Position numbers and translations under genes: made by a program. Below are positions 1-64,000 of a stretch of DNA of 64,000 nt, in pieces. Source of the DNA: Verrucomicrobiales bacterium (GTDB lineage: Bacteria > Verrucomicrobiota > Verrucomicrobiia > Verrucomicrobiales > V1-33); assembly GCA_028293125.1 (NCBI GenBank), contig JAQGPJ010000071.1:124001-188000 (forward strand). Reading direction: 5' to 3'. How positions within the stretch are numbered: the first letter of the stretch is position 1; each line of letters opens with the position of its first letter. Under the pieces are notes generated by a model. The model was not told the origin of the DNA, ran no database searches, and worked only from the letters and a program-made list of their open reading frames with translations.

Positions 1-2847
1 GGGGGCGTGGATTGGAAGGGGATGCCCCTCGCCAAAACCGTGGACGTGCCGGCGGGCCGGGTGCAGCCGCTGTGGTGCGGCGTGCAGGTGCCGGCGGATG
101 CGGGGCCCGGGCTGTATCAGGGCTCCGTGGTGGTGAGGACAGGCGGCGGGGAAAGCGTGACGGTGCCGCTGGCGTTGCGAGTCGGAGGCGAACCGCTGGC
201 CAGTCATGGGGATGACAGTCCGGAATCCCTTTCCAAACTGCGCTGGCTGGACTCCACCGTGGCCCAGGATGATGAGCTGCCGAAAGGTTATGAGCCGCTG
301 AGGATTGATCATCTCTCCATCGGCTGTCTGGGCCGCACCGTCACGCTGGGAAGCGGGGGGCTGCCCGCCAGCATCGTCAGCCACTTCAACAGCGCCAACA
401 CGGCAGTCGATTCCGCGCTGCGGCTGGAGCTGCTGAAAAGCCCGATGCGGTTTGTGGTGACGGACGATGCCGGCCAGCCGTTGCCGTTGACGGCGGATCC
501 GGTGCGGATGGGGCAGGGCACACCGTCCGCCGTGGATTGGGAGTCCGGCTTCAGCGGCGATGGCGTGCGGCTGGCGGTGAACGGGCATATGGAGTTTGAT
601 GGCTCACTCTCCTTCCAAGTGGCGGTCAGCGGCTCCCGGCATGTGGGCGGCATCCGTCTGGAGACGCCGCGCACGCCGGACACGGCCACGCTGTCCACCG
701 GTCTGGGGCAGGAGGGCGGGCGCGCGCCGGAGTCGCTGGACTGGAAATGGGATGTGGCCCAAAAGCATCAGGACAGCCTGTGGCTGGGGACGGTGAATGG
801 CGGTCTGCGGGTGCTGCTGAAGGATGACCGGCACGTGCGCGCCGCCGTCAATATCCACTACACGCGCCGCCCGCTGCACGAGCCGGTGTCGTGGGCCAAT
901 GGCGGGGACGGCGGCATCCATTACGCGGACCATACGCTCACGGCCTGGAGCGGCGCGCGGGAGCTGAAGCCGGACGCCCCGCTGGCCTTCAACTTCGACC
1001 TGCTGGTTACTCCTTTTCACACCCTGCGCACGCGGGAGCAGTTCACGGAGCGCTATTTCCACACCTCGCAGGTGCCTGAGGATGAGGCCGGCTATTTGGC
1101 CCGGGCGGCGCAGGCTGGGGCCAATCTGGTCAATATTCATCAGGGCAACCGGCTGAACCCCTATATCAACTATCCCTTTCTCACGGTGCCGGGGCTGGAG
1201 TCCTTCACCCGCACGGCGCACGCGCGGAACCAGCGTGTGAAGTTCTACTACACCATCCGCGAGCTGAGCAACTGGGCTCCCGAACTGTTTGCTCTGCGCT
1301 CGCTGGGGAATGAGATTCTGTTGTCCGGCAAGGGCGGCGGCCATCCCTGGCTGGAGGAGCATCTGGCCGGTGATTACTGGCAGGCGTGGTTCGAGGGCGG
1401 CGTGCAGGACGCCTCGGTCCTGACAGCCACTCTCAGCCGGTGGAACAATTTCTATATCGAGGGGCTCCAGTGGCTGGTGAAAAACGCGGGGTGCGACGGC
1501 ATCTATCTGGACGACATCTCCTATGACCGCGGCACCATGCTCCGGGCCCGCAAGGTCTTGGACCGCGACTGTCCGCGTGGAGGCCGCATCGATCTGCATT
1601 CCTGGAACGAGCTGAACGGAATGGCGGGGTTTGCCAACTGTGTGAATGTCTTCATGGACAGTCTGCCCTTTGTGGACCGTATGTGGTTCGGTGAGGGACA
1701 TGAATACTCCGGCCCGCCGCCGGAGCATTTTCTGGTGGAGATCAGCGGCATTCCCTTTGGCCTGATGGGGGAGATGCTGGAGGGGGGCGGAAATCCCGCG
1801 CTGGGCCTGACTTTCGGCATGACGGGACGGCTCGGCTGGGGCGGCGATCCCAAAGCGGTGTGGAAGCTGTGGGATGACTTCGGGGCGGCGGACGCGGCTT
1901 TCAGCGGCTGGTGGGACCGGGACTGCCCGGTTTGGGTGGCCGGTGGGGCGGAGGATGCCGTGAAAGCCTCCGTCTGGACCAAACCCGGAGCCGCTCTCAT
2001 TTCGCTGGGGAATTTCGGAAAAGCTCCCTGCCGCAACCCCTCTCTGACCGTGGACTGGAAACGTCTGGAGCTGGATCCCGCCAAGGTCCACTGGTCCACG
2101 CCGGCGCTGGCCGGCATGCAGCCCGCCGCGCTGGTGCGGGCGGACAAGCTGCCGGGGCTGCCGGCTTTTGGCGGGCTGGTGGTACTGCTGAGCGAGACCG
2201 CGCCGGATATTCAAGCCGTGCCGGACGTGATGTCCGGCCCGGTTCTGCTGGAGGACCGCTTCACGGATGCCGCGCTGCCGGGCTGGACCCGGCACTTCTC
2301 TTCAAAAATTCCCTCCGATCCCTTCCGCCCGGATCAGGGACTGGTGCTCACCGTACCTGCCAATGTGCATGCCTATCTGGAGCGTCCGCTCCCTGCCGGA
2401 TCCGCCGCCGTCCGCGCCGCCTTTTATCAGGACCGGCGGGATGCTGCCCAGCAATGGGGGCCCGGCCTGGCGCTGATGTGGCCGGACGGGTCCAACCTGC
2501 GGGTGAACCGCCGGGCGGATGGCCGGTTCAGCATCGGTGTGAACGGTGCGGAATCCCTGGCCGGAGCTATCCTGGAGTCCGCCCCTGTGGAGATCACCGT
2601 GGCTTGGGATGAGCGGCAGTTCCACATCCTGGCCGGCGGTCCCGGCATGGGCGACATCGATCAGGAGATCGCCGCTATTCCCCGCGGCCAGCTTCCCGCC
2701 GGCCAGCCGGACCGGCTTCGGCTGGGGAAGACAAATATCCGGGGCGCGGCGGCGGATCATGCGGAGGCGGGGGTTTCCGGATTCACGCGGATTGAGAACT
2801 TGGTGATCCGGAAGTTGCCGGCTTCAGCGGCCAGGAAGGGGGAGTGA
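1..2847 (+). CDS. Glycoside-hydrolase-like protein, 5' end outside window
   Basis: Long protein open to the left edge; the GTG at base 7 is only the first in-frame start codon inside the window, so the true N-terminus is probably missing. The visible part starts with a beta-rich segment, followed by a galactose-mutarotase-like stretch and a TIM-barrel-like core. Around residue 497 lies GCDGIYLDDISYDRG, a carboxylate-rich strand end typical of alpha-galactosidase/GH-clan barrels. The last ~190 residues look like a beta-sandwich (LamG/concanavalin-like). The layout resembles the large secreted 'glycoside hydrolase domain' (DUF6067-like) proteins common in Verrucomicrobiota and Planctomycetes. 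That family name is recalled, not searched. The substrate cannot be told. It is followed after 4 bp by a small membrane-protein ORF of clearly lower GC. Confidence 0.7.
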   Translation, partial: GGVDWKGMPLAKTVDVPAGRVQPLWCGVQVPADAGPGLYQGSVVVRTGGGESVTVPLALRVGGEPLASHGDDSPESLSKLRWLDSTVAQDDELPKGYEPLRIDHLSIGCLGRTVTLGSGGLPASIVSHFNSANTAVDSALRLELLKSPMRFVVTDDAGQPLPLTADPVRMGQGTPSAVDWESGFSGDGVRLAVNGHMEFDGSLSFQVAVSGSRHVGGIRLETPRTPDTATLSTGLGQEGGRAPESLDWKWDVAQKHQDSLWLGTVNGGLRVLLKDDRHVRAAVNIHYTRRPLHEPVSWANGGDGGIHYADHTLTAWSGARELKPDAPLAFNFDLLVTPFHTLRTREQFTERYFHTSQVPEDEAGYLARAAQAGANLVNIHQGNRLNPYINYPFLTVPGLESFTRTAHARNQRVKFYYTIRELSNWAPELFALRSLGNEILLSGKGGGHPWLEEHLAGDYWQAWFEGGVQDASVLTATLSRWNNFYIEGLQWLVKNAGCDGIYLDDISYDRGTMLRARKVLDRDCPRGGRIDLHSWNELNGMAGFANCVNVFMDSLPFVDRMWFGEGHEYSGPPPEHFLVEISGIPFGLMGEMLEGGGNPALGLTFGMTGRLGWGGDPKAVWKLWDDFGAADAAFSGWWDRDCPVWVAGGAEDAVKASVWTKPGAALISLGNFGKAPCRNPSLTVDWKRLELDPAKVHWSTPALAGMQPAALVRADKLPGLPAFGGLVVLLSETAPDIQAVPDVMSGPVLLEDRFTDAALPGWTRHFSSKIPSDPFRPDQGLVLTVPANVHAYLERPLPAGSAAVRAAFYQDRRDAAQQWGPGLALMWPDGSNLRVNRRADGRFSIGVNGAESLAGAILESAPVEITVAWDERQFHILAGGPGMGDIDQEIAAIPRGQLPAGQPDRLRLGKTNIRGAAADHAEAGVSGFTRIENLVIRKLPASAARKGE

Positions 2848-2851
2848 GGGG

Positions 2852-3223
2852 GTGGCGTGTTTCTTTTACCGTTCCATGAAATCAAAGATTATTTTGCTTT
2901 TTGTTGTTTTCTTTGTGATTCCATTTGGAGTCATTTGGATATGCTTGACATGGTTGCCCTATCGGGCGCCGCTTTTTGCTTGGCAGCATGGAACTCCGGG
3001 GATGCAGTATAACGCCGCTGCTGGCGTGATGAAGCTTTATCCGCCGGGTACATCAATATATACAGTGGTCGAAAATGTTGGGCCTGGATCAGTGGGGTGG
3101 CCATATAACGTGGGGCCCCTCAAATCCGGACGAATAAGCTTCGATGTGGATGGAACTTTTGTATGTGGTATTATATTTTATTATGGGGACGAAAAGGTGA
3201 TTCGCTCGGAAATTTTTGATTGA
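2852..3223 (+). CDS. Small membrane-anchored hypothetical protein
   Basis: 123-codon ORF. The start could be the GTG at 2852 or, more likely, the ATG at 2876 (MKSKIILLFVV), which begins directly with a strong N-terminal hydrophobic helix. The remaining ~85 residues are a soluble, probably beta-rich domain rich in Gly, Tyr and Val (GYLF-type composition). The stretch is visibly more AT-rich than its neighbours, and the minus strand shows no competing long frame. No family is recognised. It sits 4 bp after the glycosidase-like gene and could be its passenger or an unrelated recent arrival. Confidence 0.5.
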   Translation: MACFFYRSMKSKIILLFVVFFVIPFGVIWICLTWLPYRAPLFAWQHGTPGMQYNAAAGVMKLYPPGTSIYTVVENVGPGSVGWPYNVGPLKSGRISFDVDGTFVCGIIFYYGDEKVIRSEIFD

Positions 3224-3358
3224 TTCCTCTTTGCTAAGTGGCGTGTTCAGTTCCAGTGCCACCTGCTTCTCCGATGTCAGCACCTGCGGTGCCTGCGCTT
3301 GCAATACCTGACGGTCATCGGTCGGACCGGAGTGGACCATGGTCCGGAGCCTGCCGGG

Positions 3359-3919
3359 TCAAGGAGGATTGGACTCCAGCAGCTCCTTCAGATTCAGCGC
3401 TCTGGTGAACATGTTGAGTTCACCGTCCGGTGTGACAGGCCATTGGGACTGCGGGCGGTCCCAGTAGAGCTCCACGCCGTTGTCATCGGGGTCGCGCAGA
3501 TACAGCGCCTCGCTGACTCCATGGTCGGAGGCTCCATCCAACGGAATGCCGGCCGCGATGAGCCGGCGCAGGGCGCCGGCCAGCAGGGCACGGGTGGGAT
3601 ACAGAATAGCGGAGTGGTAGAGGCCGGTGGTCCCGGGAGCCGGAGGCTTCCCGCCGGCGCTTTCCCAAGTGTTGAGACCGATGTGGTGGTGATAGTCCCC
3701 CGCCCCGAGAAACACGGCGCTTTTGCCGTAGCGCATGGTGATTCTGAATCCCAGCACGCCGTGGTAAAAAGCCAAGGCACGGTCCAGATCCGCGACCTTC
3801 AGATGGACGTGGCCGATTCTGACTCCGGTATCGATTTCAGCGAAGGTCTGGGGCTCTTTCATGGGTGGCTGAGAAGGGTGGGCAATGGGACGATACCCTA
3901 TCCGGCGGTAAAGAGCCAT
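3359..3919 (-). CDS. VOC-family (glyoxalase/extradiol dioxygenase fold) protein
   Basis: Single-module vicinal-oxygen-chelate protein. The signature runs GHVHLKVADLDRALAFYHGVLGF, then HHHIGLNTW, then a YLRDPDDNGVELYW end. The His near the start, the HHH cluster and the Glu in GVELYW occupy the usual metal-ligand places. It resembles the CatE-like group that acts on small aromatic or glyoxal-type substrates, but the substrate cannot be predicted. I chose the ATG at 3919 because GGAGG lies just upstream; the ORF-track start at 3943 lacks this, and another ATG at 3862 would also give an intact domain. It lies 60 bp downstream of the efflux outer-membrane gene on the same strand and may be read through from that operon. 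Confidence 0.8.
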   Translation of the reverse strand: MALYRRIGYRPIAHPSQPPMKEPQTFAEIDTGVRIGHVHLKVADLDRALAFYHGVLGFRITMRYGKSAVFLGAGDYHHHIGLNTWESAGGKPPAPGTTGLYHSAILYPTRALLAGALRRLIAAGIPLDGASDHGVSEALYLRDPDDNGVELYWDRPQSQWPVTPDGELNMFTRALNLKELLESNPP

Positions 3920-3979
3920 GGGGCCTCCGCAAAAACAGCCCAAGCGTTTATTTTCCGGAAAGCCGTGCCGGCCGGCGGC

Positions 3980-5476
3980 TCACCACATACCGCCAAGCGC
4001 GGTGATCAGGGCCACAGTGGCGTTGAGACGACGGGCCTGCAGGTCGAGGGCGGTGCGCTGGGCATTGAGGGAGCTGGCCTGGGCGATGGCGACATTCAGG
4101 TAGGTGTCGGTGCCGGCGGTGTAGGCATTGAGGGCAATGCGCTCGTTTTCCCTGGCGGCCTTCACGGCCTGTTCCTGGACTACGGCCTCCTGGGCAAGAA
4201 TACGCAGGGTGGCCAGACTGTCCTCCACCTCCTGGAGGGCGGTGAGGACCACTTGGCGGTAGTTGGCCACGGTGGCGTCGTAGGTGGCGTCCGCCTGGGC
4301 CTTGGCGGCGATGCGCTGTCCGCCGTCCAGGATGGGCTGGGCGAGGTCCGGTCCCAGCGACCAGTAGCGGGTGGGCATGGTCAGCAGCTTGCCCATGCCG
4401 CGCCAGCCTCCGGAGGCCCCGAGGGAGATGGTGGGGAAAAAGGCGGCTCTGGCGGCTCCGATGCGCTCGTTGGCGGCGGCCACCTGACGCTCGGCGGAAG
4501 CGATGTCCGGCCGGCGCTCCAGCAGACGGGACGGCATTACGGAAGGCACTTTGGGCACGGTGGCGGACAGATTCTCCTTGCCCAGGCCGAACGCCGCGGG
4601 TGCCTGGCCCACCAGAACGGCCAGCGCATGCTCCAGCGTGGCGCGCTGCACGCCAGTCTCGATGGCGGAGGCGCGGGTGGAGGCCAGCTGGACCTCCGCC
4701 TGCGCCACATCGCCGCGCGAGGCCACGCCCTGCTCATAGCGGTTCCGGGTGATCTCCAAAGAGCGCTCGTAATTTTTGATCTGACGGTCCAGCAGGGCGC
4801 GCTGGGTATCCACGGAGCGCAGAGAGAAATAAGTCTGCGCGGCCTGGGATTGAAGGCTCAGGCGCGTGACCTCCACCTCCGCGGCGGCGGACTGGGCGTC
4901 AGCGGTGATAGCCCGGGCATTGTGGCGCAGCCGTCCCCAGAGGTCGATCTCCCAGACGGAGGTGGCTCCGATGCTGTGTTGGGTGGTGATCCGGGAGCGG
5001 CTGGAGCTGCCCGTCCCGGAACCAGTGTTATTATCATTATCGCCGGTGTTGAAGGTTCCGGTGCCGTTGTTGTTGCCGCCGCCGCTGATCCCGGTGCTGC
5101 TGCGGGTGGTGGAGGCGTTCAGGTCTAGAGTGGGCAGGAAGGCCATTCTGGCGGCGGAGAGCAGGGCGGCGGATTCACGGGCGCGGGCCGCGGCATTGGC
5201 CAGGGAGGCGTTGGAGACCTCCACCCCCTGCAGGATGGCGTCGAGCTGCCGGTCGTTGAAGATGCGCTGCCAGTCGCCCCTCGGGACATGGGCCGCCGGC
5301 TGGGCACCCTTCCAATTCCCGTCCTCTTTGAAGTTGGGGGGAAGGTCCAGTTCGGGATGTTGGCTGGGCGGCGTGAGGGAGCATCCGGCCAGCAGCATCA
5401 GGCCTGTGAAGGGCAGGGATAGAAGCAGCCGGGAGCGGAAGGACAGGGAGGAGGACGGGGCGGGAGGGCGTTTCAC
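3980..5476 (-). CDS. RND efflux outer-membrane factor lipoprotein (NodT/OprM type)
   Basis: TolC-like channel that lets a tripartite pump export across the outer membrane. Two repeated OEP domains follow a lipoprotein signal (LPFTGLMLLAGC, lipobox LAGC). Family motifs include LERRPDIASAERQVAAANERIGAARAAFFP-type sequence in the second half and the helical repeats typical of OprM. I place the start at GTG 5476 (V-K-R-P-P) rather than the ORF-track start at 5608: it yields a clean basic-hydrophobic-LAGC signal peptide and removes a 95-bp overlap with the permease gene. A Gly/Asn/Thr-rich low-complexity loop lies near residue 160. It is the last pump gene of the mdtABC-type operon, 37 bp after mdtC. 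Confidence 0.9.
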   Translation of the reverse strand: MKRPPAPSSSLSFRSRLLLSLPFTGLMLLAGCSLTPPSQHPELDLPPNFKEDGNWKGAQPAAHVPRGDWQRIFNDRQLDAILQGVEVSNASLANAAARARESAALLSAARMAFLPTLDLNASTTRSSTGISGGGNNNGTGTFNTGDNDNNTGSGTGSSSRSRITTQHSIGATSVWEIDLWGRLRHNARAITADAQSAAAEVEVTRLSLQSQAAQTYFSLRSVDTQRALLDRQIKNYERSLEITRNRYEQGVASRGDVAQAEVQLASTRASAIETGVQRATLEHALAVLVGQAPAAFGLGKENLSATVPKVPSVMPSRLLERRPDIASAERQVAAANERIGAARAAFFPTISLGASGGWRGMGKLLTMPTRYWSLGPDLAQPILDGGQRIAAKAQADATYDATVANYRQVVLTALQEVEDSLATLRILAQEAVVQEQAVKAARENERIALNAYTAGTDTYLNVAIAQASSLNAQRTALDLQARRLNATVALITALGGMW

Positions 5477-5513
5477 CGGTGGTGGTGGGTGACGAATGTT
5501 GGGGGAAAGCCGG

Positions 5514-8500
5514 TCAGAAAGGCTGGGGCGAGGGCTCCGCGGGGGCGGAGGAATCCGGGGACGGGTGGTGATGGCGTCTTTGCAGAAAACGGTGGCGCAG
5601 TTGGTCAAGAAAGAGATAGACCACCGGCGTGGTGTAGAGCGTCAGCAGCTGGCTCAGCATCAGACCACCCATGATGGCCACGCCCAGCGGGCGGCGAAGT
5701 TCCGATCCCTCACCGAATCCGATGGCCAGCGGCAGCGCGCCCAGCATGGCCGCCAAAGTGGTCATGAGGATGGGGCGCAACCGCAGTTCACAGGCTTCCA
5801 GAATGGCCTCCTTCGGTCCCAGCCCGCGCGTGCGCTCAGCCTCCAGCGCAAAGTCGATCATCATGATGGCGTTCTTCTTCACAATCCCGATGAGCAGGAA
5901 GACACCGATGAAGCCCATGATGTCGAAATCCATGTGGCACAGCTGGAGGGCCAGCAGAGCCCCGACACCGGCGGAAGGCAGGGTGGACAGAATGGTCAGG
6001 GGATGCAGGAAGCTTTCGTACAGAATGCCCAGGGTGAGATAGATGACGACAATGGCGATGAGGATCAGCAGGGGCTGGCTTTCCAGCGAAGCGGTGAAGG
6101 CTCCGGCGCTGCCGGCGAAATTCCGCTGGATGATCTCCGGCATGGCCAGCTTTTCGATGACCGCGTTGATCTCCCCCGTCACATCGCTGAAGGCGGAGCC
6201 GGGAGCGAGGTTGAAGGAGAAGGTCATGGCCGCGAACTGGCCCTGATGGTTCACCGAGAGCGGGGCAGGGGCGGATTCCCAACGGGCGAAGGCGGTGAGC
6301 GGCACCAGGGCGCCGTCGCTGGATTTGACGCGGATGTTCTCCAGGGCATCGGGATCGGTGCTCTGGTCCCGCTGCGCCTCCATGACCACCTGATACTGGT
6401 TCAGTTCGGCGTAGATGGGGGAAATCTGGCGCTGGCCGAAAGCGTTGTTCAGGGCGGTGTCGATGGAGGCCATGGTCACCCCCAGCCAGGCGGCCCGGTC
6501 GCGGTCCACCACCACGCGGGTCAGGCCGCCCTTGTCCTGAAAATCGCTGTTCACATCGGTGATGGACTTCAACCCCATCAGGGCCGCGCGCACCCGGGGC
6601 TCCCATGACCGCAGCTGATTCAGGTCGCTGGACTGCAGGGTGTATTGGTAGGATGCGGCGCTGCTGCGGCCCCCCATGCGGATGTCCTGGCTGGGCTGGA
6701 GATACATCACCGCGCCGGGAATATGCATGGTTTTCCGGCGCAGACGGCCCAGCACCGCCGTCACGGAGTCATCCGGCTGGGGAGGCTGCATGGCCCCGGG
6801 GCCGCCGGCTCCGGGCCCGCCCCTGCCTCCGGCGGGAGGGCTGTGGCCGCCCGGGAGCGGAGCGCCGCCGCCTCCATTCCCTCCCGCATGCTCACCGGCA
6901 CCGCCCCCGCCGCGATGAGGGGGCGCACCGGCGGCGGGTTTGCCGTCCGCGGTCGCGCGCTGGCCTTTGGGTTTGAGGGAAATGAAAACGCTGCCGCTGT
7001 TCCGCGATCCGCCGAAGCCCCCGCCCAGGCTGGCGTTGACGGTGTCCACCGCCGGGTCCTCCCGGATGATGTCCGCGATTTCGATCACCTTCTCCTTCAT
7101 GGCGGTGAAGGAGATGCTCTGGTCGGCGATGATCTGGCCGCGCAGCTGTCCGGTGTCCTGCTCCGGAAAGAAGCCTTTGGGAATGGTGATATACTGCCAG
7201 GTGGTGATGACCACCGTGGCCAGCAGCACCGTCAGGGTGATCCAGCGGTGCCGCAGCGCCTGGTCCAGCGAGCGCGTATACGAGGATTGGATGGAATTGA
7301 AAACCGACTCGATCCCCCGCGACAGGCGGCCGGGTTTGTGGGCATTGTGATTCCGCGCCAGAAGCCGGGCGCACATGGTGGGCGTGACCGTCAGGGACAC
7401 CAGCAGCGAAACCCCGATGGAGGCGGAGAGCACCACGGCGAATTCCCGGAACAGGCGGCCCACCAGGCCACCCATGAACAGAATGGGAATGAACACCGCC
7501 ACCAGTGACAAACTCATGGAGATGACCGTGGAGGTCACCTCCTTCGCTCCCAGCAGCGCGGCTTTTTTGGCCGGCATGCCCTTCTCCATGTGACGGGAGA
7601 TGTTCTCCAGGACCACCACGGCGTCGTCCACCACGAATCCCGTGGCGATGGTCAGGGCCATCAGGGAAAGATTGTTAAGGCTGTAGTCACAGAAATACAT
7701 GACCACAAAGGTGCCGATGAGTGACACCGGCACGGCCACGCCCGGCACCAGGGCGGCGCGTGCCCGGCGCAGGAACAGCCACACCACCAGCACCACCAGC
7801 ACGATGGCGATGAGCATGGAATGCTGCACTTCGTCCAAGGAGGCCTTGATGGTGGTGGTGCGCTCCATGGTCACCTTCAGCGTGATGGCTTCCGGCAGCG
7901 ATGCCTCCAGCATGGGCAGCAGACTCCGCACCCCCTCGATGGTGGCCAGGATATTGGCCCCCGGCTGGCGGAAGAGGATAAGCGACACCGAGGGCACCCC
8001 GCCGCTGGTGCCGTAGTTCAGCAGATCCTGGGTGGAGTTCTCCACCGTGCCCACATCCTGGAGGCGCACGGCGGAGCCGGACTGGTAACCCACGATCATC
8101 GGCAGGTATTCCTTGGCCTCGCTAAGCTGGTCGGTGGCGGTCACCTGCCAGCGGCGGTCACCGGTCTGCACGTCACCTTTGGGACGGCTGACGTTGTTGG
8201 CCGCGATGGTGGAGCGGACCTCATCCAGCGACAGACCCGTGCGCTCCACGGCGGGCAGGTCCAGACTCACACGCACCGCCGGCAGTGAGCTGCCGCCGAC
8301 AAACACCTGTGCGATGCCCTCCAGCTGGGAGATCTTCTGCGCCAGGACCGTGGACGCCAGATCGTACATCTTCCCCGGGGTGGTGATTTCCGACGTCAGG
8401 GTCAGAATCATGATCGGGGCGTCCGCCGGATTGCGCTTCCGGTAGTTTGGCATCGATGGCATCCCCGACGGCAGCAGGCTGCGCGCGGCATTGATGGCTG

Positions 8501-8828
8501 CCTGCACATCATTGGCCGCGCCGTTGACGTCGCGGGACAGGTCGAACTGAAGGGAGATGTTGGTGTTCCCCAGCGAGCTGTTGGACGTCATCTCGTTCAC
8601 GCCGGGGATGCGGCCCAGCGCCCGCTCCAGCGGCGTGGCCACCGTGGCGGCCATCGTCTCGGGACTGGCCCCCGGCAGGGAGGCGCTGACGGAAATGCTG
8701 GGGAAGTCCACCTGCGGCAGAGGGGCCACCGGCAGCTTGAAGTAAGCGAGAATGCCCGCCAGGGTGAGCGCCAGAGTCGCCAGAGTGGTGGCCACCGGGC
8801 GTTCGATGAAGATGCTGGTCAGGCTCAT
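5514..8828 (-). CDS. mdtC: Multidrug RND permease, MdtC type
   Basis: Inner-membrane proton-driven efflux permease. The N-terminus ([46 protein letters not shown]) matches the MdtC branch closely, and the TM4 proton-relay pair is present in [17 protein letters not shown]. The C-terminal half carries the second six-helix repeat, including [19 protein letters not shown]. At 1104 residues it is longer than E. coli MdtC (about 1025). The excess is mainly a Gly/Pro-rich low-complexity insert around residues 625-680 in the periplasmic part. The start overlaps the mdtB stop by 4 bp (ATGA), so translation is coupled. With MdtB it should form the B2C heterotrimer known for this pair. Confidence 0.95.
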
Positions 8829-11800
8829 GACGCGGGGGCGGGGGCCGGTGCGGAGCCGTGGCCGGGTTCTGTGCGGTCTCCGTCCTCCATGTCCGGTTCC
8901 TGAGGTTTCCGCCAGCGCCGGGCCATGGAGTCGAAGGCCAGGTAAATCACCGGCGTGGTGAAAAGCGTCAGCACCTGGCTGACCAGCAGGCCGCCGACCA
9001 TGGTGACGCCCAGGGGCTGCCGCAGTTCGGAGCCCACGCCCTTGCCCAGCATCAGGGGCAGCGCGCCCAGCAGGGCCGCCAGGGTAGTCATGAGGATGGG
9101 GCGGAACCGCAGGAGGCAGGCCTCGTAAATGGCGTCCCGGGGATCCGCCCCGCGCGTGCGCTCGGCCTCCAGCGCGAAGTCGATCATCATGATGGCGTTC
9201 TTCTTCACCAGGCCGATGAGCAGCACGATGCCGATGATGGCCATGACCCCCAGCTGGGTGCCGGTGATGTTCAGCGCCAGCAGCGCCCCCACCGTGGCCG
9301 AGGGCAGGGTCGAGAGAATGGTGACCGGGTGGATGAAGCTTTCATACAGCACCCCCAGCACCAGATACATCACCACCACCGCCGCCAGCACGAGGAGCAG
9401 CTGGTTGGTCAGGGCGCTTTCGAAAGCCACCGCCGTGCCTTGGAACTCCACGCGCACATTGACGGGCAGGTTCATGGCTTTGATGCCTTCCCGCACCGAC
9501 TCCACCGCCTTGCCCAGTGAGGCGCCGGGCGCGAGGTTAAAGGAAATGGTGACCGCCGGGAACTGTCCCTGGCGGGCGATCAGCAGATGGGCCGGTTGCT
9601 CCACGATGCCGGCCACGCTGCGCAGCGGCACCGGCTTGGCGCCTCCACTGTTGCTTCCCGGGGAGGAAGGGGCCGCTCCGGTCGCAGAGCCTGTGGCGGA
9701 CCCGGCAGCTGATCCCGTGGCGGTGCCGCCGGCACCGGCGGTGACATACACATGGTCGAACGCCTCCATGCCGTCCTTGAAGGCCGGCGCGCTTTCCAGA
9801 ATGACCCGGTACTGCCCGCCCTGGGTGAAGATGGTGGAGACCTGCCGCTGGCCGAAGGCGTTGTAGAGCGCCGCGTCGATGGCGGCGGCGGTGATGCCAA
9901 GCCGTCCGGCGGTTTCGCGGTCGATCTCCACGCGGGCTTGGAGGCCTTTGTTCAGCAGGTCGTCGGCGATATCCGTGATGAGGGGATTTTCCCGCATGCG
10001 CTCTGTGATTTTCGGCACCCACTCCTCCAGCCGCGCGGTGTCCACGGAGTCCACCGTCAGCTGATACTGGGTGCGGGTGATGCGGTCGTCGATCCCCAGA
10101 TCCTGCACCGGCTGAAGGTAAAGCTTCATGCCCGGTATGGACCGTGCATTGTCCTGCAGGCGGCGCACAATTTGAGAAGCGCTGCCGTCCCGCTTCTCCA
10201 GCGGCTTCAGGTTGATGAGCACCCGCCCGTTGTTCGGGGTGGCGTTCGCCCCGTCCACGCCGATAAAGGAGGAGACACTCTCCACCGCCGGATCTCTCAT
10301 GATCAGCCGGGCCATCTCCTGCTGCCGGGCGGACATGGCGGCGAACGACACATCGTCCGGCGCTTGCGTCAGCCCCTGGATCACGCCCGTGTCCTGATCC
10401 GGAAAGAAACCTTTCGGCGCCGTCATGTAGAGCAGTGCGGTGGCGGCCAGGGTGCCGATGAAGACCAGAATGGTCAGGATGCGGTGGTTCAGCACCACAT
10501 TCAGCAGACGGCCATAGACCTCGATGATGCGCTGCAGGGTGTGGTTCACCAGCCGGCCCAGGCGTCCGGTGTGCTCCTTGCTTTCCGGCTTCAGCATCAG
10601 GGCGCACATCATCGGGGTCAGCGTCAGGGAGATCACCGCCGACACCAGGATGGCGATGGACAGAGTGATGGCGAACTCCCGGAACAGCCGGCCCACCACA
10701 TCGCCCATGAACAACAGGGGGATGAGCACCGCGATGAGTGAAATGGTCAGCGAGATGATGGTGAAGCCGATCTGCTTCGACCCCTTCAGCGCGGCCTCAA
10801 GCGGCTTGTCCCCCTCCTCGATGTAGCGGGCGATGTTCTCGATCATCACGATGGCGTCATCCACCACGAATCCCGTGGCGATGGTCAGGGCCATCAGCGT
10901 GAGGTTGTTCAGGCTGAAGCCGCAGAAATACATGGCGCCGAAGGTGCCGATGAGGGACAGCGGCACCGCGATGGCGGGGATGAGGGTGGCGCGCCAGTTC
11001 CAGAGAAAAACAAAGATCACCAGCACCACGAGGCCGATGGCGATGAGCATCTCCTTCTGCACATCCTTCACCGAGGCGCGGATGGTCACCGTGCGGTCCG
11101 TCAGCGGCGTGATGTCGATGCCGGCGGGCAGCCCCTCGCTCAGTTCGGGCAGCAGCTTCTTCACGCTGTCCGTCACTTGGATCACATTGGCGCCGGGCTG
11201 GCGCTGGATCTGGATGATGACGGCGGCGCGGTCGTTGGCCCAGGCAGCCAGACGGTCATTCTCCGCACCGGGAATCACATCCGCGACATCCGAGACCTTC
11301 ACCGCCGCGCCGTCACGCCAGGCGACCGTCAGGGACTTGTAGTCCTCCGCCGAAAGCAGCTGGTCATTGGCGTCGAGGGTGCTGGAGCGTGTGGGACCGT
11401 CGAAGCTGCCCTTGGGCTGGCTGACATTCGCCGAGGCGATGGCGGTGCGCAGGTTCTCCGTGGTCAGACCCCGTGACGCCAAGGCGGCGGGATTGGCCCG
11501 GATGCGGACCGCCGGCCTCATGCCGCCGCTGAGCGTGACCAGGCCGACGCCGGAAAGCTGGGACAGCTTGGGCACCAGCCGGGTGTCCGCATAATCCTGC
11601 ACGCGGGTCAGCGGCAGGCTTTCGGAGGACAGCGCCAGAGTGAGAATGGGGGCGTCGGCGGGATTGACCTTATTGTAGACCGGCGGCGAGGGAAGGTCCG
11701 ACGGGAGCAGGTTCGACGCGGCGTTGATGGCCGCCTGCACCTGCTGCTCGGCCACATCCAAGGCCATGCCCAACGTGAACCGCAGGGTGAGCACGGACGC

Positions 11801-12061
11801 GCCGGCGCTGCTGACGGAATACATCTGCTCCAAGCCCGGCATCTGGCCGAACTGGCGCTCCAGCGGCGCGGTTACGGAGGAGACCATCACCTCCGGCCCC
11901 GCGCCGGGATACAGCGTGGTGACCTGGATGGTGGGGTAGTCCACCTCCGGCAGCGCGGAGACGGGCAGCAGCCGGTAGGCGAAGAGCCCGCCCAGCAGCA
12001 GAGCCACCATCAGCAGCGTCGTCGCCACCGGGCGCTCGATAAAGATGCGGGAGGGGTTCAT
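8825..12061 (-). CDS. mdtB: Multidrug RND permease, MdtB type
   Basis: Paralogue and partner of the downstream MdtC. Diagnostic segments include [58 protein letters not shown] and [12 protein letters not shown]. The TM4 Asp pair is in [19 protein letters not shown]. At 1078 residues it is somewhat longer than E. coli MdtB. An Ala/Gly/Ser/Thr-rich insert ([20 protein letters not shown]) sits around residues 772-807 in the second periplasmic half, at a different place from the insert in MdtC. ATGA overlap with the adaptor gene upstream and with mdtC downstream gives a tightly coupled mdtA-mdtB-mdtC cassette. Confidence 0.95.
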
Positions 12062-13425
12062 GAATCCTTCCGGTGACTCTGCTGCCCATCCCTGGCACCG
12101 GCGGAGCCAGGAGTGCCGGCTGTGCCGGGCGGGGAGGGATTGCCAGGAGTGGGCTGGGATCCGGTGGCCTCAGCCGCTGCCGCAGGGTCATCCTTTTTGC
12201 CGCCGGGCCCACCACCACCGCTCCCCGGCGGCTGGGACACCACCACCACGGTCGAGCCGTCGCGCAGACGGTCCAGACCGGACGTCACCACCTTGTCGCC
12301 GGGTTTGAGCCCCTTGGCGATGCGGGTCAACTCGCGGTAGGTGGCTCCGCTCTCCACAGAGGTGAAGGTCACAGTGTTGTCAGGCTGGACAACATAAACA
12401 AACCGGCCACGCGAGCTTTCCTGCACGGCGGTGGCCGGCACCGTCACGGACTTCGGCATCACACGCACACGGATCCGCACATTCACGAACTGATTGGGGA
12501 AAAGCCGGCTGTCCGCATTGGGGAACTCCGCCTTCAGCCGCAGCGTGCCGGAGGTGGTGTCGATCTCATTGTCACTGGTCAGAAGCTTGCCCTTGGCCAG
12601 AACACCCCGCAGGTCCTGTCCCAGCGCCTCCACCGGCACCTCCGTGCCGTCGTTCAGATGGCCGACCAGCAGGGAAACCAGGCTCTGGGGCACGGAGAAA
12701 ACCATGCCCATGGGGTCCATCTGCGTGATGGACACCAGTCCGCTGGCGTCCGAAGAGCGGATCAGATTGCCAGGATCCACCTGGCGCAGGCCCGCGCGGC
12801 CGCTGAGCGGGGCCGCGATTTTGGTGTAGTCCAGCTGCAGCTGGGCGGCGGCCACGGCGGCGGTGTCCGAGACCATGGCGGCCCTGTACTGGCTGACCAG
12901 CGAGGCTTGGGCATCGACTTGCTGCCGGGCGATGGAGTCCTGCTTGAGCAGTTTCTGGTAACGGTCCTGATCCGCCAGGGCGTTCTGCAGCAGAGCCTCA
13001 TTCCGCGACTTCTGGCCCACCGCCTGGTCCAGCTGCACCTGGAAGGGTCGGGGGTCGATCTCCGCCAGCAGGTCCCCTTCCTTCACCATGGCTCCCTCGG
13101 AGAAATGCAGCTGCATCAGCTGCCCGTCCACCCGGCTGCGGACGGTCACCACATTCAGCGGTGTGACCGTGCCGGACACCGTGGTCCATTCCTCGAAATC
13201 CATTTCCCTGGCCTCCTGCGCCGTGATGGTGGACGGTCCGCCCGCGCCGCGCCGGCCTCCACCGCCGCCGCCGGGCCCCTCCCCCTCCGCGGGCGTGGTT
13301 CTTTTATAAACCACCCAACCACCATAAGCAACGGCGGCCAGAATCAGCAGGCCGATGATGGGTTTCAGGATGGAGGTTTGTTTGCGGGGAGATTGGGTTG
13401 GGGGGGGATGGGGGGGGGTGGACAT
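12058..13425 (-). CDS. mdtA: RND periplasmic adaptor, MdtA type
   Basis: Membrane-fusion protein linking the MdtBC permease to the outer-membrane channel. It has an N-terminal anchor helix ([22 protein letters not shown]), a Gly/Arg-rich linker ([16 protein letters not shown]), then the barrel-sandwich/lipoyl half ([34 protein letters not shown]). A helical hairpin, the second half ([24 protein letters not shown]) and beta-barrel domains follow. The C-terminal ~50 residues are Gly/Pro-rich. It is the first gene of the operon. The 370-bp space to the divergent kinase gene should hold the promoter. Confidence 0.93.
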
Positions 13426-13797
13426 TGCAGGCGGGGAGGGCAGTAAGTCACGGGTGAGCGCCGGAGCAAATGCCGAGTTGGCCTGCTTTTGATCCGGAAA
13501 TGCGGGACTTTCGATGCTTTTTTACGTTCCTGCTCATCCGCCCGTATCCTTCTTTGAAAAAGGATTGGCTCCCGCCCCGGCCGGCGGGACCGCTGCCGTA
13601 TTTTTGCGGGTGGGGGGGTGGGTGCCATCGTCCCAGTCCTGATGCTTCGACCCGCCAAGCCCGGGTCGGCACCCTTATGATTCCGGGCCAATGGTGGATT
13701 TTGTGCAAAGGGAAAGTGCCTCTTGTTTATCCTTCAAAGAGTGGCTGGTTTTCATAATTTCCCCAGAGTCAAGCTGGTGGGGATTGCCCCTCAAACT
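13426..13797. promoter_or_regulatory. Intergenic region between divergent mdtA and kinase genes
   Basis: About 370 bp without a supportable gene; the short ORFs here are Pro/Arg-rich and overlap in several frames. It must contain both divergent promoters. A GC-rich palindrome (CCCGCC-CCGGCC-GGCGGG) is visible near 13575. I cannot assign -35/-10 boxes with confidence. Confidence 0.4.
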
Positions 13798-14994
13798 ATG
13801 GCAGACGACCACCAACCAGAACTGCTTCGCTCCAGATTTGGCGATTATCTTTCCCGGAGAAAAGGGGAAATTTTGGAGAAATGGTTGGTTTCCGTTCAAT
13901 CTGATCCCAACCTCAGGACCGCTGACACTCTTACTGAGCCCCTGTTGAAGGACCATATTCCGGTTTTACTGGAAGCCTTTGCGGGCTTTCTCCGCTCGGG
14001 TGACCCGTCGGCCAAGGACGTGACTGGGCAGACCGCCAGCATCCACGGAGCCCAACGCTGGGAGCAGGGCTACAGCATCAAGGAATTGATGTTGGAAATT
14101 TACCGGCTTCGGAAGGTGATGTTCCAGGAGGTTGTGAATTTTGCCGGCGGGCAACCCGGGGAACTTTCAGTCTTCTCCGCGGCATGCGGGTTCGTTGACG
14201 CTTTTCTGAATGATTTGGAATGCCGTTCAGTCGAAAGATTCGCCGAGGAAAGCGAGTCGAGTCTAAGAAAATCCAACGCGGCGCGTCTCGGACTCATCCG
14301 CACGGTGTCCCATGAATTGCGCAACATGCTGAACTCCGTCGGCTTCGCCATCATGCGCTTGGAGAATGCGGAGCCGGAAGAGGTGGAGTTGGTGCGCGGG
14401 AGTCTGGAAAGGAACTTCACCCATATGAAGGAGGTTCTGGATGATCTGCTGGATCTTTCGATGGTGCTTTCCCGGCAGACCACCGTGAAACTGGCGGCAT
14501 TTGAGCCTTCCCAGCTTCTGAACCTTATCGACCTGGGATATCGTCACTTGGCCGAGACCAAAGGTCTCCGGTTTGGCACCTCCATCAAGCCCTCGCTGGG
14601 CTCCATCTTCAACGATGAGCTGAAAATCCGTCAAATCACGGAGAATCTGGTTTCGAACGCCATCAAATACACCCGGGCGGGAGAGGTTCATGTCAGCTTT
14701 GAGGATCTTGGTCCCAAGTCGTGGGCGATTGTGGTCAGGGATACCGGGGTCGGCATCGCAAAGGAGGACCGGGAGCATATCTTCTCGGAGTTTTATCAGG
14801 TCAAATCGGAATCCCCGCTCCGGGGCTCGGGACTTGGTCTGGCAATCGTGGCAGGCCTCGTTGACCTCCTCAATGGTTCCATTCATTTGGAATCCGAACT
14901 CAACAACGGCAGTGTTTTCAAAGTCCTGCTTCCTCGGATCCGGCCCACTCAAAGTGACAACCAAGGAGGTCACGCGCAGGCCGGGACCGGGTAG
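13798..14994 (+). CDS. Sensor histidine kinase with RsbRD-like N-terminal domain
   Basis: Predicted soluble kinase of about 398 residues. Residues 1-160 resemble the RsbRD_N/RsbRA all-helical sensor fold, with an early ILEKWLVSV segment and no membrane helix. Next come a HisKA-like dimerisation helix with H-box SHELRNMLNS (His about 172) and a full HATPase_c domain: N box ENLVSNAIKYT, G1 DTGVGIAKED, F box FSEFYQ and G2 GSGLGLAIV. I chose ATG 13798 (MADDHQPELL) over the TTG at 13723. No response regulator is adjacent, so the partner is unknown. It is divergent from the mdtABC operon and could control it, but nothing in the sequence proves that. Confidence 0.88.
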   Translation: MADDHQPELLRSRFGDYLSRRKGEILEKWLVSVQSDPNLRTADTLTEPLLKDHIPVLLEAFAGFLRSGDPSAKDVTGQTASIHGAQRWEQGYSIKELMLEIYRLRKVMFQEVVNFAGGQPGELSVFSAACGFVDAFLNDLECRSVERFAEESESSLRKSNAARLGLIRTVSHELRNMLNSVGFAIMRLENAEPEEVELVRGSLERNFTHMKEVLDDLLDLSMVLSRQTTVKLAAFEPSQLLNLIDLGYRHLAETKGLRFGTSIKPSLGSIFNDELKIRQITENLVSNAIKYTRAGEVHVSFEDLGPKSWAIVVRDTGVGIAKEDREHIFSEFYQVKSESPLRGSGLGLAIVAGLVDLLNGSIHLESELNNGSVFKVLLPRIRPTQSDNQGGHAQAGTG

Positions 14995-15440
14995 CTGCGG
15001 CGGATCCGGCGTCCTTCCCCTCCCAAAGGAAGTCTTTTGAGGAGCCCTGTGAAGTTGGATGAACTGATCCGGAGCCCGCTTTCCTCGGGAAATCGTCTGG
15101 GAACAAAAGATTTCGCGGAGTGCCGGCACCATGGGTTTAGAGAAGGAATAGCTGCAATTCCACCCGGGGGATTCGTCCGATCCTCTTTCCCCCCCGTTAA
15201 ATTGGGTGACTGTCGCCCCGCCGAGGCACCGTCCCCGGCCTTGATTGGAGGCCATTTAAAGCCGCATGGGCCGCTTCATTGAAAATTCACTCTCTTGGAG
15301 CCTTGAATGCAGTTTATTTTATTTCATTAAATGCTTACTCCAAATCGGGGTTGAATGGACGCAATAATTATTATTATTATTTATAATTGATTAATATTTA
15401 ATTGAGTTTAAATGAATGATATATTTATTAAAATATCTTT
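14995..15440. other. Gene-free leader with AT-rich island
   Basis: Roughly 450 bp with no supportable gene. From about 15290 to 15440 the composition turns strongly AT-rich, with a run of TTA repeats around 15370, directly upstream of the ice-binding-protein gene. It is the likely promoter region of that gene. Several TTGA and TATAAT-like words are present, too many to choose a single promoter. Confidence 0.5.
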
Positions 15441-16529
15441 ATGTCATTCGTATTCAATTTCTGCAATTCTCCCGTAATCCCCCTCATTCCGGCTCCTCCG
15501 GAGCCGCTGCCCGGCGCCGAGCCGTCCACTTCCAGGCGCTGCCTTGGAAAAAACAGGAGCACTCCCTTCCTGGGGCTGCTGCTGGCCGTCAGCCAACTGG
15601 CGCCCTGCGGCCGGTTGAGCGCCGGGGAACTGCAGCCAATCGACCTTCGCTCCGCGGCCCGCTTCACAATTCTCGCGGGAGCGGCCATCACAACGACAGG
15701 CGGGGGAGCCATCCAAGGGGACGTCGGTGCCAGTCCCATCGCGGGATCCGCCATTCATTTGACCCAGGCGCAGGTGGACGGAGCCATCTACTCCGTGGAT
15801 GCCAGCGGCCCTGCGGGAGCCCGTATTGATCCGGCGCTGCTCCTTGCGGCAAAGGGGGATTTAACCACCGCCTACAATGACGCCGCGGGACGCACTCCCA
15901 TTCCCTCCGGGCCTTTCCTCAACCCCGGGGCGGGCAATATCGGCGGCATGAGCCTCATCCCTGGTCTGTATAAATTCCCGGCGACGGCGATAATAACCGG
16001 GGCGGATCTGACATTGACGGGAGCGGCGGATGACGTCTGGATTTTTCAGATCGCCTCGGATCTGCAGGTGGGGAGCGGCGTCAAAATCATTCTCAAGGGA
16101 GGAGCCCAGGCACGGAACATTTTCTGGCAGGTGGGAACCTCGGCGGTGATCGAGACCTTTGCCGTCTTCAAAGGCAGCATTCTGGCCGATCAAAGCATCG
16201 TGATGAAAACAAGCAGCACAATGGAGGGCCGGGCTCTGGCGTTCACCGCGGGAGTGACTTACAATGGCACGGGCGGCAGCCTGCCGGTGCCCGAATCCCC
16301 GGTTTTCACGGACATTTCCCGGACTCCGGCCGGAGCCGTGACCCTTGTCCTTAAGACGTCGCCCTACTTTCTCCTGACTCTGCAGACCTCCACCCGCATG
16401 GCTCCGGGCCAGTGGAGCACCGTGGTGAAGGCCACGCCGCAGGTCAATTCATGGACATACACCCACCCGGCCACGAACGCCACAGGCCCGGAACGCTTTT
16501 ACCGGGCCTTCCTCAGCAATCCCGAATAA
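15441..16529 (+). CDS. DUF3494 ice-binding-like exported protein
   Basis: The central ~220 residues show the DUF3494 ice-binding-protein pattern. It opens with FTILAGAAITTTGGGAIQGDVGASP, then DLTTAYNDAAGR and GNIGGMSLIPGLYKF. DVWIFQIASDLQVG, NIFWQVGTSAVI and SSTMEGRALAFTAGVTYNGTGG follow. Known members form an irregular beta-solenoid that binds ice outside the cell and inhibits recrystallisation. An internal hydrophobic segment (STPFLGLLLAVSQLAP, about residue 40) is the export signal; the ~38 residues before it make a long N-region, so the true start is uncertain. The last ~75 residues (TLQTSTRMAPGQW ... RFYRAFL) form an extra beta domain of a kind common at the ends of verrucomicrobial secreted proteins. 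AT-rich DNA flanks both sides. Confidence 0.88.
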   Translation: MSFVFNFCNSPVIPLIPAPPEPLPGAEPSTSRRCLGKNRSTPFLGLLLAVSQLAPCGRLSAGELQPIDLRSAARFTILAGAAITTTGGGAIQGDVGASPIAGSAIHLTQAQVDGAIYSVDASGPAGARIDPALLLAAKGDLTTAYNDAAGRTPIPSGPFLNPGAGNIGGMSLIPGLYKFPATAIITGADLTLTGAADDVWIFQIASDLQVGSGVKIILKGGAQARNIFWQVGTSAVIETFAVFKGSILADQSIVMKTSSTMEGRALAFTAGVTYNGTGGSLPVPESPVFTDISRTPAGAVTLVLKTSPYFLLTLQTSTRMAPGQWSTVVKATPQVNSWTYTHPATNATGPERFYRAFLSNPE

Positions 16530-16742
16530 AGAGCCATCCGGCGGCAGCGGCGTGCTGAAAACCCCCGCTATGGGCACTTGGGTCATGAGTCGCCAAATAT
16601 CCGCTTTGATCAATGCTAATCCATGCATGCAGTTAACTATAAAATAAATTAAATTAAGTTAATAAATTATTTTCCATATTGCGATTAATCGCCTTTCGGG
16701 GACGCTGGATTTCAAAGCAGGATTCCGTGCCTGCGGACGGGC

Positions 16743-18944
16743 TCAGAACTCCACGGACAGATCGCGCGGGGCGGAGGTGTTGGTGAAGCGGATGCGCAGG
16801 ATTTGATTTTCCGCCTCGTAAGTGAAGGAGTACAGCGCCTGTCCGTCCAGTATGATTCTGGCAGGGGCTTTGGGAGTGGAGACCAGCAGCACGGCGGGAG
16901 TGTCAGCCACGCCCTCGACCGTCCATGCGGTGGCGTTTGCCGCCTTGGCCAAGGCGCGGCAGGAGGACAGCAGGAGGGGAGGGGCGTCCTTTTTCACGGC
17001 GTCCAGATCCAGCAGGAAAAGCCGGTCATCGGGGTTCACATCAATATGCCGGATCACGCCGAGGGCGGGGTTGAATAGATTGATGAACCGCCCGTCCAGC
17101 GTCGCCGGCGGGGCCTTGATGGACTCCCGCAGCCCGGCGGCAATGATCCACGGGCCGCGCCGCAGCAGGAAGTGGTTGGTTTCTTTCCACTCGATGCTGC
17201 CTTTGGCCGCCGCGGTTTTGACGATGCCCATATAGCGGTCGCAGGCTTCGCCGCTGAGGCTGAACACGACGGGATTCTCCCGGTCGAACACAACGGTTCC
17301 CTTGCCGATAGCCTGAGTCTCCAAGGTCTGCGGAGGATGGCTTGGGTTCCAGCCCAGCTGGGCGAAAAGGTGTTCGCGGGGAGTGCCGAAGTGATGGTCT
17401 CCCGTATTCCACCATTCCCGGACCTTCAGATAGGGATCGGAGTCGTCATCTGCGAAGACAAGCACGCCGCCGGCCTTCACCCAGTCCGCCAAGGCAGTAT
17501 GGACCTCCGGAGTCATGGGCTTCTGGCCCTGGTAGCTCATGACCAGCAGGCGGAAGGAGTCGAGATAGCCTTTCAGGCCCACATTCTCCAACTGCACAGG
17601 AGTGACCGGCACGCCGTGCTTCACCAGCGGCATGGCCAGCCCGTGCAGATGGGCCATGTGGGGGTCGCTGGGTGTCGGCTGCCCACGCTGGAACATGAGG
17701 GAGTCGCTGACCACCACGCCCACGCCCGGGGTGCCGCACTGCCAGCGGATGTCCGGCTGTTTCATGTCGTTCAGCGCGTGGAACACCATCTGCAGTTCCG
17801 CGGCATAGTCGGGCGGAATCGGCTGCCGCTTGTCGAGGGGGCCGTTGCGCGGATACTTCCAGCCAAAAACACGCTCCGGCCACGGGGCGACCTCGAACTG
17901 CCAGAGATCGGGCTGGAGCAGGGAGGCGATGAGGGTGTTCTCCCAGTTCCGGCGGTAATCGGTCCAGTCATGGTTGGGATTGTCCTCCACGGGGTCGTTC
18001 AGGCACCAGACGGAGCGCCCGGTGGAGCGCACCAGATTCTGCATGGCCCCGTATTCCAGAAAGGCGTATTCAAAAGTGCGCTCGGCCAGCTTTCCCCGGT
18101 AATGCTGCGGCGTGCGCGCGGTGCCGGTCCACACCTGGGCGATGTAGCCGTCGCACCCCTCCAGCTGCGCAAGGCTGGACTCCGGGCTGACGATGCACCA
18201 GTGCGCGTAGTTCAGCAGGCTGTGGGTGGGCACATAGCAGCGCACCTTTTTGCCGGTCTTTTTATTGTAGTCCTGCACATAGGTGAAGACCTGCTGGAGC
18301 GCCCGGCGGTAGAGGAAATATTTGAGTTTGCCGGCCTTCCAGCGCGCGTCCACGGAACTGTGGGGCGGCTGCCAGGGCTCGTTGTAATAAGACTGCCACT
18401 CCTTCTTGAAGCCTTCGGAGTAGCCCGCGCGGTCCCAGAATTCCGGCTCCTCCAGATGGATGGCCTCCGCCCCGGCATCCAGAGCGCGCTGCACGCCCAC
18501 GCACAGGTACCTGCCGAAGCTCAGATCCGGGCACATGTAATAAACATCGCCGCCGTGGCTGATTTTATGGCCGTGCTGGTCCGTCTGGGCATTGCCCTCG
18601 TGGTTCACGCCGTCGAATTTTCCATAAAGATAATCCTGGTAATTCCCCCACGAGACACCGGTCATGACATGGGTGCGGTAGCCCCGGTCCTGCCAGGTTT
18701 TGATGCGGGCCGGCAGTCCGGCGTCGATGCCATAGACGAGAGCCACATCCGACCGCAGATTCCCCAGCGGGCTCCACTCCTTGGAGGTCTGGAAGCAGGT
18801 GCGCTCCAGCGCCGAGGCGGGATCGGCGGGGAAGGGCGCCGGCAGTGCGGGCACCGGCGGCTGGGCCTGCTGGGGCTGGGCTTTCACCACGGCGGCGGAA
18901 AGACCGCAGCCGAGCATCAGAACCGGGAGGAAAAGGGATTTCAT
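16743..18944 (-). CDS. Secreted glycosidase-like protein with GATase1-like domain
   Basis: About 733 residues from ATG 18944, which gives a signal peptide (MKSLFLPVLMLGCGLSAAVVKA); the ORF-track start 46 codons earlier would bury that signal. The N-terminal half looks like a TIM barrel: a GAEAIHLEEPEFWDRAGYS segment carries paired acids, and CYVPTHSLLNY, GCDGYIAQVWTGTA and WCLNDPVEDNP follow. The middle (GVGVVVSDSLMFQRG ... FRLLVMSYQGQKPMTPEVHTALADWVKAGGVLVFADDDSD) resembles the amidotransferase-like trimerisation domain of GH42-type beta-galactosidases. A beta domain ends the protein. No exact family is recognised, and the substrate is unknown. It stands alone on the minus strand. Confidence 0.65.
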   Translation of the reverse strand: MKSLFLPVLMLGCGLSAAVVKAQPQQAQPPVPALPAPFPADPASALERTCFQTSKEWSPLGNLRSDVALVYGIDAGLPARIKTWQDRGYRTHVMTGVSWGNYQDYLYGKFDGVNHEGNAQTDQHGHKISHGGDVYYMCPDLSFGRYLCVGVQRALDAGAEAIHLEEPEFWDRAGYSEGFKKEWQSYYNEPWQPPHSSVDARWKAGKLKYFLYRRALQQVFTYVQDYNKKTGKKVRCYVPTHSLLNYAHWCIVSPESSLAQLEGCDGYIAQVWTGTARTPQHYRGKLAERTFEYAFLEYGAMQNLVRSTGRSVWCLNDPVEDNPNHDWTDYRRNWENTLIASLLQPDLWQFEVAPWPERVFGWKYPRNGPLDKRQPIPPDYAAELQMVFHALNDMKQPDIRWQCGTPGVGVVVSDSLMFQRGQPTPSDPHMAHLHGLAMPLVKHGVPVTPVQLENVGLKGYLDSFRLLVMSYQGQKPMTPEVHTALADWVKAGGVLVFADDDSDPYLKVREWWNTGDHHFGTPREHLFAQLGWNPSHPPQTLETQAIGKGTVVFDRENPVVFSLSGEACDRYMGIVKTAAAKGSIEWKETNHFLLRRGPWIIAAGLRESIKAPPATLDGRFINLFNPALGVIRHIDVNPDDRLFLLDLDAVKKDAPPLLLSSCRALAKAANATAWTVEGVADTPAVLLVSTPKAPARIILDGQALYSFTYEAENQILRIRFTNTSAPRDLSVEF

Positions 18945-19002
18945 GGAGGGAGGCCATACGCCCGGGGATTGCCCCGTCTTGCGCAGGGCTTTCCGCAAGG
19001 AC

Positions 19003-19032
19003 GGATGGATGGATGGATGGCCGGATGGCCGG
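19003..19032. repeat. Short GGAT tandem repeat
   Basis: Four GGAT units followed by a GGATGGCC pair, in the leader between the minus-strand glycosidase-like gene and the divergent GAF-like gene. It may vary in length between strains. No function is assigned. Confidence 0.6.
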
Positions 19033-19141
19033 TTTTCCGTTTCTCCTTTCCAAAAGATTCCAAGGAAGGGCGGGCGGATCAATCGTTTCCCCCGCTGTCC
19101 AAGGTTGAGATTTGCCGGGGATTACGCAGGATGACGCATCC

Positions 19142-19864
19142 ATGATGTCCTCCGCTGACAGCTTTCCTGTCCCCGCCGGCCGGTCCCCGCTGGGCAGACC
19201 GGGGGGGCGCCTGGTTTTCCTGCCGGATCCGCGGGTGACCTCCGCGGCTCCCCTGCTGGAGGAGCGGTTGGAATCAGCGGGCCGCCAGGTGACGGCGGAG
19301 AATTTTCAGTCGCTGCTGGATTCGCTGATGGAACGCCTGATCGCCGATGCCTTTCTGGATGTGAAGGCCTCCACGGGTCTGATCCTGCTGCGCAGCGCGG
19401 ATGGCGGGGAACTGACCGTCGCCCATCAGATCCAGGCCGGAGCCGAAGGCGGATCCATCAAACCCGTCTGCGGCCACAGCCTGCCCGCCGGCACCGGCCG
19501 CCGCGGTCTGGTGCTGGCCAGCCAGCAGCCCTTCTGCGGCAATGACCAAGGGGATGACCCTCTGCGGGAAAACTCCCTGGCCATGCTGCTGGAGTGTGTG
19601 ATTCATGCGGAGATCATCGTGCCTTTTTATTTCGCCCGGCAGTTCAAGGGGCTGATTGTGGCTTTGCAGACGGTGGATGGACTAAGTGGACAAAGAGGAC
19701 CGGGGGAAGGAACATTCGCCGGGTTTGGCGCGCCGGTGCCTTCCCCGGCGGCGGGGGAGGGATTCAGTCCACGCTGTCTGGAGGAGATGGAGCTGATGAG
19801 CACCTGTCTGGGACGGCTGCTGGATTATCAGCTGATCTGCTCCGCACTGGGGATGTCCGTTTAA
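19142..19864 (+). CDS. GAF-like domain protein
   Basis: About 240 residues with no signal peptide. The stretch FQSLLDSLMERLIADAFLDVKASTGLILLRSADGGELTVAHQI, followed by PAGTGRRGLVLASQQPFCGND and IIVPFYFARQFKGLIVALQ, has the strand/helix order of a GAF domain: Ala/Gly-rich start, 'quality of access' strand and final 'G.l.l.' strand. The last ~60 residues are a variable linker and a helix. I prefer ATG 19142 over the TTG at 19112. Known GAF domains bind small ligands or mediate dimerisation; no ligand can be inferred. It lies 31 bp upstream of the subtilase gene and probably shares its transcript. Confidence 0.6.
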   Translation: MMSSADSFPVPAGRSPLGRPGGRLVFLPDPRVTSAAPLLEERLESAGRQVTAENFQSLLDSLMERLIADAFLDVKASTGLILLRSADGGELTVAHQIQAGAEGGSIKPVCGHSLPAGTGRRGLVLASQQPFCGNDQGDDPLRENSLAMLLECVIHAEIIVPFYFARQFKGLIVALQTVDGLSGQRGPGEGTFAGFGAPVPSPAAGEGFSPRCLEEMELMSTCLGRLLDYQLICSALGMSV

Positions 19865-19895
19865 GGCAAGGGGAAACAGGCCCGCACCGCACCGC

Positions 19896-20822
19896 ATGGA
19901 CAACCGCCCGACGCCGGCCCCCGCACCTTGGATTTCCCCCGCCGAAGCGGCGGAGGCGCTGCGCACCGGCACCGGGCGGGGGGTGCGCATCGCGGTGCTG
20001 GATTCCGGCATCGACTGGCGGCACTATTGGCTGAGAAGGCTGAAACGCGCCGGTGATGTGGTGGTGCGGCAGGAAGAGGGCCGGCTGATGGGCGCGCCGG
20101 GGAAGGGGGAGGACGTGTTCGGCCATGGCACCGCCGTGGCCTGGATCATCCACTCGCTGGCACCGGAGGCGGAGATCATAAGCATCCGCGTGCTGGACGA
20201 GGGCAACCACGCCCGCAGCGAAATCATTTGTGAGGGCGCGGAGCAGGCGCTGGACCATGGGGCGCACATCCTGAACTGCTCCTTCGGCGCCCGGCTGCGT
20301 CAGCAGGTGCTGATGTTCAAGAACTGGACCGACCGCGCCTATCTGGAGCAGCGGCACGTGGTGGCGGCCTGCAACAACGATGACTTCCGCCGCCCCGAGT
20401 GGCCGGGGGATTTCACCAGCGTGATCACCGTGAACATGGTGGCTGATGTCCCGCCGGACGCATTGGTGGCCAATCAGCCCGGGGCTTTGGTGGAATTCGC
20501 CGCTTTGGGGGTAGGGCTGCGCGTGCCTTGGCTGGATGGCCGCTGGGCCATCCGCACTGGCAGCAGCTTTGCGGCTCCGCGGGTGACGGCGCTGCTGGCA
20601 CGCCTGCTGTCGGTTTTTCCCGGTCTTTCGCCGTGGGAGGCGAAGTCCCTGCTGCTGCGCGTGGCCCGTCCGGCGGGGGATTTCACGGCGGCGGGACCGG
20701 CTTCAGTGCCGGAGCCGGAACTGGTCCCGTACCCGGGCATGGGCTTCCCTGCGCCCGGTCCGGCCATGCCGGCCTTCGGGGCCGTTTCTCCGAATACAGG
20801 GGCGGGGCCGAGGATTTCATGA
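19896..20822 (+). CDS. Subtilisin-like (S8) serine protease without signal peptide
   Basis: Compact peptidase S8 domain filling most of 308 residues. The catalytic triad is readable: Asp36 in IAVLDSGID, His77 in FGHGTAVAW, Ser224 in TGSSFAAPRV. The oxyanion Asn is around 160-161 (ACNNDD). The usual G-T-S at the nucleophile reads G-S-S. There is no signal peptide, propeptide or membrane helix, so the enzyme looks cytoplasmic, which is unusual for free-standing subtilases. It begins 31 bp after the GAF-like gene. That spacing suggests a functional pair, perhaps a ligand-gated protease; that is inference. Confidence 0.85.
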   Translation: MDNRPTPAPAPWISPAEAAEALRTGTGRGVRIAVLDSGIDWRHYWLRRLKRAGDVVVRQEEGRLMGAPGKGEDVFGHGTAVAWIIHSLAPEAEIISIRVLDEGNHARSEIICEGAEQALDHGAHILNCSFGARLRQQVLMFKNWTDRAYLEQRHVVAACNNDDFRRPEWPGDFTSVITVNMVADVPPDALVANQPGALVEFAALGVGLRVPWLDGRWAIRTGSSFAAPRVTALLARLLSVFPGLSPWEAKSLLLRVARPAGDFTAAGPASVPEPELVPYPGMGFPAPGPAMPAFGAVSPNTGAGPRIS

Positions 20823-20937
20823 ATAGAAACAGCCGCACACCGCACCCTGACGGAAAACGGATGCGATTTCAGGCGTTTTTTTGAAATCCCCTCCCCCGGT
20901 GTGCGAATAGAATGCAGTTCCCTGAATTCCATCCGCC

Positions 20938-22221
20938 ATGTCCTCAGCTGTTCTTTCCACGTCCGTAATCCGTCTGCTGGCCCCTGTTTCCTCACTTCCC
21001 TCCGAAGGTGAGGAGGAACTCCCGGAATTCTGCGCCGACCAGAGCGCCGGCAGCCTCATGCGGGTGCTGGGCTGGTATCAGCATCTGGCGGCCCCCGGTG
21101 CCGTGCGGCTGCGCCTGAACGGTCTGGAGCTGGAGTGGCCGCAGGAACCGGAAGCCCCGTTGGCCATTCTGGAGCTGGAGGAGTCGGAGGAGGGGCTGTC
21201 GATGGAGGACTCCCCGGCGGGAGTGGAAATCTCCTGGGCTGCCGTGGCGGAGGCCTATGCGCGCCGCACGGACGATTCCCACTTTCTGGGCGGTCCCGTG
21301 GAGGCCCAGCGCGTGCTGTTGGAAGTCATCCGGGAGGAGGCGCGGGAAACGGCGAGGTTTTTTGAGGGCGATGCGCTGCCCCTGATCGGGAAGCGCGATC
21401 TGGGGAATGGCACCGTGGAGTTCGCCTTTCTCGGGATCTGGCTGAATCTGGAGGAGAAGGACGGTTTCACCGGGTCCCTCAGCCGCAGCCTGTCCAGCCA
21501 GTGCTGGGACGGGGTGGGAAATCAGCAGGGCACCCTGCTGATTCTAGAGGATCCGGAGGCGGAGGGCCACGGCATCCGCGGGGCAGCCGCCAGCCTGTCC
21601 CTGCTGGCGGTGGTGTTCACCGCCCCGGCGGCGCAGGCCGGACTTTTTGGCTTTGGAGGCAACAAACCGCCTGCGGCGGTGACGCACGAGAGCAAGGCCA
21701 CGGTGGACGGCACCCCGTTGCTGGTGAAATCCCAAAAGCTGGTGCAGGCGGCTCCCAAAATCTACCCCTCCGGTCTGGCGGGACAGGACCAGGACGCTCC
21801 CCGCAAGGTGGTGGTGGATATCAAAGCCCAGCGTGCCTATCTCTTTGTAGGCGGCAAACTGGCTTTTGAAACTCCGGTCTCCACCGCCTCCAAGGGCCGC
21901 ACCACGCCCCGGGGCACCTTCAACATCACGGAGAAGATCCGCAGCGGCAAACGCTCCACCATCTACAAGAGCGCCATGCCCTACTGGAACCGGCTGGACG
22001 AGACCGCCATCGGCATGCACACCGGCCAGCTGCCCGGTTATCCGGCCTCCCACGGCTGCATCCGCCTGCCGGATGAGTCCGCCCGCTTCATTTTCGACAA
22101 CGCCTCCCGCGGCACCACGGTGCAGATCGTCGATGCCCTGGCCGCTGCGCCGGTGCCCACGCCGGCAGCCCCTGCCGCACCCGCTCCGGCGTCCGGTCTT
22201 CTGGCTGCCGCCGGCGGCTGA
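20938..22221 (+). CDS. L,D-transpeptidase fused to a novel N-terminal domain
   Basis: The C-terminal ~150 residues are a YkuD-type L,D-transpeptidase that would cross-link peptidoglycan or attach proteins to it. Visible motifs are KVVVDIKAQRAYLFVGGKLAF, TTPRGTFNITEK and the catalytic HTGQLPGYPASHGCIRLP (Cys about 373). The first ~215 residues are an acidic domain I do not recognise. Between them, at about residues 216-235, sits AAASLSLLAVVFTAPAAQAG, which looks like a signal peptide complete with an AQAG cleavage site but lies deep inside the protein. No ATG or GTG just before it would allow a separate start. It is therefore a real fusion, a signal-anchored type II protein, or two genes merged by mutation. 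Confidence 0.8.
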   Translation: MSSAVLSTSVIRLLAPVSSLPSEGEEELPEFCADQSAGSLMRVLGWYQHLAAPGAVRLRLNGLELEWPQEPEAPLAILELEESEEGLSMEDSPAGVEISWAAVAEAYARRTDDSHFLGGPVEAQRVLLEVIREEARETARFFEGDALPLIGKRDLGNGTVEFAFLGIWLNLEEKDGFTGSLSRSLSSQCWDGVGNQQGTLLILEDPEAEGHGIRGAAASLSLLAVVFTAPAAQAGLFGFGGNKPPAAVTHESKATVDGTPLLVKSQKLVQAAPKIYPSGLAGQDQDAPRKVVVDIKAQRAYLFVGGKLAFETPVSTASKGRTTPRGTFNITEKIRSGKRSTIYKSAMPYWNRLDETAIGMHTGQLPGYPASHGCIRLPDESARFIFDNASRGTTVQIVDALAAAPVPTPAAPAAPAPASGLLAAAGG

Positions 22222-22576
22222 ACCGGACTGGATTGCACTGGACAACCCTCGCGACTGCTGCCCGGAACGGACCGGATCCTGATCCTTCCCCAGCTGGATA
22301 TCCCCAAGCTGAGGTGACCGGCATAGCACGGACTGGCGCTGCTGACGGCCGAAAGCCGGTATGACGCCGTAGTTATGTGGAAAGGTGCCGGAATACGGGC
22401 ATCTCCGGCATCCAATGACTGGATTTTGCAATCCCAAGTGTTATTCCCGGTTGGCAGCGGATGGATAATGCTGTATTTCTGAGCAATTCCGACTCTGTCA
22501 GCCTGTTCGCCAGTGCCACTGGCGCCGGACGGGGGCAGGGGTTTTGCCGGAAGCCGCTTTTTCATCATTGCCACGC
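22222..22576. other. Intergenic stretch, no gene seen
   Basis: About 355 bp between the transpeptidase and DUF2726 genes. Short frames on both strands lack protein-like composition. I see no clear terminator hairpin or promoter. Confidence 0.4.
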
Positions 22577-23074
22577 ATGTCCTCGGGGAATTCCGGTTGT
22601 CTCTATCTCATCATCAGGTTTCTGCGGAAACTGTTCGGGCTCAGGCCTCCGTTGCCGCCCTATCAGGCGGCGCGGTTCCTTTCTCCGGCGGAACTGGCCT
22701 TTTATCATATTCTGCGGGATGCGGTGGGGGATATGCTGACCATCTGTGTGAAGGTGCGCATCGCGGATGTCATCGCCGCCCCCAGAAGTGAGAGCTACCG
22801 GCTCCAGTTCAGCCGCATCAGCTCCAAGCACTTTGATTTTGTGCTCTGCACTCCGCAAGCCATGGTGCCGGTGGCGTTCGTGGAGCTGGACGACTCCTCC
22901 CATCTGACGCCGGCGGCGCAGAAGTCCGACGCTTTCAAGGATGCCACCGCCCGGCAGGCGGGCATTCCTCTTTTCCGCTTTCCCGTGCGCAAATCCCTCA
23001 CGGCCGGAGAGGTGCATCAGGCTCTGGCCCCGGTCCTCTTTCCTCCGAAAACCACCCGCTCCCGCCGCCGGTGA
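22577..23074 (+). CDS. DUF2726-family protein
   Basis: About 165 residues from ATG 22577 (the ORF-track start at 22544 is a TTG). The core pattern LSPAELAFYHILRDAVGDMLTICVKVRIADVI ... RISSKHFDFVLC ... VAFVELDDSSH ... DAFKDATARQAGIPLFRF matches DUF2726, a restriction-endonuclease-like fold found alone or joined to helicases and topoisomerase-like zinc domains. The nuclease-like carboxylates (D in KHFDFVLC, ELDD) are present. A short hydrophobic stretch precedes the domain. Its biological role is unproven; DNA or RNA processing is the family-level guess. Confidence 0.8.
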   Translation: MSSGNSGCLYLIIRFLRKLFGLRPPLPPYQAARFLSPAELAFYHILRDAVGDMLTICVKVRIADVIAAPRSESYRLQFSRISSKHFDFVLCTPQAMVPVAFVELDDSSHLTPAAQKSDAFKDATARQAGIPLFRFPVRKSLTAGEVHQALAPVLFPPKTTRSRRR

Positions 23075-23157
23075 GGGTGGGCCGCCGACTGCTGTTCCTG
23101 TGCTTCCCGCGTTTCCGGGACCGGACGGAAATATCAAAATACCTCTTTTTAAAGTGT

Positions 23158-23194
23158 CTGCCCCAAGCTGCCATCACTCAATGCTTCGGGGCAG
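23158..23194 (+). terminator. Possible terminator hairpin after DUF2726 gene
   Basis: CTGCCCC pairs with GGGGCAG, extended by AAGC/GCTT with one bulged base. There is no good T-tract after it, so it may be only a stem-loop. It lies in the otherwise gene-free 23075-23380 leader of the MoxR operon. Confidence 0.35.
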
Positions 23195-23380
23195 GGGATA
23201 TTCATAGCCAATTCAGGGTTTGCGGAGTCAAGCTGTCAATTTGTATATCAAATAATCATCCTGGGAGGTTTGTGCCGTTTTTCCGCTGAATTGAACGGAC
23301 ACAATCCCCTGGTGTCCAAGATTTCCATCACAAAGCTTGCATTCGCCCCCTTTGCTCTGACAAGTGCTGCGCCGTAATCC

Positions 23381-24403
23381 ATGTCCGAGACTTCCTCCTT
23401 ATCCTCTCCGCTGCCTGAAGACGATGTGGCGGCCATCGATCATCTCCGGGCCACCTACGGCCGCCTTACCAGGGAACTGGGCAAGGTCATTGTCGGCCAG
23501 CAGGACGTGATCGAGCAGCTGTGCATCTGCCTTTTCGCCCGGGGCCATGCCCTGCTGATGGGGGTTCCGGGCCTGGCGAAGACGCTGCTGATCAGCCGGT
23601 TGGCGGAAACGCTCTCGCTCGGTTTCAGCCGCATTCAGTTCACGCCGGATTTGATGCCGATGGATATCACCGGCACCGACATTCTCCAGGAGCTGCCCGG
23701 CGGGAAACGCCAGTTTGAATTCGCGAAAGGTCCCGTCTTCGCCAACATCGTGCTGGCCGATGAGATCAACCGCGCCCCGGCCAAAACCCAGGCGGCGATG
23801 CTGGAGGCCATGCAGGAGCACCGGGTCACGGTCGCCGGGCGCACCTATAAACTGGAGGCCCCGTTTTTTGTGCTGGCCACGCAGAACCCCATCGAACAGG
23901 AAGGCACCTATCCTTTGCCCGAAGCGCAGCTGGACCGCTTCATGTTCATGATCGGCGTGGACTACCCCAGCCGGGACGAGGAGATCGCCATCGCCCGCTC
24001 CACCACCGGGACCGGCCAGCCGGTGCTGGAGCATGTGCTGGATGGAGACCGCGTGACCGCCTACCAGGAATTGGTGCGGCGGGTGCCGGTGCCTGACCAT
24101 ATCTATTCCTTCGCCGTCGATCTGGTGCGCCGGACCCGTCCCGCGGGGACGGAGGCGCCGGACTGGCTGAAGCCGCTGGTGGGCTGGGGGGCCGGGCCGC
24201 GCGCGGTGCAGTACCTGATTCTGGGAGCCAAGGCGCGCGCCGCGCTGATGGGAAGCTACATGGTGCGGCTGGAGGATGTGATTGCCGTGGCCCAGCCGGT
24301 GCTGAGGCACCGTCTGATGACAACATTCACGGCCCAGTCGGATGGCATCGACAGCATCGCGGTCACGAAGCGCCTCGTGGAGGATTTGCGCAGGGAGGGC
24401 TGA
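23381..24403 (+). CDS. MoxR-type AAA+ ATPase
   Basis: AAA_3/MoxR ATPase of usual size (340 residues). Walker A is GVPGLAKT at about residues 61-68, Walker B is [23 protein letters not shown], and sensor 1 lies in [27 protein letters not shown]-terminal lid domain follows. Family members act with VWA proteins as metal-dependent chaperone pairs that mature or insert other proteins. It is the first gene of a run of eight or more co-directional genes encoding DUF58 and VWA partners. A 306-bp leader precedes it. Confidence 0.95.
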
Positions 24404-24442
24404 GAGCGCCCCGTCCGCCGGAGTTTCCCACACCCTTCGCCG

Positions 24443-25357
24443 ATGAGCTCCGCCGCCGCCGTCTCCACTTCCATAATTGACAGCACGGTGATTTCCCGTC
24501 TGCTGGCGCTGCCCCTGAATGCCCGGCAGGCCATGACCGGCAGCGTCTCAGGCCGGCACCGCAGCCCGGTCAGGGGTTCGTCCGTGGAGTTTGCCCAATA
24601 CCGCAAATATGTGCCCGGCGATGACACCCGGCGGCTCGACTGGCGCACTTGGGGAAGGACGGACCGGTTTTATATCAAGGAGTTTGAAGCCGACACCAAC
24701 CTGCGCCTCGCCCTTGTCGTGGATGCCAGCGGCTCCATGGGCTACGGCCCGGCGGGCGCCACGCGGCTGGACTACAGCCGGAAACTGGCGGGAAGTCTCG
24801 GCTGGCTGGCGGCGCATCAGGGGGATGCCGTGGGCCTGTGGGGCGTCGGCAGGGACCACCGTCAGAAGCTGCCCGCCAAACGTGGGGCGGCCCATCTGAA
24901 GCTGGTGCTGGATCAACTGGCGGGTCTGGAGGCCCAAGGGGGAACCACCATTCTGGAAGCCCTGCATCAGGCGGCGGACCAAATTCCGCAGCGTGCCCTG
25001 GTGGTGGCGGTGTCGGATTTTTTTATTGAGCCCGCAAAGCTGAAGCAGGCGCTCCAGCATCTGGGCTTCCGCCGTCATGATGTCGCCCTGTTCCACGTGC
25101 TGGACCGGGTGGAGCTGGACTTCAGCTTCGACCGCCCGGCGCGTTTTGTCGACATGGAGGGAGGAGAGACCCTGCTGGCCGATCCGCCGATGATTGCCAG
25201 CCGCTATCAGGAAGCGGTCAAAAAATATCTGGCGGAGATGGACGAAATGGTCTGCACCACGGGAGTGGACTATCACAGAGTTCTGATGAGCGAGCCTTTC
25301 GGGGAGGTGCTCGCCCGCTTCCTCCTTTCCCGGCTTCAATCCAAAGGCCGCCGCTGA
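24443..25357 (+). CDS. DUF58-domain protein
   Basis: 304 residues. The DUF58 signature appears as GSSVEFAQYRKYVPGDDTRRLDWRTWGRTDRFYIKEFEADT, followed by a VWA-like core with LALVVDASGSMGYG (intact DxSxS metal site). There are no membrane helices, unlike the longer DUF58 proteins, so it is probably a soluble partner of the MoxR ATPase encoded 39 bp upstream. Such pairs are conserved in many bacteria; the client is unknown. Confidence 0.92.
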   Translation: MSSAAAVSTSIIDSTVISRLLALPLNARQAMTGSVSGRHRSPVRGSSVEFAQYRKYVPGDDTRRLDWRTWGRTDRFYIKEFEADTNLRLALVVDASGSMGYGPAGATRLDYSRKLAGSLGWLAAHQGDAVGLWGVGRDHRQKLPAKRGAAHLKLVLDQLAGLEAQGGTTILEALHQAADQIPQRALVVAVSDFFIEPAKLKQALQHLGFRRHDVALFHVLDRVELDFSFDRPARFVDMEGGETLLADPPMIASRYQEAVKKYLAEMDEMVCTTGVDYHRVLMSEPFGEVLARFLLSRLQSKGRR

Positions 25358-25366
25358 CCGGACCGC

Positions 25367-27430
25367 ATGAGCTTTCTCGCGCCCCTGCTGCTTTTCGGCC
25401 TGCCCTTGGCACTGTTGCCGGTGGTGATCCACCTTATCCACCTGATGCGGCGGCGGCAGGTGAAGTGGGCGGCGATGATGTTTCTCCATGCCGCGCAGCG
25501 GATGAACAAGGGCCTGTCGAAGCTGCGGCAGTACCTCATTCTGTTATTCCGGGTGCTGGCGGTGGCGGCGCTGATCCTGATGGCGGGACGTCCGCTGGCG
25601 GGCGGGCTGCTGGGCCTCACCGGAGGGGCTCCGGACTCCGTGATCGTGCTGCTGGACCGCAGTGCCTCCATGGAGCAGCAGCTCCCCACGGCGGGTGTCA
25701 GCAAGCGCGCCGCCGGGCTGCGCAATCTGGCGGCGGCCATCCGGGACGCCTATGGCAAGCGTTCGCGCCTGGTGCTGATCGACAGCGCGACACTCCAGCC
25801 GCTGCCTTTGGAGAAACCGGAGGCGCTCCTCGATCTGCCTCAAACCGGCCCCACGGACACCGCCGCCGATGTGCCGGCCCTGCTTCAGGGGGCACTGGAT
25901 TACATCACCACCAACCAGACCGGCCGCACCGATGTCTGGCTGCTGAGCGATCTGCGGCAGTCCGACTGGAACACCGCCGGAGGCCGCTGGACCGTCCTGC
26001 GCGGGGCCTTCGCCACTCTGCCGGCGGTGCGGTTCCAGGTGCTGGCCTATCCGGAAACACCCGCGGCGGACATGGGGGTCACGGTTGAACAGGCGCAGCG
26101 GCGCGGGACGGCGGAGAAAGCCGAACTGCTCCTCGATATCCGCCTGACGCGCGGGGAGCCGGCCGCGGAGCCGCTGACCGTGCCCCTGCGGGTGGTGGTG
26201 AACGGCGCCGCCAGCACGCTGAATGTGGAGCTCAAAGGCGGTCAGGCGCTGCTGCAGGGTCTGTCCATTCCTATTGATACCGCCACGCACCGTGGTTGGG
26301 GCCGGGTGGAGCTGGCGGCGGACTCCAGTCCGGCGGACAACATTTCGACCTTCGGCTTCGATGATCCGCCCCCTCTGAAATCCGTCATCGTCAGCGGCAG
26401 TCCCGAAGTGTCCGGCCCGCTGCTGGCGGCCCTGACGGCCCCGGCCGATGCCTCCCGGAAATACGAATGCGCCGTTCTGCCTCCGGAGCGGGCGGCGGAG
26501 ATCGTCTGGGACGAGACCGCGCTCATCGTCTGGCAGGCGGCGCTTCCGCGCAACGACCCCGTGCTCACCGGGCAGTTGGAGGCCTACGCCAAGGCCGGGC
26601 GCACGCTGATCCTTCTGCCGCCGGAAAAGCCGGGGGATGGGACATTCTCCGGCCTGCGCTGGACGGCTTGGAAAGACGCCGCCACGGACAAACCTGCCCT
26701 CGTTGAATGGTGGCGCAGCGATGCCGGTCCGCTGGCCGGCACGCGGGCTGGAGCCGCCTTGCCGGTGGGGGAAACCGAGGTTCAGCGCTGGTGCGCCTTG
26801 GAGGGCGAATGCATCCCCCTGGCCCGGCTGGGCGAATCCAGCGGCCGGGCACCGCTGCTGGCGCAGACCGCCCGTGATGGCGATGGTGGGGGCGGGGGGG
26901 GTGTTTACTTTCTGACCACTCTGCCGTCCGCCGGATCCTCCACCCTGGGACGGGACGGCGTAGTGCTGTTTGCCTTCCTGCACCGGGCTTTGAATAACGG
27001 GGCCGCCACTTTGGGCAATGCCCGGCGGCGCGACGCGGGGAAGGGGGCGCTGGGGGAGGATCCGGGTGTTTGGACCCGTCTGGATTTGGCGGAGCGAGGG
27101 GAGATTCCGCCAGCTGAACTGCCGCTGCGGGTGGGTGTCCTGCAGCGGAGGGTGCCCGGCAAACCCGATCTCCTGCTGGCCCTCAACCGGCCGGCGTCCG
27201 AGGATGCGCCGGGGGTGGTGGGCAAAGCGTCGCTGGATGAATTGTTCGCCGGGCTCGACTGGCGGCTGCTGGAACGGACGCTCGGCCAGGAGAAAAGCCT
27301 GACCAGTGAGGTTTGGCGCACTTTCCTGATGCTGATGGCGGCGGCGCTGGTGCTGGAGGCCGTGTTGTGCCTGCCGGAGCGCCGCAAAGCTTCGGAGCGC
27401 CCGGGGGATTTTGGAAAACAGCCCGCATGA
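25367..27430 (+). CDS. BatA/VWA-domain membrane protein
   Basis: 687 residues. The N-terminal BatA-type anchor (MSFLAPLLLFGLPLALLPVVIHLIHLMRRR) has a second helix near residue 60. A VWA domain with metal site VLLDRSASME follows, then a long extracytoplasmic region, and a C-terminal TM helix (FLMLMAAALVLEAVLCLP). The topology is that of Bat-operon 'aerotolerance' proteins seen with MoxR and DUF58. The gene starts 9 bp after DUF58, and its stop overlaps the next start (ATGA). Confidence 0.88.
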   Translation: MSFLAPLLLFGLPLALLPVVIHLIHLMRRRQVKWAAMMFLHAAQRMNKGLSKLRQYLILLFRVLAVAALILMAGRPLAGGLLGLTGGAPDSVIVLLDRSASMEQQLPTAGVSKRAAGLRNLAAAIRDAYGKRSRLVLIDSATLQPLPLEKPEALLDLPQTGPTDTAADVPALLQGALDYITTNQTGRTDVWLLSDLRQSDWNTAGGRWTVLRGAFATLPAVRFQVLAYPETPAADMGVTVEQAQRRGTAEKAELLLDIRLTRGEPAAEPLTVPLRVVVNGAASTLNVELKGGQALLQGLSIPIDTATHRGWGRVELAADSSPADNISTFGFDDPPPLKSVIVSGSPEVSGPLLAALTAPADASRKYECAVLPPERAAEIVWDETALIVWQAALPRNDPVLTGQLEAYAKAGRTLILLPPEKPGDGTFSGLRWTAWKDAATDKPALVEWWRSDAGPLAGTRAGAALPVGETEVQRWCALEGECIPLARLGESSGRAPLLAQTARDGDGGGGGGVYFLTTLPSAGSSTLGRDGVVLFAFLHRALNNGAATLGNARRRDAGKGALGEDPGVWTRLDLAERGEIPPAELPLRVGVLQRRVPGKPDLLLALNRPASEDAPGVVGKASLDELFAGLDWRLLERTLGQEKSLTSEVWRTFLMLMAAALVLEAVLCLPERRKASERPGDFGKQPA

Positions 27431-28431
27431 AACCTTCCTCCAGCGAACTCGTTTTCACCTCCACGCCGCTGTCGGTGGCCGGAGCGGCGCTGTTTGTGCT
27501 TCTGGTGGCGGCGCTGGCCCTGACGGCGTGGCGGCGCAATGGCTGGCGCACGCTGATCGGCTGGCTGGAATTCCTGCGGGTGCTGGTGGCGGCGGGCATC
27601 GCCATCACCCTGAACCAGCCGGAATGGCGGGAGACGTTCAAGCCGGACACCAAGCCGGTGGTGGCGGTGCTGCACGATGTCTCCGGCAGCATGGAAACCC
27701 GCGATGTCACGGATCCCGCGGATTCCGCCGCCGAAGCCCGGTCGCGTCAGGAGGCCGCCGCTCCCTTGGCTGATCCAGCGCTTTGGAAACCTCTCGCGGA
27801 GCGCATGGAGGTGGTGATCGAGCCTTTTTCCTCCTCCGGGGATCCTGCGGCGGAGGCGACCGATCTGCACGGTGCCCTGATGAGCCTGCTGGAGCGGCAG
27901 CCGCGCCTCGCAGCCGTGGTGCTGGCGACGGACGGGGATTGGAACACCGGGCTGGCTCCCTCCCAGGCGGCGGTCCGTCTGCGCATGAAGGGCGTTCCGG
28001 TTTTTGCCGTGCCCATGGGGGCGGACACCCGGCTGCCGGATGTGGAGATTGCCAGTTTCGATGTCCCGGCGTTCGCCGTCGCCGGCAAGCCGCTGCGGAT
28101 TCCCTTTTCCATCGATTCCTCCCTGCCGCGCGACGAGGTGGCCTCGGTGGTCATGACCACCTCCTCCGGCGCGGAGGTCCGTCAGGAATTCACCCTCCCG
28201 GCCATGGGGCGTCTTCAGGATGCCATGGTGTGGCGGCCCGGTTCTCCCGGCAAAGTGCATCTGAAGCTGGAGGTGCCTCAAACCGGCACCGAGCGCAATT
28301 TGGAGAATAACAAAACAGAAGCCAATCTCGATATCCGCCAGGAGCAGCTCCACGTGCTGGTGGTGGAGAGCTTCCCGCGCTGGGAGTACCGCTACCTGCG
28401 GAACGCCCTCGAGCGCGATCCCGGCGTGTAG
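27427..28431 (+). CDS. VWA membrane protein, N-terminal part (ends at in-frame TAG)
   Basis: 334 residues from ATG 27427, which overlaps the upstream stop; the ORF-track start at 27313 is inside the previous gene. It has two N-terminal TM helices, a VWA domain with AVLHDVSGSME (intact metal site) and a beta domain. It then begins a conserved segment (LHVLVVESFPRWEYRYLRNALERDPGV) that is cut by TAG at 28429-28431. The next codon opens the following ORF in the same frame, which continues as the homologous protein should. One base change (GAG to TAG) would explain it. The product as written lacks the amidotransferase-like half. Confidence 0.8.
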   Translation: MKPSSSELVFTSTPLSVAGAALFVLLVAALALTAWRRNGWRTLIGWLEFLRVLVAAGIAITLNQPEWRETFKPDTKPVVAVLHDVSGSMETRDVTDPADSAAEARSRQEAAAPLADPALWKPLAERMEVVIEPFSSSGDPAAEATDLHGALMSLLERQPRLAAVVLATDGDWNTGLAPSQAAVRLRMKGVPVFAVPMGADTRLPDVEIASFDVPAFAVAGKPLRIPFSIDSSLPRDEVASVVMTTSSGAEVRQEFTLPAMGRLQDAMVWRPGSPGKVHLKLEVPQTGTERNLENNKTEANLDIRQEQLHVLVVESFPRWEYRYLRNALERDPGV

Positions 28432-29631
28432 GTGCATACGCTGCTTTTTCAGCCGGATCTGGGCAAACCCGGAGCCGGGCGGGGTTATCTGCCTGCCTTT
28501 CCCAAGGAGGCGGAACTGGCCAAATACGATGTCGTTTTCCTGGGCGATGTGGGCATTGAAAAGGGCCAGCTGACAGCGGAGGACGGCACGGCGCTGGTCA
28601 GGCTGGTGCGGGATCAGGCGGGCGGTCTGGTTTTTCTGCCCGGTCTGCGGGGGTTCAATGCCTCCCTGCAGGGGAGCCCCCTGGGCGAACTGATGCCCGT
28701 GGTGTGGGATGAGGCCCAGCCGCGCGGCTGGGGCACCGCGGCTCCGGGACGCTTCACTCTGACCGATGCGGGCACGGAAAGCCTGCTGACAAAACTGGAG
28801 GATACCGCCGAGGCCAGTGCCAAGGCGTGGGCCGTCCTGCCGGGCTTCCAGTGGTATGCCCCCGCGCTGCGGGCCAAAGCCGGCACGGAGGTGCTCGCCA
28901 CCCACGCCACGGAGACCAACCAGTTTGGCCGGGTGCCCTTGATTGTGACACGCACCTTCGGGGCGGGGAAAATTCTTTATATGGGATCCGACGGCGCCTG
29001 GCGCTGGCGGCGCGGAGTCGAGGATAAATACCACTACCGCTTCTGGGGGCAGGTCGCCCGCTGGATGGCCTATCAGCGGAACATGGCCCAAGGGGAGCAG
29101 ATGCGGCTCTTTTTTGCTCCCGACCGTCCCCGGACGGGAGCCACCCTCACCCTGAATGCCAACGTCGCCGGCCTGAATGGCGAGCCTCTGCGCGGCGGCG
29201 TGGTCGTCGCGGAGATTCTGTCCGCTTCCGGCCGGCCGTCGTCAGTGCGCCTGTTGCCCGCGGGGGAGGAGGCCTGGGGCCTGTTCACCGGCGTATTCAC
29301 TCCGGCGGAACCCGGTGATTACCGAATCCGTCTGTCCTGCGCCGAGGCGGGGGCCGCTTTGGAGGCCACGGTATCCGTGCAGGGCACCCGCCGGGAAAAA
29401 CGCGGCCAGCCGGCGCGGCCTGAGGTGCTTCGGGAAATCGCCCAGCTGACTCGCGGGCAATGGATCGCCTCCGCCCGGCCCGCCGATGTGCTGGCCGCTG
29501 TCACGGCGCTGCCCGTCCCGGAGCTGACGGAGCGCCGCATTCCGCTCTGGGCGCATCCCGCCTGGGCGGGATCCCTCATTCTGTTGCTCGCACTCTTCTG
29601 GGCCGGGCGGAAAGCCGCCGGTGTTTTCTGA
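28432..29631 (+). pseudogene. C-terminal half of the VWA/amidotransferase-like protein
   Basis: 399 codons directly following the TAG in the same frame, so readthrough would give one protein of about 734 residues. It holds a glutamine-amidotransferase-like domain (KYDVVFLGDVGIEKGQLTAEDG, GGLVFLPGLRGF, GAGKILYMGSDGAWRWRRGVEDKYHYRFWGQV). A beta domain and a C-terminal TM helix (AGSLILLLALFWAG) follow. The GTG at 28432 has no ribosome-binding site and no separate start is expected here. It is either the 3' part of a nonsense-broken gene, a readthrough product, or a sequencing error. Codon use and composition stay normal throughout. Confidence 0.75.
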
Positions 29632-29748
29632 CGTGAAAAATCTGTTTCCCACTCTGCAAAGCCTGTCAAATTCGATGCGCTGCCATTCCGGTGACAGTTC
29701 ACAACACGGAATCACCGCAGTTTGGTCCAATCCCAATCCCTGAGCGTT

Positions 29749-32700
29749 ATGAATGGTTCCCCTCTCCCGCTTCCACCGGTTTTGTCCTCCAGATTGTCGG
29801 ACTTCCGCCGCCGGGTCTGGACAGTGAAACTGACTGAGGGTCTGCTGGCCTCGGTGTGCGGTCTCGCCCTTTCCTATCTGGCGGTCCTGGCGCTGGACCG
29901 CCTTATGGAAACCCCGGTGTGGCTGCGCTCCACCCTGCTGATTCTGGGGGCCGCCGTGCCGGGCATCGGATTGCCGCTGCAATGGCACCGCTGGGTCTGG
30001 CGGCAGCGTCGTCTGGAGGATGCTGCCCGGCTGCTGCGCTGGAAATTCCCGCGCCTCGGTGATCAGTTGCTGGGCATTGTGGAGCTGGCCGGGCAGAGCG
30101 GCACCGCCACCGGCCGCAGCGAACGCCTGGTGCAGGCCGCGATGGTCCAGGCGGACGAGGCGGTGAAAGATCAAAATTTCTCCGGAGCCGTGCCCCGCGC
30201 CAAACCCCGTCAATGGGCCTGGGCCTCCGCCGGAGCCGCAGTGCTGGTGGCGGCGGGTTTTGTGGGAATCAATGAAGCAGCCCGCAATGCCCTGACCCGC
30301 TGGCTGATGCCGTGGAGGGAGACGGAGCGCTTCACCTTTGCCCGCGTTGAGGGTTTGCCGGATCCATTGGTCGTGCCGTCCGCTGAACCTTTCACTCTGC
30401 CTATCCATCTTCTTAGCGAGTCGCAATGGAAGGCAGCCGATGCCGTGGGAAAAATTGACGGGCAGCCTGCCGTTTTTGCCAGCCTGAACAAGCGGGACGG
30501 GCAGGGCAGGGTCTATGGGAGCTTTGACCTGAATTTCCCCCCTCAGAAATCCGATAGCACCATTTCCTTGAAGGTGGGGGATGTGTATAAGGAAATTGCC
30601 GTCCAACCGCGCCCCCGCCCGGAGCTGACCGGGCTCCGGGTCCGCCTCCAGCTGCCGGATTATCTTCAATATGAGACCCGGCCCGTAGTGGACGTGCGGG
30701 GCGGATCCGTCAAGGTGCTGAAGGGCGCGCAGGCCAGCTTTGAAGCCAGTGCCAGCCGGGAATTGGCGCAGGCGCAAATCGACGGAAAACCCGTCCGCAC
30801 CGAGGAGGGCCGCCTCGTCACCGAGCCCCAGGCGGTGGATGCGGCCCGCGATGTCACCTTCACCTGGAAAGATTCCCTCGGCCTGAGTGCCCGCGTGCCC
30901 CTTGTGCTTCAGATCCAGACTTCGGAGGACGAGGCGCCCCGCATCACTGCCAGCCGGGAATCCCTGGAGCAGGTGGTGCTGGAATCCGAAGTGGTGGCTT
31001 TTGACATCAGTGCCTCGGACGACTTCGGTCTGCGTCATCTGGGTCTGGAGTGGAAAAGCGTGCCCGACGGCGGTCAGCCCGACGCGTCCCGCATCAAAGG
31101 CGGCAAAATCATCGCCGCCGGGGCTCCGGAAACCAAACAGATCAAATCCCGCGCCACCTTCTGCGCCACCCGCGAGGGCATCGCTCCTCAAACAGTCGAA
31201 GTCCGCGCCTGGGCCGCGGATTACATGGACAGCCGCGAACCGGCCCGCAGCGCCGCTTTTGTGCTCCATGTGCTCAACCGGCCCGACCACGCCCTGTGGG
31301 TCACCCAGCAGATGGGCAAATGGCTGGAGGCCGCCCGGGAGACCTATGAGCGGGAACAGCAGCTTCACCAGACCAACAAGGAACTGCGCGGCCTCAGCGC
31401 CACCGAGCTCGACCGCCCGGAAAACCGCCGCCGTGTGGCCCTGCAATCCAGCGCCGAAAACGCCAATGCCGCCCGCCTGGCCGCGCTGAATCAGGCCGGC
31501 CGCACCCTGGTGGAGCACGCGGCCAAAAATTCCGAATTCGATGCGCCCCGCCTGGAATCATGGGCCACCATGCTGAAGTCGCTCCAGGACATCGCCGCCA
31601 ACCGGATGCCGGATGTGGCCGGACTGCTCAAGCAGTCCGCCGATGCCAAAGCGGACGGAAAACCGGCATCCGCCGGCGCGGCGCCCAGCGGCCAGCAAAA
31701 TCCTGCCATGGCGGCAAATCCCGGCAGTTCCGGCGGCAAACCTGGAGCCCCCAAGGACAGCCCCACCGCGCCCGCCATTGCCCAGGGACCCCCGCCTCCT
31801 CCGGGTGGAAATGCCGCGCCTCCGGCTGATCCCGAAGCCAAACCCAAAGAGGCCGCGCCCTCCCTCAAACTGACGGAGAGCACCATGAATCCACCGGTCC
31901 CGCCCGCTGCGCCCGGGGCAGTGGAGGCACCAAAGCCGCCGGGTGCGGGGAAACTGACTCTCCCCACCAACTCCCTCGCCGCCGCGCCTGGACAAAAGCC
32001 GGGAAATGCTCCCCCGGCGGAGTCCTCCGCCCAAAAGCCGTTGGAGGCGGGGGTGAACGGGCAGAAGGAGCTGCTGGCGGAGTTTGCCAAAGTTTCCGAT
32101 CAACTGACGGACATCCTCTCCAGCCTGGAGGCCAGCACTTTTGTGAAACGCTTCAAAGCGGCCTCCCGTGAGCAGACCGCGCTCGCCTCCGGCATCAGTC
32201 AGAAAACCTTGGATGCTTTTGGCATTGCCCGGGAACCGCAGGCCACGCAGCCTTTGCTTCCACCCCCGGCCCCGCCGGACGGCGGCAAGGAGAGGGAGGA
32301 AGCCGCGGCCACGGCGGAAAACTCCGCGGACAAGGAGTCCAATGCGGTTTATGTGACCGCGTTCGCGCCCGAGGCGAAGGGGAAAGCCAAGGAGCAGAGC
32401 CGTGTGGTGGAGGTCATCCAGAGCGACCTTGAGGCCTATTTTCAACGCCGGCCGGACGCGCATTTCAGGAAGGTGCTTTCCGAAATGAAGCAGGTCAAAG
32501 TGGTGCAGGCCTTGGGCCGCATCGGCGACCGGGCCGCCGGAAACCTGAGCGGCAACGCCATGCACGGTGCGGAATTCTGGGCGGACACCATGGACCGCTG
32601 GGCCGAGGAGATGGTGGCGGCGGGCCAGTGCTCGAACTGTTCCTCCTGCAGCGGCGACAGCCTGCCGCCGGAGATCGTGCTGAAGGTCATGCAGTCGCTG

Positions 32701-33255
32701 CGGGATGAGATGAAACTGCGGGATGAAACCCGCGAATTGGAGAACGCCAAAAAGGCGCTTCAGGCCGGCGAACACAACACCCGCAGCCATAAGCTGGCTG
32801 GGGAGCAGACACGCATCTCCACCCATACCCGGAGCGCGATGGAGGACATCACCGCCTTGCCGGAGGGGGACCGGAAATTCGCCAAGGAAATGAAGCTGCT
32901 GACGGCGGTGGTGCGGGTGATGGATGAAACCACTACGCTGCTGGAGGCTCCGGAAACCGGAGCCCCGGCCATTGCCGCGGAGACGGAGGCCATTGAGTTC
33001 CTGCTCCAGACCAAACGGCAGAAGCCTGATGGCGGCGGTGGGGGCGGCGGAAGCCCTGGAGACGGGAAGGGTGGACTGGGCGTGGGCACTGCCGCTCTGA
33101 CGGATCTTGGTCCCGGTTCGGACGCGGACACCGTGGTCAGCGCCCGCCCGGTCGGACAGGCCACCGGCCATGCCGGACGTGAATTCCCCGACGAGTTCAG
33201 GTCCGGTCTTGATGCCTACTTCAGCCATTTGGAGGGAACCCGCCGCACCCCATGA
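29749..33255 (+). CDS. DUF4175-like giant membrane protein
   Basis: About 1168 residues from ATG 29749. Two N-terminal TM helices are followed by an amphipathic segment and a third helix near residue 165. A chain of beta domains comes next, then helical regions. Residues ~640-770 are a Pro/Ala-rich linker, and the C-terminal third is helical with a CSNCSSCSG cluster, ending in a Gly-rich tail. It fits the DUF4175-like proteins that accompany MoxR/VWA operons in Verrucomicrobiota and Planctomycetes; their function is unknown. It lies 117 bp after the amidotransferase-like ORF, and its stop overlaps the next start (ATGA). Confidence 0.8.
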   Translation: MNGSPLPLPPVLSSRLSDFRRRVWTVKLTEGLLASVCGLALSYLAVLALDRLMETPVWLRSTLLILGAAVPGIGLPLQWHRWVWRQRRLEDAARLLRWKFPRLGDQLLGIVELAGQSGTATGRSERLVQAAMVQADEAVKDQNFSGAVPRAKPRQWAWASAGAAVLVAAGFVGINEAARNALTRWLMPWRETERFTFARVEGLPDPLVVPSAEPFTLPIHLLSESQWKAADAVGKIDGQPAVFASLNKRDGQGRVYGSFDLNFPPQKSDSTISLKVGDVYKEIAVQPRPRPELTGLRVRLQLPDYLQYETRPVVDVRGGSVKVLKGAQASFEASASRELAQAQIDGKPVRTEEGRLVTEPQAVDAARDVTFTWKDSLGLSARVPLVLQIQTSEDEAPRITASRESLEQVVLESEVVAFDISASDDFGLRHLGLEWKSVPDGGQPDASRIKGGKIIAAGAPETKQIKSRATFCATREGIAPQTVEVRAWAADYMDSREPARSAAFVLHVLNRPDHALWVTQQMGKWLEAARETYEREQQLHQTNKELRGLSATELDRPENRRRVALQSSAENANAARLAALNQAGRTLVEHAAKNSEFDAPRLESWATMLKSLQDIAANRMPDVAGLLKQSADAKADGKPASAGAAPSGQQNPAMAANPGSSGGKPGAPKDSPTAPAIAQGPPPPPGGNAAPPADPEAKPKEAAPSLKLTESTMNPPVPPAAPGAVEAPKPPGAGKLTLPTNSLAAAPGQKPGNAPPAESSAQKPLEAGVNGQKELLAEFAKVSDQLTDILSSLEASTFVKRFKAASREQTALASGISQKTLDAFGIAREPQATQPLLPPPAPPDGGKEREEAAATAENSADKESNAVYVTAFAPEAKGKAKEQSRVVEVIQSDLEAYFQRRPDAHFRKVLSEMKQVKVVQALGRIGDRAAGNLSGNAMHGAEFWADTMDRWAEEMVAAGQCSNCSSCSGDSLPPEIVLKVMQSLRDEMKLRDETRELENAKKALQAGEHNTRSHKLAGEQTRISTHTRSAMEDITALPEGDRKFAKEMKLLTAVVRVMDETTTLLEAPETGAPAIAAETEAIEFLLQTKRQKPDGGGGGGGSPGDGKGGLGVGTAALTDLGPGSDADTVVSARPVGQATGHAGREFPDEFRSGLDAYFSHLEGTRRTP

Positions 33256-35354
33256 GGAAAACCTGTTTGCCCGCAGGCCGCCGTCTGCTGTCCGCCCTGT
33301 TGCTGCTTGGGCCACCGGTGGGACTGGCCGGAGCGGAGTTGGACCTGTTTGAGGGTGAAAAAATCAAGCCACAGCCGCTTGGTGATGAGGGCCTTCTGGA
33401 CAGCAAACTCCTGGAGCTCGAGGTGAAGCTGCCGGATTTTCCGGCAGTCCGGGAGGCGGATGAGAAGGATCGAATGGCTAAAAATAACCCGAAGGCCGGG
33501 TGGGCTCTTTTGTCCGAAAATGTCCGGAAGGATTTCGCCGCCTTCAGCGGAAAAGTGGCGGAACTGCGGCGCGGAGAGTTGAAACCGGATCTGGAAAAAG
33601 CCGTGCTGGAGGTGAAGGAGAAAGCCAAACTGGATGCTGAGGGAGCAGCCAAACTGGACGCGCTGGCGGAGTCAGCGATGAATGAATCCCTGCGGAGCTG
33701 GGAGGCAGCCTTCATGGAGCGGTATGCGCCGGACCTGCTCAAGGGGGATGCGGAGGCGCTGCTGAAATCGTGGAAACCGGAGCAGTTCACCTTCGGCACC
33801 GCCCCCTCACCCATTTCTCCGGCCCGGACGGAGGTCTGGAAGGACGGCCTGAGGAAAATGGTGACTCCGGAATACTATGCAGCGGCGGCGGCGGAGGCCA
33901 AAGCCGCCAGGGAGGAGGCACTGCAGGCTGCCGGGCGGATTCTTCTTGATGCCGAAAACAGGTTCGGCGGAGTCCTTTCCACTGCAATGGATGCCGAGCT
34001 TGAGAGCGTGTTTTTGTATGTGGAGCTTGATGAAACCCGGGAAAAGGCGATTCGCAAAGCCGCGGAGGACGCGGTGAAGGACACTTTGAAGCGCTGGCGG
34101 GAGCGGGCCGCGAAACGCATGGAGGAAATGGAGGATCAAACCCTGAAGCAGGTCCAGCAGATTGAAGACCTGGGGGTGGGTGATCCAGGGGCGGAGAGCA
34201 AGCCGCAGGACAGTGAAATCTGGCGGACCGCCCGCAGTGCTGTGCTGACTGAAAACGAGCGGCAGTCGATTGCGGAGGGACAGGAGCGGATCAAACAGCG
34301 CCGGGCCGAGGTCCTGGCCATGACCGTGCTGGCGGAGGTGGACCAGCAGGTGGGGTTCAGTGAGGCCCAGCGGGAGAAGCTCCTGGCGCTGTGCAGTGGG
34401 CGTTTCCTGTCCTTTGAGGTCCGGACCATTGGCAGAGGAATGGGCGATGAGGGCATTCCTGATCCCGGAATGATGCTTCCCATATTGCAGGGGATTCCGG
34501 ATGACAGTCTGGCGGCTGTTCTCGATCCGGGGCAGACAGCGCGCTGGAAAGCGGTGTCCGGAGAGGACCTGTCACAGCGGAATTTCACTATCAGTTCCCT
34601 GTTCGGGTCCGACTCTCCACCCGCAGCCGGCACCGAGCCTGTTGATGAACTGGAGGCCTCCCGGCTGATCACCCTCAAGCTGGCGGATGAATCGGTAAAA
34701 ATAAGGGAAAAGTATTTTTCCCGGATGGAAGGAAAAGTTGAAAATCTTGCACGGGTCACGGCTCTCCCGCCGGAAACCACCGCCAAGCTGCGCACCGCCG
34801 GCAAAGGAGCGGCGGAGCAGCTGGCGCAGAACGCGGTCGGGAATATGGAGCAGAACCTGATGAATCAGGTGCGGGGAGTGAAACCGGCGGAACTGCCAGG
34901 CAGACTGGCGAAAATTTCCCTCTTCAACGGTTATCAGGAGCGGGGCCCGCAGGCGGAGCCGCCCCTGTGGGAGGCCGCGCTGAAACGCCTCCTGACAAAA
35001 TCCCAACGGGAAATCTGGCAGCACGAATGCCGGGCAGGGCAGGCTTGGCGCCGCCGGGCGCTCAGCGCCTTTGTGTCCAGCGGGGTGGAGCAGCATGTCA
35101 GGCTTTCTCCGGAGAAAAGTGCGTTGCTGCTGGAAAAGCTGGAGGGGGTCCTGCAAAAGTATGAATCCGATATCAACAATATGATATCGCCAGGCTGGCA
35201 GTACCAGTCCTTCTACAGCGCCATTCCCGTGGCCCTGCTGACGGAGAAGGAGATGGCGGGGATTTTCACGCCGAAACAATTGGAGACCGTGCGCACGCGG
35301 TGCCTAGGCCAGGTGGAGCAGTTCGCCACCATGATCCGGCGTCGGAATGGCTGA
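33252..35354 (+). CDS. Secreted helical protein of unknown function
   Basis: 700 residues starting with a signal peptide (LLSALLLLGPPVGLAGA). The mature part is almost entirely charged, Ala/Glu/Lys-rich helix with likely coiled coils (for example around residues 210-300). No enzyme motif or known domain is visible. Its translation is coupled to the DUF4175-like gene by a 4-bp overlap, so the two products probably work together in the periplasm. Confidence 0.8.
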   Translation: MRKTCLPAGRRLLSALLLLGPPVGLAGAELDLFEGEKIKPQPLGDEGLLDSKLLELEVKLPDFPAVREADEKDRMAKNNPKAGWALLSENVRKDFAAFSGKVAELRRGELKPDLEKAVLEVKEKAKLDAEGAAKLDALAESAMNESLRSWEAAFMERYAPDLLKGDAEALLKSWKPEQFTFGTAPSPISPARTEVWKDGLRKMVTPEYYAAAAAEAKAAREEALQAAGRILLDAENRFGGVLSTAMDAELESVFLYVELDETREKAIRKAAEDAVKDTLKRWRERAAKRMEEMEDQTLKQVQQIEDLGVGDPGAESKPQDSEIWRTARSAVLTENERQSIAEGQERIKQRRAEVLAMTVLAEVDQQVGFSEAQREKLLALCSGRFLSFEVRTIGRGMGDEGIPDPGMMLPILQGIPDDSLAAVLDPGQTARWKAVSGEDLSQRNFTISSLFGSDSPPAAGTEPVDELEASRLITLKLADESVKIREKYFSRMEGKVENLARVTALPPETTAKLRTAGKGAAEQLAQNAVGNMEQNLMNQVRGVKPAELPGRLAKISLFNGYQERGPQAEPPLWEAALKRLLTKSQREIWQHECRAGQAWRRRALSAFVSSGVEQHVRLSPEKSALLLEKLEGVLQKYESDINNMISPGWQYQSFYSAIPVALLTEKEMAGIFTPKQLETVRTRCLGQVEQFATMIRRRNG

Positions 35355-35381
35355 CGGCCGGCCTGCCATTTCTTTTTCCCT

Positions 35382-36407
35382 ATGACCCGGATTCTGTTTT
35401 TTCTCACACTGCTGCTGGCTGGTTTTCCAGCCGCTCCGGCTTTTGCCCAGGACCCGGCTTTGCGGTTCGGCGGGCAGATCCCGCCAGAGGTGGACCGCAT
35501 TTATGAGCGCGGCCTGGAGTGGCTGGCCAAAAACCAGGCTGTGGGGGGAAACTGGCCGGGCAGCCAGGGCGGCAGCGGAGTGGACGGACTTTGCGTGATG
35601 GCTTTTCTGGCCAGCGGGGAGGATCCGAATTTCGGACGCTGGACCCGTCCACTGCGCCTGGCGGTGCGCCATATCATTTCAACGCAGAACGCTGAAACCG
35701 GCTACCTGCCTGACAGCATGTATCATCACGGCTTTGCCACCTTGGCGCTGGCGGAATGTTACGGCGCGGTGGATGAAACTCTGATCTGGCAGGGAGCCGG
35801 CAAGCCGGTCCGCAGCATCGCGGCGACTCTGGATCTGGCCATCCGCTGCGCGGGAACCTCTCAGAAAAAAAACCGCTGGGGCGGCTGGCGCTACAATCCG
35901 GATTCCACGGATGCCGACACCTCCGTGACCGGGGCCATGCTCATGGGCTTGCTGGCCTGCCGGAATGCGGGCATGGAGGTGCCGGACGAGACCGTGAACA
36001 CCGCCCTCGAATACATGCGCCGCAGCACGGCGCCGGATGGTTCGGTCACTTACACGGGAGGCATGGGCGGCATGGGGGAGAGCATGAACCGCACCGCCAT
36101 CGCCACCCTCGTCGCCGCCGTCAGCAGACAGAAGGACGAGGCCAAATACCCCGCGGCCCTGAAGCAACTCACCTCCCGTCTGGAGCACCGCGAAGGCAGC
36201 TACCCGGAATACTTCCGCTACTACATGGCCCAGGCGCTGTTTCAGGGGGACTATGCCGCCTGGCAGAAATGGAACGTCATGACCATCCGGCAGCTGCAGG
36301 AATCCCAACAGGAGGACGGGAGTTTCAGCAGCAGTGCCTACAGCACCGCCATGTCCTTGCTGGCCCTGGCGCTCAACTACCGCTTTCTGCCCATCTATGA
36401 ACGTTAG
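35382..36407 (+). CDS. Squalene-cyclase/prenyltransferase-repeat-like secreted protein
   Basis: 341 residues with a signal peptide (MTRILFFLTLLLAGFPAAPAFA). The mature part is built of alpha-alpha repeats like the (alpha/alpha)6 barrel of terpene cyclases: GLEWLAKNQAVGGNWPG, GLCVMAFLASGEDPNFGRW, GFATLALAECYG, RWGGWRYNPDSTDADTSVTGAMLMGLLACRNAG, LQESQQEDGSFSSSAYSTAMSLLALALNY. The DxDD catalytic motif of true cyclases is not obvious, so a binding role is more likely. This family is a regular member of these operons. It lies 27 bp after the helical protein, and its end overlaps the next gene by 11 bp. Confidence 0.85.
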   Translation: MTRILFFLTLLLAGFPAAPAFAQDPALRFGGQIPPEVDRIYERGLEWLAKNQAVGGNWPGSQGGSGVDGLCVMAFLASGEDPNFGRWTRPLRLAVRHIISTQNAETGYLPDSMYHHGFATLALAECYGAVDETLIWQGAGKPVRSIAATLDLAIRCAGTSQKKNRWGGWRYNPDSTDADTSVTGAMLMGLLACRNAGMEVPDETVNTALEYMRRSTAPDGSVTYTGGMGGMGESMNRTAIATLVAAVSRQKDEAKYPAALKQLTSRLEHREGSYPEYFRYYMAQALFQGDYAAWQKWNVMTIRQLQESQQEDGSFSSSAYSTAMSLLALALNYRFLPIYER

Positions 36408-39400
36408 ACCACACCCGGGCCGTAAGCAGGGAATTTCCGCTTTGAGATGGTGGACGGGCCGGGCCGTTTTCGCGGTGGCCCTGTCCGCCGCTGCCCCGGC
36501 CCCGGCGGCCCCGGAATCCCAAGAGCCGCCGCCCCGTGCGGTGCCCCATGTGCTGATCCGGCCCCGCGCCGCACAGCCCGGCACCATCCGCTGGCTGAAC
36601 GGCGAGTCGCTGTCCGGAAAGCCCGGGGATATCACGGGGGAGGGCATCTCCTGGAGTTCGGCGCTTTTTAAATCCCCGCTGCTGCTGCGGGGGGAGCAGC
36701 TGGACCGCATTGATTTCAGCGCCGCCCCTCCTCAGCGGGAAGCGCCCTTCCGGGTGATTCTGACGGATGGGGGGCAGCTCAGCGGCACGCCGGAAAAAAT
36801 GGAGAACGGCATTCTGTTTTTGCGTGGCGCGCACAGCGGGCTGGTGGAGCTAAGGCAGGAAAATATCGCGGCCATTGAGCGGATCCGTGGCGAAGGGGTG
36901 ATCGTGGGCGGGCCTCAGGCCCTGCTTGGGCAGATGCCCGCCGCCCCTCCGGAGGCGGGAAGCGGGACACCGTGGTATCTTGCCGCCGCCGGCCGGCTGG
37001 CCTCCAACCTGTTCCGCCAAGGCATCACGCTGCCTTGGAAACTGCCGGGCAAATCCTCGGTCGAATTGTCATTGAGCTGCGACCGCCGCCCGGAGTTCTC
37101 CCTGAAGCTGGCGGCGGATGAGGGTTCCTGCGCGGTGGAGACGTGGGGGGACGAACTGATCCTGACGGACGGGGACGAATTCGCCAGCGCCGGGCCCGCA
37201 GTTCAGTCCGGTCCCGGCCGCGCTTTTCTGCGGCTTGCTTGGGACCGCCCCGCCGGGCACCGGGTGCTTTACAGCACGGAGGGAAAAGTGCTCGCGGAAC
37301 TGACGGTCCCTCCGCTTCAAAAAGGCGCTCCGGTCCGGAAGAAAAAAAAACCCGCTCCGGGCGGTCTGAAAGGAGCTTTGAAACAACTGATGGGCCTGAA
37401 CGGGGCGGAGGGACCTCCGGACACGGGGCTGCCCGCCGCGCCTCCGGCGGAAAACGGTGTCACCTTTCAGAACAAAGGCGCGGGGGTCGTGCTGGAACGG
37501 TTCACAATATCCGAATGGTCCGGCGATCCCCTGCCGGCGCTGCTGAGCGGGCAGACGGGTTTGGAAACCGGCACTGAGGCTGTGCCGGGTGAATTGGCCG
37601 GAATTTCAGCCGGTGTGCTGACGCTTCGCGGCACTGATGGGCAAATCCGGGATTTCCCCTTGGCCACCGTGCGGGCTTTCCGCTGGGACCGGGCCGTGGG
37701 AATGGAGCGCGACCCCTCCCGGACGGATTTATGGTTTGCCGATGGCGATCTGCTCCGGGGCCGGCTGACAGGGGTGAAGGAGGAAACCGCCACCATGGAG
37801 ATTGCGGCGGCGGCCCAGCCGGTGAATTTGAAATGGGAGGGCGGACGGATGCTGATGCTGCCGCGGTCGCAGCCGGACAAGGAGCAGCCGCCGGAGCCGT
37901 TGGAAGGGATGGATATGCTCAGTTGGGACTCCAGCTCCGGTCCGGGAGTGCTGCATGGAAAAATCCTGATGGAGAGCCAGGGCCCTTTGCCGCGGTTTTC
38001 CCCTATTGGAGCGGTTTCGCCGGCGGAGCTGGTTCCCGCACCCTCCCTTGCTCTGACATGGGCGCAATCCCCGGAAAACATCCCCGAGCCCGCGCCGGCA
38101 TTGCTTCATTTGAAGAACGGGGAAACCCTGCCGGTGAAATCCGCAGGCTTGGACCAGGGAGCCATCCAACTGTCCTGGGAGGATGCCGCCCCCCGTCAGC
38201 TGGATCCGGCTTTGATCCAGGCGGTGCAGTTCGCCGCCTCTCCCACGGGGGCTCAGGGTGGTTTTGAGGATCCAGGATGGCAATTCCTTGGCACCGGCCA
38301 GGATCAGCTTTCACGGGAAGGGGGAAACGGTCAGGTCACACTCACTCCCGGCATGGGCATCGCCCATCCTTTTATCCTTCAGGGAGGCGGGCTGTCATTC
38401 CGGCTGAGCCCCGTTTCCGGCCTCGCCAGCATCCGCGTCAGACTTTTCAGTCAGGGCGCTGAAAGGTCCTCCGGCGGCACAAGTTTTCTGATCGCTGACT
38501 ATGGGGGCAGCGTTTATGCGGGTGCTGAAAGGACCGAAGGCCAGATTGACAGCCAGCAGAGTATTCCCTCCGGCCGCGGATACACCGACGTGCGGTTCTC
38601 CCTGGAGGGCGGTGTGGCGGAAATCTTTGTGAATGGAGTCTCCATCGGCAAGGCCCGGCGCGATGCTGAAAACGGAAAAAAAAGCGGCCATGGCAATGGC
38701 CTCATCATCGAAACCGCGTCGCTCTGGGGCAATCAAATAGGCACGCTTAAGCTGTCGGATCTCAGTTGCCAATTCCCAGCCTTTCAGGTTCTTCCCCCGG
38801 TTTTCACCGGAGAAGCCAAACGCGAGGCTCTTCTGCTTCCCCGGATGCGCCGGGACGATCCCCCCAGGCAGGTGCTGATCGGCCGCAATGGCGACCTGTT
38901 GCGTGGGGAGATCGAAGCTCTGACCTCCACCCACCTCGCATTCCGCAGTGGTCCGGAAAAGTTCAAGGTGCCTATCGACCGGGTGGCCGCCGCTGTCTGG
39001 GTTAAAAAGCCCCGGATTCCTGCCAAAGCCACGGGAGGGAGCGGGAACGAATCGCATGGCGGTGAAAAACCTGCCCAGGCGGACGGCTCACCTGCCGGCG
39101 ATCCCATACCCGCAACACCCGATGAACGGCAGTGGCTCGATTTGAAGAATGGCGCACGCCTCGCCCTCACGGTTACCTCCTGGAATGACAGGGAGGTCAT
39201 CGCAAAACATTCCCTGCTGGGTGAGTGCCGGATTCCCACCACCAGTCTGGGGAGACTCCTTGCCGGCACCCCGTTTCCTGGCACAGCTTGGAATGTTTTG
39301 AGCGGCTGGACTCTGGAGGCGGCTCCTGATCCCGTCCTGCCCGACGGCACCAGCGGCAGCCCCCTGATTGGAAAGGAGGCCGCCGAATTCAAACTTGCCC

Positions 39401-39864
39401 TGCTCGAAGGAGGAGACTTTTCTCTCAAGGAACATCGGGGAAAAGTGGTGGTTCTCGACTTCTGGGCAACCTGGTGCGGGCCCTGCGTGAAATCCCTGCC
39501 CGGGCTGCTGGAGGCCATGGCGGAGTTCCCACCGGAGCAGGCTCTCCTTATCACGGTCAACCAAGGGGAACCCAATGATCAGATCTCGCGTTTTCTCGAA
39601 GCCCGCCGCCTGACCATGGTCGTGGCCTTGGATACCGACCAGGGGGTGGCCGGCAAATACGGAGTCGAGGGCATTCCGCACACCGTAGTGATCGGTCCCG
39701 ATGGCAAAATCGCCGCCGTTAAAACCGGCTACAGCCCTGATGGCGAAAAACAAATCGCGGAAGCAGTGCGGCAGGCTCTCAAATTGGGAAAATCAGAAGG
39801 CTCCGCAAATTCCAGTGAGGCCGGGAAACAACCATCATCATCCGGCGGGACGCCGGAGAAATAA
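36397..39864 (+). CDS. Repeat protein with C-terminal TlpA-like thioredoxin domain
   Basis: About 1155 residues from ATG 36397, overlapping the previous stop; the ORF-track start at 36334 is inside that gene. A weak export signal (AVFAVALSAAAPAPAA) is followed by at least five, perhaps seven, copies of a ~45-residue beta unit of the form 'L.NG..L.G ... I....V.F' (for example TIRWLNGESLSGK, LWFADGDLLRGRLTG, LLHLKNGETLPVK, LIGRNGDLLRGEIEA, LDLKNGARLALTV). LamG-like stretches are interspersed. The last ~150 residues are a complete TlpA/ResA-type thioredoxin (KVVVLDFWATWCGPCVKSLPG, cis-Pro in GIPHTVVIG). It ends the MoxR operon and may supply periplasmic thiol reduction or redox-coupled scaffolding. 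Confidence 0.85.
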   Translation: MNVRPHPGRKQGISALRWWTGRAVFAVALSAAAPAPAAPESQEPPPRAVPHVLIRPRAAQPGTIRWLNGESLSGKPGDITGEGISWSSALFKSPLLLRGEQLDRIDFSAAPPQREAPFRVILTDGGQLSGTPEKMENGILFLRGAHSGLVELRQENIAAIERIRGEGVIVGGPQALLGQMPAAPPEAGSGTPWYLAAAGRLASNLFRQGITLPWKLPGKSSVELSLSCDRRPEFSLKLAADEGSCAVETWGDELILTDGDEFASAGPAVQSGPGRAFLRLAWDRPAGHRVLYSTEGKVLAELTVPPLQKGAPVRKKKKPAPGGLKGALKQLMGLNGAEGPPDTGLPAAPPAENGVTFQNKGAGVVLERFTISEWSGDPLPALLSGQTGLETGTEAVPGELAGISAGVLTLRGTDGQIRDFPLATVRAFRWDRAVGMERDPSRTDLWFADGDLLRGRLTGVKEETATMEIAAAAQPVNLKWEGGRMLMLPRSQPDKEQPPEPLEGMDMLSWDSSSGPGVLHGKILMESQGPLPRFSPIGAVSPAELVPAPSLALTWAQSPENIPEPAPALLHLKNGETLPVKSAGLDQGAIQLSWEDAAPRQLDPALIQAVQFAASPTGAQGGFEDPGWQFLGTGQDQLSREGGNGQVTLTPGMGIAHPFILQGGGLSFRLSPVSGLASIRVRLFSQGAERSSGGTSFLIADYGGSVYAGAERTEGQIDSQQSIPSGRGYTDVRFSLEGGVAEIFVNGVSIGKARRDAENGKKSGHGNGLIIETASLWGNQIGTLKLSDLSCQFPAFQVLPPVFTGEAKREALLLPRMRRDDPPRQVLIGRNGDLLRGEIEALTSTHLAFRSGPEKFKVPIDRVAAAVWVKKPRIPAKATGGSGNESHGGEKPAQADGSPAGDPIPATPDERQWLDLKNGARLALTVTSWNDREVIAKHSLLGECRIPTTSLGRLLAGTPFPGTAWNVLSGWTLEAAPDPVLPDGTSGSPLIGKEAAEFKLALLEGGDFSLKEHRGKVVVLDFWATWCGPCVKSLPGLLEAMAEFPPEQALLITVNQGEPNDQISRFLEARRLTMVVALDTDQGVAGKYGVEGIPHTVVIGPDGKIAAVKTGYSPDGEKQIAEAVRQALKLGKSEGSANSSEAGKQPSSSGGTPEK

Positions 39865-40030
39865 GGATCAGCCATTAAATTCCACAAAGGCCCAAAGTCA
39901 GCCGCCGCCCATCTCCGGAATTCACCACATCTCAAATTATGCCGGCGGCCGAGGGCGGCGCGTTTTCCTGTCTGAACGCCGCAACCTGTGTCCGGGGCCA
40001 CAAATCCCATGATCAAATTGCCGGAGGGGG

Positions 40031-41563
40031 TCACTGTACGGGTGACATGATCCTTGCCGAGCGCATGCCAAAATGCCACCAGAAGCCTTTTTCTTTCACT
40101 TCCTGGACTCCCACAAGGCGGCTGTTTGAAAGGTCCCGCTCCAGCATTTGCGCCACCTGACCTGAAAAGGACCGGTCGAATACGGCGATGGTGAGTTCAA
40201 AGTTCAGCCTGAAGGACCGGTTGTCAAAATTCGCCGTGCCCACCGTGCAGGTTTCATCATCCACAAGCATGACCTTCTGGTGCATGAACCCTTTTTGATA
40301 ACGGTAAAAACGGATGCCGGACTTTGAAAGATCCTCCACAAAGGACCATCCTGAAAGATTCGCCAAAGCGCTGTCGGTGGTTTCCGGCACCATGACACGC
40401 ACGTCAACGCCGCGCAGCGCGGCCAGATGCAGAGCGCTCAAAAACTGCTCATCCGGCACAAAATAGGGGCTGGCGATCCAAAGCCGTTTCTGGGCGGCAT
40501 TGATCAGATGGAGGTGAAACAGCGTGCAGGTCTCAAACGGATCCGCAGGACCGGAGGGCAAACTGGCCATTTCGCGCGAGACGCCTCCGGGGGCTGCCTC
40601 GGGAATGCGGTTCAGGGAAAGCACCTCCTTTGCCGCCCAGTGCCAGTCCTCCTCGAAAGTGAGCTGGACGGACTGCACCACAGGTCCACGCATTCTCACA
40701 AATGTGTCCCGCCACTCCCCCCTTTCGGGATCCTTTCCGAGATACTCATCCCCCACGTTGATGCCCCCCACCCACGCTGTCCGGCCATCCACAATCACCG
40801 TTTTGCGGTGATTGCGGAAATTGAGCTGGGAACGTCCCAGATTCTCATTCAGGGTATTGAAGCCTTTGACCGTGACACCGGCAGCCTCAAGATCGCGGAG
40901 ATAGCGGTCCGGCAGGTCGCTGCTGCCCATATCATCATACAGCAAATAAACCCGGACGCCGCGCGCCGCGCAGGCCGTCAGAGCGGCCTTGAACTCCTGA
41001 CCGATGCCGGGGTCGCGGATGATGTAGAACTGCGCCAGAACATACTCTTTGGCTTCGCGAAGCCCGTCAAAAATGGATTTGAACGTGGCCGCACCGTCAA
41101 TGAGCAATTCGATATCATTGCCGCGCGTGGCGGGCAGGCCGGTGAGGCTTTGCAGGAGCCGGCCGCGGACACTGTCGGCATCCGTCAGGAGATTCAGTCT
41201 TTCCAGTTCCTTGGCATAGTCCTTGGTGGCCTGTCCTGTCTCCGCAAGATCATTCCGCCGCGCGGCCACATAGGCTTCAAATTTGCTGCCGCCGAAAACC
41301 CAGTAGGCCGGCACCGCCACATACGGAAAAGTGTTCAGGGAAACCACCCAGGCAATAGTGCCCTGCGGGGTGCGGGTCTGCATCACCGCCCGCACGGAGG
41401 TGAGAGCTCCCACCACGTGTGCAATCAGAAAAATGAGGGCGATGGTGGTTTTACGGTGCCGCCTCCGCCAAGCCAGGAACTCTCGTAAAACAGGAATTCG
41501 ATGGCAAAAATTGGAAACTGCCCGGCCAAAGCCGGAAATCCGTTGAAAAAATTTAGTTAGCAT
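40031..41563 (-). CDS. Cardiolipin synthase (phospholipase D family)
   Basis: 510 residues with two N-terminal membrane helices (TTIALIFLIAHVVGALTSV; TIAWVVSLNTFPYVAVPAYWVFG) and two PLD domains. Both HxK(x)4D motifs are intact: NHRKTVIVDGRTAWVGGINVGDEYLG and MHQKVMLVDDETCTVGTANFDNRSF. It would condense phosphatidylglycerol into cardiolipin at the inner membrane; length and layout are typical of the ClsA type. It is transcribed convergently towards the MoxR operon and otherwise stands alone. Confidence 0.92.
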   Translation of the reverse strand: MLTKFFQRISGFGRAVSNFCHRIPVLREFLAWRRRHRKTTIALIFLIAHVVGALTSVRAVMQTRTPQGTIAWVVSLNTFPYVAVPAYWVFGGSKFEAYVAARRNDLAETGQATKDYAKELERLNLLTDADSVRGRLLQSLTGLPATRGNDIELLIDGAATFKSIFDGLREAKEYVLAQFYIIRDPGIGQEFKAALTACAARGVRVYLLYDDMGSSDLPDRYLRDLEAAGVTVKGFNTLNENLGRSQLNFRNHRKTVIVDGRTAWVGGINVGDEYLGKDPERGEWRDTFVRMRGPVVQSVQLTFEEDWHWAAKEVLSLNRIPEAAPGGVSREMASLPSGPADPFETCTLFHLHLINAAQKRLWIASPYFVPDEQFLSALHLAALRGVDVRVMVPETTDSALANLSGWSFVEDLSKSGIRFYRYQKGFMHQKVMLVDDETCTVGTANFDNRSFRLNFELTIAVFDRSFSGQVAQMLERDLSNSRLVGVQEVKEKGFWWHFGMRSARIMSPVQ

Positions 41564-42080
41564 GTTTGAAATGTTTCCCGCGGCCCATGACGGCGACCGG
41601 TGGTATCAATGCAAGGGAAGCGAGAGGGAGCCGACAGCGGCATGCCGTTTTATGGCGGGGGAGTGTTGAAGCGTTGCCGCCCCTGCGGGATCTAAGTTCG
41701 GCGCAAGGGCCGTTTGGCTCCGCAGTAAACGGGCCAATCATCCTGCAGGCTCCATTATCGGGAGAAACCACGGTTTGCCCCGTTTATGGGCGCAATCCAC
41801 AGACGCGGATTGCCTCAGGCTGGCTGTCCGGGCGAAGCGCAATGCGGCAAACTCATGCGCCGGGGCACCAGTGTCCGTCGGTTGGATCATGGACGCGGAC
41901 TTTATTTAAAACAGCAGGCCACCGTTGCCGGGATAAGCAGCTTGGAATGATCCTGTCACCCTTCATTTTCAAGCCGGCCCATGCTCCTCCACTCCCGGTG
42001 TCCGCGTCGGCATCCCGGGTGGCTCTGGTTCACTGAGCGTTTTGATGTCCGGCTTGCGCGCTTGGATTCCCGCCCGCCCT
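41564..42080. other. Gene-free region before the integrase gene
   Basis: About 520 bp with no convincing ORF, hairpin or repeat. It separates the core-looking cardiolipin synthase gene from the integrase and may include the outer edge of the accessory region. I found no second copy of the tRNA end here. Confidence 0.4.
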
Positions 42081-43181
42081 TCAGGGGTCAAAGCTGACCT
42101 GGCATGCGGTGGGCGAATACCCACTGCGGAGATGACCATAGATTTTCATGGCCAAGGCTCCTCCGTCCTTATGTCCGAGCCATCTGGAAACCGTGGGAAT
42201 ATCGACTCCTGATTCGATGCAGACTGCCGCGAAGAAGTGGCGCAGGTCGTGGTGCGTAATGTGGGCGATTCCGATTTCCGCCACCGCCCGGTTCATGGCC
42301 TTTTTCGCCGTGGTCACCTTCAGAATGCGGTCAGTAGGTTTGGCTTCAGGATTTTCCTTCCGCAGGCGCGCCAGCAGGGAGCGGAGGGCACCGGTCATGG
42401 GCACTTGGCGGGATTCCTGGTTTCTGATTCCGTGTTCGGAATTGCCGTGCACATGGAGCTCCCCATGGGCAAAATCGCAGTGCTCCCATTTGATCCATCC
42501 AGCCTCACCAACCCTCACTCCTGTGTAAGCGAGGAATTCCACATAATCAGCACAGTGACGGGAAAACCTTCCGCCGGCGTTCTGGATCGCGCGCACCCAT
42601 GCATGGAACTGGGTGCGGGTTGGAAGCCGTTCCGTCAGGTCCTTCAGTTTCACCTGGGAGCGTTTAAGCCTGCCGGCGGGATTGGGGCACCGCACACCGT
42701 GTTCCAAGGCAATTTCAAAAAGGCTGCGGAGCATGCTGAGCGCGGCATTGAAGCGGGTGCCTGAGGTTTGCGGTCTGGTTCTTCGCGCCCATGCCTCACA
42801 ATCCGCCGGCGTGATTTTTCCGAGTTCAGCGGCTTCCAACTCCGGCCAGGAGCGCTTCAGCAGGGTCATGACCTGTTCAAGGTAGTGCTTGGTCGACGGC
42901 TTGAGGGAGGAATGGCGCTGGAACTGATGCCTGCGGATGGCAAAAGCCTGCGCGCCGGTCATTCCCTTCCGCGCCGGGGGGCCGCATCCGGTCCCGGTTT
43001 GTTGATGCCCGGTCGCCTCCCTCGCGTCCAGTTCCTTTTTCGCGATGGAGAGAATATCTGTTCCGAGGCTCCTCCATGTCGGCTTGCCACCGGCCTTGGT
43101 TCTTGCATAGCAGGTCCCGTTTTTGTGCCGGTAAAGACGCGGATACTCCGTGGGGGTCCAGGTTTTGACGGGTGCTTTCAC
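42081..43181 (-). CDS. Tyrosine recombinase / integrase
   Basis: 366 residues. The N-terminal core-binding domain (STKHYLEQVMTLLKRSWPELEAAELGKITPADCEAW) is followed by a complete catalytic domain: Arg in LAYTGVRVGEAGWIKW, H-x-x-R in HHDLRHFFAAVCIESG, the second His in VSRWLGHKDG and the Tyr nucleophile in MKIYGHLRSGYS. All active-site residues are present, so the enzyme could be functional. The gene points away from the neighbouring tRNA-Arg, whose 5' end is about 100 bp upstream. It probably belongs to an integrated element, but the element's boundaries are not obvious. Confidence 0.9.
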   Translation of the reverse strand: MKAPVKTWTPTEYPRLYRHKNGTCYARTKAGGKPTWRSLGTDILSIAKKELDAREATGHQQTGTGCGPPARKGMTGAQAFAIRRHQFQRHSSLKPSTKHYLEQVMTLLKRSWPELEAAELGKITPADCEAWARRTRPQTSGTRFNAALSMLRSLFEIALEHGVRCPNPAGRLKRSQVKLKDLTERLPTRTQFHAWVRAIQNAGGRFSRHCADYVEFLAYTGVRVGEAGWIKWEHCDFAHGELHVHGNSEHGIRNQESRQVPMTGALRSLLARLRKENPEAKPTDRILKVTTAKKAMNRAVAEIGIAHITHHDLRHFFAAVCIESGVDIPTVSRWLGHKDGGALAMKIYGHLRSGYSPTACQVSFDP

Positions 43182-43284
43182 GGAAATCGGGTCTCTCCGG
43201 CCTGTCCGATTGTATAATTTTCCTGTATAAAGTGCAAACCGGAACTTGCAAACCTGCTGGGAATCATTGTAAAATCAGGTGTCC

Positions 43285-43356
43285 GGCTCCATAGTTCAAC
43301 GGATAGAACGGGGGTTTCCTAAACTTCAGATCTGGGTTCGATTCCCGGTGGAGCCA
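43285..43356 (+). tRNA. tRNA-Arg (anticodon CCT)
   Basis: The 72-nt sequence folds into a full cloverleaf. The acceptor is GGCTCCA/TGGAGCC with discriminator A. The D stem is GTTC/GAAC, and the anticodon stem GGGGT/ACTTC has two G-T pairs. The anticodon loop TTCCTAA reads CCT at 34-36, and the T stem/loop is CTGGG-TTCGATT-CCCGG. CCA is not encoded (ATTTTG follows). It reads AGG arginine codons. It sits between the integrase gene and the accessory region, a usual landing site for tyrosine-integrase elements. Confidence 0.93.
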
Positions 43357-43460
43357 TTTTGTTGAAAATCAACAAGTTACGCAAGAGCGCCGAGGAGAGT
43401 AAGAACACAGCTAAGAAGTTGTGTCACGAAATGCCAGCAGGATTCAGAAGGAATCAGAGG

Positions 43461-43772
43461 CTAAATCGCATCCATCAGCGGAAACTCCTTCCCGCTCCAC
43501 CGCTGGGCAGCCTCGATCAGCTTGGAGGGAGCGCTTTTCCTGAAGTGCCTTCCGTACCACCTCACCACCTCCATGGGGTTCTCCTGCGGAAAGGGATCAT
43601 CAGACTTGCCTGCCCATGGCTCTCCACTTCCTATGGCGGCTCCGGTGACGCCGTAGTAGGCGGAGGCGTCCAAATGCCTGTGGAACTTCAAAGGGGCGGT
43701 TTTCCGGTTCATTTCCCCGTAGGATGGGGTCAAAGGGCGAAACGACACCGCCATCGTTGCGTCGCGGTGCAT
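43461..43772 (-). CDS. Small hypothetical protein
   Basis: 103-codon ORF (ATG 43772) with protein-like composition, including KFHRHLDASAYYGVTGAAIG and MEVVRWYGRHFRKSAPSKLIEAAQRWSGKEF. No signal peptide or membrane helix. No family is recognised. It lies just 3' of the tRNA on the opposite strand, in the probable element region. A second in-frame ATG about 20 codons in could be the real start. Confidence 0.4.
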   Translation of the reverse strand: MHRDATMAVSFRPLTPSYGEMNRKTAPLKFHRHLDASAYYGVTGAAIGSGEPWAGKSDDPFPQENPMEVVRWYGRHFRKSAPSKLIEAAQRWSGKEFPLMDAI

Positions 43773-44802
43773 ATGAAAATTGATGCAGGGAAATTCTTGT
43801 CGCTGCGGAAACCTGCGAGGGGCAACCCGGTTAGGCTGATCCGGACGGATATGGCGGAGGGGCTGACAGGGGAGCAGAATGCCGGAGTATGGGCACCCGA
43901 AGCGGAGGCGCGCGCGGGGATGGCGGAGCTGTTCGCGTCCTGACGGCCTCCCGCAATGTGGAAACGGGATCCGTTTCCTGGAAACACCCCTATAGGTGGA
44001 AACGGAAACGGGGCGGAATCGGCTTCCAACGGTTCATGGAAACGAAGGAGGGCATTTGGGCGGTGTCCCGTTTCCAAAGTCTGCGGGCTTGGATCCCACC
44101 AGGGATGTGCCGGCTCCGGGCAGGATCGGCGCTGGTTGCCCGGAGCCGGCATCACTATTATCCAGCCGGAACCACACCGGTCAGACAAAACAGGAAAAGC
44201 CACTTCCACCGTGGCTGCCAGCCTGCGGGCCATAAAAAAAAACGTGGGAGCATCCAATGACCATTCCGCGTGTTTGACCGCCACGCCGGCACCCGGTGGC
44301 TGAATGGAGAATTGCCTTGGCCTGCAGTTTGCTGATTGGCTGCAAAGCAATCATGGGGCAAACCGGCGGCCCCGATCCGGACAAGCTGCCGCCCTTGGTC
44401 GCCGTGGTGCCGGGATTAGGGTGATTCATGGGATGGGCGGGGGGTCTGCGGTGAAAGCAGACCCTGACGGAGATGTGCTCAGATCTAAGCACATCTCCGG
44501 GTGGGTGGGCTCCCTGCGCGGTGCCTTCAGATCTGACCGAATCGCCACTGCCCGGCAGAGGGAAGGGATTCTGACGCGGAGGACGAAGGAGCGCCAACAG
44601 TCCCAAGGCGGAACCTCTCCCAGAACCCCGAAAAACACTTTAGGTGAAATCACCCAAGATGATCCCCTGTGAATTCATACGCAAGTGGAGGCCGCTTTGA
44701 AAAGAACAAGCGCATGTTCTTCGCATTCATCTGCTGCCTCATGGCCCCCGATTACACCGCTCATAACCTTTGACAGGCAATGTCGACAAGCCCTAAACAG
44801 CG
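43773..44802. other. Gene-poor accessory DNA
   Basis: About 1 kb in which all frames give low-complexity or broken peptides; none is supportable as a gene. It contains one perfect inverted repeat (44469-44498, listed separately). Composition differs from the flanking operons, consistent with decayed mobile DNA. Confidence 0.45.
44469..44498. repeat. Perfect 11-bp inverted repeat with 8-nt loop
   Basis: GGAGATGTGCT pairs with AGCACATCTCC around CAGATCTA, which itself contains the palindrome AGATCT. No T-tract follows, so it is not an ordinary terminator. It could be a recombination or protein-binding site in the accessory region. Confidence 0.6.
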
Positions 44803-44832
44803 GAAGCCGCATGAATTCCTTCATGCGGCTTC
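44803..44832 (-). terminator. Terminator hairpin of the CTERM-protein gene
   Basis: A perfect 13-bp stem, GAAGCCGCATGAA / TTCATGCGGCTTC, with a 4-nt loop, 26 bp past the stop of the minus-strand gene. After it the minus strand reads CGCTGTTT (short T run). On the plus strand the hairpin is followed by TGTGTTAAAAA, so it may work in only one direction. Confidence 0.65.
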
Positions 44833-44858
44833 TGTGTTAAAAAGCGAAGAATCCAGGA

Positions 44859-45464
44859 TTATGCCAGCTTTTTGCGGATAACCCCAATATCCATCAAGGC
44901 ACAACCAAGCAGTCCCAAGGTGAATCTTCCATCCGGGACAGCTGTTGTCAGGCCGATACGCACTTGCCTGACATCCTGCACAGGTGGGCCAGTGGTGGTA
45001 AAGGAGACGGTGGACATGGTTTCAAGGCCTTCAGCTTCAAAGGTGAAACGATTTTGCCTATTACCCAGAGAATAAGATTGGGCAACTGGAACCCCATCAA
45101 TGCTGAAAAAAATGGTCGCAGGGTTACGATTAGTGGCTGTGGAGTTGACGTTGAATTGGAGAATGGTGAAGGTTGCCGGGCCCTCGGGATCAATGAGCAA
45201 GTCTGTGAAAGTGCCTGTTCCGGCTTCGATTCTTGCCGCCCCATTGGCCGGGGTGATGAGGGATGTGGTGGATGTGAAATCGATCACCGCACCATTGGTT
45301 GATCCCTCGACGGTGAACCCGGAATCATCCAACCCTGGCTCGTTGAAAAGGACATTGGTTGCTCCCTGGTAGTCACCCCCTCCGGTTGTAATCTGAATGG
45401 CGTTGGCAGAAAAGGCAGAAATCGCGAGAGCGAAGCCCGCAGTAAGTATCGTGCTGATTTTCAT
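44859..45464 (-). CDS. Exported protein with VPDSG/PEP-CTERM-like sorting tail
   Basis: About 201 residues from ATG 45464 (the ORF-track start adds 17 residues before the signal). Signal peptide MKISTILTAGFALAISAFSANA; the middle is a Thr/Ser/Asn-rich beta domain with little Cys or Lys. The C-terminus is AVPDGRFTLGLLGCALMDIGVIRKKLA: a VPDG motif, a hydrophobic helix and a basic tail. This is the layout of VPDSG/PEP-CTERM proteins recognised by exosortases and placed on the cell surface or in matrix. The Ser/Gly after VPD is altered (VPDGR). No exosortase gene is in this window. The gene has its own terminator. Confidence 0.8.
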   Translation of the reverse strand: MKISTILTAGFALAISAFSANAIQITTGGGDYQGATNVLFNEPGLDDSGFTVEGSTNGAVIDFTSTTSLITPANGAARIEAGTGTFTDLLIDPEGPATFTILQFNVNSTATNRNPATIFFSIDGVPVAQSYSLGNRQNRFTFEAEGLETMSTVSFTTTGPPVQDVRQVRIGLTTAVPDGRFTLGLLGCALMDIGVIRKKLA

Positions 45465-45580
45465 TTGTTTGTTCAATGGTTGCAGGGGCGTAAAAATAAG
45501 GTAAGCACATTCCATGCCGTTTTTATAAAATCCTGATTATAAGCGGATTGTGAAAAAGCACATTTTTGGATCGCTTCTAA

Positions 45581-45712
45581 GAAGCTGTTTGGTTAAAACG
45601 AGAAATCACTGATCAAACATTCAAAATACCCGCAAAACGCACCCGAAATTAACGTTGCGGGGAGGAGGTTGAAACGATTTTGAACCGCTCATCGGTTTAA
45701 CCAAACAGCTTC
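45581..45712. mobile_element. MITE-like element, 132 bp
   Basis: Perfect 17-bp terminal inverted repeats (GAAGCTGTTTGGTTAAA at 45581-45597; its complement at 45696-45712) enclose ~98 bp with no coding capacity. A TAA triplet stands directly outside both ends (45578-45580 and 45713-45715), as a target-site duplication would. TIR sequence and 3-bp T-N-A duplication resemble IS5-superfamily elements, so it is probably a non-autonomous derivative mobilised by such a transposase encoded elsewhere. The IS-family link is recalled, not searched. Confidence 0.75.
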
Positions 45713-45989
45713 TAAGTGTAAACTTTTCCGACATTTCAGAACGTTCGTGTGGCTTGTCGGCATTGCCTAACGGACCTTATCATCAGGACCACTGAGAGTA
45801 ATCAAAGGGTCGCAATTACCTTCGGAAATGGTGAGGGTAAAGGGGTGAACGAAATGCGCACCTCTTCAGCCGGCAGATGGATGAGGGGGCGCAAAACGCA
45901 CCCCATGCGCGGAGCGGCACCGCAGGCCTACCCTCAGCATTCCTGAAGCCAGCACTGGCCCGGAACCTGTCATTAGACAGGCGGAATCC

Positions 45990-46274
45990 CTAATTTGCGC
46001 AGTTCAGCCGGGCACGGAGCGCCAGAATGCCGTTTCTCGGAAACCTTTCCCGGAAGGCATCAATGACCTTTTTCTCCAAGAGGCTGATCAGCAACCCGGG
46101 CGGAACCTCTGGGTAATCGGACTGGAAGCGGTTCAGGTGTTCAAGCTCCGGCCGGAACTCCTGCCTGAAGCTCTCACAGTTGTGGATGTCCGCCAGTTCA
46201 TCCCAAAGCACGGCCAACATAAGGAGCCGCCCGCTCTGTTCCGAGTCTGTGTTCAAGCCATGATTCATTTTCAT
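45990..46274 (-). CDS. Small orphan protein, paralogue of the 57.7-kb ORF
   Basis: 94 residues (ATG 46274), predicted helical and soluble. It shares a clear pattern with the 92-residue ORF at 57731-58009: RLxMLAVLWD near the start, SFxQEF, LxRLNxFQ, then KVxxAFRxxF and a xARLN C-terminus. That conservation in two distant loci supports both as real genes. No known family. It lies in the accessory region and shares its MKMN start with the 46719-47036 ORF. Confidence 0.65.
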   Translation of the reverse strand: MKMNHGLNTDSEQSGRLLMLAVLWDELADIHNCESFRQEFRPELEHLNRFQSDYPEVPPGLLISLLEKKVIDAFRERFPRNGILALRARLNCAN

Positions 46275-46718
46275 TTAATTTTCTATAGGGTTCAGCCCGT
46301 TACCATGCCGTCAATGCATTTTAGGGAATGTTTCCGCTGAAAAAATATGATGCTAAGCAAGAAGGTGATAATTAAGCAGCATGGGTGCCACCGACACGGC
46401 ACTCAGGGTCGCCAAACACGTAAACTATTGATGGCAAACTAGTTGGGTTTGGAGAAATTATTTAAATCAATCAAAGTAAACCAATGTTTTATCTGTTCAG
46501 TTGCGCAATTATGTAAAGTATTCCGACAGTATGCATGTGCGGACATATTCAAAATCCTGCCCGCTAAGGATTTCTGGAAAAAGAGGCGGCCCCCCCTCTC
46601 GACTAATCACGCCAGTGCCGGGAGGGCAGGGGCTCCTGTATGCACTGGATACACCAGCCGCACCGGCAGCAGATTAGCCCTGAAATCTCAGGCCTGCGCT
46701 TTTCCCTGCACGGACCCC
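46275..46718. other. Gene-free AT-richer stretch
   Basis: About 440 bp. The one plus-strand ORF here (46443-46745) has an unconvincing Cys-rich composition and overlaps the end of the next minus-strand gene, so I do not call it. No clear terminator or repeat is seen. Confidence 0.4.
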
Positions 46719-47036
46719 TTATTTCTGGTGAGGGGTGTCATTTGAAATGATATCACCGAACCTCCTTCGGCGGCGAATCTTGGTTCGGGGGTGGATGTCC
46801 AAGTGATGCTCCAGCCGGATTTGCTCGGTCAGGGCCAGCCCGTCGCCCCAGGCGTTTAGTTCCTGAGCCAAGCTGAAGTACAGGTCCAGTCCGGAGGCGG
46901 CGAAAAGCAGGTCGGGCGGAACACTCTCCAGCTGGCGGAAGGCGGCTGTAGTCAGGTCCTGATGGACAGGGCCGCGTGGCTCGGCCACACGGGCCGGAAC
47001 CTGCTTTTCCGTGGTGACTGTGTTGTTCATTTTCAT
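46719..47036 (-). CDS. Small hypothetical protein
   Basis: 105 residues beginning MKMNNTVTTEKQVPARVAEP. A helical middle (TAAFRQLESVPPDLLFAASGLDLYFSLAQELNAWGDGLAL) leads to a basic C-terminus (TKIRRRRRFG). Protein-like composition but no recognised family. It starts 18 bp after the 47055-47267 ORF on the same strand, so the two could be co-transcribed. Confidence 0.5.
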   Translation of the reverse strand: MKMNNTVTTEKQVPARVAEPRGPVHQDLTTAAFRQLESVPPDLLFAASGLDLYFSLAQELNAWGDGLALTEQIRLEHHLDIHPRTKIRRRRRFGDIISNDTPHQK

Positions 47037-47054
47037 GACGGTGGGAGTGGGGTG

Positions 47055-47267
47055 TCAGCGTTGGCCGGGCCGCTTGCCGGGGGAGAGGCAGTCGAGCTTC
47101 CTGTTCATGGTGGACAACTGGCTGATGATTATAGAGCCGAGAGCGGCAACCCCGTTGCCGGCGGTGGCCCCGACGGCTCCCTTCGCCATGCCTTCCAAGG
47201 CACCGGCGACGACCGGCTCTTTGGGCGCGGCCCCAGCCCCTCTGATTCGCCGGTTCTTTTTCTGCAT
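47055..47267 (-). CDS. Small Gly/Ala-rich hypothetical protein
   Basis: 70-codon ORF: a basic N-terminus (MQKKNRRIRG), a Gly/Ala-rich helix-like middle (GALEGMAKGAVGATAGNGVAALGSIIISQL) and a basic tail. It could be a small membrane-active peptide or a chance ORF. The support is its position directly upstream of the 46719-47036 ORF and its compatible composition. Confidence 0.35.
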   Translation of the reverse strand: MQKKNRRIRGAGAAPKEPVVAGALEGMAKGAVGATAGNGVAALGSIIISQLSTMNRKLDCLSPGKRPGQR

Positions 47268-47401
47268 TTCGTTGAGCGCGTCGAGGCCTGAGAAGTTTGT
47301 GGGCTATGGCACAAGAGGCCCCGGGTCATTGGGCTGAATCCCGGATTGTCGATCCCGAAGCCAGAGCAGAGTCCTGACGGCGGGGATCTCCCAAGTGAGA
47401 G

Positions 47402-48331
47402 TTAAAACATAAGGCACCGCAGTTCCAACTGGCTCCCATAATCGTCCGCATTGGCTGTCAGGCGCTGCAGAGCCTGCTGGACAAGGGAGGGGTCAAACGC
47501 CCTGACCGGCTCGGCGGCGGGGGGGCGGACCAGACTGCGTCCGCTCCGCCGCTGGTGGCCTCCCATCAGGGGCGGTGGCGGCCCATTGAATGCCGCCGGG
47601 AAGCGCCGCGCCGCAAAGAAAGACGGCGGCGGTGACGGTCTTGATGCAGACCATGACTTGAAACCAAGGGGTTGGAAATCCCGCCGCACCGGTGGCGGCG
47701 GGCAGGGAAGGGATCAGATGGGCGGCGACAGCCGGAGCCAGACCCGGGGGCGCAGCTTAGGAGAACTGGGAGGCCAGTCCGGCGGCCAGCGCCGTTATCG
47801 GGATGACCACTCCCCGGCGGCGCAGCAGCAAGGCCAGCTTTTCAATGGCTCTCGAACCCCGTCTCTGCACGGCGGCCGCACTGCCTCCGGTCAGTTCCGC
47901 GATGCTGGCGAAAGTGCGCGCTCAAACCAATGGAGCAGCAGCACCCTCCGGGTCGGTGTCGGACAGATCATTGATGGCCTCATCCAGCAGCGGCCCCACT
48001 GCGGGCCAGGGATCCGGCACGGATTCCACCGCCGGCGGTGTTTCGGCAAAGCGCCTCATTTTTTCCCGGTGGCGGATTTCCCTCGCAGCAGCGTGATGGA
48101 TTCATAGACCGCGCAACGGTGCAGCCACGCCGCCAGCGGCCTGTGCGTCCCGGCGAGGGCCGGGGCTTTGCGCGCCAGATCCGCGAAAACATTCCGCACC
48201 GCCTCCTCCGCCAGCGGGCGGTCCCCCCTGCGCTGGAGAGCCACTCCGAAAACCAGCCCTGCATAACGCTCCACCATGGCCCGGAAGGCCGTCTCCGAGC
48301 CGCCGTCCGCCCATTGGCGGAGCAGCTCAGG
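47402..48331 (-). pseudogene. Degenerate ECF sigma factor gene
   Basis: Several frames on the minus strand read together as one ECF-type sigma factor. Region 2 is ELLRQWADGGSETAFRAMVERYAGLVFGVALQRRGDRPLAEEAVRNVFADLARKAPALAG (ends at TGA 48056). A second frame gives WPAVGPLLDEAINDLSDTDPE. A shift then leads through LLLHWFER to region 4 (RTFASIAELTGGSAAAVQRRGSRAIEKLALLLRRRGV) and a TAA at 47758. After that stop the same frame goes on into a hydrophobic tail (KTVTAAVFLCGAALPGGIQWAA), and the 47402-47689 ORF gives the last piece. At least two frameshifts and two stops make it a pseudogene. Its 5' end abuts the ATPase gene and seems truncated there. Confidence 0.8.
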
Positions 48332-49435
48332 GGAGGTCCATGTAGCGCTCGGACTGGATCAGGTCCTCATCAAGAGCAGTTATTTGCCCCACATCGTCAA
48401 TCGTCGGTCCTTGGCGCACTTCCACTCCGTCACCGCTTTGATGCAGGCCGAAACAGCGTGTGTCCAGAGCCCTGAATTCCTTTTGCTGAAGAATATAGAT
48501 CTCCCGCAGCAGGAACAGGCTGTGGGAGGCGCTGAAGACTTGAATGCCTCCTTCAGCCAGTTGGAGAATTGATGCCGCGATGGTCCGGATGATTTTCGGA
48601 TTGAGATTGGCTTCCGGCTCATCCCAGAAAAGATATCCTCTGTCCAGAAGGGCGCCTGTGGCAATCAGACGGGCAAGCATGCCCAGTTTCCGGAAGCCTT
48701 CGGCGAGCAGGTGCATTTCAATGCGGCCCAAGCCTTCCGTTATAAGATAAAACCGTCCGGAATCCTCAAGGACGAGACGTCCTCCCATCGCTGCCTCGAT
48801 CGGTTCCAGGAGCGTGGCGATCCGTTCCTCGCGCACGCCTTTGGCAAGCGGTGCTCCCAGAAGAATCGCGGTGTCCCGCCAAGTCTCGTCAAAGGGAAGG
48901 TGGGTGGTCTCATAAAGCGAAACGAAGCCGTGATATAGGCTGAGGAGCTCGCGGGTGGGCAGGAACACCGGTTTTGTTTTGATTAAGGCTTTGGGGGTGG
49001 AATGTCCTACATAGGGGGTTGTATAAGGGTTTGGGTTTCCCGTGTTGTGGAGCGGGTTATAATAAGCGGTTGCCGCTTCAGTGCATACCGTGAGAGCAAG
49101 GTTCAGCATGGGGTCGTTAAACCGGTATGCAAGTCTCAGAAAATGGTGCAGATTGTAACTTGGATCCGATTTCCGGCGGTGAATCAGATTCAGCAAGCTT
49201 TCCGAACGGAAAACTCCGGAAAGCTTGGCGGAAGCTCCGTTTTTGGAGGCTCTCCAAGACTCCTCTGTTGCCTGAAGTTGGCTTCCACACTGGCCGCGAT
49301 TCCCGCATAGATGGCTTTCAGGAGATGTGTCTTGCCGAGACCGTTATCGCCAATGAAGATGTTAAGATTTTTGCCGAATGTGAGGTCAGCCTTGGGGAAG
49401 ACTGTCAGGTTTTCGATGTGCAGGGATTGGAGCAT
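48327..49435 (-). pseudogene. AAA ATPase (OLD/AAA_15-like) split by a -1 frameshift
   Basis: Two overlapping ORFs form one ATPase. The first (49190-49435) holds MLQSLHIENLTVFPKADLTFGKNLNIFIGDNGLGKTHLLKA, with Walker A GDNGLGKTH. The second (48327-49196) holds the helical lid, Walker B (GYLFWDEPEANLNP) and an ISASHS-like sensor in VFSASHSLFLLREIY. Reading the second frame upstream of its ORF-track start gives KNGASAKLSGVFRSESLLNLIHRR, a sensible continuation. The shift therefore maps near an A5 run (49240-49244 on plus). One lost A, a sequencing error or slippage would each explain it. It follows the Schlafen-like gene by 9 bp and probably forms a functional pair with it. Confidence 0.8.
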
Positions 49436-49444
49436 GGTGTGGCT

Positions 49445-50644
49445 TCAGTCAAAAAGTTCCCTCCCGCGGCGGAGTGTGACCATGAAATGATGGGCATCGA
49501 AGCGGTATTCGGCCGGTGGATTGCCGTTGAGTTCGAGGGCTCTGGTGGCGCGGGCGATCCCTTGGCCAAAGCGGTTGGTGTAGCCGAGAACGCGGCTGGC
49601 CTCCGCAATGATGGGGTTCCGGTAGCCGGTGACCTGAGGGAAGGACTCAGCGGTGACATCGCCATAAAGGCCACCGGGATTGTCAATGGTGAGGTGGTCG
49701 GGAAAGAAATAGAAGCGGATAGGGGCCGTGGACTGGTAGTTGCGGTGGATGACCGCATTCAGAAGAAGTTCACGGAGAGCGATGCGTGGATAATCGTGGA
49801 TCATGGTTTCGACAAACCCCCCATCCACAGCCACCGGCCGCTGACGAAGGTTGGCATCGACGATCAGGTCCAAGGTCTGGAGGAGGGTTCGGAGGTCGCC
49901 GAGGGCGCGTTTCTCATCAAGAACCTCACTGGCGAGGTCCGGGCCGGCGTAGCGGACAAACTGCACATAGGCACCGGGGAGATAGTGCATGGGGCGGTCG
50001 GCAAGAACGAGGATGCCGGCATTGGTGGGGCAGTCCTGGCGGAGGTCGAAGAACCGCAGGCTGGCGAGCTGCTGTTTGAGCGGGCGCCCATTTTCGGCGA
50101 TGACCTCCTCTGCAACGGCGTGGCGGAGATAAGTGAGACGGAAGCGGTCCTCCGAAAGATCGGCGAGGGTGCTCTCAAGACAGGGAAGCGCATCAAAGGT
50201 GAGGGAGTGGGCAATGCGGCGCTCCGTGAGAATGCGCTCCTCCTGTTCGGAGGCAGTGGCGCGCCGGGGACCGACACGGAGGTAAACCCGCCCCTTGTAA
50301 CGCACGGGAGGCAGATGGGCCGGCAGCACCTCCACAACCGCCACCTCACCATCCGCTAAAGCAAAGCGACTGATGGCGAGAGCCGGCATGGGCTGGATGT
50401 TGCCGTCCGAGCGGAGAGCGCCGAGGCTGAGCAGGAGATCGTCCGTGACCTTCAAACCGGACAGCGCACCGTTATCCCTGACGCCGATCAGCAGGTAGCC
50501 TGGCTGGCGGTGGGCGGGAAAGTCATTGGCAAAAGCGCAGATGGTCTGGGCGAATTTGTCGGTGTTGGTAGTGGAGACCGTCCGCTCCACACGGTCCGAT
50601 TCCAAATCGCCCATAAGCTTCAGGAGTTCGGTTTCAGTGATCAT
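49445..50644 (-). CDS. Schlafen/AlbA_2-domain ATP-binding protein
   Basis: 399 residues. The N-terminal AlbA_2 domain includes FAQTICAFANDFPAHRQPGYLLIGVRDNGALSGL and VYLRVGPRRATASEQEE. It is followed by a helical region and a C-terminal GHKL-like HATPase_c_4 segment (PRIALRELLLNAVIHRNYQ ... FFPDHLTIDNPGG ... NPIIAEASRVLGY). Family members are often called transcriptional regulators, but AlbA_2/Schlafen domains also occur in anti-phage and RNA-cleaving proteins. It is the first gene of a two-gene minus-strand unit with the AAA ATPase downstream, inside the accessory region. Confidence 0.85.
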   Translation of the reverse strand: MITETELLKLMGDLESDRVERTVSTTNTDKFAQTICAFANDFPAHRQPGYLLIGVRDNGALSGLKVTDDLLLSLGALRSDGNIQPMPALAISRFALADGEVAVVEVLPAHLPPVRYKGRVYLRVGPRRATASEQEERILTERRIAHSLTFDALPCLESTLADLSEDRFRLTYLRHAVAEEVIAENGRPLKQQLASLRFFDLRQDCPTNAGILVLADRPMHYLPGAYVQFVRYAGPDLASEVLDEKRALGDLRTLLQTLDLIVDANLRQRPVAVDGGFVETMIHDYPRIALRELLLNAVIHRNYQSTAPIRFYFFPDHLTIDNPGGLYGDVTAESFPQVTGYRNPIIAEASRVLGYTNRFGQGIARATRALELNGNPPAEYRFDAHHFMVTLRRGRELFD

Positions 50645-50782
50645 GGTTGTGCGGAACGTTTCAGCAGCGCTTTGAGGTCGTAATGGATGAGGGAAATGCT
50701 CCGGGCAGGCCCCTGCGTGAAAGATCGGGACATGTTCGGTCGGAAATCACGGATGGCAGTCCCTTATATCATTCCAGACAAA

Positions 50783-50819
50783 AATCCGGTAAATTCGCAC
50801 GGGGCAAATTTACCGGATT
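50783..50819 (-). terminator. Rho-independent terminator of the acrAB-type operon
   Basis: A perfect 13-bp stem, AATCCGGTAAATT / AATTTACCGGATT, with an 11-nt loop, 34 bp past the permease stop on the minus strand. It is followed on that strand by TTTTGTCT. This is the best-formed terminator in the window. Confidence 0.8.
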
Positions 50820-50852
50820 CCGGTTCGGGATGGGATGATACGGGATTGGAAG

Positions 50853-53800
50853 TCAGTTTTCCAAAGCCTTTTCCCCGCCCAGGGCCCCGGCTTTATCCTT
50901 TCCGGCGTAAAGGGGTTTCACGCGGAAGATCTGCAGGACCACGACGAAGTAGAGCGGGATAAAGAAGAGGCCGAGGATGGTGGTGGTGAGGGCGCCGCCC
51001 ACGATCCCGGTCCCGATGGCGTTCTGACTGCCGGAGCCGGCTCCGGAGCTGAGGGCCAGGGGGAGCACCCCGAGCCCGAAGGCGAGGGAGGTCATCAGCA
51101 CTGGCCGCAGACGCTGGTGGACCGCGATTTTGGCGGCTTCAACGAGGGATTTGCCGCGGTCGAACTCCTCCTTGGCGAACTCGACCACGAGGATGGCGTT
51201 CTTGGCCGACAGGCCAATGATGGTGATGAGGCCGATCTGGAAATACACATCGTTGGGCATGTTCCGCATGCTGGTGGCGGCCAGCACGCCCAAGGCTCCC
51301 AACGGCATATCCATCATGACAGCGAACGGGATGGCCCAGCTTTCGTAGAGCGCCGCCAGGCAGAGGAAAACCATCAGCAGCGCCACAGCATAAAGCTTGA
51401 CGGACTGCGAGCCCGAGAGACGCTCCTCATAGGACAGGCCGGCCCATTCGATGCCGATGCCGGGAGGGAGTTTTTTGGCCATTTCGGTGATCACCTTCAT
51501 GGCTTCTCCTGTGCTGTGGCCCGGGGCCGGCTCTCCAAGAATGGCCATGGAGGGTGACCCGTTAAAGCGTTCCAGCTTGGGCGACCCGAGCCTCCACGTC
51601 CCTTGGGAGAAGGCGGAGAAGGGCACCATTTCGCCAGTGGCGCTGCGCAAAAACCATTTGTCCACATCCTCGGGCACCATGCGGAACGGCGCGTCGCCCT
51701 GAAGATAAACTTTTTTCACCCGGCCTTTGTCGATGAAGTCGTTGACGTAGGTGGAGCCCCAGATGGTGGTCAGGGAGGAATTGATGGCGTCGATGGACAG
51801 GCCGAGGGCTCCGGATTTTTCCTGGTCGATCTCGATGTGGTATTCCGGCATGTCCGCGAGACCATTGGGCCGCACACTGTGCAGCACCGGACTCTGCGCG
51901 GCCATGCCCAGCAACTGGAACTGCGCAGCCATGAGAGCATCGTGGCCGACACCGCCGCGGTCCACCAGCCGGACATCGAAGCCGTTGGCGGTGCCCAGCT
52001 CCAGCACGGCGGGGGGCGCGAAGGCGAACACCATGGCGTCCTTGAAACCGCCGAACGTGCCCATGGCGCGGCCTTGGATGGCTTTCACCGTCTGTGAGGG
52101 ATTTTTGCGGTGCTCCCAGTCCTTGAGCTTGACGAAGGTCAGGACCTGGTTCTGGCCCGCTCCCGCGAAGCTGAATCCGAGCACCCCGAACATACCCTCC
52201 ACATTTTCTTTTTCCGTCTCCAGGAAATGATGCTCGATTTTCTCCAGCACTTTCATGGCCTGCTCGCGGGTGCTGCCGGGGGGCAGCTGGGCGGAGGCGA
52301 ACAGCACACCCTGGTCCTCATCCGGGAGGAAACCCGAGGGCTTGTCCATGAACATCCAGACCACCGCCGCCGCGATGCCGGCATAAAAGAGCAGCGCCAG
52401 GAATTTGTGCTTTAGAAACGAGACCACGCCGTTGGAGTATTTTTCCGCGCTGCGGTCGAATGCCCGGTTGAACCAGCCGAAGAAGCCCCGCTTGGCGGTC
52501 TGATGTCCTTTTTCGACGGGCTTCAACAGAGTGGCGCAGAGCGCCGGGGTGAGGATAAGGGCCACCATCACCGAAAGGGCGACGGCGGTGGCGATGGTCA
52601 GCGCGAACTGGCGGTAAATGACACCGGTGGAGCCTTGGAAGAACGCCATCGGCACAAACGCCGCGCACAGCACCAGACCGATGCCGACCAGCGCGCCGCT
52701 GATCTGGTCCATGGATTTCCGGGTCGCCTCCCTTGGTGACAGCCCCTCCTCGTGCATCACCCGCTCCACGTTCTCCACCACCACGATGGCGTCGTCCACC
52801 AGCAGGCCGATGGCCAGCACGAGACCGAAAAGCGTCAGGGTGTTGATGGAGAATCCAAAGGCGGCCATGACCCCGAAGGTCCCCAGCAGTACGATGGGCA
52901 CCGCGATAGTGGGGATCAGCGTGGCGCGCCAACTCTGCAGAAACAGATACATCACCAGAAAGACCAGGATGACGGCCTCGACAAGCGTTTTCACCACCTC
53001 ATGGATCGACAGACGGACAAACGGCGTGGTGTCGAAGGGAAACACCGCCTTCACTCCCGGAGGGAAAAACGCAGAGAGCTCCTGCACCTTGGCCCGGACA
53101 GCGGCGACGGTGTCCAGGGCGTTGGCTCCCGTGGCGGGGCGGATCGCCATGCCGGCGGAGGCCTTGCCATTGAAGCGGGAGAGCGTGGTGTAGACCTCGC
53201 TGCCCAACTCCATGCGGGCCACATCCTTCAGCAGCACGCGGGAGCCGTCGGGATTCACCCGCAGCAGGATTTTCTCGAACTGATCGGGCGTCTGCAGACG
53301 GCTCTGGGCCATGATGGTGGCGTTGAGCAGCTGGCCGGGCACGGCCGGCACCGCGCCGAACGAGCCTGCGGAAATCTGCGCGTTCTGCGCCTTGACCGCG
53401 TTGGTGACGTCCTGGGTGGTGAGCCGGTACTGGGTCAGCTTGTCGGGATTCAACCAGATGCGCATGGCATAGGAGGTGCCGAACGCTTGGATATCACCCA
53501 CACCCGGAAGGCGGCTGAGGGCATCCTGAAGGGTGCTGGTGGCATAATCCCCAAGGTCCGCGGAAGTCATGGAGCCGTCCTCCGACACGAGGCCGATCAC
53601 CAGCAGGAAGTTCTTCACCGACTTGGTGACCCTGACCCCCTGCTGCTGCACCTCCTGTGGAAGCAGCGGCGAAGCCAGAGCCACCTTGTTCTGCACCTGC
53701 ACCTGGGCGATATCGGGATTGGTGCCCCCCTCAAAGGTCACCGTGATCTCCACCTGTCCCGAGGAGTTGCTGGTGGACTCGATATACCGCATGTGGTCGA

Positions 53801-54014
53801 TGCCGTTCAGCTTCTGCTCGATCACCTGGGTGACGGTGTCCTCCAGCGTTTTGCCGGAGGCGCCGGGATAGCTGGCGGTCACGGTGATCGTGGGCGGCGC
53901 AATGCTGGGATACTGCGCCACCGGGAGACCGATGATGGAGATCGTCCCCACCACCATGATGATGATGGCGATCACCCAGGCGAAAACCGGACGGTCAATG
54001 AAAAATCTGGACAT
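50853..54014 (-). CDS. AcrB/MexB-type RND multidrug permease (HAE1)
   Basis: 1053 residues, the usual length. It starts [43 protein letters not shown], a hallmark of HAE1 pumps. The proton-relay Asp pair is in [22 protein letters not shown], the second half has [16 protein letters not shown], and the C-terminus is [24 protein letters not shown]. It should assemble as a homotrimer and export hydrophobic drugs or bile-like compounds. It lies 33 bp downstream of its adaptor gene. No outer-membrane factor is in this operon, so it must borrow one, possibly the channel at 3980-5476. Confidence 0.95.
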
Positions 54015-54047
54015 GGGAAGTCGGTGTTAAGATCGGGCCGGACAGGG

Positions 54048-55349
54048 CTATTGCTTTGCGGAGGATCCGGATTTGCCGGCAGCTGCCGGCGGCGGCGCAT
54101 TTTTTGCAGCCAAAACCGGTTCTCCCGCAGTGCTTCCCCCGGTGCCGGCCTGTACGGGAGCGGCAGGGGCCGCGTCCGCAGGTGCAGGCTTCACGTCAGC
54201 ACCGGGCCGGAGCTTTTGGAGGTTGCTGACAATCACTTGGTCGCCTGGCTTTAAACCGCTGGTCACCAGCCATTGATTGCCGACGGTGCGGGTGGTCTGG
54301 AGCACGCGGACCTCAACCTTGCTGCCGGTGCCGACCACCATGGCCGTGGGTTCGCCCCTGGTGTTCCGGGTGACCGCCAGCTGCGGCACCAGGATGGCGT
54401 TCGGCGCGTCCCCCTCCTCAAGGGTGGCCCTGACAAACATGCCCGGCAGCAGGTCCCCTTTGGGATTGGGAAACACCGCGCGGACGGTCACAGAGTTCGA
54501 CGAGGGATTCACGGTCACATCCGAGGTCTGGAGCTTCCCCTTCTCCGGATAGGGCTGGCCATTGTCGAAAAGAAGCTTCACCTCCGCCAGCCCCGCCTTG
54601 TCCGCCTTCAGCCTGCCGCTGGCGAAGTCCTGCTTCAGCTGCAGAATCTGACCGCTGGCCTGGGTAACATCCACATACACCGGGTCCAGCTGCTGAATGG
54701 TCGCCATCAGGGTGGCGTTGACCGACTGCACGTAGGCACCCTCCGTGACTTGGGAAATACCGATGCGTCCGGAGATCGGCGCGGTGACTTTGGTGTAGTC
54801 CAGATCAATTTGCGCGGATTGAATGGTGGCTTTAGCCGCCTGGATATCCGCCGCCGAGGTCAGCCGGGCGGCCAGGGCGTCGTTGTAGTCCTGCTGGCTG
54901 ACCGCGCGCGAGCCCAGCAGCTGTTTGAAGCGCTTCTCCTTGGATTCCGCCGCCGCCGCATTGGCCTCCCCCCGCGCCAGCGTGGCATTGGCGCTGTCGA
55001 GCGCCGCCTGATAAGACGCCGGGTCGATCTCATAAAGCAGCTGGCCCTCCTTGACGTCGGCACCCTCCTCAAAGTGCCGTTTGAGCACAATACCATTCAC
55101 CCGCGCCCGCACCTCAGCCACCCGGAAGGCGGAGACACGGCCGGGCAGATCCTGAGTCAGCGTCACAGGAGCCGTGGCCACGGTGAGCACGCCGACTTCG
55201 GTGGGACCCACCGGTCCGGCCATGCCAGCCCCGGGGGCAGCCGCGTCTTTCCTGCGGCAGCCTGCCATCAGAAGCAATCCCAGGAGAGCGGAAGCGGAGA
55301 CGTGAAAGCCGCCAGGCCGGCGGCTGGAGAACAATGCGGGGAATTTCAT
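54048..55349 (-). CDS. AcrA/MexA-type RND periplasmic adaptor
   Basis: 433 residues with a lipoprotein-like signal (ASALLGLLLMAGCRRKD, lipobox MAGC). Barrel-sandwich and hairpin segments follow (RVSAFRVAEVRARVNGIVLKRHFEEGADVKEGQLLYEIDPASYQAAL; DLDYTKVTAPISGRIGISQVTEGAYVQ), then a beta-barrel. The tail is a Pro/Ala-rich stretch of ~40 residues (ADAAPAAPVQAGTGG). It couples the adjacent AcrB-type permease to an outer-membrane channel. It starts 45 bp after the TetR gene in the same direction. Confidence 0.93.
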   Translation of the reverse strand: MKFPALFSSRRPGGFHVSASALLGLLLMAGCRRKDAAAPGAGMAGPVGPTEVGVLTVATAPVTLTQDLPGRVSAFRVAEVRARVNGIVLKRHFEEGADVKEGQLLYEIDPASYQAALDSANATLARGEANAAAAESKEKRFKQLLGSRAVSQQDYNDALAARLTSAADIQAAKATIQSAQIDLDYTKVTAPISGRIGISQVTEGAYVQSVNATLMATIQQLDPVYVDVTQASGQILQLKQDFASGRLKADKAGLAEVKLLFDNGQPYPEKGKLQTSDVTVNPSSNSVTVRAVFPNPKGDLLPGMFVRATLEEGDAPNAILVPQLAVTRNTRGEPTAMVVGTGSKVEVRVLQTTRTVGNQWLVTSGLKPGDQVIVSNLQKLRPGADVKPAPADAAPAAPVQAGTGGSTAGEPVLAAKNAPPPAAAGKSGSSAKQ

Positions 55350-55394
55350 ATCAAAAAATAAGGAAAAAGCCGTGGATGGGAAAGGAGCATCGGA

Positions 55395-56093
55395 TCAGCC
55401 AACGATGGGGCATTTGGCCGAGAGACCCGCGGTTGCGAATAAAACAAGGCGCTGGATCAGGCCTTCGAAGTCCGGCTTCACCGGATCGATGCCCTGCGGA
55501 CGCGGCATCCGGTCAAATCGCAGCCATATCTCCTGACCGCGGTTCAGTGCGCCAATCAAAAAATTCATACGCCAAAACAACTCGCCGGCCGGCAGATCCG
55601 GAACCACTTTGAGGATGACGGAATGGAAGCGCAGGGCCACCTCCGTGAACTGCTCCTCAATAAATTTTCTCAGTTCGGGGTTTGGCTCCTGAAAACACCG
55701 GCAGGCCAGACGCATCAGATTACTGCCGCTGCTGACCGGCTCCTTTTCGTCAGCCATCGCGGGACGGACAAAGGCCTCGACCACCTGAGCCAGACTCAGC
55801 TCCCGGCCGCCGCCCGCGGCCTCCAAAGCATCCAGCCGGGCAATCCGGTTCCGGTTCACCCGGGCCAGGCACCGCACATACACCTCGACACCCAGCCGCT
55901 CCTTGGTGCCGAAATGATAATTGATCGCCCCAAGATTCACTCCGGCCGCCTTGACGATGTCCCGGGTGGAGATTCCCTCAAAACCCCGTTCTGAAAACAG
56001 CTGCTCCGCCGCATCCAGAATCGTGTCCCGCGTAGCCCCATGCCTGACGGGCATGCCGCTGGAGGGGGTTGATGGGAGGGTGGCGGTATGCAT
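55395..56093 (-). CDS. TetR-family repressor of the acrAB-type pump
   Basis: About 232 residues from ATG 56093 (MHTATLPSTP); ATG 56054 (MPVRHGATRD) is another possible start, and the ORF-track start at 56324 is upstream of the promoter. The N-terminal HTH reads ATRDTILDAAEQLFSERGFEGISTRDIVKAAGVNLGAINYHFGTKERL. The C-terminal part resembles the TetR_C domain of the AcrR/CecR kind. It is the first gene of tetR-acrA-acrB, so a single operator would give autoregulation and pump control by substrate release. A palindrome overlaps the start codon (see operator). Confidence 0.92.
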   Translation of the reverse strand: MHTATLPSTPSSGMPVRHGATRDTILDAAEQLFSERGFEGISTRDIVKAAGVNLGAINYHFGTKERLGVEVYVRCLARVNRNRIARLDALEAAGGGRELSLAQVVEAFVRPAMADEKEPVSSGSNLMRLACRCFQEPNPELRKFIEEQFTEVALRFHSVILKVVPDLPAGELFWRMNFLIGALNRGQEIWLRFDRMPRPQGIDPVKPDFEGLIQRLVLFATAGLSAKCPIVG

Positions 56094-56117
56094 ACGTTTG
56101 TTTGAAACGAACGTATG
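56091..56117. promoter_or_regulatory. Predicted TetR operator palindrome
   Basis: A 27-bp near-perfect palindrome, CATACGTTTGTTTGAAACGAACGTATG, with an 8-bp CATACGTT / AACGTATG outer arm. It overlaps the predicted -10 box and the candidate start codon of the tetR-like gene, which is ideal for autorepression. Confidence 0.75.
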
Positions 56118-56143
56118 ATGTGCTGGAGATGCGACTTTGTCAA
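56115..56143 (-). promoter_or_regulatory. Predicted sigma-70-type promoter of tetR-acrAB
   Basis: On the minus strand a consensus TTGACA (56143-56138) and CATCAT (56120-56115) are separated by exactly 17 bp. The -10 box runs into the palindromic operator. Transcription would begin around 56107, leaving a very short leader for ATG 56093. Confidence 0.65.
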
Positions 56144-56253
56144 GAGTTCCTGATAGCCGCCGGAAAAGTTGAGGAATTTGCTGGATTCCCTGCGGACAAT
56201 GGAAAGTCCGGATGACCGCATGGGTGACCCGTATGCGGCACCGTTTCCCCGGT

Positions 56254-57615
56254 TCAACTTCCGCCAGCCCCTTTGTGCAGCGTCCTGCGATACCAGTCGA
56301 GCGCCGGCTGGCCGCTGATGCCATGAATCACAATGCTGAGCGCCACCACTGAAATCGTGATCCCCGCCATTTCCTTCACCCAGGAATTCAATCCGTGGTT
56401 CAGCGAATAGCACAGGTAATAAAGGCTGCCGATGCCCCGGATGCCGAACCATCCCATCAGCGCCCGCTGCGGCATGGACGCCGGTGTCCCTGCAAGCAGA
56501 ATCAGGGATCCAAGGGGACGGATGAGAATGAACAGAACCGCCGCCAAGGCTGCCCCCCTCCAGTCCCAGTGCGCGGAGAGGCAGATTCCCACAAGCATGA
56601 CCATCATAGCCTCCAGCAGCCGCTCCGCGGTGCCACCGAAAGTGATGATTTCGCCAATGACCACTCCCGCGGCTTTGGAGGGATGGGTGAGTTCCTCCTC
56701 ATCCAGCCCCCGGCTGACCGTTTCCTCCGCGGGGGGATGCCCGGTGAGCATGGCTCCGTGCGGCTGTTCGATTTGATCAGGCTCAAGGATGGGATGCTTC
56801 TCCACAGTTTTTATCTCGGCCCGCCGGAATCCGATGCCCGCCGCGAAAGTGGCCAGAAACCCCCATGAGCCGGCTGCTTCGGCCGCAGTGTATGAGAGAG
56901 CGATCAGGGCAAGGGCCAGCAGATCATTCGGCGCCTCCGTTTCCTGATGCCGGCTCCGCAGCCTGATGGCCAACCATCCCACGGCCTTTCCCATCACCCA
57001 GCCGATGCCGATTCCCGCCGGCACCGCCCATGCCAGCCGGTGCAGCGCCCATCCACCGGCCCATCCGCCAACGTCCGGATCCCCGATCCACATCAGTGCG
57101 AAAATCACAAATGGGAAGGCTGCCCCGTCGTTGAATCCCGCCTCGCCTGAAAGACCATAACGCACGGGATCCTCGTCGCTGGCGTCATTGACGGTCACCA
57201 TTCCCGCCAGCACCGGATCCGTCGGTGCGAGGATGGCACCGAGCAGGACCGCCGCCGGCCACGCCAGGCCGAACACGCCGTGGGCGAACAAAGCCATGCC
57301 GGCAATGGACACCAGCATGACCGGGCCTGCGAGCCTGAAGGCCGTGGACCAAGCCGGATGTTGGAGCGGGAGGCGCATTTTCAATCCCCCCATGAACAGG
57401 GAGATGATCACCGCGATCTCCGTCAGATGCTCCAAAACCGCGCTCTGCCTGATGAAGTCAATGTCCAGCAAACCAAATCCAGCCGGACTGACGGCAATTC
57501 CGACCCCCAGATAAATGACCGCCGCCGTAACCGGAAGCCGTTTTAAATAAGCTGACGACAAGGCCATTATCAGCAGCAGGGCTCCTGCCAGTCCAATCCA
57601 TCCGGAAACGCTCAT
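56254..57615 (-). CDS. CPA1-type Na+/H+ antiporter (NhaP-like)
   Basis: 453 residues with about 12 hydrophobic helices. Family motifs are LGAILAPTDPVLAG and GLSGEAGFNDGAAFPFVIF; the Asn-Asp pair marks electroneutral CPA1 exchangers. It would exchange Na+ (or K+) for protons across the inner membrane, for salt and pH balance. A soluble loop with EPDQIEQPHGAML sits between helices. The C-terminus ends within ~165 bp of the divergent-looking tetR promoter on the same strand. No regulator is apparent. Confidence 0.9.
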   Translation of the reverse strand: MSVSGWIGLAGALLLIMALSSAYLKRLPVTAAVIYLGVGIAVSPAGFGLLDIDFIRQSAVLEHLTEIAVIISLFMGGLKMRLPLQHPAWSTAFRLAGPVMLVSIAGMALFAHGVFGLAWPAAVLLGAILAPTDPVLAGMVTVNDASDEDPVRYGLSGEAGFNDGAAFPFVIFALMWIGDPDVGGWAGGWALHRLAWAVPAGIGIGWVMGKAVGWLAIRLRSRHQETEAPNDLLALALIALSYTAAEAAGSWGFLATFAAGIGFRRAEIKTVEKHPILEPDQIEQPHGAMLTGHPPAEETVSRGLDEEELTHPSKAAGVVIGEIITFGGTAERLLEAMMVMLVGICLSAHWDWRGAALAAVLFILIRPLGSLILLAGTPASMPQRALMGWFGIRGIGSLYYLCYSLNHGLNSWVKEMAGITISVVALSIVIHGISGQPALDWYRRTLHKGAGGS

Positions 57616-57730
57616 CGTGGTCTTACGCCGCGGCGGGGCGGATTGGAAACAACGGCCTCAGTCAATCCGCTTGCCGCGTCCGGGGAATCCAGCCCACCCG
57701 GACCACGTGAGTAGGCCTGATGCCATCCGC

Positions 57731-58009
57731 TCAGTTGGGTTTGTTCAGACGGGCTTGGAACCGCAGCAGTTCCTCCCGCGAAAAATTCCGCCTGAAGGCG
57801 CGGAAGACCTTCAGTTCCAAAAGTCTGCTCAGGGCAGCAAAGGCGAGGCGCGGGTTTGAGGAGGTTTTCTGAAAATGATTCAGGCGTTTCAGATCCCGTG
57901 AAAATTCCTGCTGGAAAGATTTTGCATGGCCGGCGGCCATCCTGTCCCAAAGGACAGCCAGCATCCGCAACCTGTTCTGTGGAGTTTGTGGGGTCCTGCT
58001 GGTGTGCAT
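57731..58009 (-). CDS. Small orphan protein, paralogue of the 46-kb ORF
   Basis: 92 residues, helical, soluble. It shares the pattern RLRMLAVLWD ... SFQQEF ... LKRLNHFQ ... LLELKVFRAFRRNF ... FQARLN with the ORF at 45990-46274, about 12 kb away. Between the two the spacing of conserved residues is nearly constant. It lies between the antiporter and the sugar operon. Function is unknown; the repeated occurrence in one genome suggests a lineage-specific family. Confidence 0.65.
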   Translation of the reverse strand: MHTSRTPQTPQNRLRMLAVLWDRMAAGHAKSFQQEFSRDLKRLNHFQKTSSNPRLAFAALSRLLELKVFRAFRRNFSREELLRFQARLNKPN

Positions 58010-58162
58010 ATGCGCGCTTCAACGGACAAAAAGCCGTTTGGATGCGTGGGATGCGATTTAAAATTCAGCAGGTTTGGGATCCGGCGGATCCGCACATTCC
58101 GCCACGGAACGGAAAGATTGTTCTATTTTTAAGCGGATTGATTCCAGACAGGTGAATTCAGG

Positions 58163-59632
58163 ATGAATATGACTCAGGCATACAGCTTCCCTTCAGTCGT
58201 CATGCCCCTGCTTTTTTCTTCCCTCCGCCGGCTGGTCTGGCCGTGCCTGCTTCTGTCGGCCTCCGTGCTGGGTGCAGCCGCTCCGCCACGGCTTAAAATC
58301 TCTGAGGACAAACGCCATCTGATCACGGAGGAGGGCAAACCGTTCTTCTGGCTGGGCGACACCGGTTGGGAGCTTTTCCACCGGCTGAACCGGGAGGAGG
58401 CTGGCCAGTATTTGCAAAACCGCGCCGCACTGGGCTTCACCGTGATCCAGGCGGTGGCCGTGGCGGAACTGGATGGGCTGAACGTCCCGAACGCCTACGG
58501 TTACAACCCCTTCACGGACCGCGACCCCGCCAAGCCTGCGGAGAAGGAGGGACCGGAAAACGACTACTGGGATCATGTGGATTTCACCGTCTCCAAGGCC
58601 AACGAACTGGGACTGACCCTCGGATTCCTGCCCACCTGGGGTGATAAGTGGCGGGGCAAACCGGGCGAGGGCGAGGTGGTGTTCACGCCGGAAAATGCGG
58701 CCATTTATGGCGAATGGCTGGGCCGGCGCTACAAGGATAAAAGTATTGTCTGGATTCTGGGCGGCGACCGTCCGGTGGAGAATGATCATCAGAAGGAGAT
58801 TCTGAAACGCATGGCTTTGGGGCTGCGGCAAGGAGACGGGGGAACACATCTCATCACCTTCCATCCGCCGGGTGGTCGGGGTTCCGCCGAGTATCTGCAC
58901 AACGAGCCGTGGCTGGACTTCAATATGCGCCAGAATGGCCACGGAGCGGAGTTCACGGGCCGCTACGACCAAACCCGGGTGGACTACGACCGCACGCCCA
59001 CCAAGCCGGTGCTGGACGGGGAGCCCGTGTATGAGGACCATCCGCTCAACTTCCAAGCGAAGAACTTCGGCCACTCCATCGCCGCGGATGTGCGGCGTCC
59101 GCTTTACTGGAATTTGTTCAGCGGGGCCTTCGGCCACACCTATGGCCACCACTCGGTGTGGCAGATGGCGGCTCCGGGGCGGGGCGGGATCAACAACCCG
59201 CTGATGCCTTGGACGGAGGCCATCCACCAGCCGGGCGCGGCCCAGATGCAGTATGGCCGGTGGCTGATGGAGTCGCGGCCTTTTCTCGACTTTGTCCCGG
59301 ATCAGGGGGTGATCGTGGTTTCCAATGTGCCAACCAGCGTGCCGGGCGCGGGCCGCTACCACTTTGCGGCCACCCGCACCCGCGATGGAGGCTGCGCCAT
59401 GGTCTATGTGCCGTGCGGAAGAAAATTCAGCGTGCATCTCGAGAAAATCAGCGGCCCCAAAGTCACGGCGTGGTGGTTCAACCCCCGCAACGGCCAGGCC
59501 ACGGCGGCGGGCAGCTTCGCCAACACCGGCGTGCAGGAGTTCACGCCGCCGGACTTGGGCGAGGCGCTGGACTCTGTTCTCGTGCTGGATGACGCCGCCC
59601 GGAATTTCCCGCCTCCCGGCAGCCGCCGATGA
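58163..59632 (+). CDS. GH140-like apiosidase (DUF4038), secreted
   Basis: 489 residues with a signal sequence ([30 protein letters not shown] 58163 or 58202). The DUF4038 barrel is clear: [107 protein letters not shown]-terminal Collagen_bind_2-type beta domain follows ([17 protein letters not shown]). Characterised GH140 enzymes release D-apiose from rhamnogalacturonan II; Asp202 and Glu287 (numbered from 58163) are the likely catalytic acids. It opens the sugar operon, which fits with D-apiose catabolism. Confidence 0.88.
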
Positions 59633-59710
59633 TGCCCCTGTCTGTCACTGCGCTGTCTGTCTGTCCACCCGCATGCCTGACCACCTCATCATCCCCCTCC
59701 GCCGGACCCA

Positions 59711-60736
59711 ATGAAGCCGCTCCGTTTCGCCATTCTGGGCACCGGCTTCTGGGCCCGCTATCAGCTTGCCGCCTGGCGGGAGCTGCCGGGGGTGGAATGC
59801 GTGGCGGTCTGCAACCGCACCCGCGGGAAAGCGGAGACGCTGGCCCGGGAATTCGGCGTTCCCGCCGTGTATGACGATGCCGGGGCGCTCCTCCGGACGG
59901 AGCGGCTGGATTTTGTGGATATCATCACCGATCCCGGCACCCACCGGGCTTTCACGGAACTGGCCGCGCGGCATGGCGTGCCGGTGATCTGCCAGAAGCC
60001 CATGGCTGAATCCCTGGACGATGCGCGGGCCATGCTGGAGTCCTGCCAGGCAGCCGGAGTACCGCTGCTGATTCACGAGAACTGGCGCTGGCAGTCGCCC
60101 ATGCGGGCACTGGCGGAGGTGCTGCACAGCGGAGTGATTGGGGAGGTTTTCCGGGCCCGCATCGATTTTGTGACCAGCTTTCCGGTTTTCGAAAACCAGA
60201 AGTTCCTGGCGGAGCTGCCGCGCTTCATCCTGGCGGATATCGGCACCCATGTGCTGGACACCGCCCGCTTTCTGTTTGGCGAGGCCCAAAGCCTGTATGC
60301 CACCACGCGCCGGGTGAATCCGGCGATCAAGGGTGAGGACGTGGCCACGGTGATGACCACCCACGGCCGCTGCACCGTGGTCACGAACATGAGTTATGCG
60401 AGCCGGACGGAGCACGAGCGCTTTCCCGAGACCTTCGTCTTTGTGGAGGGCTCCCGGGGATCCGCCGAGATCACCCCGGGCTGCGGGCTGCGCGTGACCA
60501 CCGCATCGGGCACGCAGGTGGTCTCCTGCGCGCCGCCGGTTTACCCTTGGGCGGATCCCGCCTACGCGCTGGTTCATGCCAGCATTGTGGACTGTCACCG
60601 CAATCTGCTGGCCGCCCTGCGCGGTGAGGCCGCGGCGGAGACCCCGGCCGCCGACAATCTGCGCACTCTGGAGCTGGTCTTTGCCGCCTATGACTCCGCC
60701 GGAGACGGGCAACCCCGGAAATGGCCGGCTCTCTGA
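59711..60736 (+). CDS. apsD: Gfo/Idh/MocA oxidoreductase, probable D-apiose dehydrogenase
   Basis: 341 residues. The Rossmann domain starts LRFAILGTGFWARYQLAAWRELPG; the sugar-dehydrogenase motif appears as CQKPMAESLDDA in place of the usual EKP. An LLIHENWRWQSP segment and the C-terminal sheet with ADIGTHVLDTARFLFG follow. The D-apiose dehydrogenase ApsD belongs to this family and oxidises apiose to apionolactone/apionate with NAD+. The family alone is not specific; the neighbours (GH140, ApnO-like, SBP) make apiose the best guess. It lies 78 bp after the GH140-like gene. Confidence 0.7.
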   Translation: MKPLRFAILGTGFWARYQLAAWRELPGVECVAVCNRTRGKAETLAREFGVPAVYDDAGALLRTERLDFVDIITDPGTHRAFTELAARHGVPVICQKPMAESLDDARAMLESCQAAGVPLLIHENWRWQSPMRALAEVLHSGVIGEVFRARIDFVTSFPVFENQKFLAELPRFILADIGTHVLDTARFLFGEAQSLYATTRRVNPAIKGEDVATVMTTHGRCTVVTNMSYASRTEHERFPETFVFVEGSRGSAEITPGCGLRVTTASGTQVVSCAPPVYPWADPAYALVHASIVDCHRNLLAALRGEAAAETPAADNLRTLELVFAAYDSAGDGQPRKWPAL

Positions 60737-60772
60737 GCCCCGCCGGCACTTTTTGAAATTCAAACCAACCGC

Positions 60773-61639
60773 ATGTCTTCAATCACAACTATCGCGCTCA
60801 TCGGTGCCGGAGGAAAAATGGGATGCCGCATCCTCGACCACCTCCGGGATCATCCTGACTATTCGCTTCGTTGTGTGGAGTCCGGAGAAGGCGGTCTCCA
60901 GCAGCTGGCCGACAGAAAAGTCGGCCCGGTCCCGGCGGCCTTGGCCGTGGAGCAGGCGGATGTGATGATCCTGGCGCTGCCCGACCGCCTTCTGGGCGGA
61001 GTGGCCCAGGTGCTGGTGCCTCAATTGAAAACGGGAGCCCTCGTCGTTCTCCTTGATCCCGCCGCCGCCCATGCCGGTGAACTGCCGGAGCGGGAGGATG
61101 TGTCGTATTTTGTCACTCATCCCTGCCATCCCAGCGTTTTTGACCACTTTGAATCCGAGGCGGAGCGAGGTGATTTCTTTGGCGGAACCCACGCCCGGCA
61201 GGCCATCGTGTGCGCGCTGATGCAGGGGTCGGAGAGCGACTACGCGAGAGGGGAGAAGCTGGCGATCGACATCTATTCGCCCGTGACGCGGTCCCACCGC
61301 ATCACGGTGGCCCAGATGGCCATGCTGGAGCCCGCCATGGCTGAGACCGTGGGCATCGCCCTCATCCGCACCCTGCGCGACGCCCTGGAGGAGGTCGTGG
61401 CCAGAGGGGTGCCCCGCGAGGCGGCGGAGGATTTTCTGTATGGCCACATCCGCGTGCCGCTGGGCATTGCCTTCGAGCGCGTGAAATTCCCCTTCAGCGA
61501 CGGTGCGAAACTGATCGCGGAATATGGTCAGGAGGTCCTGCTGCAGCAGGACTGGAAGCAGGTTTTCGAGCCCGAAAGCGTGCTGGAGCAGTGCCGGGCC
61601 ATCACCACCGGCAAAAAGCCGCTGACCGTTCCCTCCTGA
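60773..61639 (+). CDS. apnO: PGDH_C-type dehydrogenase, probable D-apionate oxidoisomerase
   Basis: 288 residues. An N-terminal NAD-binding fold (ITTIALIGAGGKMGCRILDHLRD) is followed by a phosphogluconate-dehydrogenase-like C-terminal domain (PF16896 type) with YFVTHPCHPSVFD, GDFFGGTHARQAIVCALMQG and SHRITVAQMAMLEPAMAET. The D-apionate oxidoisomerase ApnO is the characterised member of this small family; it oxidises D-apionate to 3-oxo-isoapionate with skeletal rearrangement. Placed between an ApsD-like and a TIM-barrel gene, it fits the pathway. It begins 36 bp after the Gfo/Idh/MocA gene. Confidence 0.72.
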   Translation: MSSITTIALIGAGGKMGCRILDHLRDHPDYSLRCVESGEGGLQQLADRKVGPVPAALAVEQADVMILALPDRLLGGVAQVLVPQLKTGALVVLLDPAAAHAGELPEREDVSYFVTHPCHPSVFDHFESEAERGDFFGGTHARQAIVCALMQGSESDYARGEKLAIDIYSPVTRSHRITVAQMAMLEPAMAETVGIALIRTLRDALEEVVARGVPREAAEDFLYGHIRVPLGIAFERVKFPFSDGAKLIAEYGQEVLLQQDWKQVFEPESVLEQCRAITTGKKPLTVPS

Positions 61640-61640
61640 C

Positions 61641-62432
61641 ATGCGGCTCGGTATCGGCAGCTACACCCTCACATGGGCGTGCGGAGTGCCGGGGCACAGG
61701 CCCCTGCGCCCCCTCACGGCCTTGGCGCTGTGCCGCCGGGCGGCGCGGTTGGGGGTGAAGGTGGTGCAGCTGTGCGAGAATATCACCTTTCCCCGGAGTG
61801 AGTGGACAGACGTGGAGGCCACCGGACTGAGCATTGAAATCGGCACCCGCGGCCTGCTGAGCAGCACCTTGGAGGCGGCCTGGAGCGCGGCGCAGTATTT
61901 CAAATCGCCTTTTGTGAGGCTGGTCATTGACTCCGCCGGCCACGAGCCGTCCCCGGCGGAGACCATCCGCCTGCTCCAGCCCTGGGCCGCAAGAGCCAGG
62001 GAGACCGGCATCCGCCTGGCGGTTGAAAACCATGACCGCTTCCCGGCCACCGTGCTGGCGGACATCGTGGAGAGGCTGGGCACCGACGCCGTGGGCGTGA
62101 CGCTGGACACCGTGAACTCCTTCGGTGCGGCGGAGGGGACGGAGCATGTCGTCCAAACACTCGCGCCCTACACCCTCAGTCTGCACATCAAGGATTTTAT
62201 TGTCAAAAGAGTGCCTTCACAGATGGGGTTCACGGTGGAGGGCTGTCCCGCGGGGGAGGGCATGCTGAATCCCGCGGGCGTGCTGGAGACCCTGCGCGCC
62301 GCCGGCCGGGATCCCAACGCCATCATCGAGCTCTGGACGCCGGAGGCTGAAACCCTGGAAGCCACGATCCTGCGTGAGGCCGCCTGGACGGAGAAAAGCA
62401 TTGCCAATCTCCGCCCGCTTATCGCAGGCTGA
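61641..62432 (+). CDS. Xylose-isomerase-like TIM-barrel protein, possible 3-oxo-isoapionate decarboxylase
   Basis: 263 residues, AP_endonuc_2/sugar-phosphate isomerase fold. It opens MRLGIGSYTLTWACGVPG. Metal-site-like acids and histidines occur in LAVENHDRFPA, GVTLDTVNSFGA, LSLHIKDFIVKRVP and IELWTPEAE. The OiaC 3-oxo-isoapionate decarboxylase, which yields L-erythrulose, is described from this fold beside ApnO; the position here, 1 bp after the ApnO-like gene, supports that role. The fold itself is shared with many isomerases and epimerases, so this is an inference. Confidence 0.65.
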   Translation: MRLGIGSYTLTWACGVPGHRPLRPLTALALCRRAARLGVKVVQLCENITFPRSEWTDVEATGLSIEIGTRGLLSSTLEAAWSAAQYFKSPFVRLVIDSAGHEPSPAETIRLLQPWAARARETGIRLAVENHDRFPATVLADIVERLGTDAVGVTLDTVNSFGAAEGTEHVVQTLAPYTLSLHIKDFIVKRVPSQMGFTVEGCPAGEGMLNPAGVLETLRAAGRDPNAIIELWTPEAETLEATILREAAWTEKSIANLRPLIAG

Positions 62433-62458
62433 ACCCCCTGATTTTCAAAACATCCGCC

Positions 62459-63451
62459 ATGAAATCATCCCGAAGATCCATCCTGGCCCCGCTGTGCGCG
62501 GCCCCCCTGTTATTCCTGACAGGCTGCGGGCCGTCAGGTCCTAAAAAGCCTGTGATAGGAGTCTCTTTTGAGACGCTCCAGACCGAATTCTGGGTGGCCG
62601 GATACGACGCTATTAAAAAGGAATGCGCCGCCCAGGGTTATGATGTCGCCGAAGCGGTGGCCGATGGCGACGCCGGCAAGCAGTTGGAGCAGATCCGGAG
62701 CTTCATCACCCGCAAAGTGGACGGCATCATCATGGTGCCCAAGGACGCCAAGACCTGCGTGCCCATGATCAAGGCCGCCAATGCGGCGGGCATTCCCATC
62801 GTGCTTTTCAACCGCGGCGCGGACGCCGGTCCGGATGTCAAAGCCACCGCCGTGGTCGCCGACAACACCGGTCTGACAAAACTCACGGTGGAGTATATGG
62901 TGGAGATGGCCCGGAAAACCGGACGCAAACACACGGCCGCCATCCTGCTGGGCGACCTCGGGGATCTGAACGGCGTGGCCCGGCGCGACGGCGCGGAGGC
63001 GGCGCTCAACGCCGCGCCCGATGCCGTGGAGGTGGTGGCCCGCATTCCCACGGAGTGGAATCAGGAGAAGGCCCAGGCGGGGGTGGTCAACGCGCTTCAG
63101 GCGCATCCGGAAATTGACTTCATCTTCACCAGTTCCGACTTCCTCCTGCCCAGCATCACCAGCGCTCTCAAAAGCGCCGGGAAATACCACAAGGCCGGCG
63201 AGCCGGGGCACGTGATTCTCGGCGGCTTTGACGGGGACGCCACCGCTTGGCGTCTGATGCAGGAGGGATATCTCGACGCCACGGGCGTGCAGGACGTTTA
63301 TTTCGAAGCCAAACAGAGCGTGCAGGCCATTGCGGATCAGCGGGCGGGCAAGGCCGCGGCACCCTCCATTCTGGATCCCGGGTTTGTGATCCACCGCGGC
63401 AATATGGCGGAGAAGTCGGCGCAGATGTGGGGTGCCCACACGGGGAGATAA
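62459..63451 (+). CDS. Sugar ABC transporter substrate-binding lipoprotein (RbsB type)
   Basis: 330 residues with a lipoprotein signal (LCAAPLLFLTGCGPSG, lipobox LTGC) and a Peripla_BP_4 fold (KPVIGVSFETLQTEFWVAGYDAIKKECAAQGYDV; VDGIIMVPKDAKTCVPMIKAANAAGIPIVLFNRG; GGFDGDATAWRLMQEGYLDATGVQD). It would bind a free monosaccharide in the periplasm and deliver it to the permease encoded just downstream. Operon context points to D-apiose as ligand. It starts 26 bp after the TIM-barrel gene. Confidence 0.9.
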   Translation: MKSSRRSILAPLCAAPLLFLTGCGPSGPKKPVIGVSFETLQTEFWVAGYDAIKKECAAQGYDVAEAVADGDAGKQLEQIRSFITRKVDGIIMVPKDAKTCVPMIKAANAAGIPIVLFNRGADAGPDVKATAVVADNTGLTKLTVEYMVEMARKTGRKHTAAILLGDLGDLNGVARRDGAEAALNAAPDAVEVVARIPTEWNQEKAQAGVVNALQAHPEIDFIFTSSDFLLPSITSALKSAGKYHKAGEPGHVILGGFDGDATAWRLMQEGYLDATGVQDVYFEAKQSVQAIADQRAGKAAAPSILDPGFVIHRGNMAEKSAQMWGAHTGR

Positions 63452-63456
63452 CGCGC

Positions 63457-64000
63457 ATGATCCAGCGCCTCGCCAGTTCGGAGTTTTTTGTGCTCGGGCT
63501 CTGCGCCCTGCTGCTCGCGGGGCTGGGACCGTTCACGCCCGGACTGCTGTCGGCGCAGAATCTGGTGAATGTGCTGGCGGCGATGCTGCCGCTGCTGCTG
63601 GTGGCCGCAGGGCAGACCGTGGTTCTGATCGGCGGAGGCATTGATCTTTCAGTCACGGCCATCATCGCCCTCGCCTCCGTGGCAGGGGCCAAAATCATGA
63701 CCCTGTCCGGAGGCTGGATGGCCGCGCATCCGGCGGCGGTCCCCGTGGCGGTGGGAGCGATGCTGCTGGCGGGATTTTTGACAGGACTGGCCAACGGAAT
63801 CGCCATCGCCTGGCTGCGGATGTCGGCATTCATCGTCACCCTGACCAGCCTGATGGCGGTGTCCGGCCTGACGGTCTGGTTCACGGACTCCAAAAACATC
63901 GCCGACCTGCCCCCCGGTTTTTTTTCCCTGGGGCAGCGGCTGCCGCCGGCTTTGGGGATGGCGGCGGGCGCGCTGGCGCTGACCCATCTCATGCTCACCC
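63457..64000 (+). CDS. Sugar ABC transporter permease (RbsC type), cut by window end
   Basis: ORF from ATG 63457 stays open to the right edge and is absent from the ORF track for that reason. It begins MIQRLASSEFFVLGLCALLLAG and shows the BPD_transp_2 pattern (LVNVLAAMLPLLLVAAGQTVVLIGGGIDLSVTAIIALASVAG; GLANGIAIAWLRMSAFIVTLTSL). The start is 6 bp after the binding-protein stop. The ATPase and any second permease must lie beyond the window. Confidence 0.9.
   Translation, partial: MIQRLASSEFFVLGLCALLLAGLGPFTPGLLSAQNLVNVLAAMLPLLLVAAGQTVVLIGGGIDLSVTAIIALASVAGAKIMTLSGGWMAAHPAAVPVAVGAMLLAGFLTGLANGIAIAWLRMSAFIVTLTSLMAVSGLTVWFTDSKNIADLPPGFFSLGQRLPPALGMAAGALALTHLMLT

Follow-up and report, generated by a model that had tools for sequence, protein, structure and literature searches.

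Isolated in-frame stop codons are reported to be widespread and short-lived in bacteria, and the described cases consist of a single stop in an otherwise intact gene whose flanks are under purifying selection, with TAG among the stop types (Belinky et al. 2021, PMC7918605). In-frame UAG codons within coding sequences are also a feature of UAG recoding, as in pyrrolysine systems and UAG-to-sense genetic codes. Operons of the MoxR-DUF58-BatA type (MoxR AAA+ / VWA systems) form a further point of comparison, being composed of genes for a MoxR protein, a DUF58 protein and a BatA N-terminal protein, in that order, followed by further large membrane proteins.

The locus described here lies in a window of 64,000 nucleotides from a Verrucomicrobiales bacterium, whose genome (hereafter G000) is a draft assembly of 120 contigs that is 99.1% complete. 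It carries an operon of the MoxR-DUF58-BatA type but differs from others in that one of the downstream membrane proteins is interrupted by a TAG codon, and this in G000 only. The stops cataloged by Belinky et al. (2021, PMC7918605) are common to at least two species, whereas the G000 stop is private to one genome and so could be an error. Unlike genomes that recode UAG, G000 yielded no tRNA with a CUA anticodon and uses TAG as a normal gene end; furthermore, the residue opposite its in-frame TAGs is inconsistent and the stop is not conserved.

An interrupted gene in a MoxR-type cluster

Pfam and NCBIfam matches establish the order of the cluster as a MoxR AAA+ ATPase, a DUF58 protein, a BatA-N/two-anchor protein, the split gene and a large protein lacking Pfam matches. 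The features are as follows.

23381..24403, + strand: gene for a MoxR-type AAA+ ATPase (AAA_3, bpMoxR), intact (open reading frame; Pfam AAA_3, E 1e-62)
24443..25357, + strand: gene for a DUF58 / VWA protein, intact (DUF58, E 1e-44)
25367..27430, + strand: gene for a membrane protein with a BatA N-terminal (two_anch) region, intact (TIGR02226, E 2e-18)
27427..28431, + strand: N-terminal half of the split gene, with hydrophobic N-terminal segments and a divergent VWA-like region, and the TAG at its end
28429..28431, + strand: the in-frame TAG, mostly Glu or Asp in homologues
28432..29631, + strand: C-terminal half of the split gene, with a divergent class-I-amidotransferase-like region and a hydrophobic C-terminus, without a start signal
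29722..33255, + strand: next gene of the cluster, ~1170 residues, intact, no Pfam match at E 0.001

An earlier note, made from the letters of the window, had placed the split gene in a MoxR operon with intact flanking genes and had described its frame as open but for one TAG, and both descriptions are borne out. The stop is directly evident in the assembled sequence. The frame begins with an ATG at 27427, which overlaps the TGA of the upstream BatA-type gene (ATGA), runs for 334 codons to the TAG at 28429-28431, and continues for 399 codons to a TGA at 29629-29631; a reading of the window's open reading frames revealed no second stop or frameshift between 27427 and 29631. The protein that would result from reading through the TAG aligns end to end, over 734 columns, with its counterparts in genomes G004 (81% identity) and G005 (75%). 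A 399-codon open frame that prolongs an orthologous protein in this manner cannot be accidental, and in coding-potential scans the site at 28429 ranks near the top of the in-frame stops of the genome parts covered. No second copy of the split segment is present in the G000 assembly.

The domain matches of the split protein are weak: of 12 relatives, 8 give GATase1_like, with E 4e-5 at best, and 3 give VWA_CoxE. Its matches to solved structures are marginal; the proposed VWA/amidotransferase-like identity can thus be kept only tentatively. The codon that follows the TAG is a GTG at 28432. No Shine-Dalgarno-like sequence precedes it, as the earlier note had observed, and this argues against a restart of translation at that codon.

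Homologues, constraint and the age of the stop

Comparison with homologues places the stop in context. First, the site is a sense codon in every one of the 80 homologues from other species, whose aligned genes are free of stops throughout, and none exists in the two-gene form, split at the same place, that the earlier note had named as counter-evidence. Second, the surrounding segment is conserved (RNALxRDPGV-x-V), as had been claimed, although the residue at the stop itself is not strictly so: Glu, the residue expected from a one-base change, occurs in 57 of the 80 and Asp in 16, making 73 with one or the other, and the remaining seven have Ala (3), Leu (2), Ser (1) or Val (1). Third, order-level relatives contribute 16 orthologues, not counting the copy in the window, and all of these are open across the site; this set is drawn in part from the same genomes as the 80. 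Because every compared homologue is open at this position, the stop is, by this comparison, derived and private to G000.

The gene itself is patchily distributed. The search recovered an orthologue neither from G001 and G003, two of the four congeneric genomes, nor from the family members G007, G008 and G010-G012, several of these seven genomes being incomplete. Its apparent absence from congeners and from other family members suggests that the gene is dispensable, and it appears to be one that can be lost.

Both halves of the gene carry the signature of continuing constraint. For the pair G000 and G004, dN/dS amounts to 0.096 upstream of the stop, counted from codon 131, and to 0.082 downstream. 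Amino-acid changes specific to G000 number 12 upstream of the stop, against 11 specific to G004, and 31 against 17 downstream, where the excess is slight. Since the C-terminal half is under constraint like that of the N-terminal half, the stop would be recent, and decay beyond it seems hardly to have begun. These ratios and counts appear to fit equally well with a recent mutation, with a product that is still partly made, and with an erroneous base.

The explanation that we favor, with a probability of roughly 0.6, is that the TAG arose recently, and in this genome alone, by nonsense mutation of a single-copy and apparently expendable gene. The ancestral gene would have encoded a membrane protein of ~734 residues in an operon of the MoxR-DUF58-BatA type, and one base substitution would have converted codon 335 to TAG. 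Ribosomes would then terminate there in the ordinary way to yield a 334-residue N-terminal fragment devoid of the amidotransferase-like region and the hydrophobic C-terminus, with the flanking operon genes remaining intact. We infer both that the organism itself carries the TAG base and that the function of the protein has been lost.

A possible but clearly less probable explanation is an assembly or consensus error, wherein the organism's gene is normal and the TAG is one wrong base in the draft. Apart from the stop, the gene is perfectly preserved upstream and downstream, under purifying selection, and a single base would suffice in a 120-contig draft whose close relatives are metagenome-assembled genomes. 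Against this explanation, coding-potential scans show few in-frame stops in ~2 Mb of G000, and those besides the TAG at 28429 are mostly found in repeat proteins, duplicates and mobile genes, which is the distribution expected of real mutations rather than of random errors.

Other in-frame stops and the reading of UAG

The earlier note had hinted at read-through or genome-wide recoding of TAG and had proposed a search for further in-frame TAGs. Our coding-potential scan of ~2 Mb of G000 was non-exhaustive, with gene boundaries told from mid-gene stops by eye, and it returned a few other in-frame stops. These were TAGs as well as TGAs and affected repeat proteins, a second copy of thymidylate kinase, a transposase and a LamG-type gene. 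In-frame TAGs at C22:63952 and C13:6434 (C denotes a contig) fall in large helical-repeat proteins with paralogues in the genome, and a repeat-type gene at C88:21917 combines an in-frame TAG with a TGA at 22154. In-frame TGAs interrupt an IS630-type transposase (C31:190998) and a LamG-type gene that has another stop as well (C88:117032). The TAG at C108:191770 was considered as the interruption of an essential gene, and this idea was dropped on finding that the affected thymidylate kinase is a second copy, with an intact, distantly related copy on C19.

The residues opposite the in-frame TAGs differ, being Glu or Asp in the split gene and Trp in a protein paralogous to that on C22, whereas the closest thymidylate kinases have Val, Lys, Ala or Arg. 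Moreover, in this GC-rich genome 54-57% of the single-base routes to a stop codon give TAG, such that a majority of TAG is expected from mutation alone. Most candidates of all three stop types proved to be gene boundaries and TGA cases also occur, and we therefore abandoned the notion that the scan singles out TAG. The pattern is that of scattered nonsense mutations, like those known from bacteria at large (PMC7918605), and the hint of recoding is not sustained. Separately, a gene for a conserved 318-residue protein in G005 (contig C2:111117-112055) is reported with one in-frame TAG.

Tolerated or regulatory read-through, in which some ribosomes would decode UAG with a near-cognate tRNA and supply a low level of full-length protein, seems to us improbable. 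Such a product, or a residual function, would also fit the downstream dN/dS of ~0.08, and in-frame stops in bacteria have been argued to be read through (PMC7918605), but a recent mutation predicts the same ratio and the stop is private to one genome. Furthermore, no RNA structure is predicted downstream of the stop (z -0.45) and no Rfam family matches the site, which argues against a structured read-through signal. No tRNA with a CUA anticodon was found among the G000 tRNAs, which were obtained from 47 covariance-model matches and read by ARAGORN, nor did a suppressor tRNA turn up among those listed. The same analysis brought up weakly scoring extra tRNA genes (Gln, Met and two Leu) clustered at C48:122525-124013, with others nearby; this cluster is possibly derived from a mobile element.

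Elsewhere in G000, TAG serves as a normal gene end. Gene prediction over 2.07 Mb gave 1444 genes, 149 of them ending in TAG, and no depletion or loss of UAG as a gene end was observed. All five TAG-ended genes with an end open to comparison in the retrieved part of G004 stop within 6 codons of the G004 end, backup second stops near TAG ends are not enriched, and no internal TAG occurs in 52 gene pairs compared between G000 and G004. Taken together with the lack of a CUA tRNA and of downstream structure, these observations argue for normal termination at UAG in G000. In both G000 and G004, a C follows 36-41% of TAG stops but 21% of TGA stops.

Release factor 1 and the weight of the finding

One observation sits uneasily with this ordinary use of TAG. 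A search of the G000 assembly with the release factor 1 (RF1) model failed to find prfA; of its two matches one is RF2, which scores 472 bits with the prfB model, and the other a short release-factor-like protein, and no RF1 fragment emerged at a low search threshold. Above-threshold prfA genes are present in 22 of 27 related genomes, with none in G000, G004 or the incomplete G007 and with contig-end fragments in G002 and G016. The gene rpmE (ribosomal protein L31) adjoins prfA in G001, G003, G005, G006 and G008, a pairing that is conserved in the family, and it too was not found in the G000 and G004 assemblies.

The likeliest cause is a gap in both draft assemblies, because TAG is used normally, because prfA lies at contig ends in G001 and G002, and because a real absence would have required two independent losses, given that G002, whose prfA runs off the end of its contig, is closer to G004 in the split gene than G000 is. 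Attempts to place the missing gene by synteny gave no clear location: on G000 contig C73 the orthologue of a G003 prfA neighbor lies ~430 bases short of the contig end, in an adjacency that is not seen in G001, and a homologue of another prfA neighbor resides on C105 in different surroundings. With prfA not found in the assembly, a non-standard handling of UAG is formally conceivable.

A genome-wide change in the meaning of UAG, following loss of release factor 1 in the lineage, is nonetheless highly improbable. In its favor are the absence of prfA and rpmE from the assemblies of both G004 and a 99.1% complete G000, set against the above-threshold prfA genes of most relatives, and the several other in-frame TAGs, but TAG ends genes at an ordinary frequency, at positions matching the relative's ends and without backup stops. 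Likewise opposed to it are the missing CUA tRNA, the 52 gene pairs without an internal TAG, the in-frame TGAs, the standing of TAG as the likeliest nonsense product, the inconsistent residues, and the need for two losses of prfA that its presence in G002 imposes. Equally improbable is a lineage without release factor 1 and rpmE in which UAG would be terminated poorly and in-frame UAGs would be tolerated because near-cognate tRNAs decode them, as a natural parallel to E. coli strains engineered to lack RF1.

An ordinary recent nonsense mutation or a consensus error is thus our joint verdict, and recoding is unlikely. A free-living bacterium that lacks RF1 would, if true, come as a great surprise, and two congeneric assemblies do lack prfA and rpmE despite ordinary use of TAG. 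The finding itself carries small weight, since it amounts to a single nonsense substitution, in one draft genome, of a gene that seems expendable. Its value is as a warning that an in-frame TAG should not be taken for recoding.
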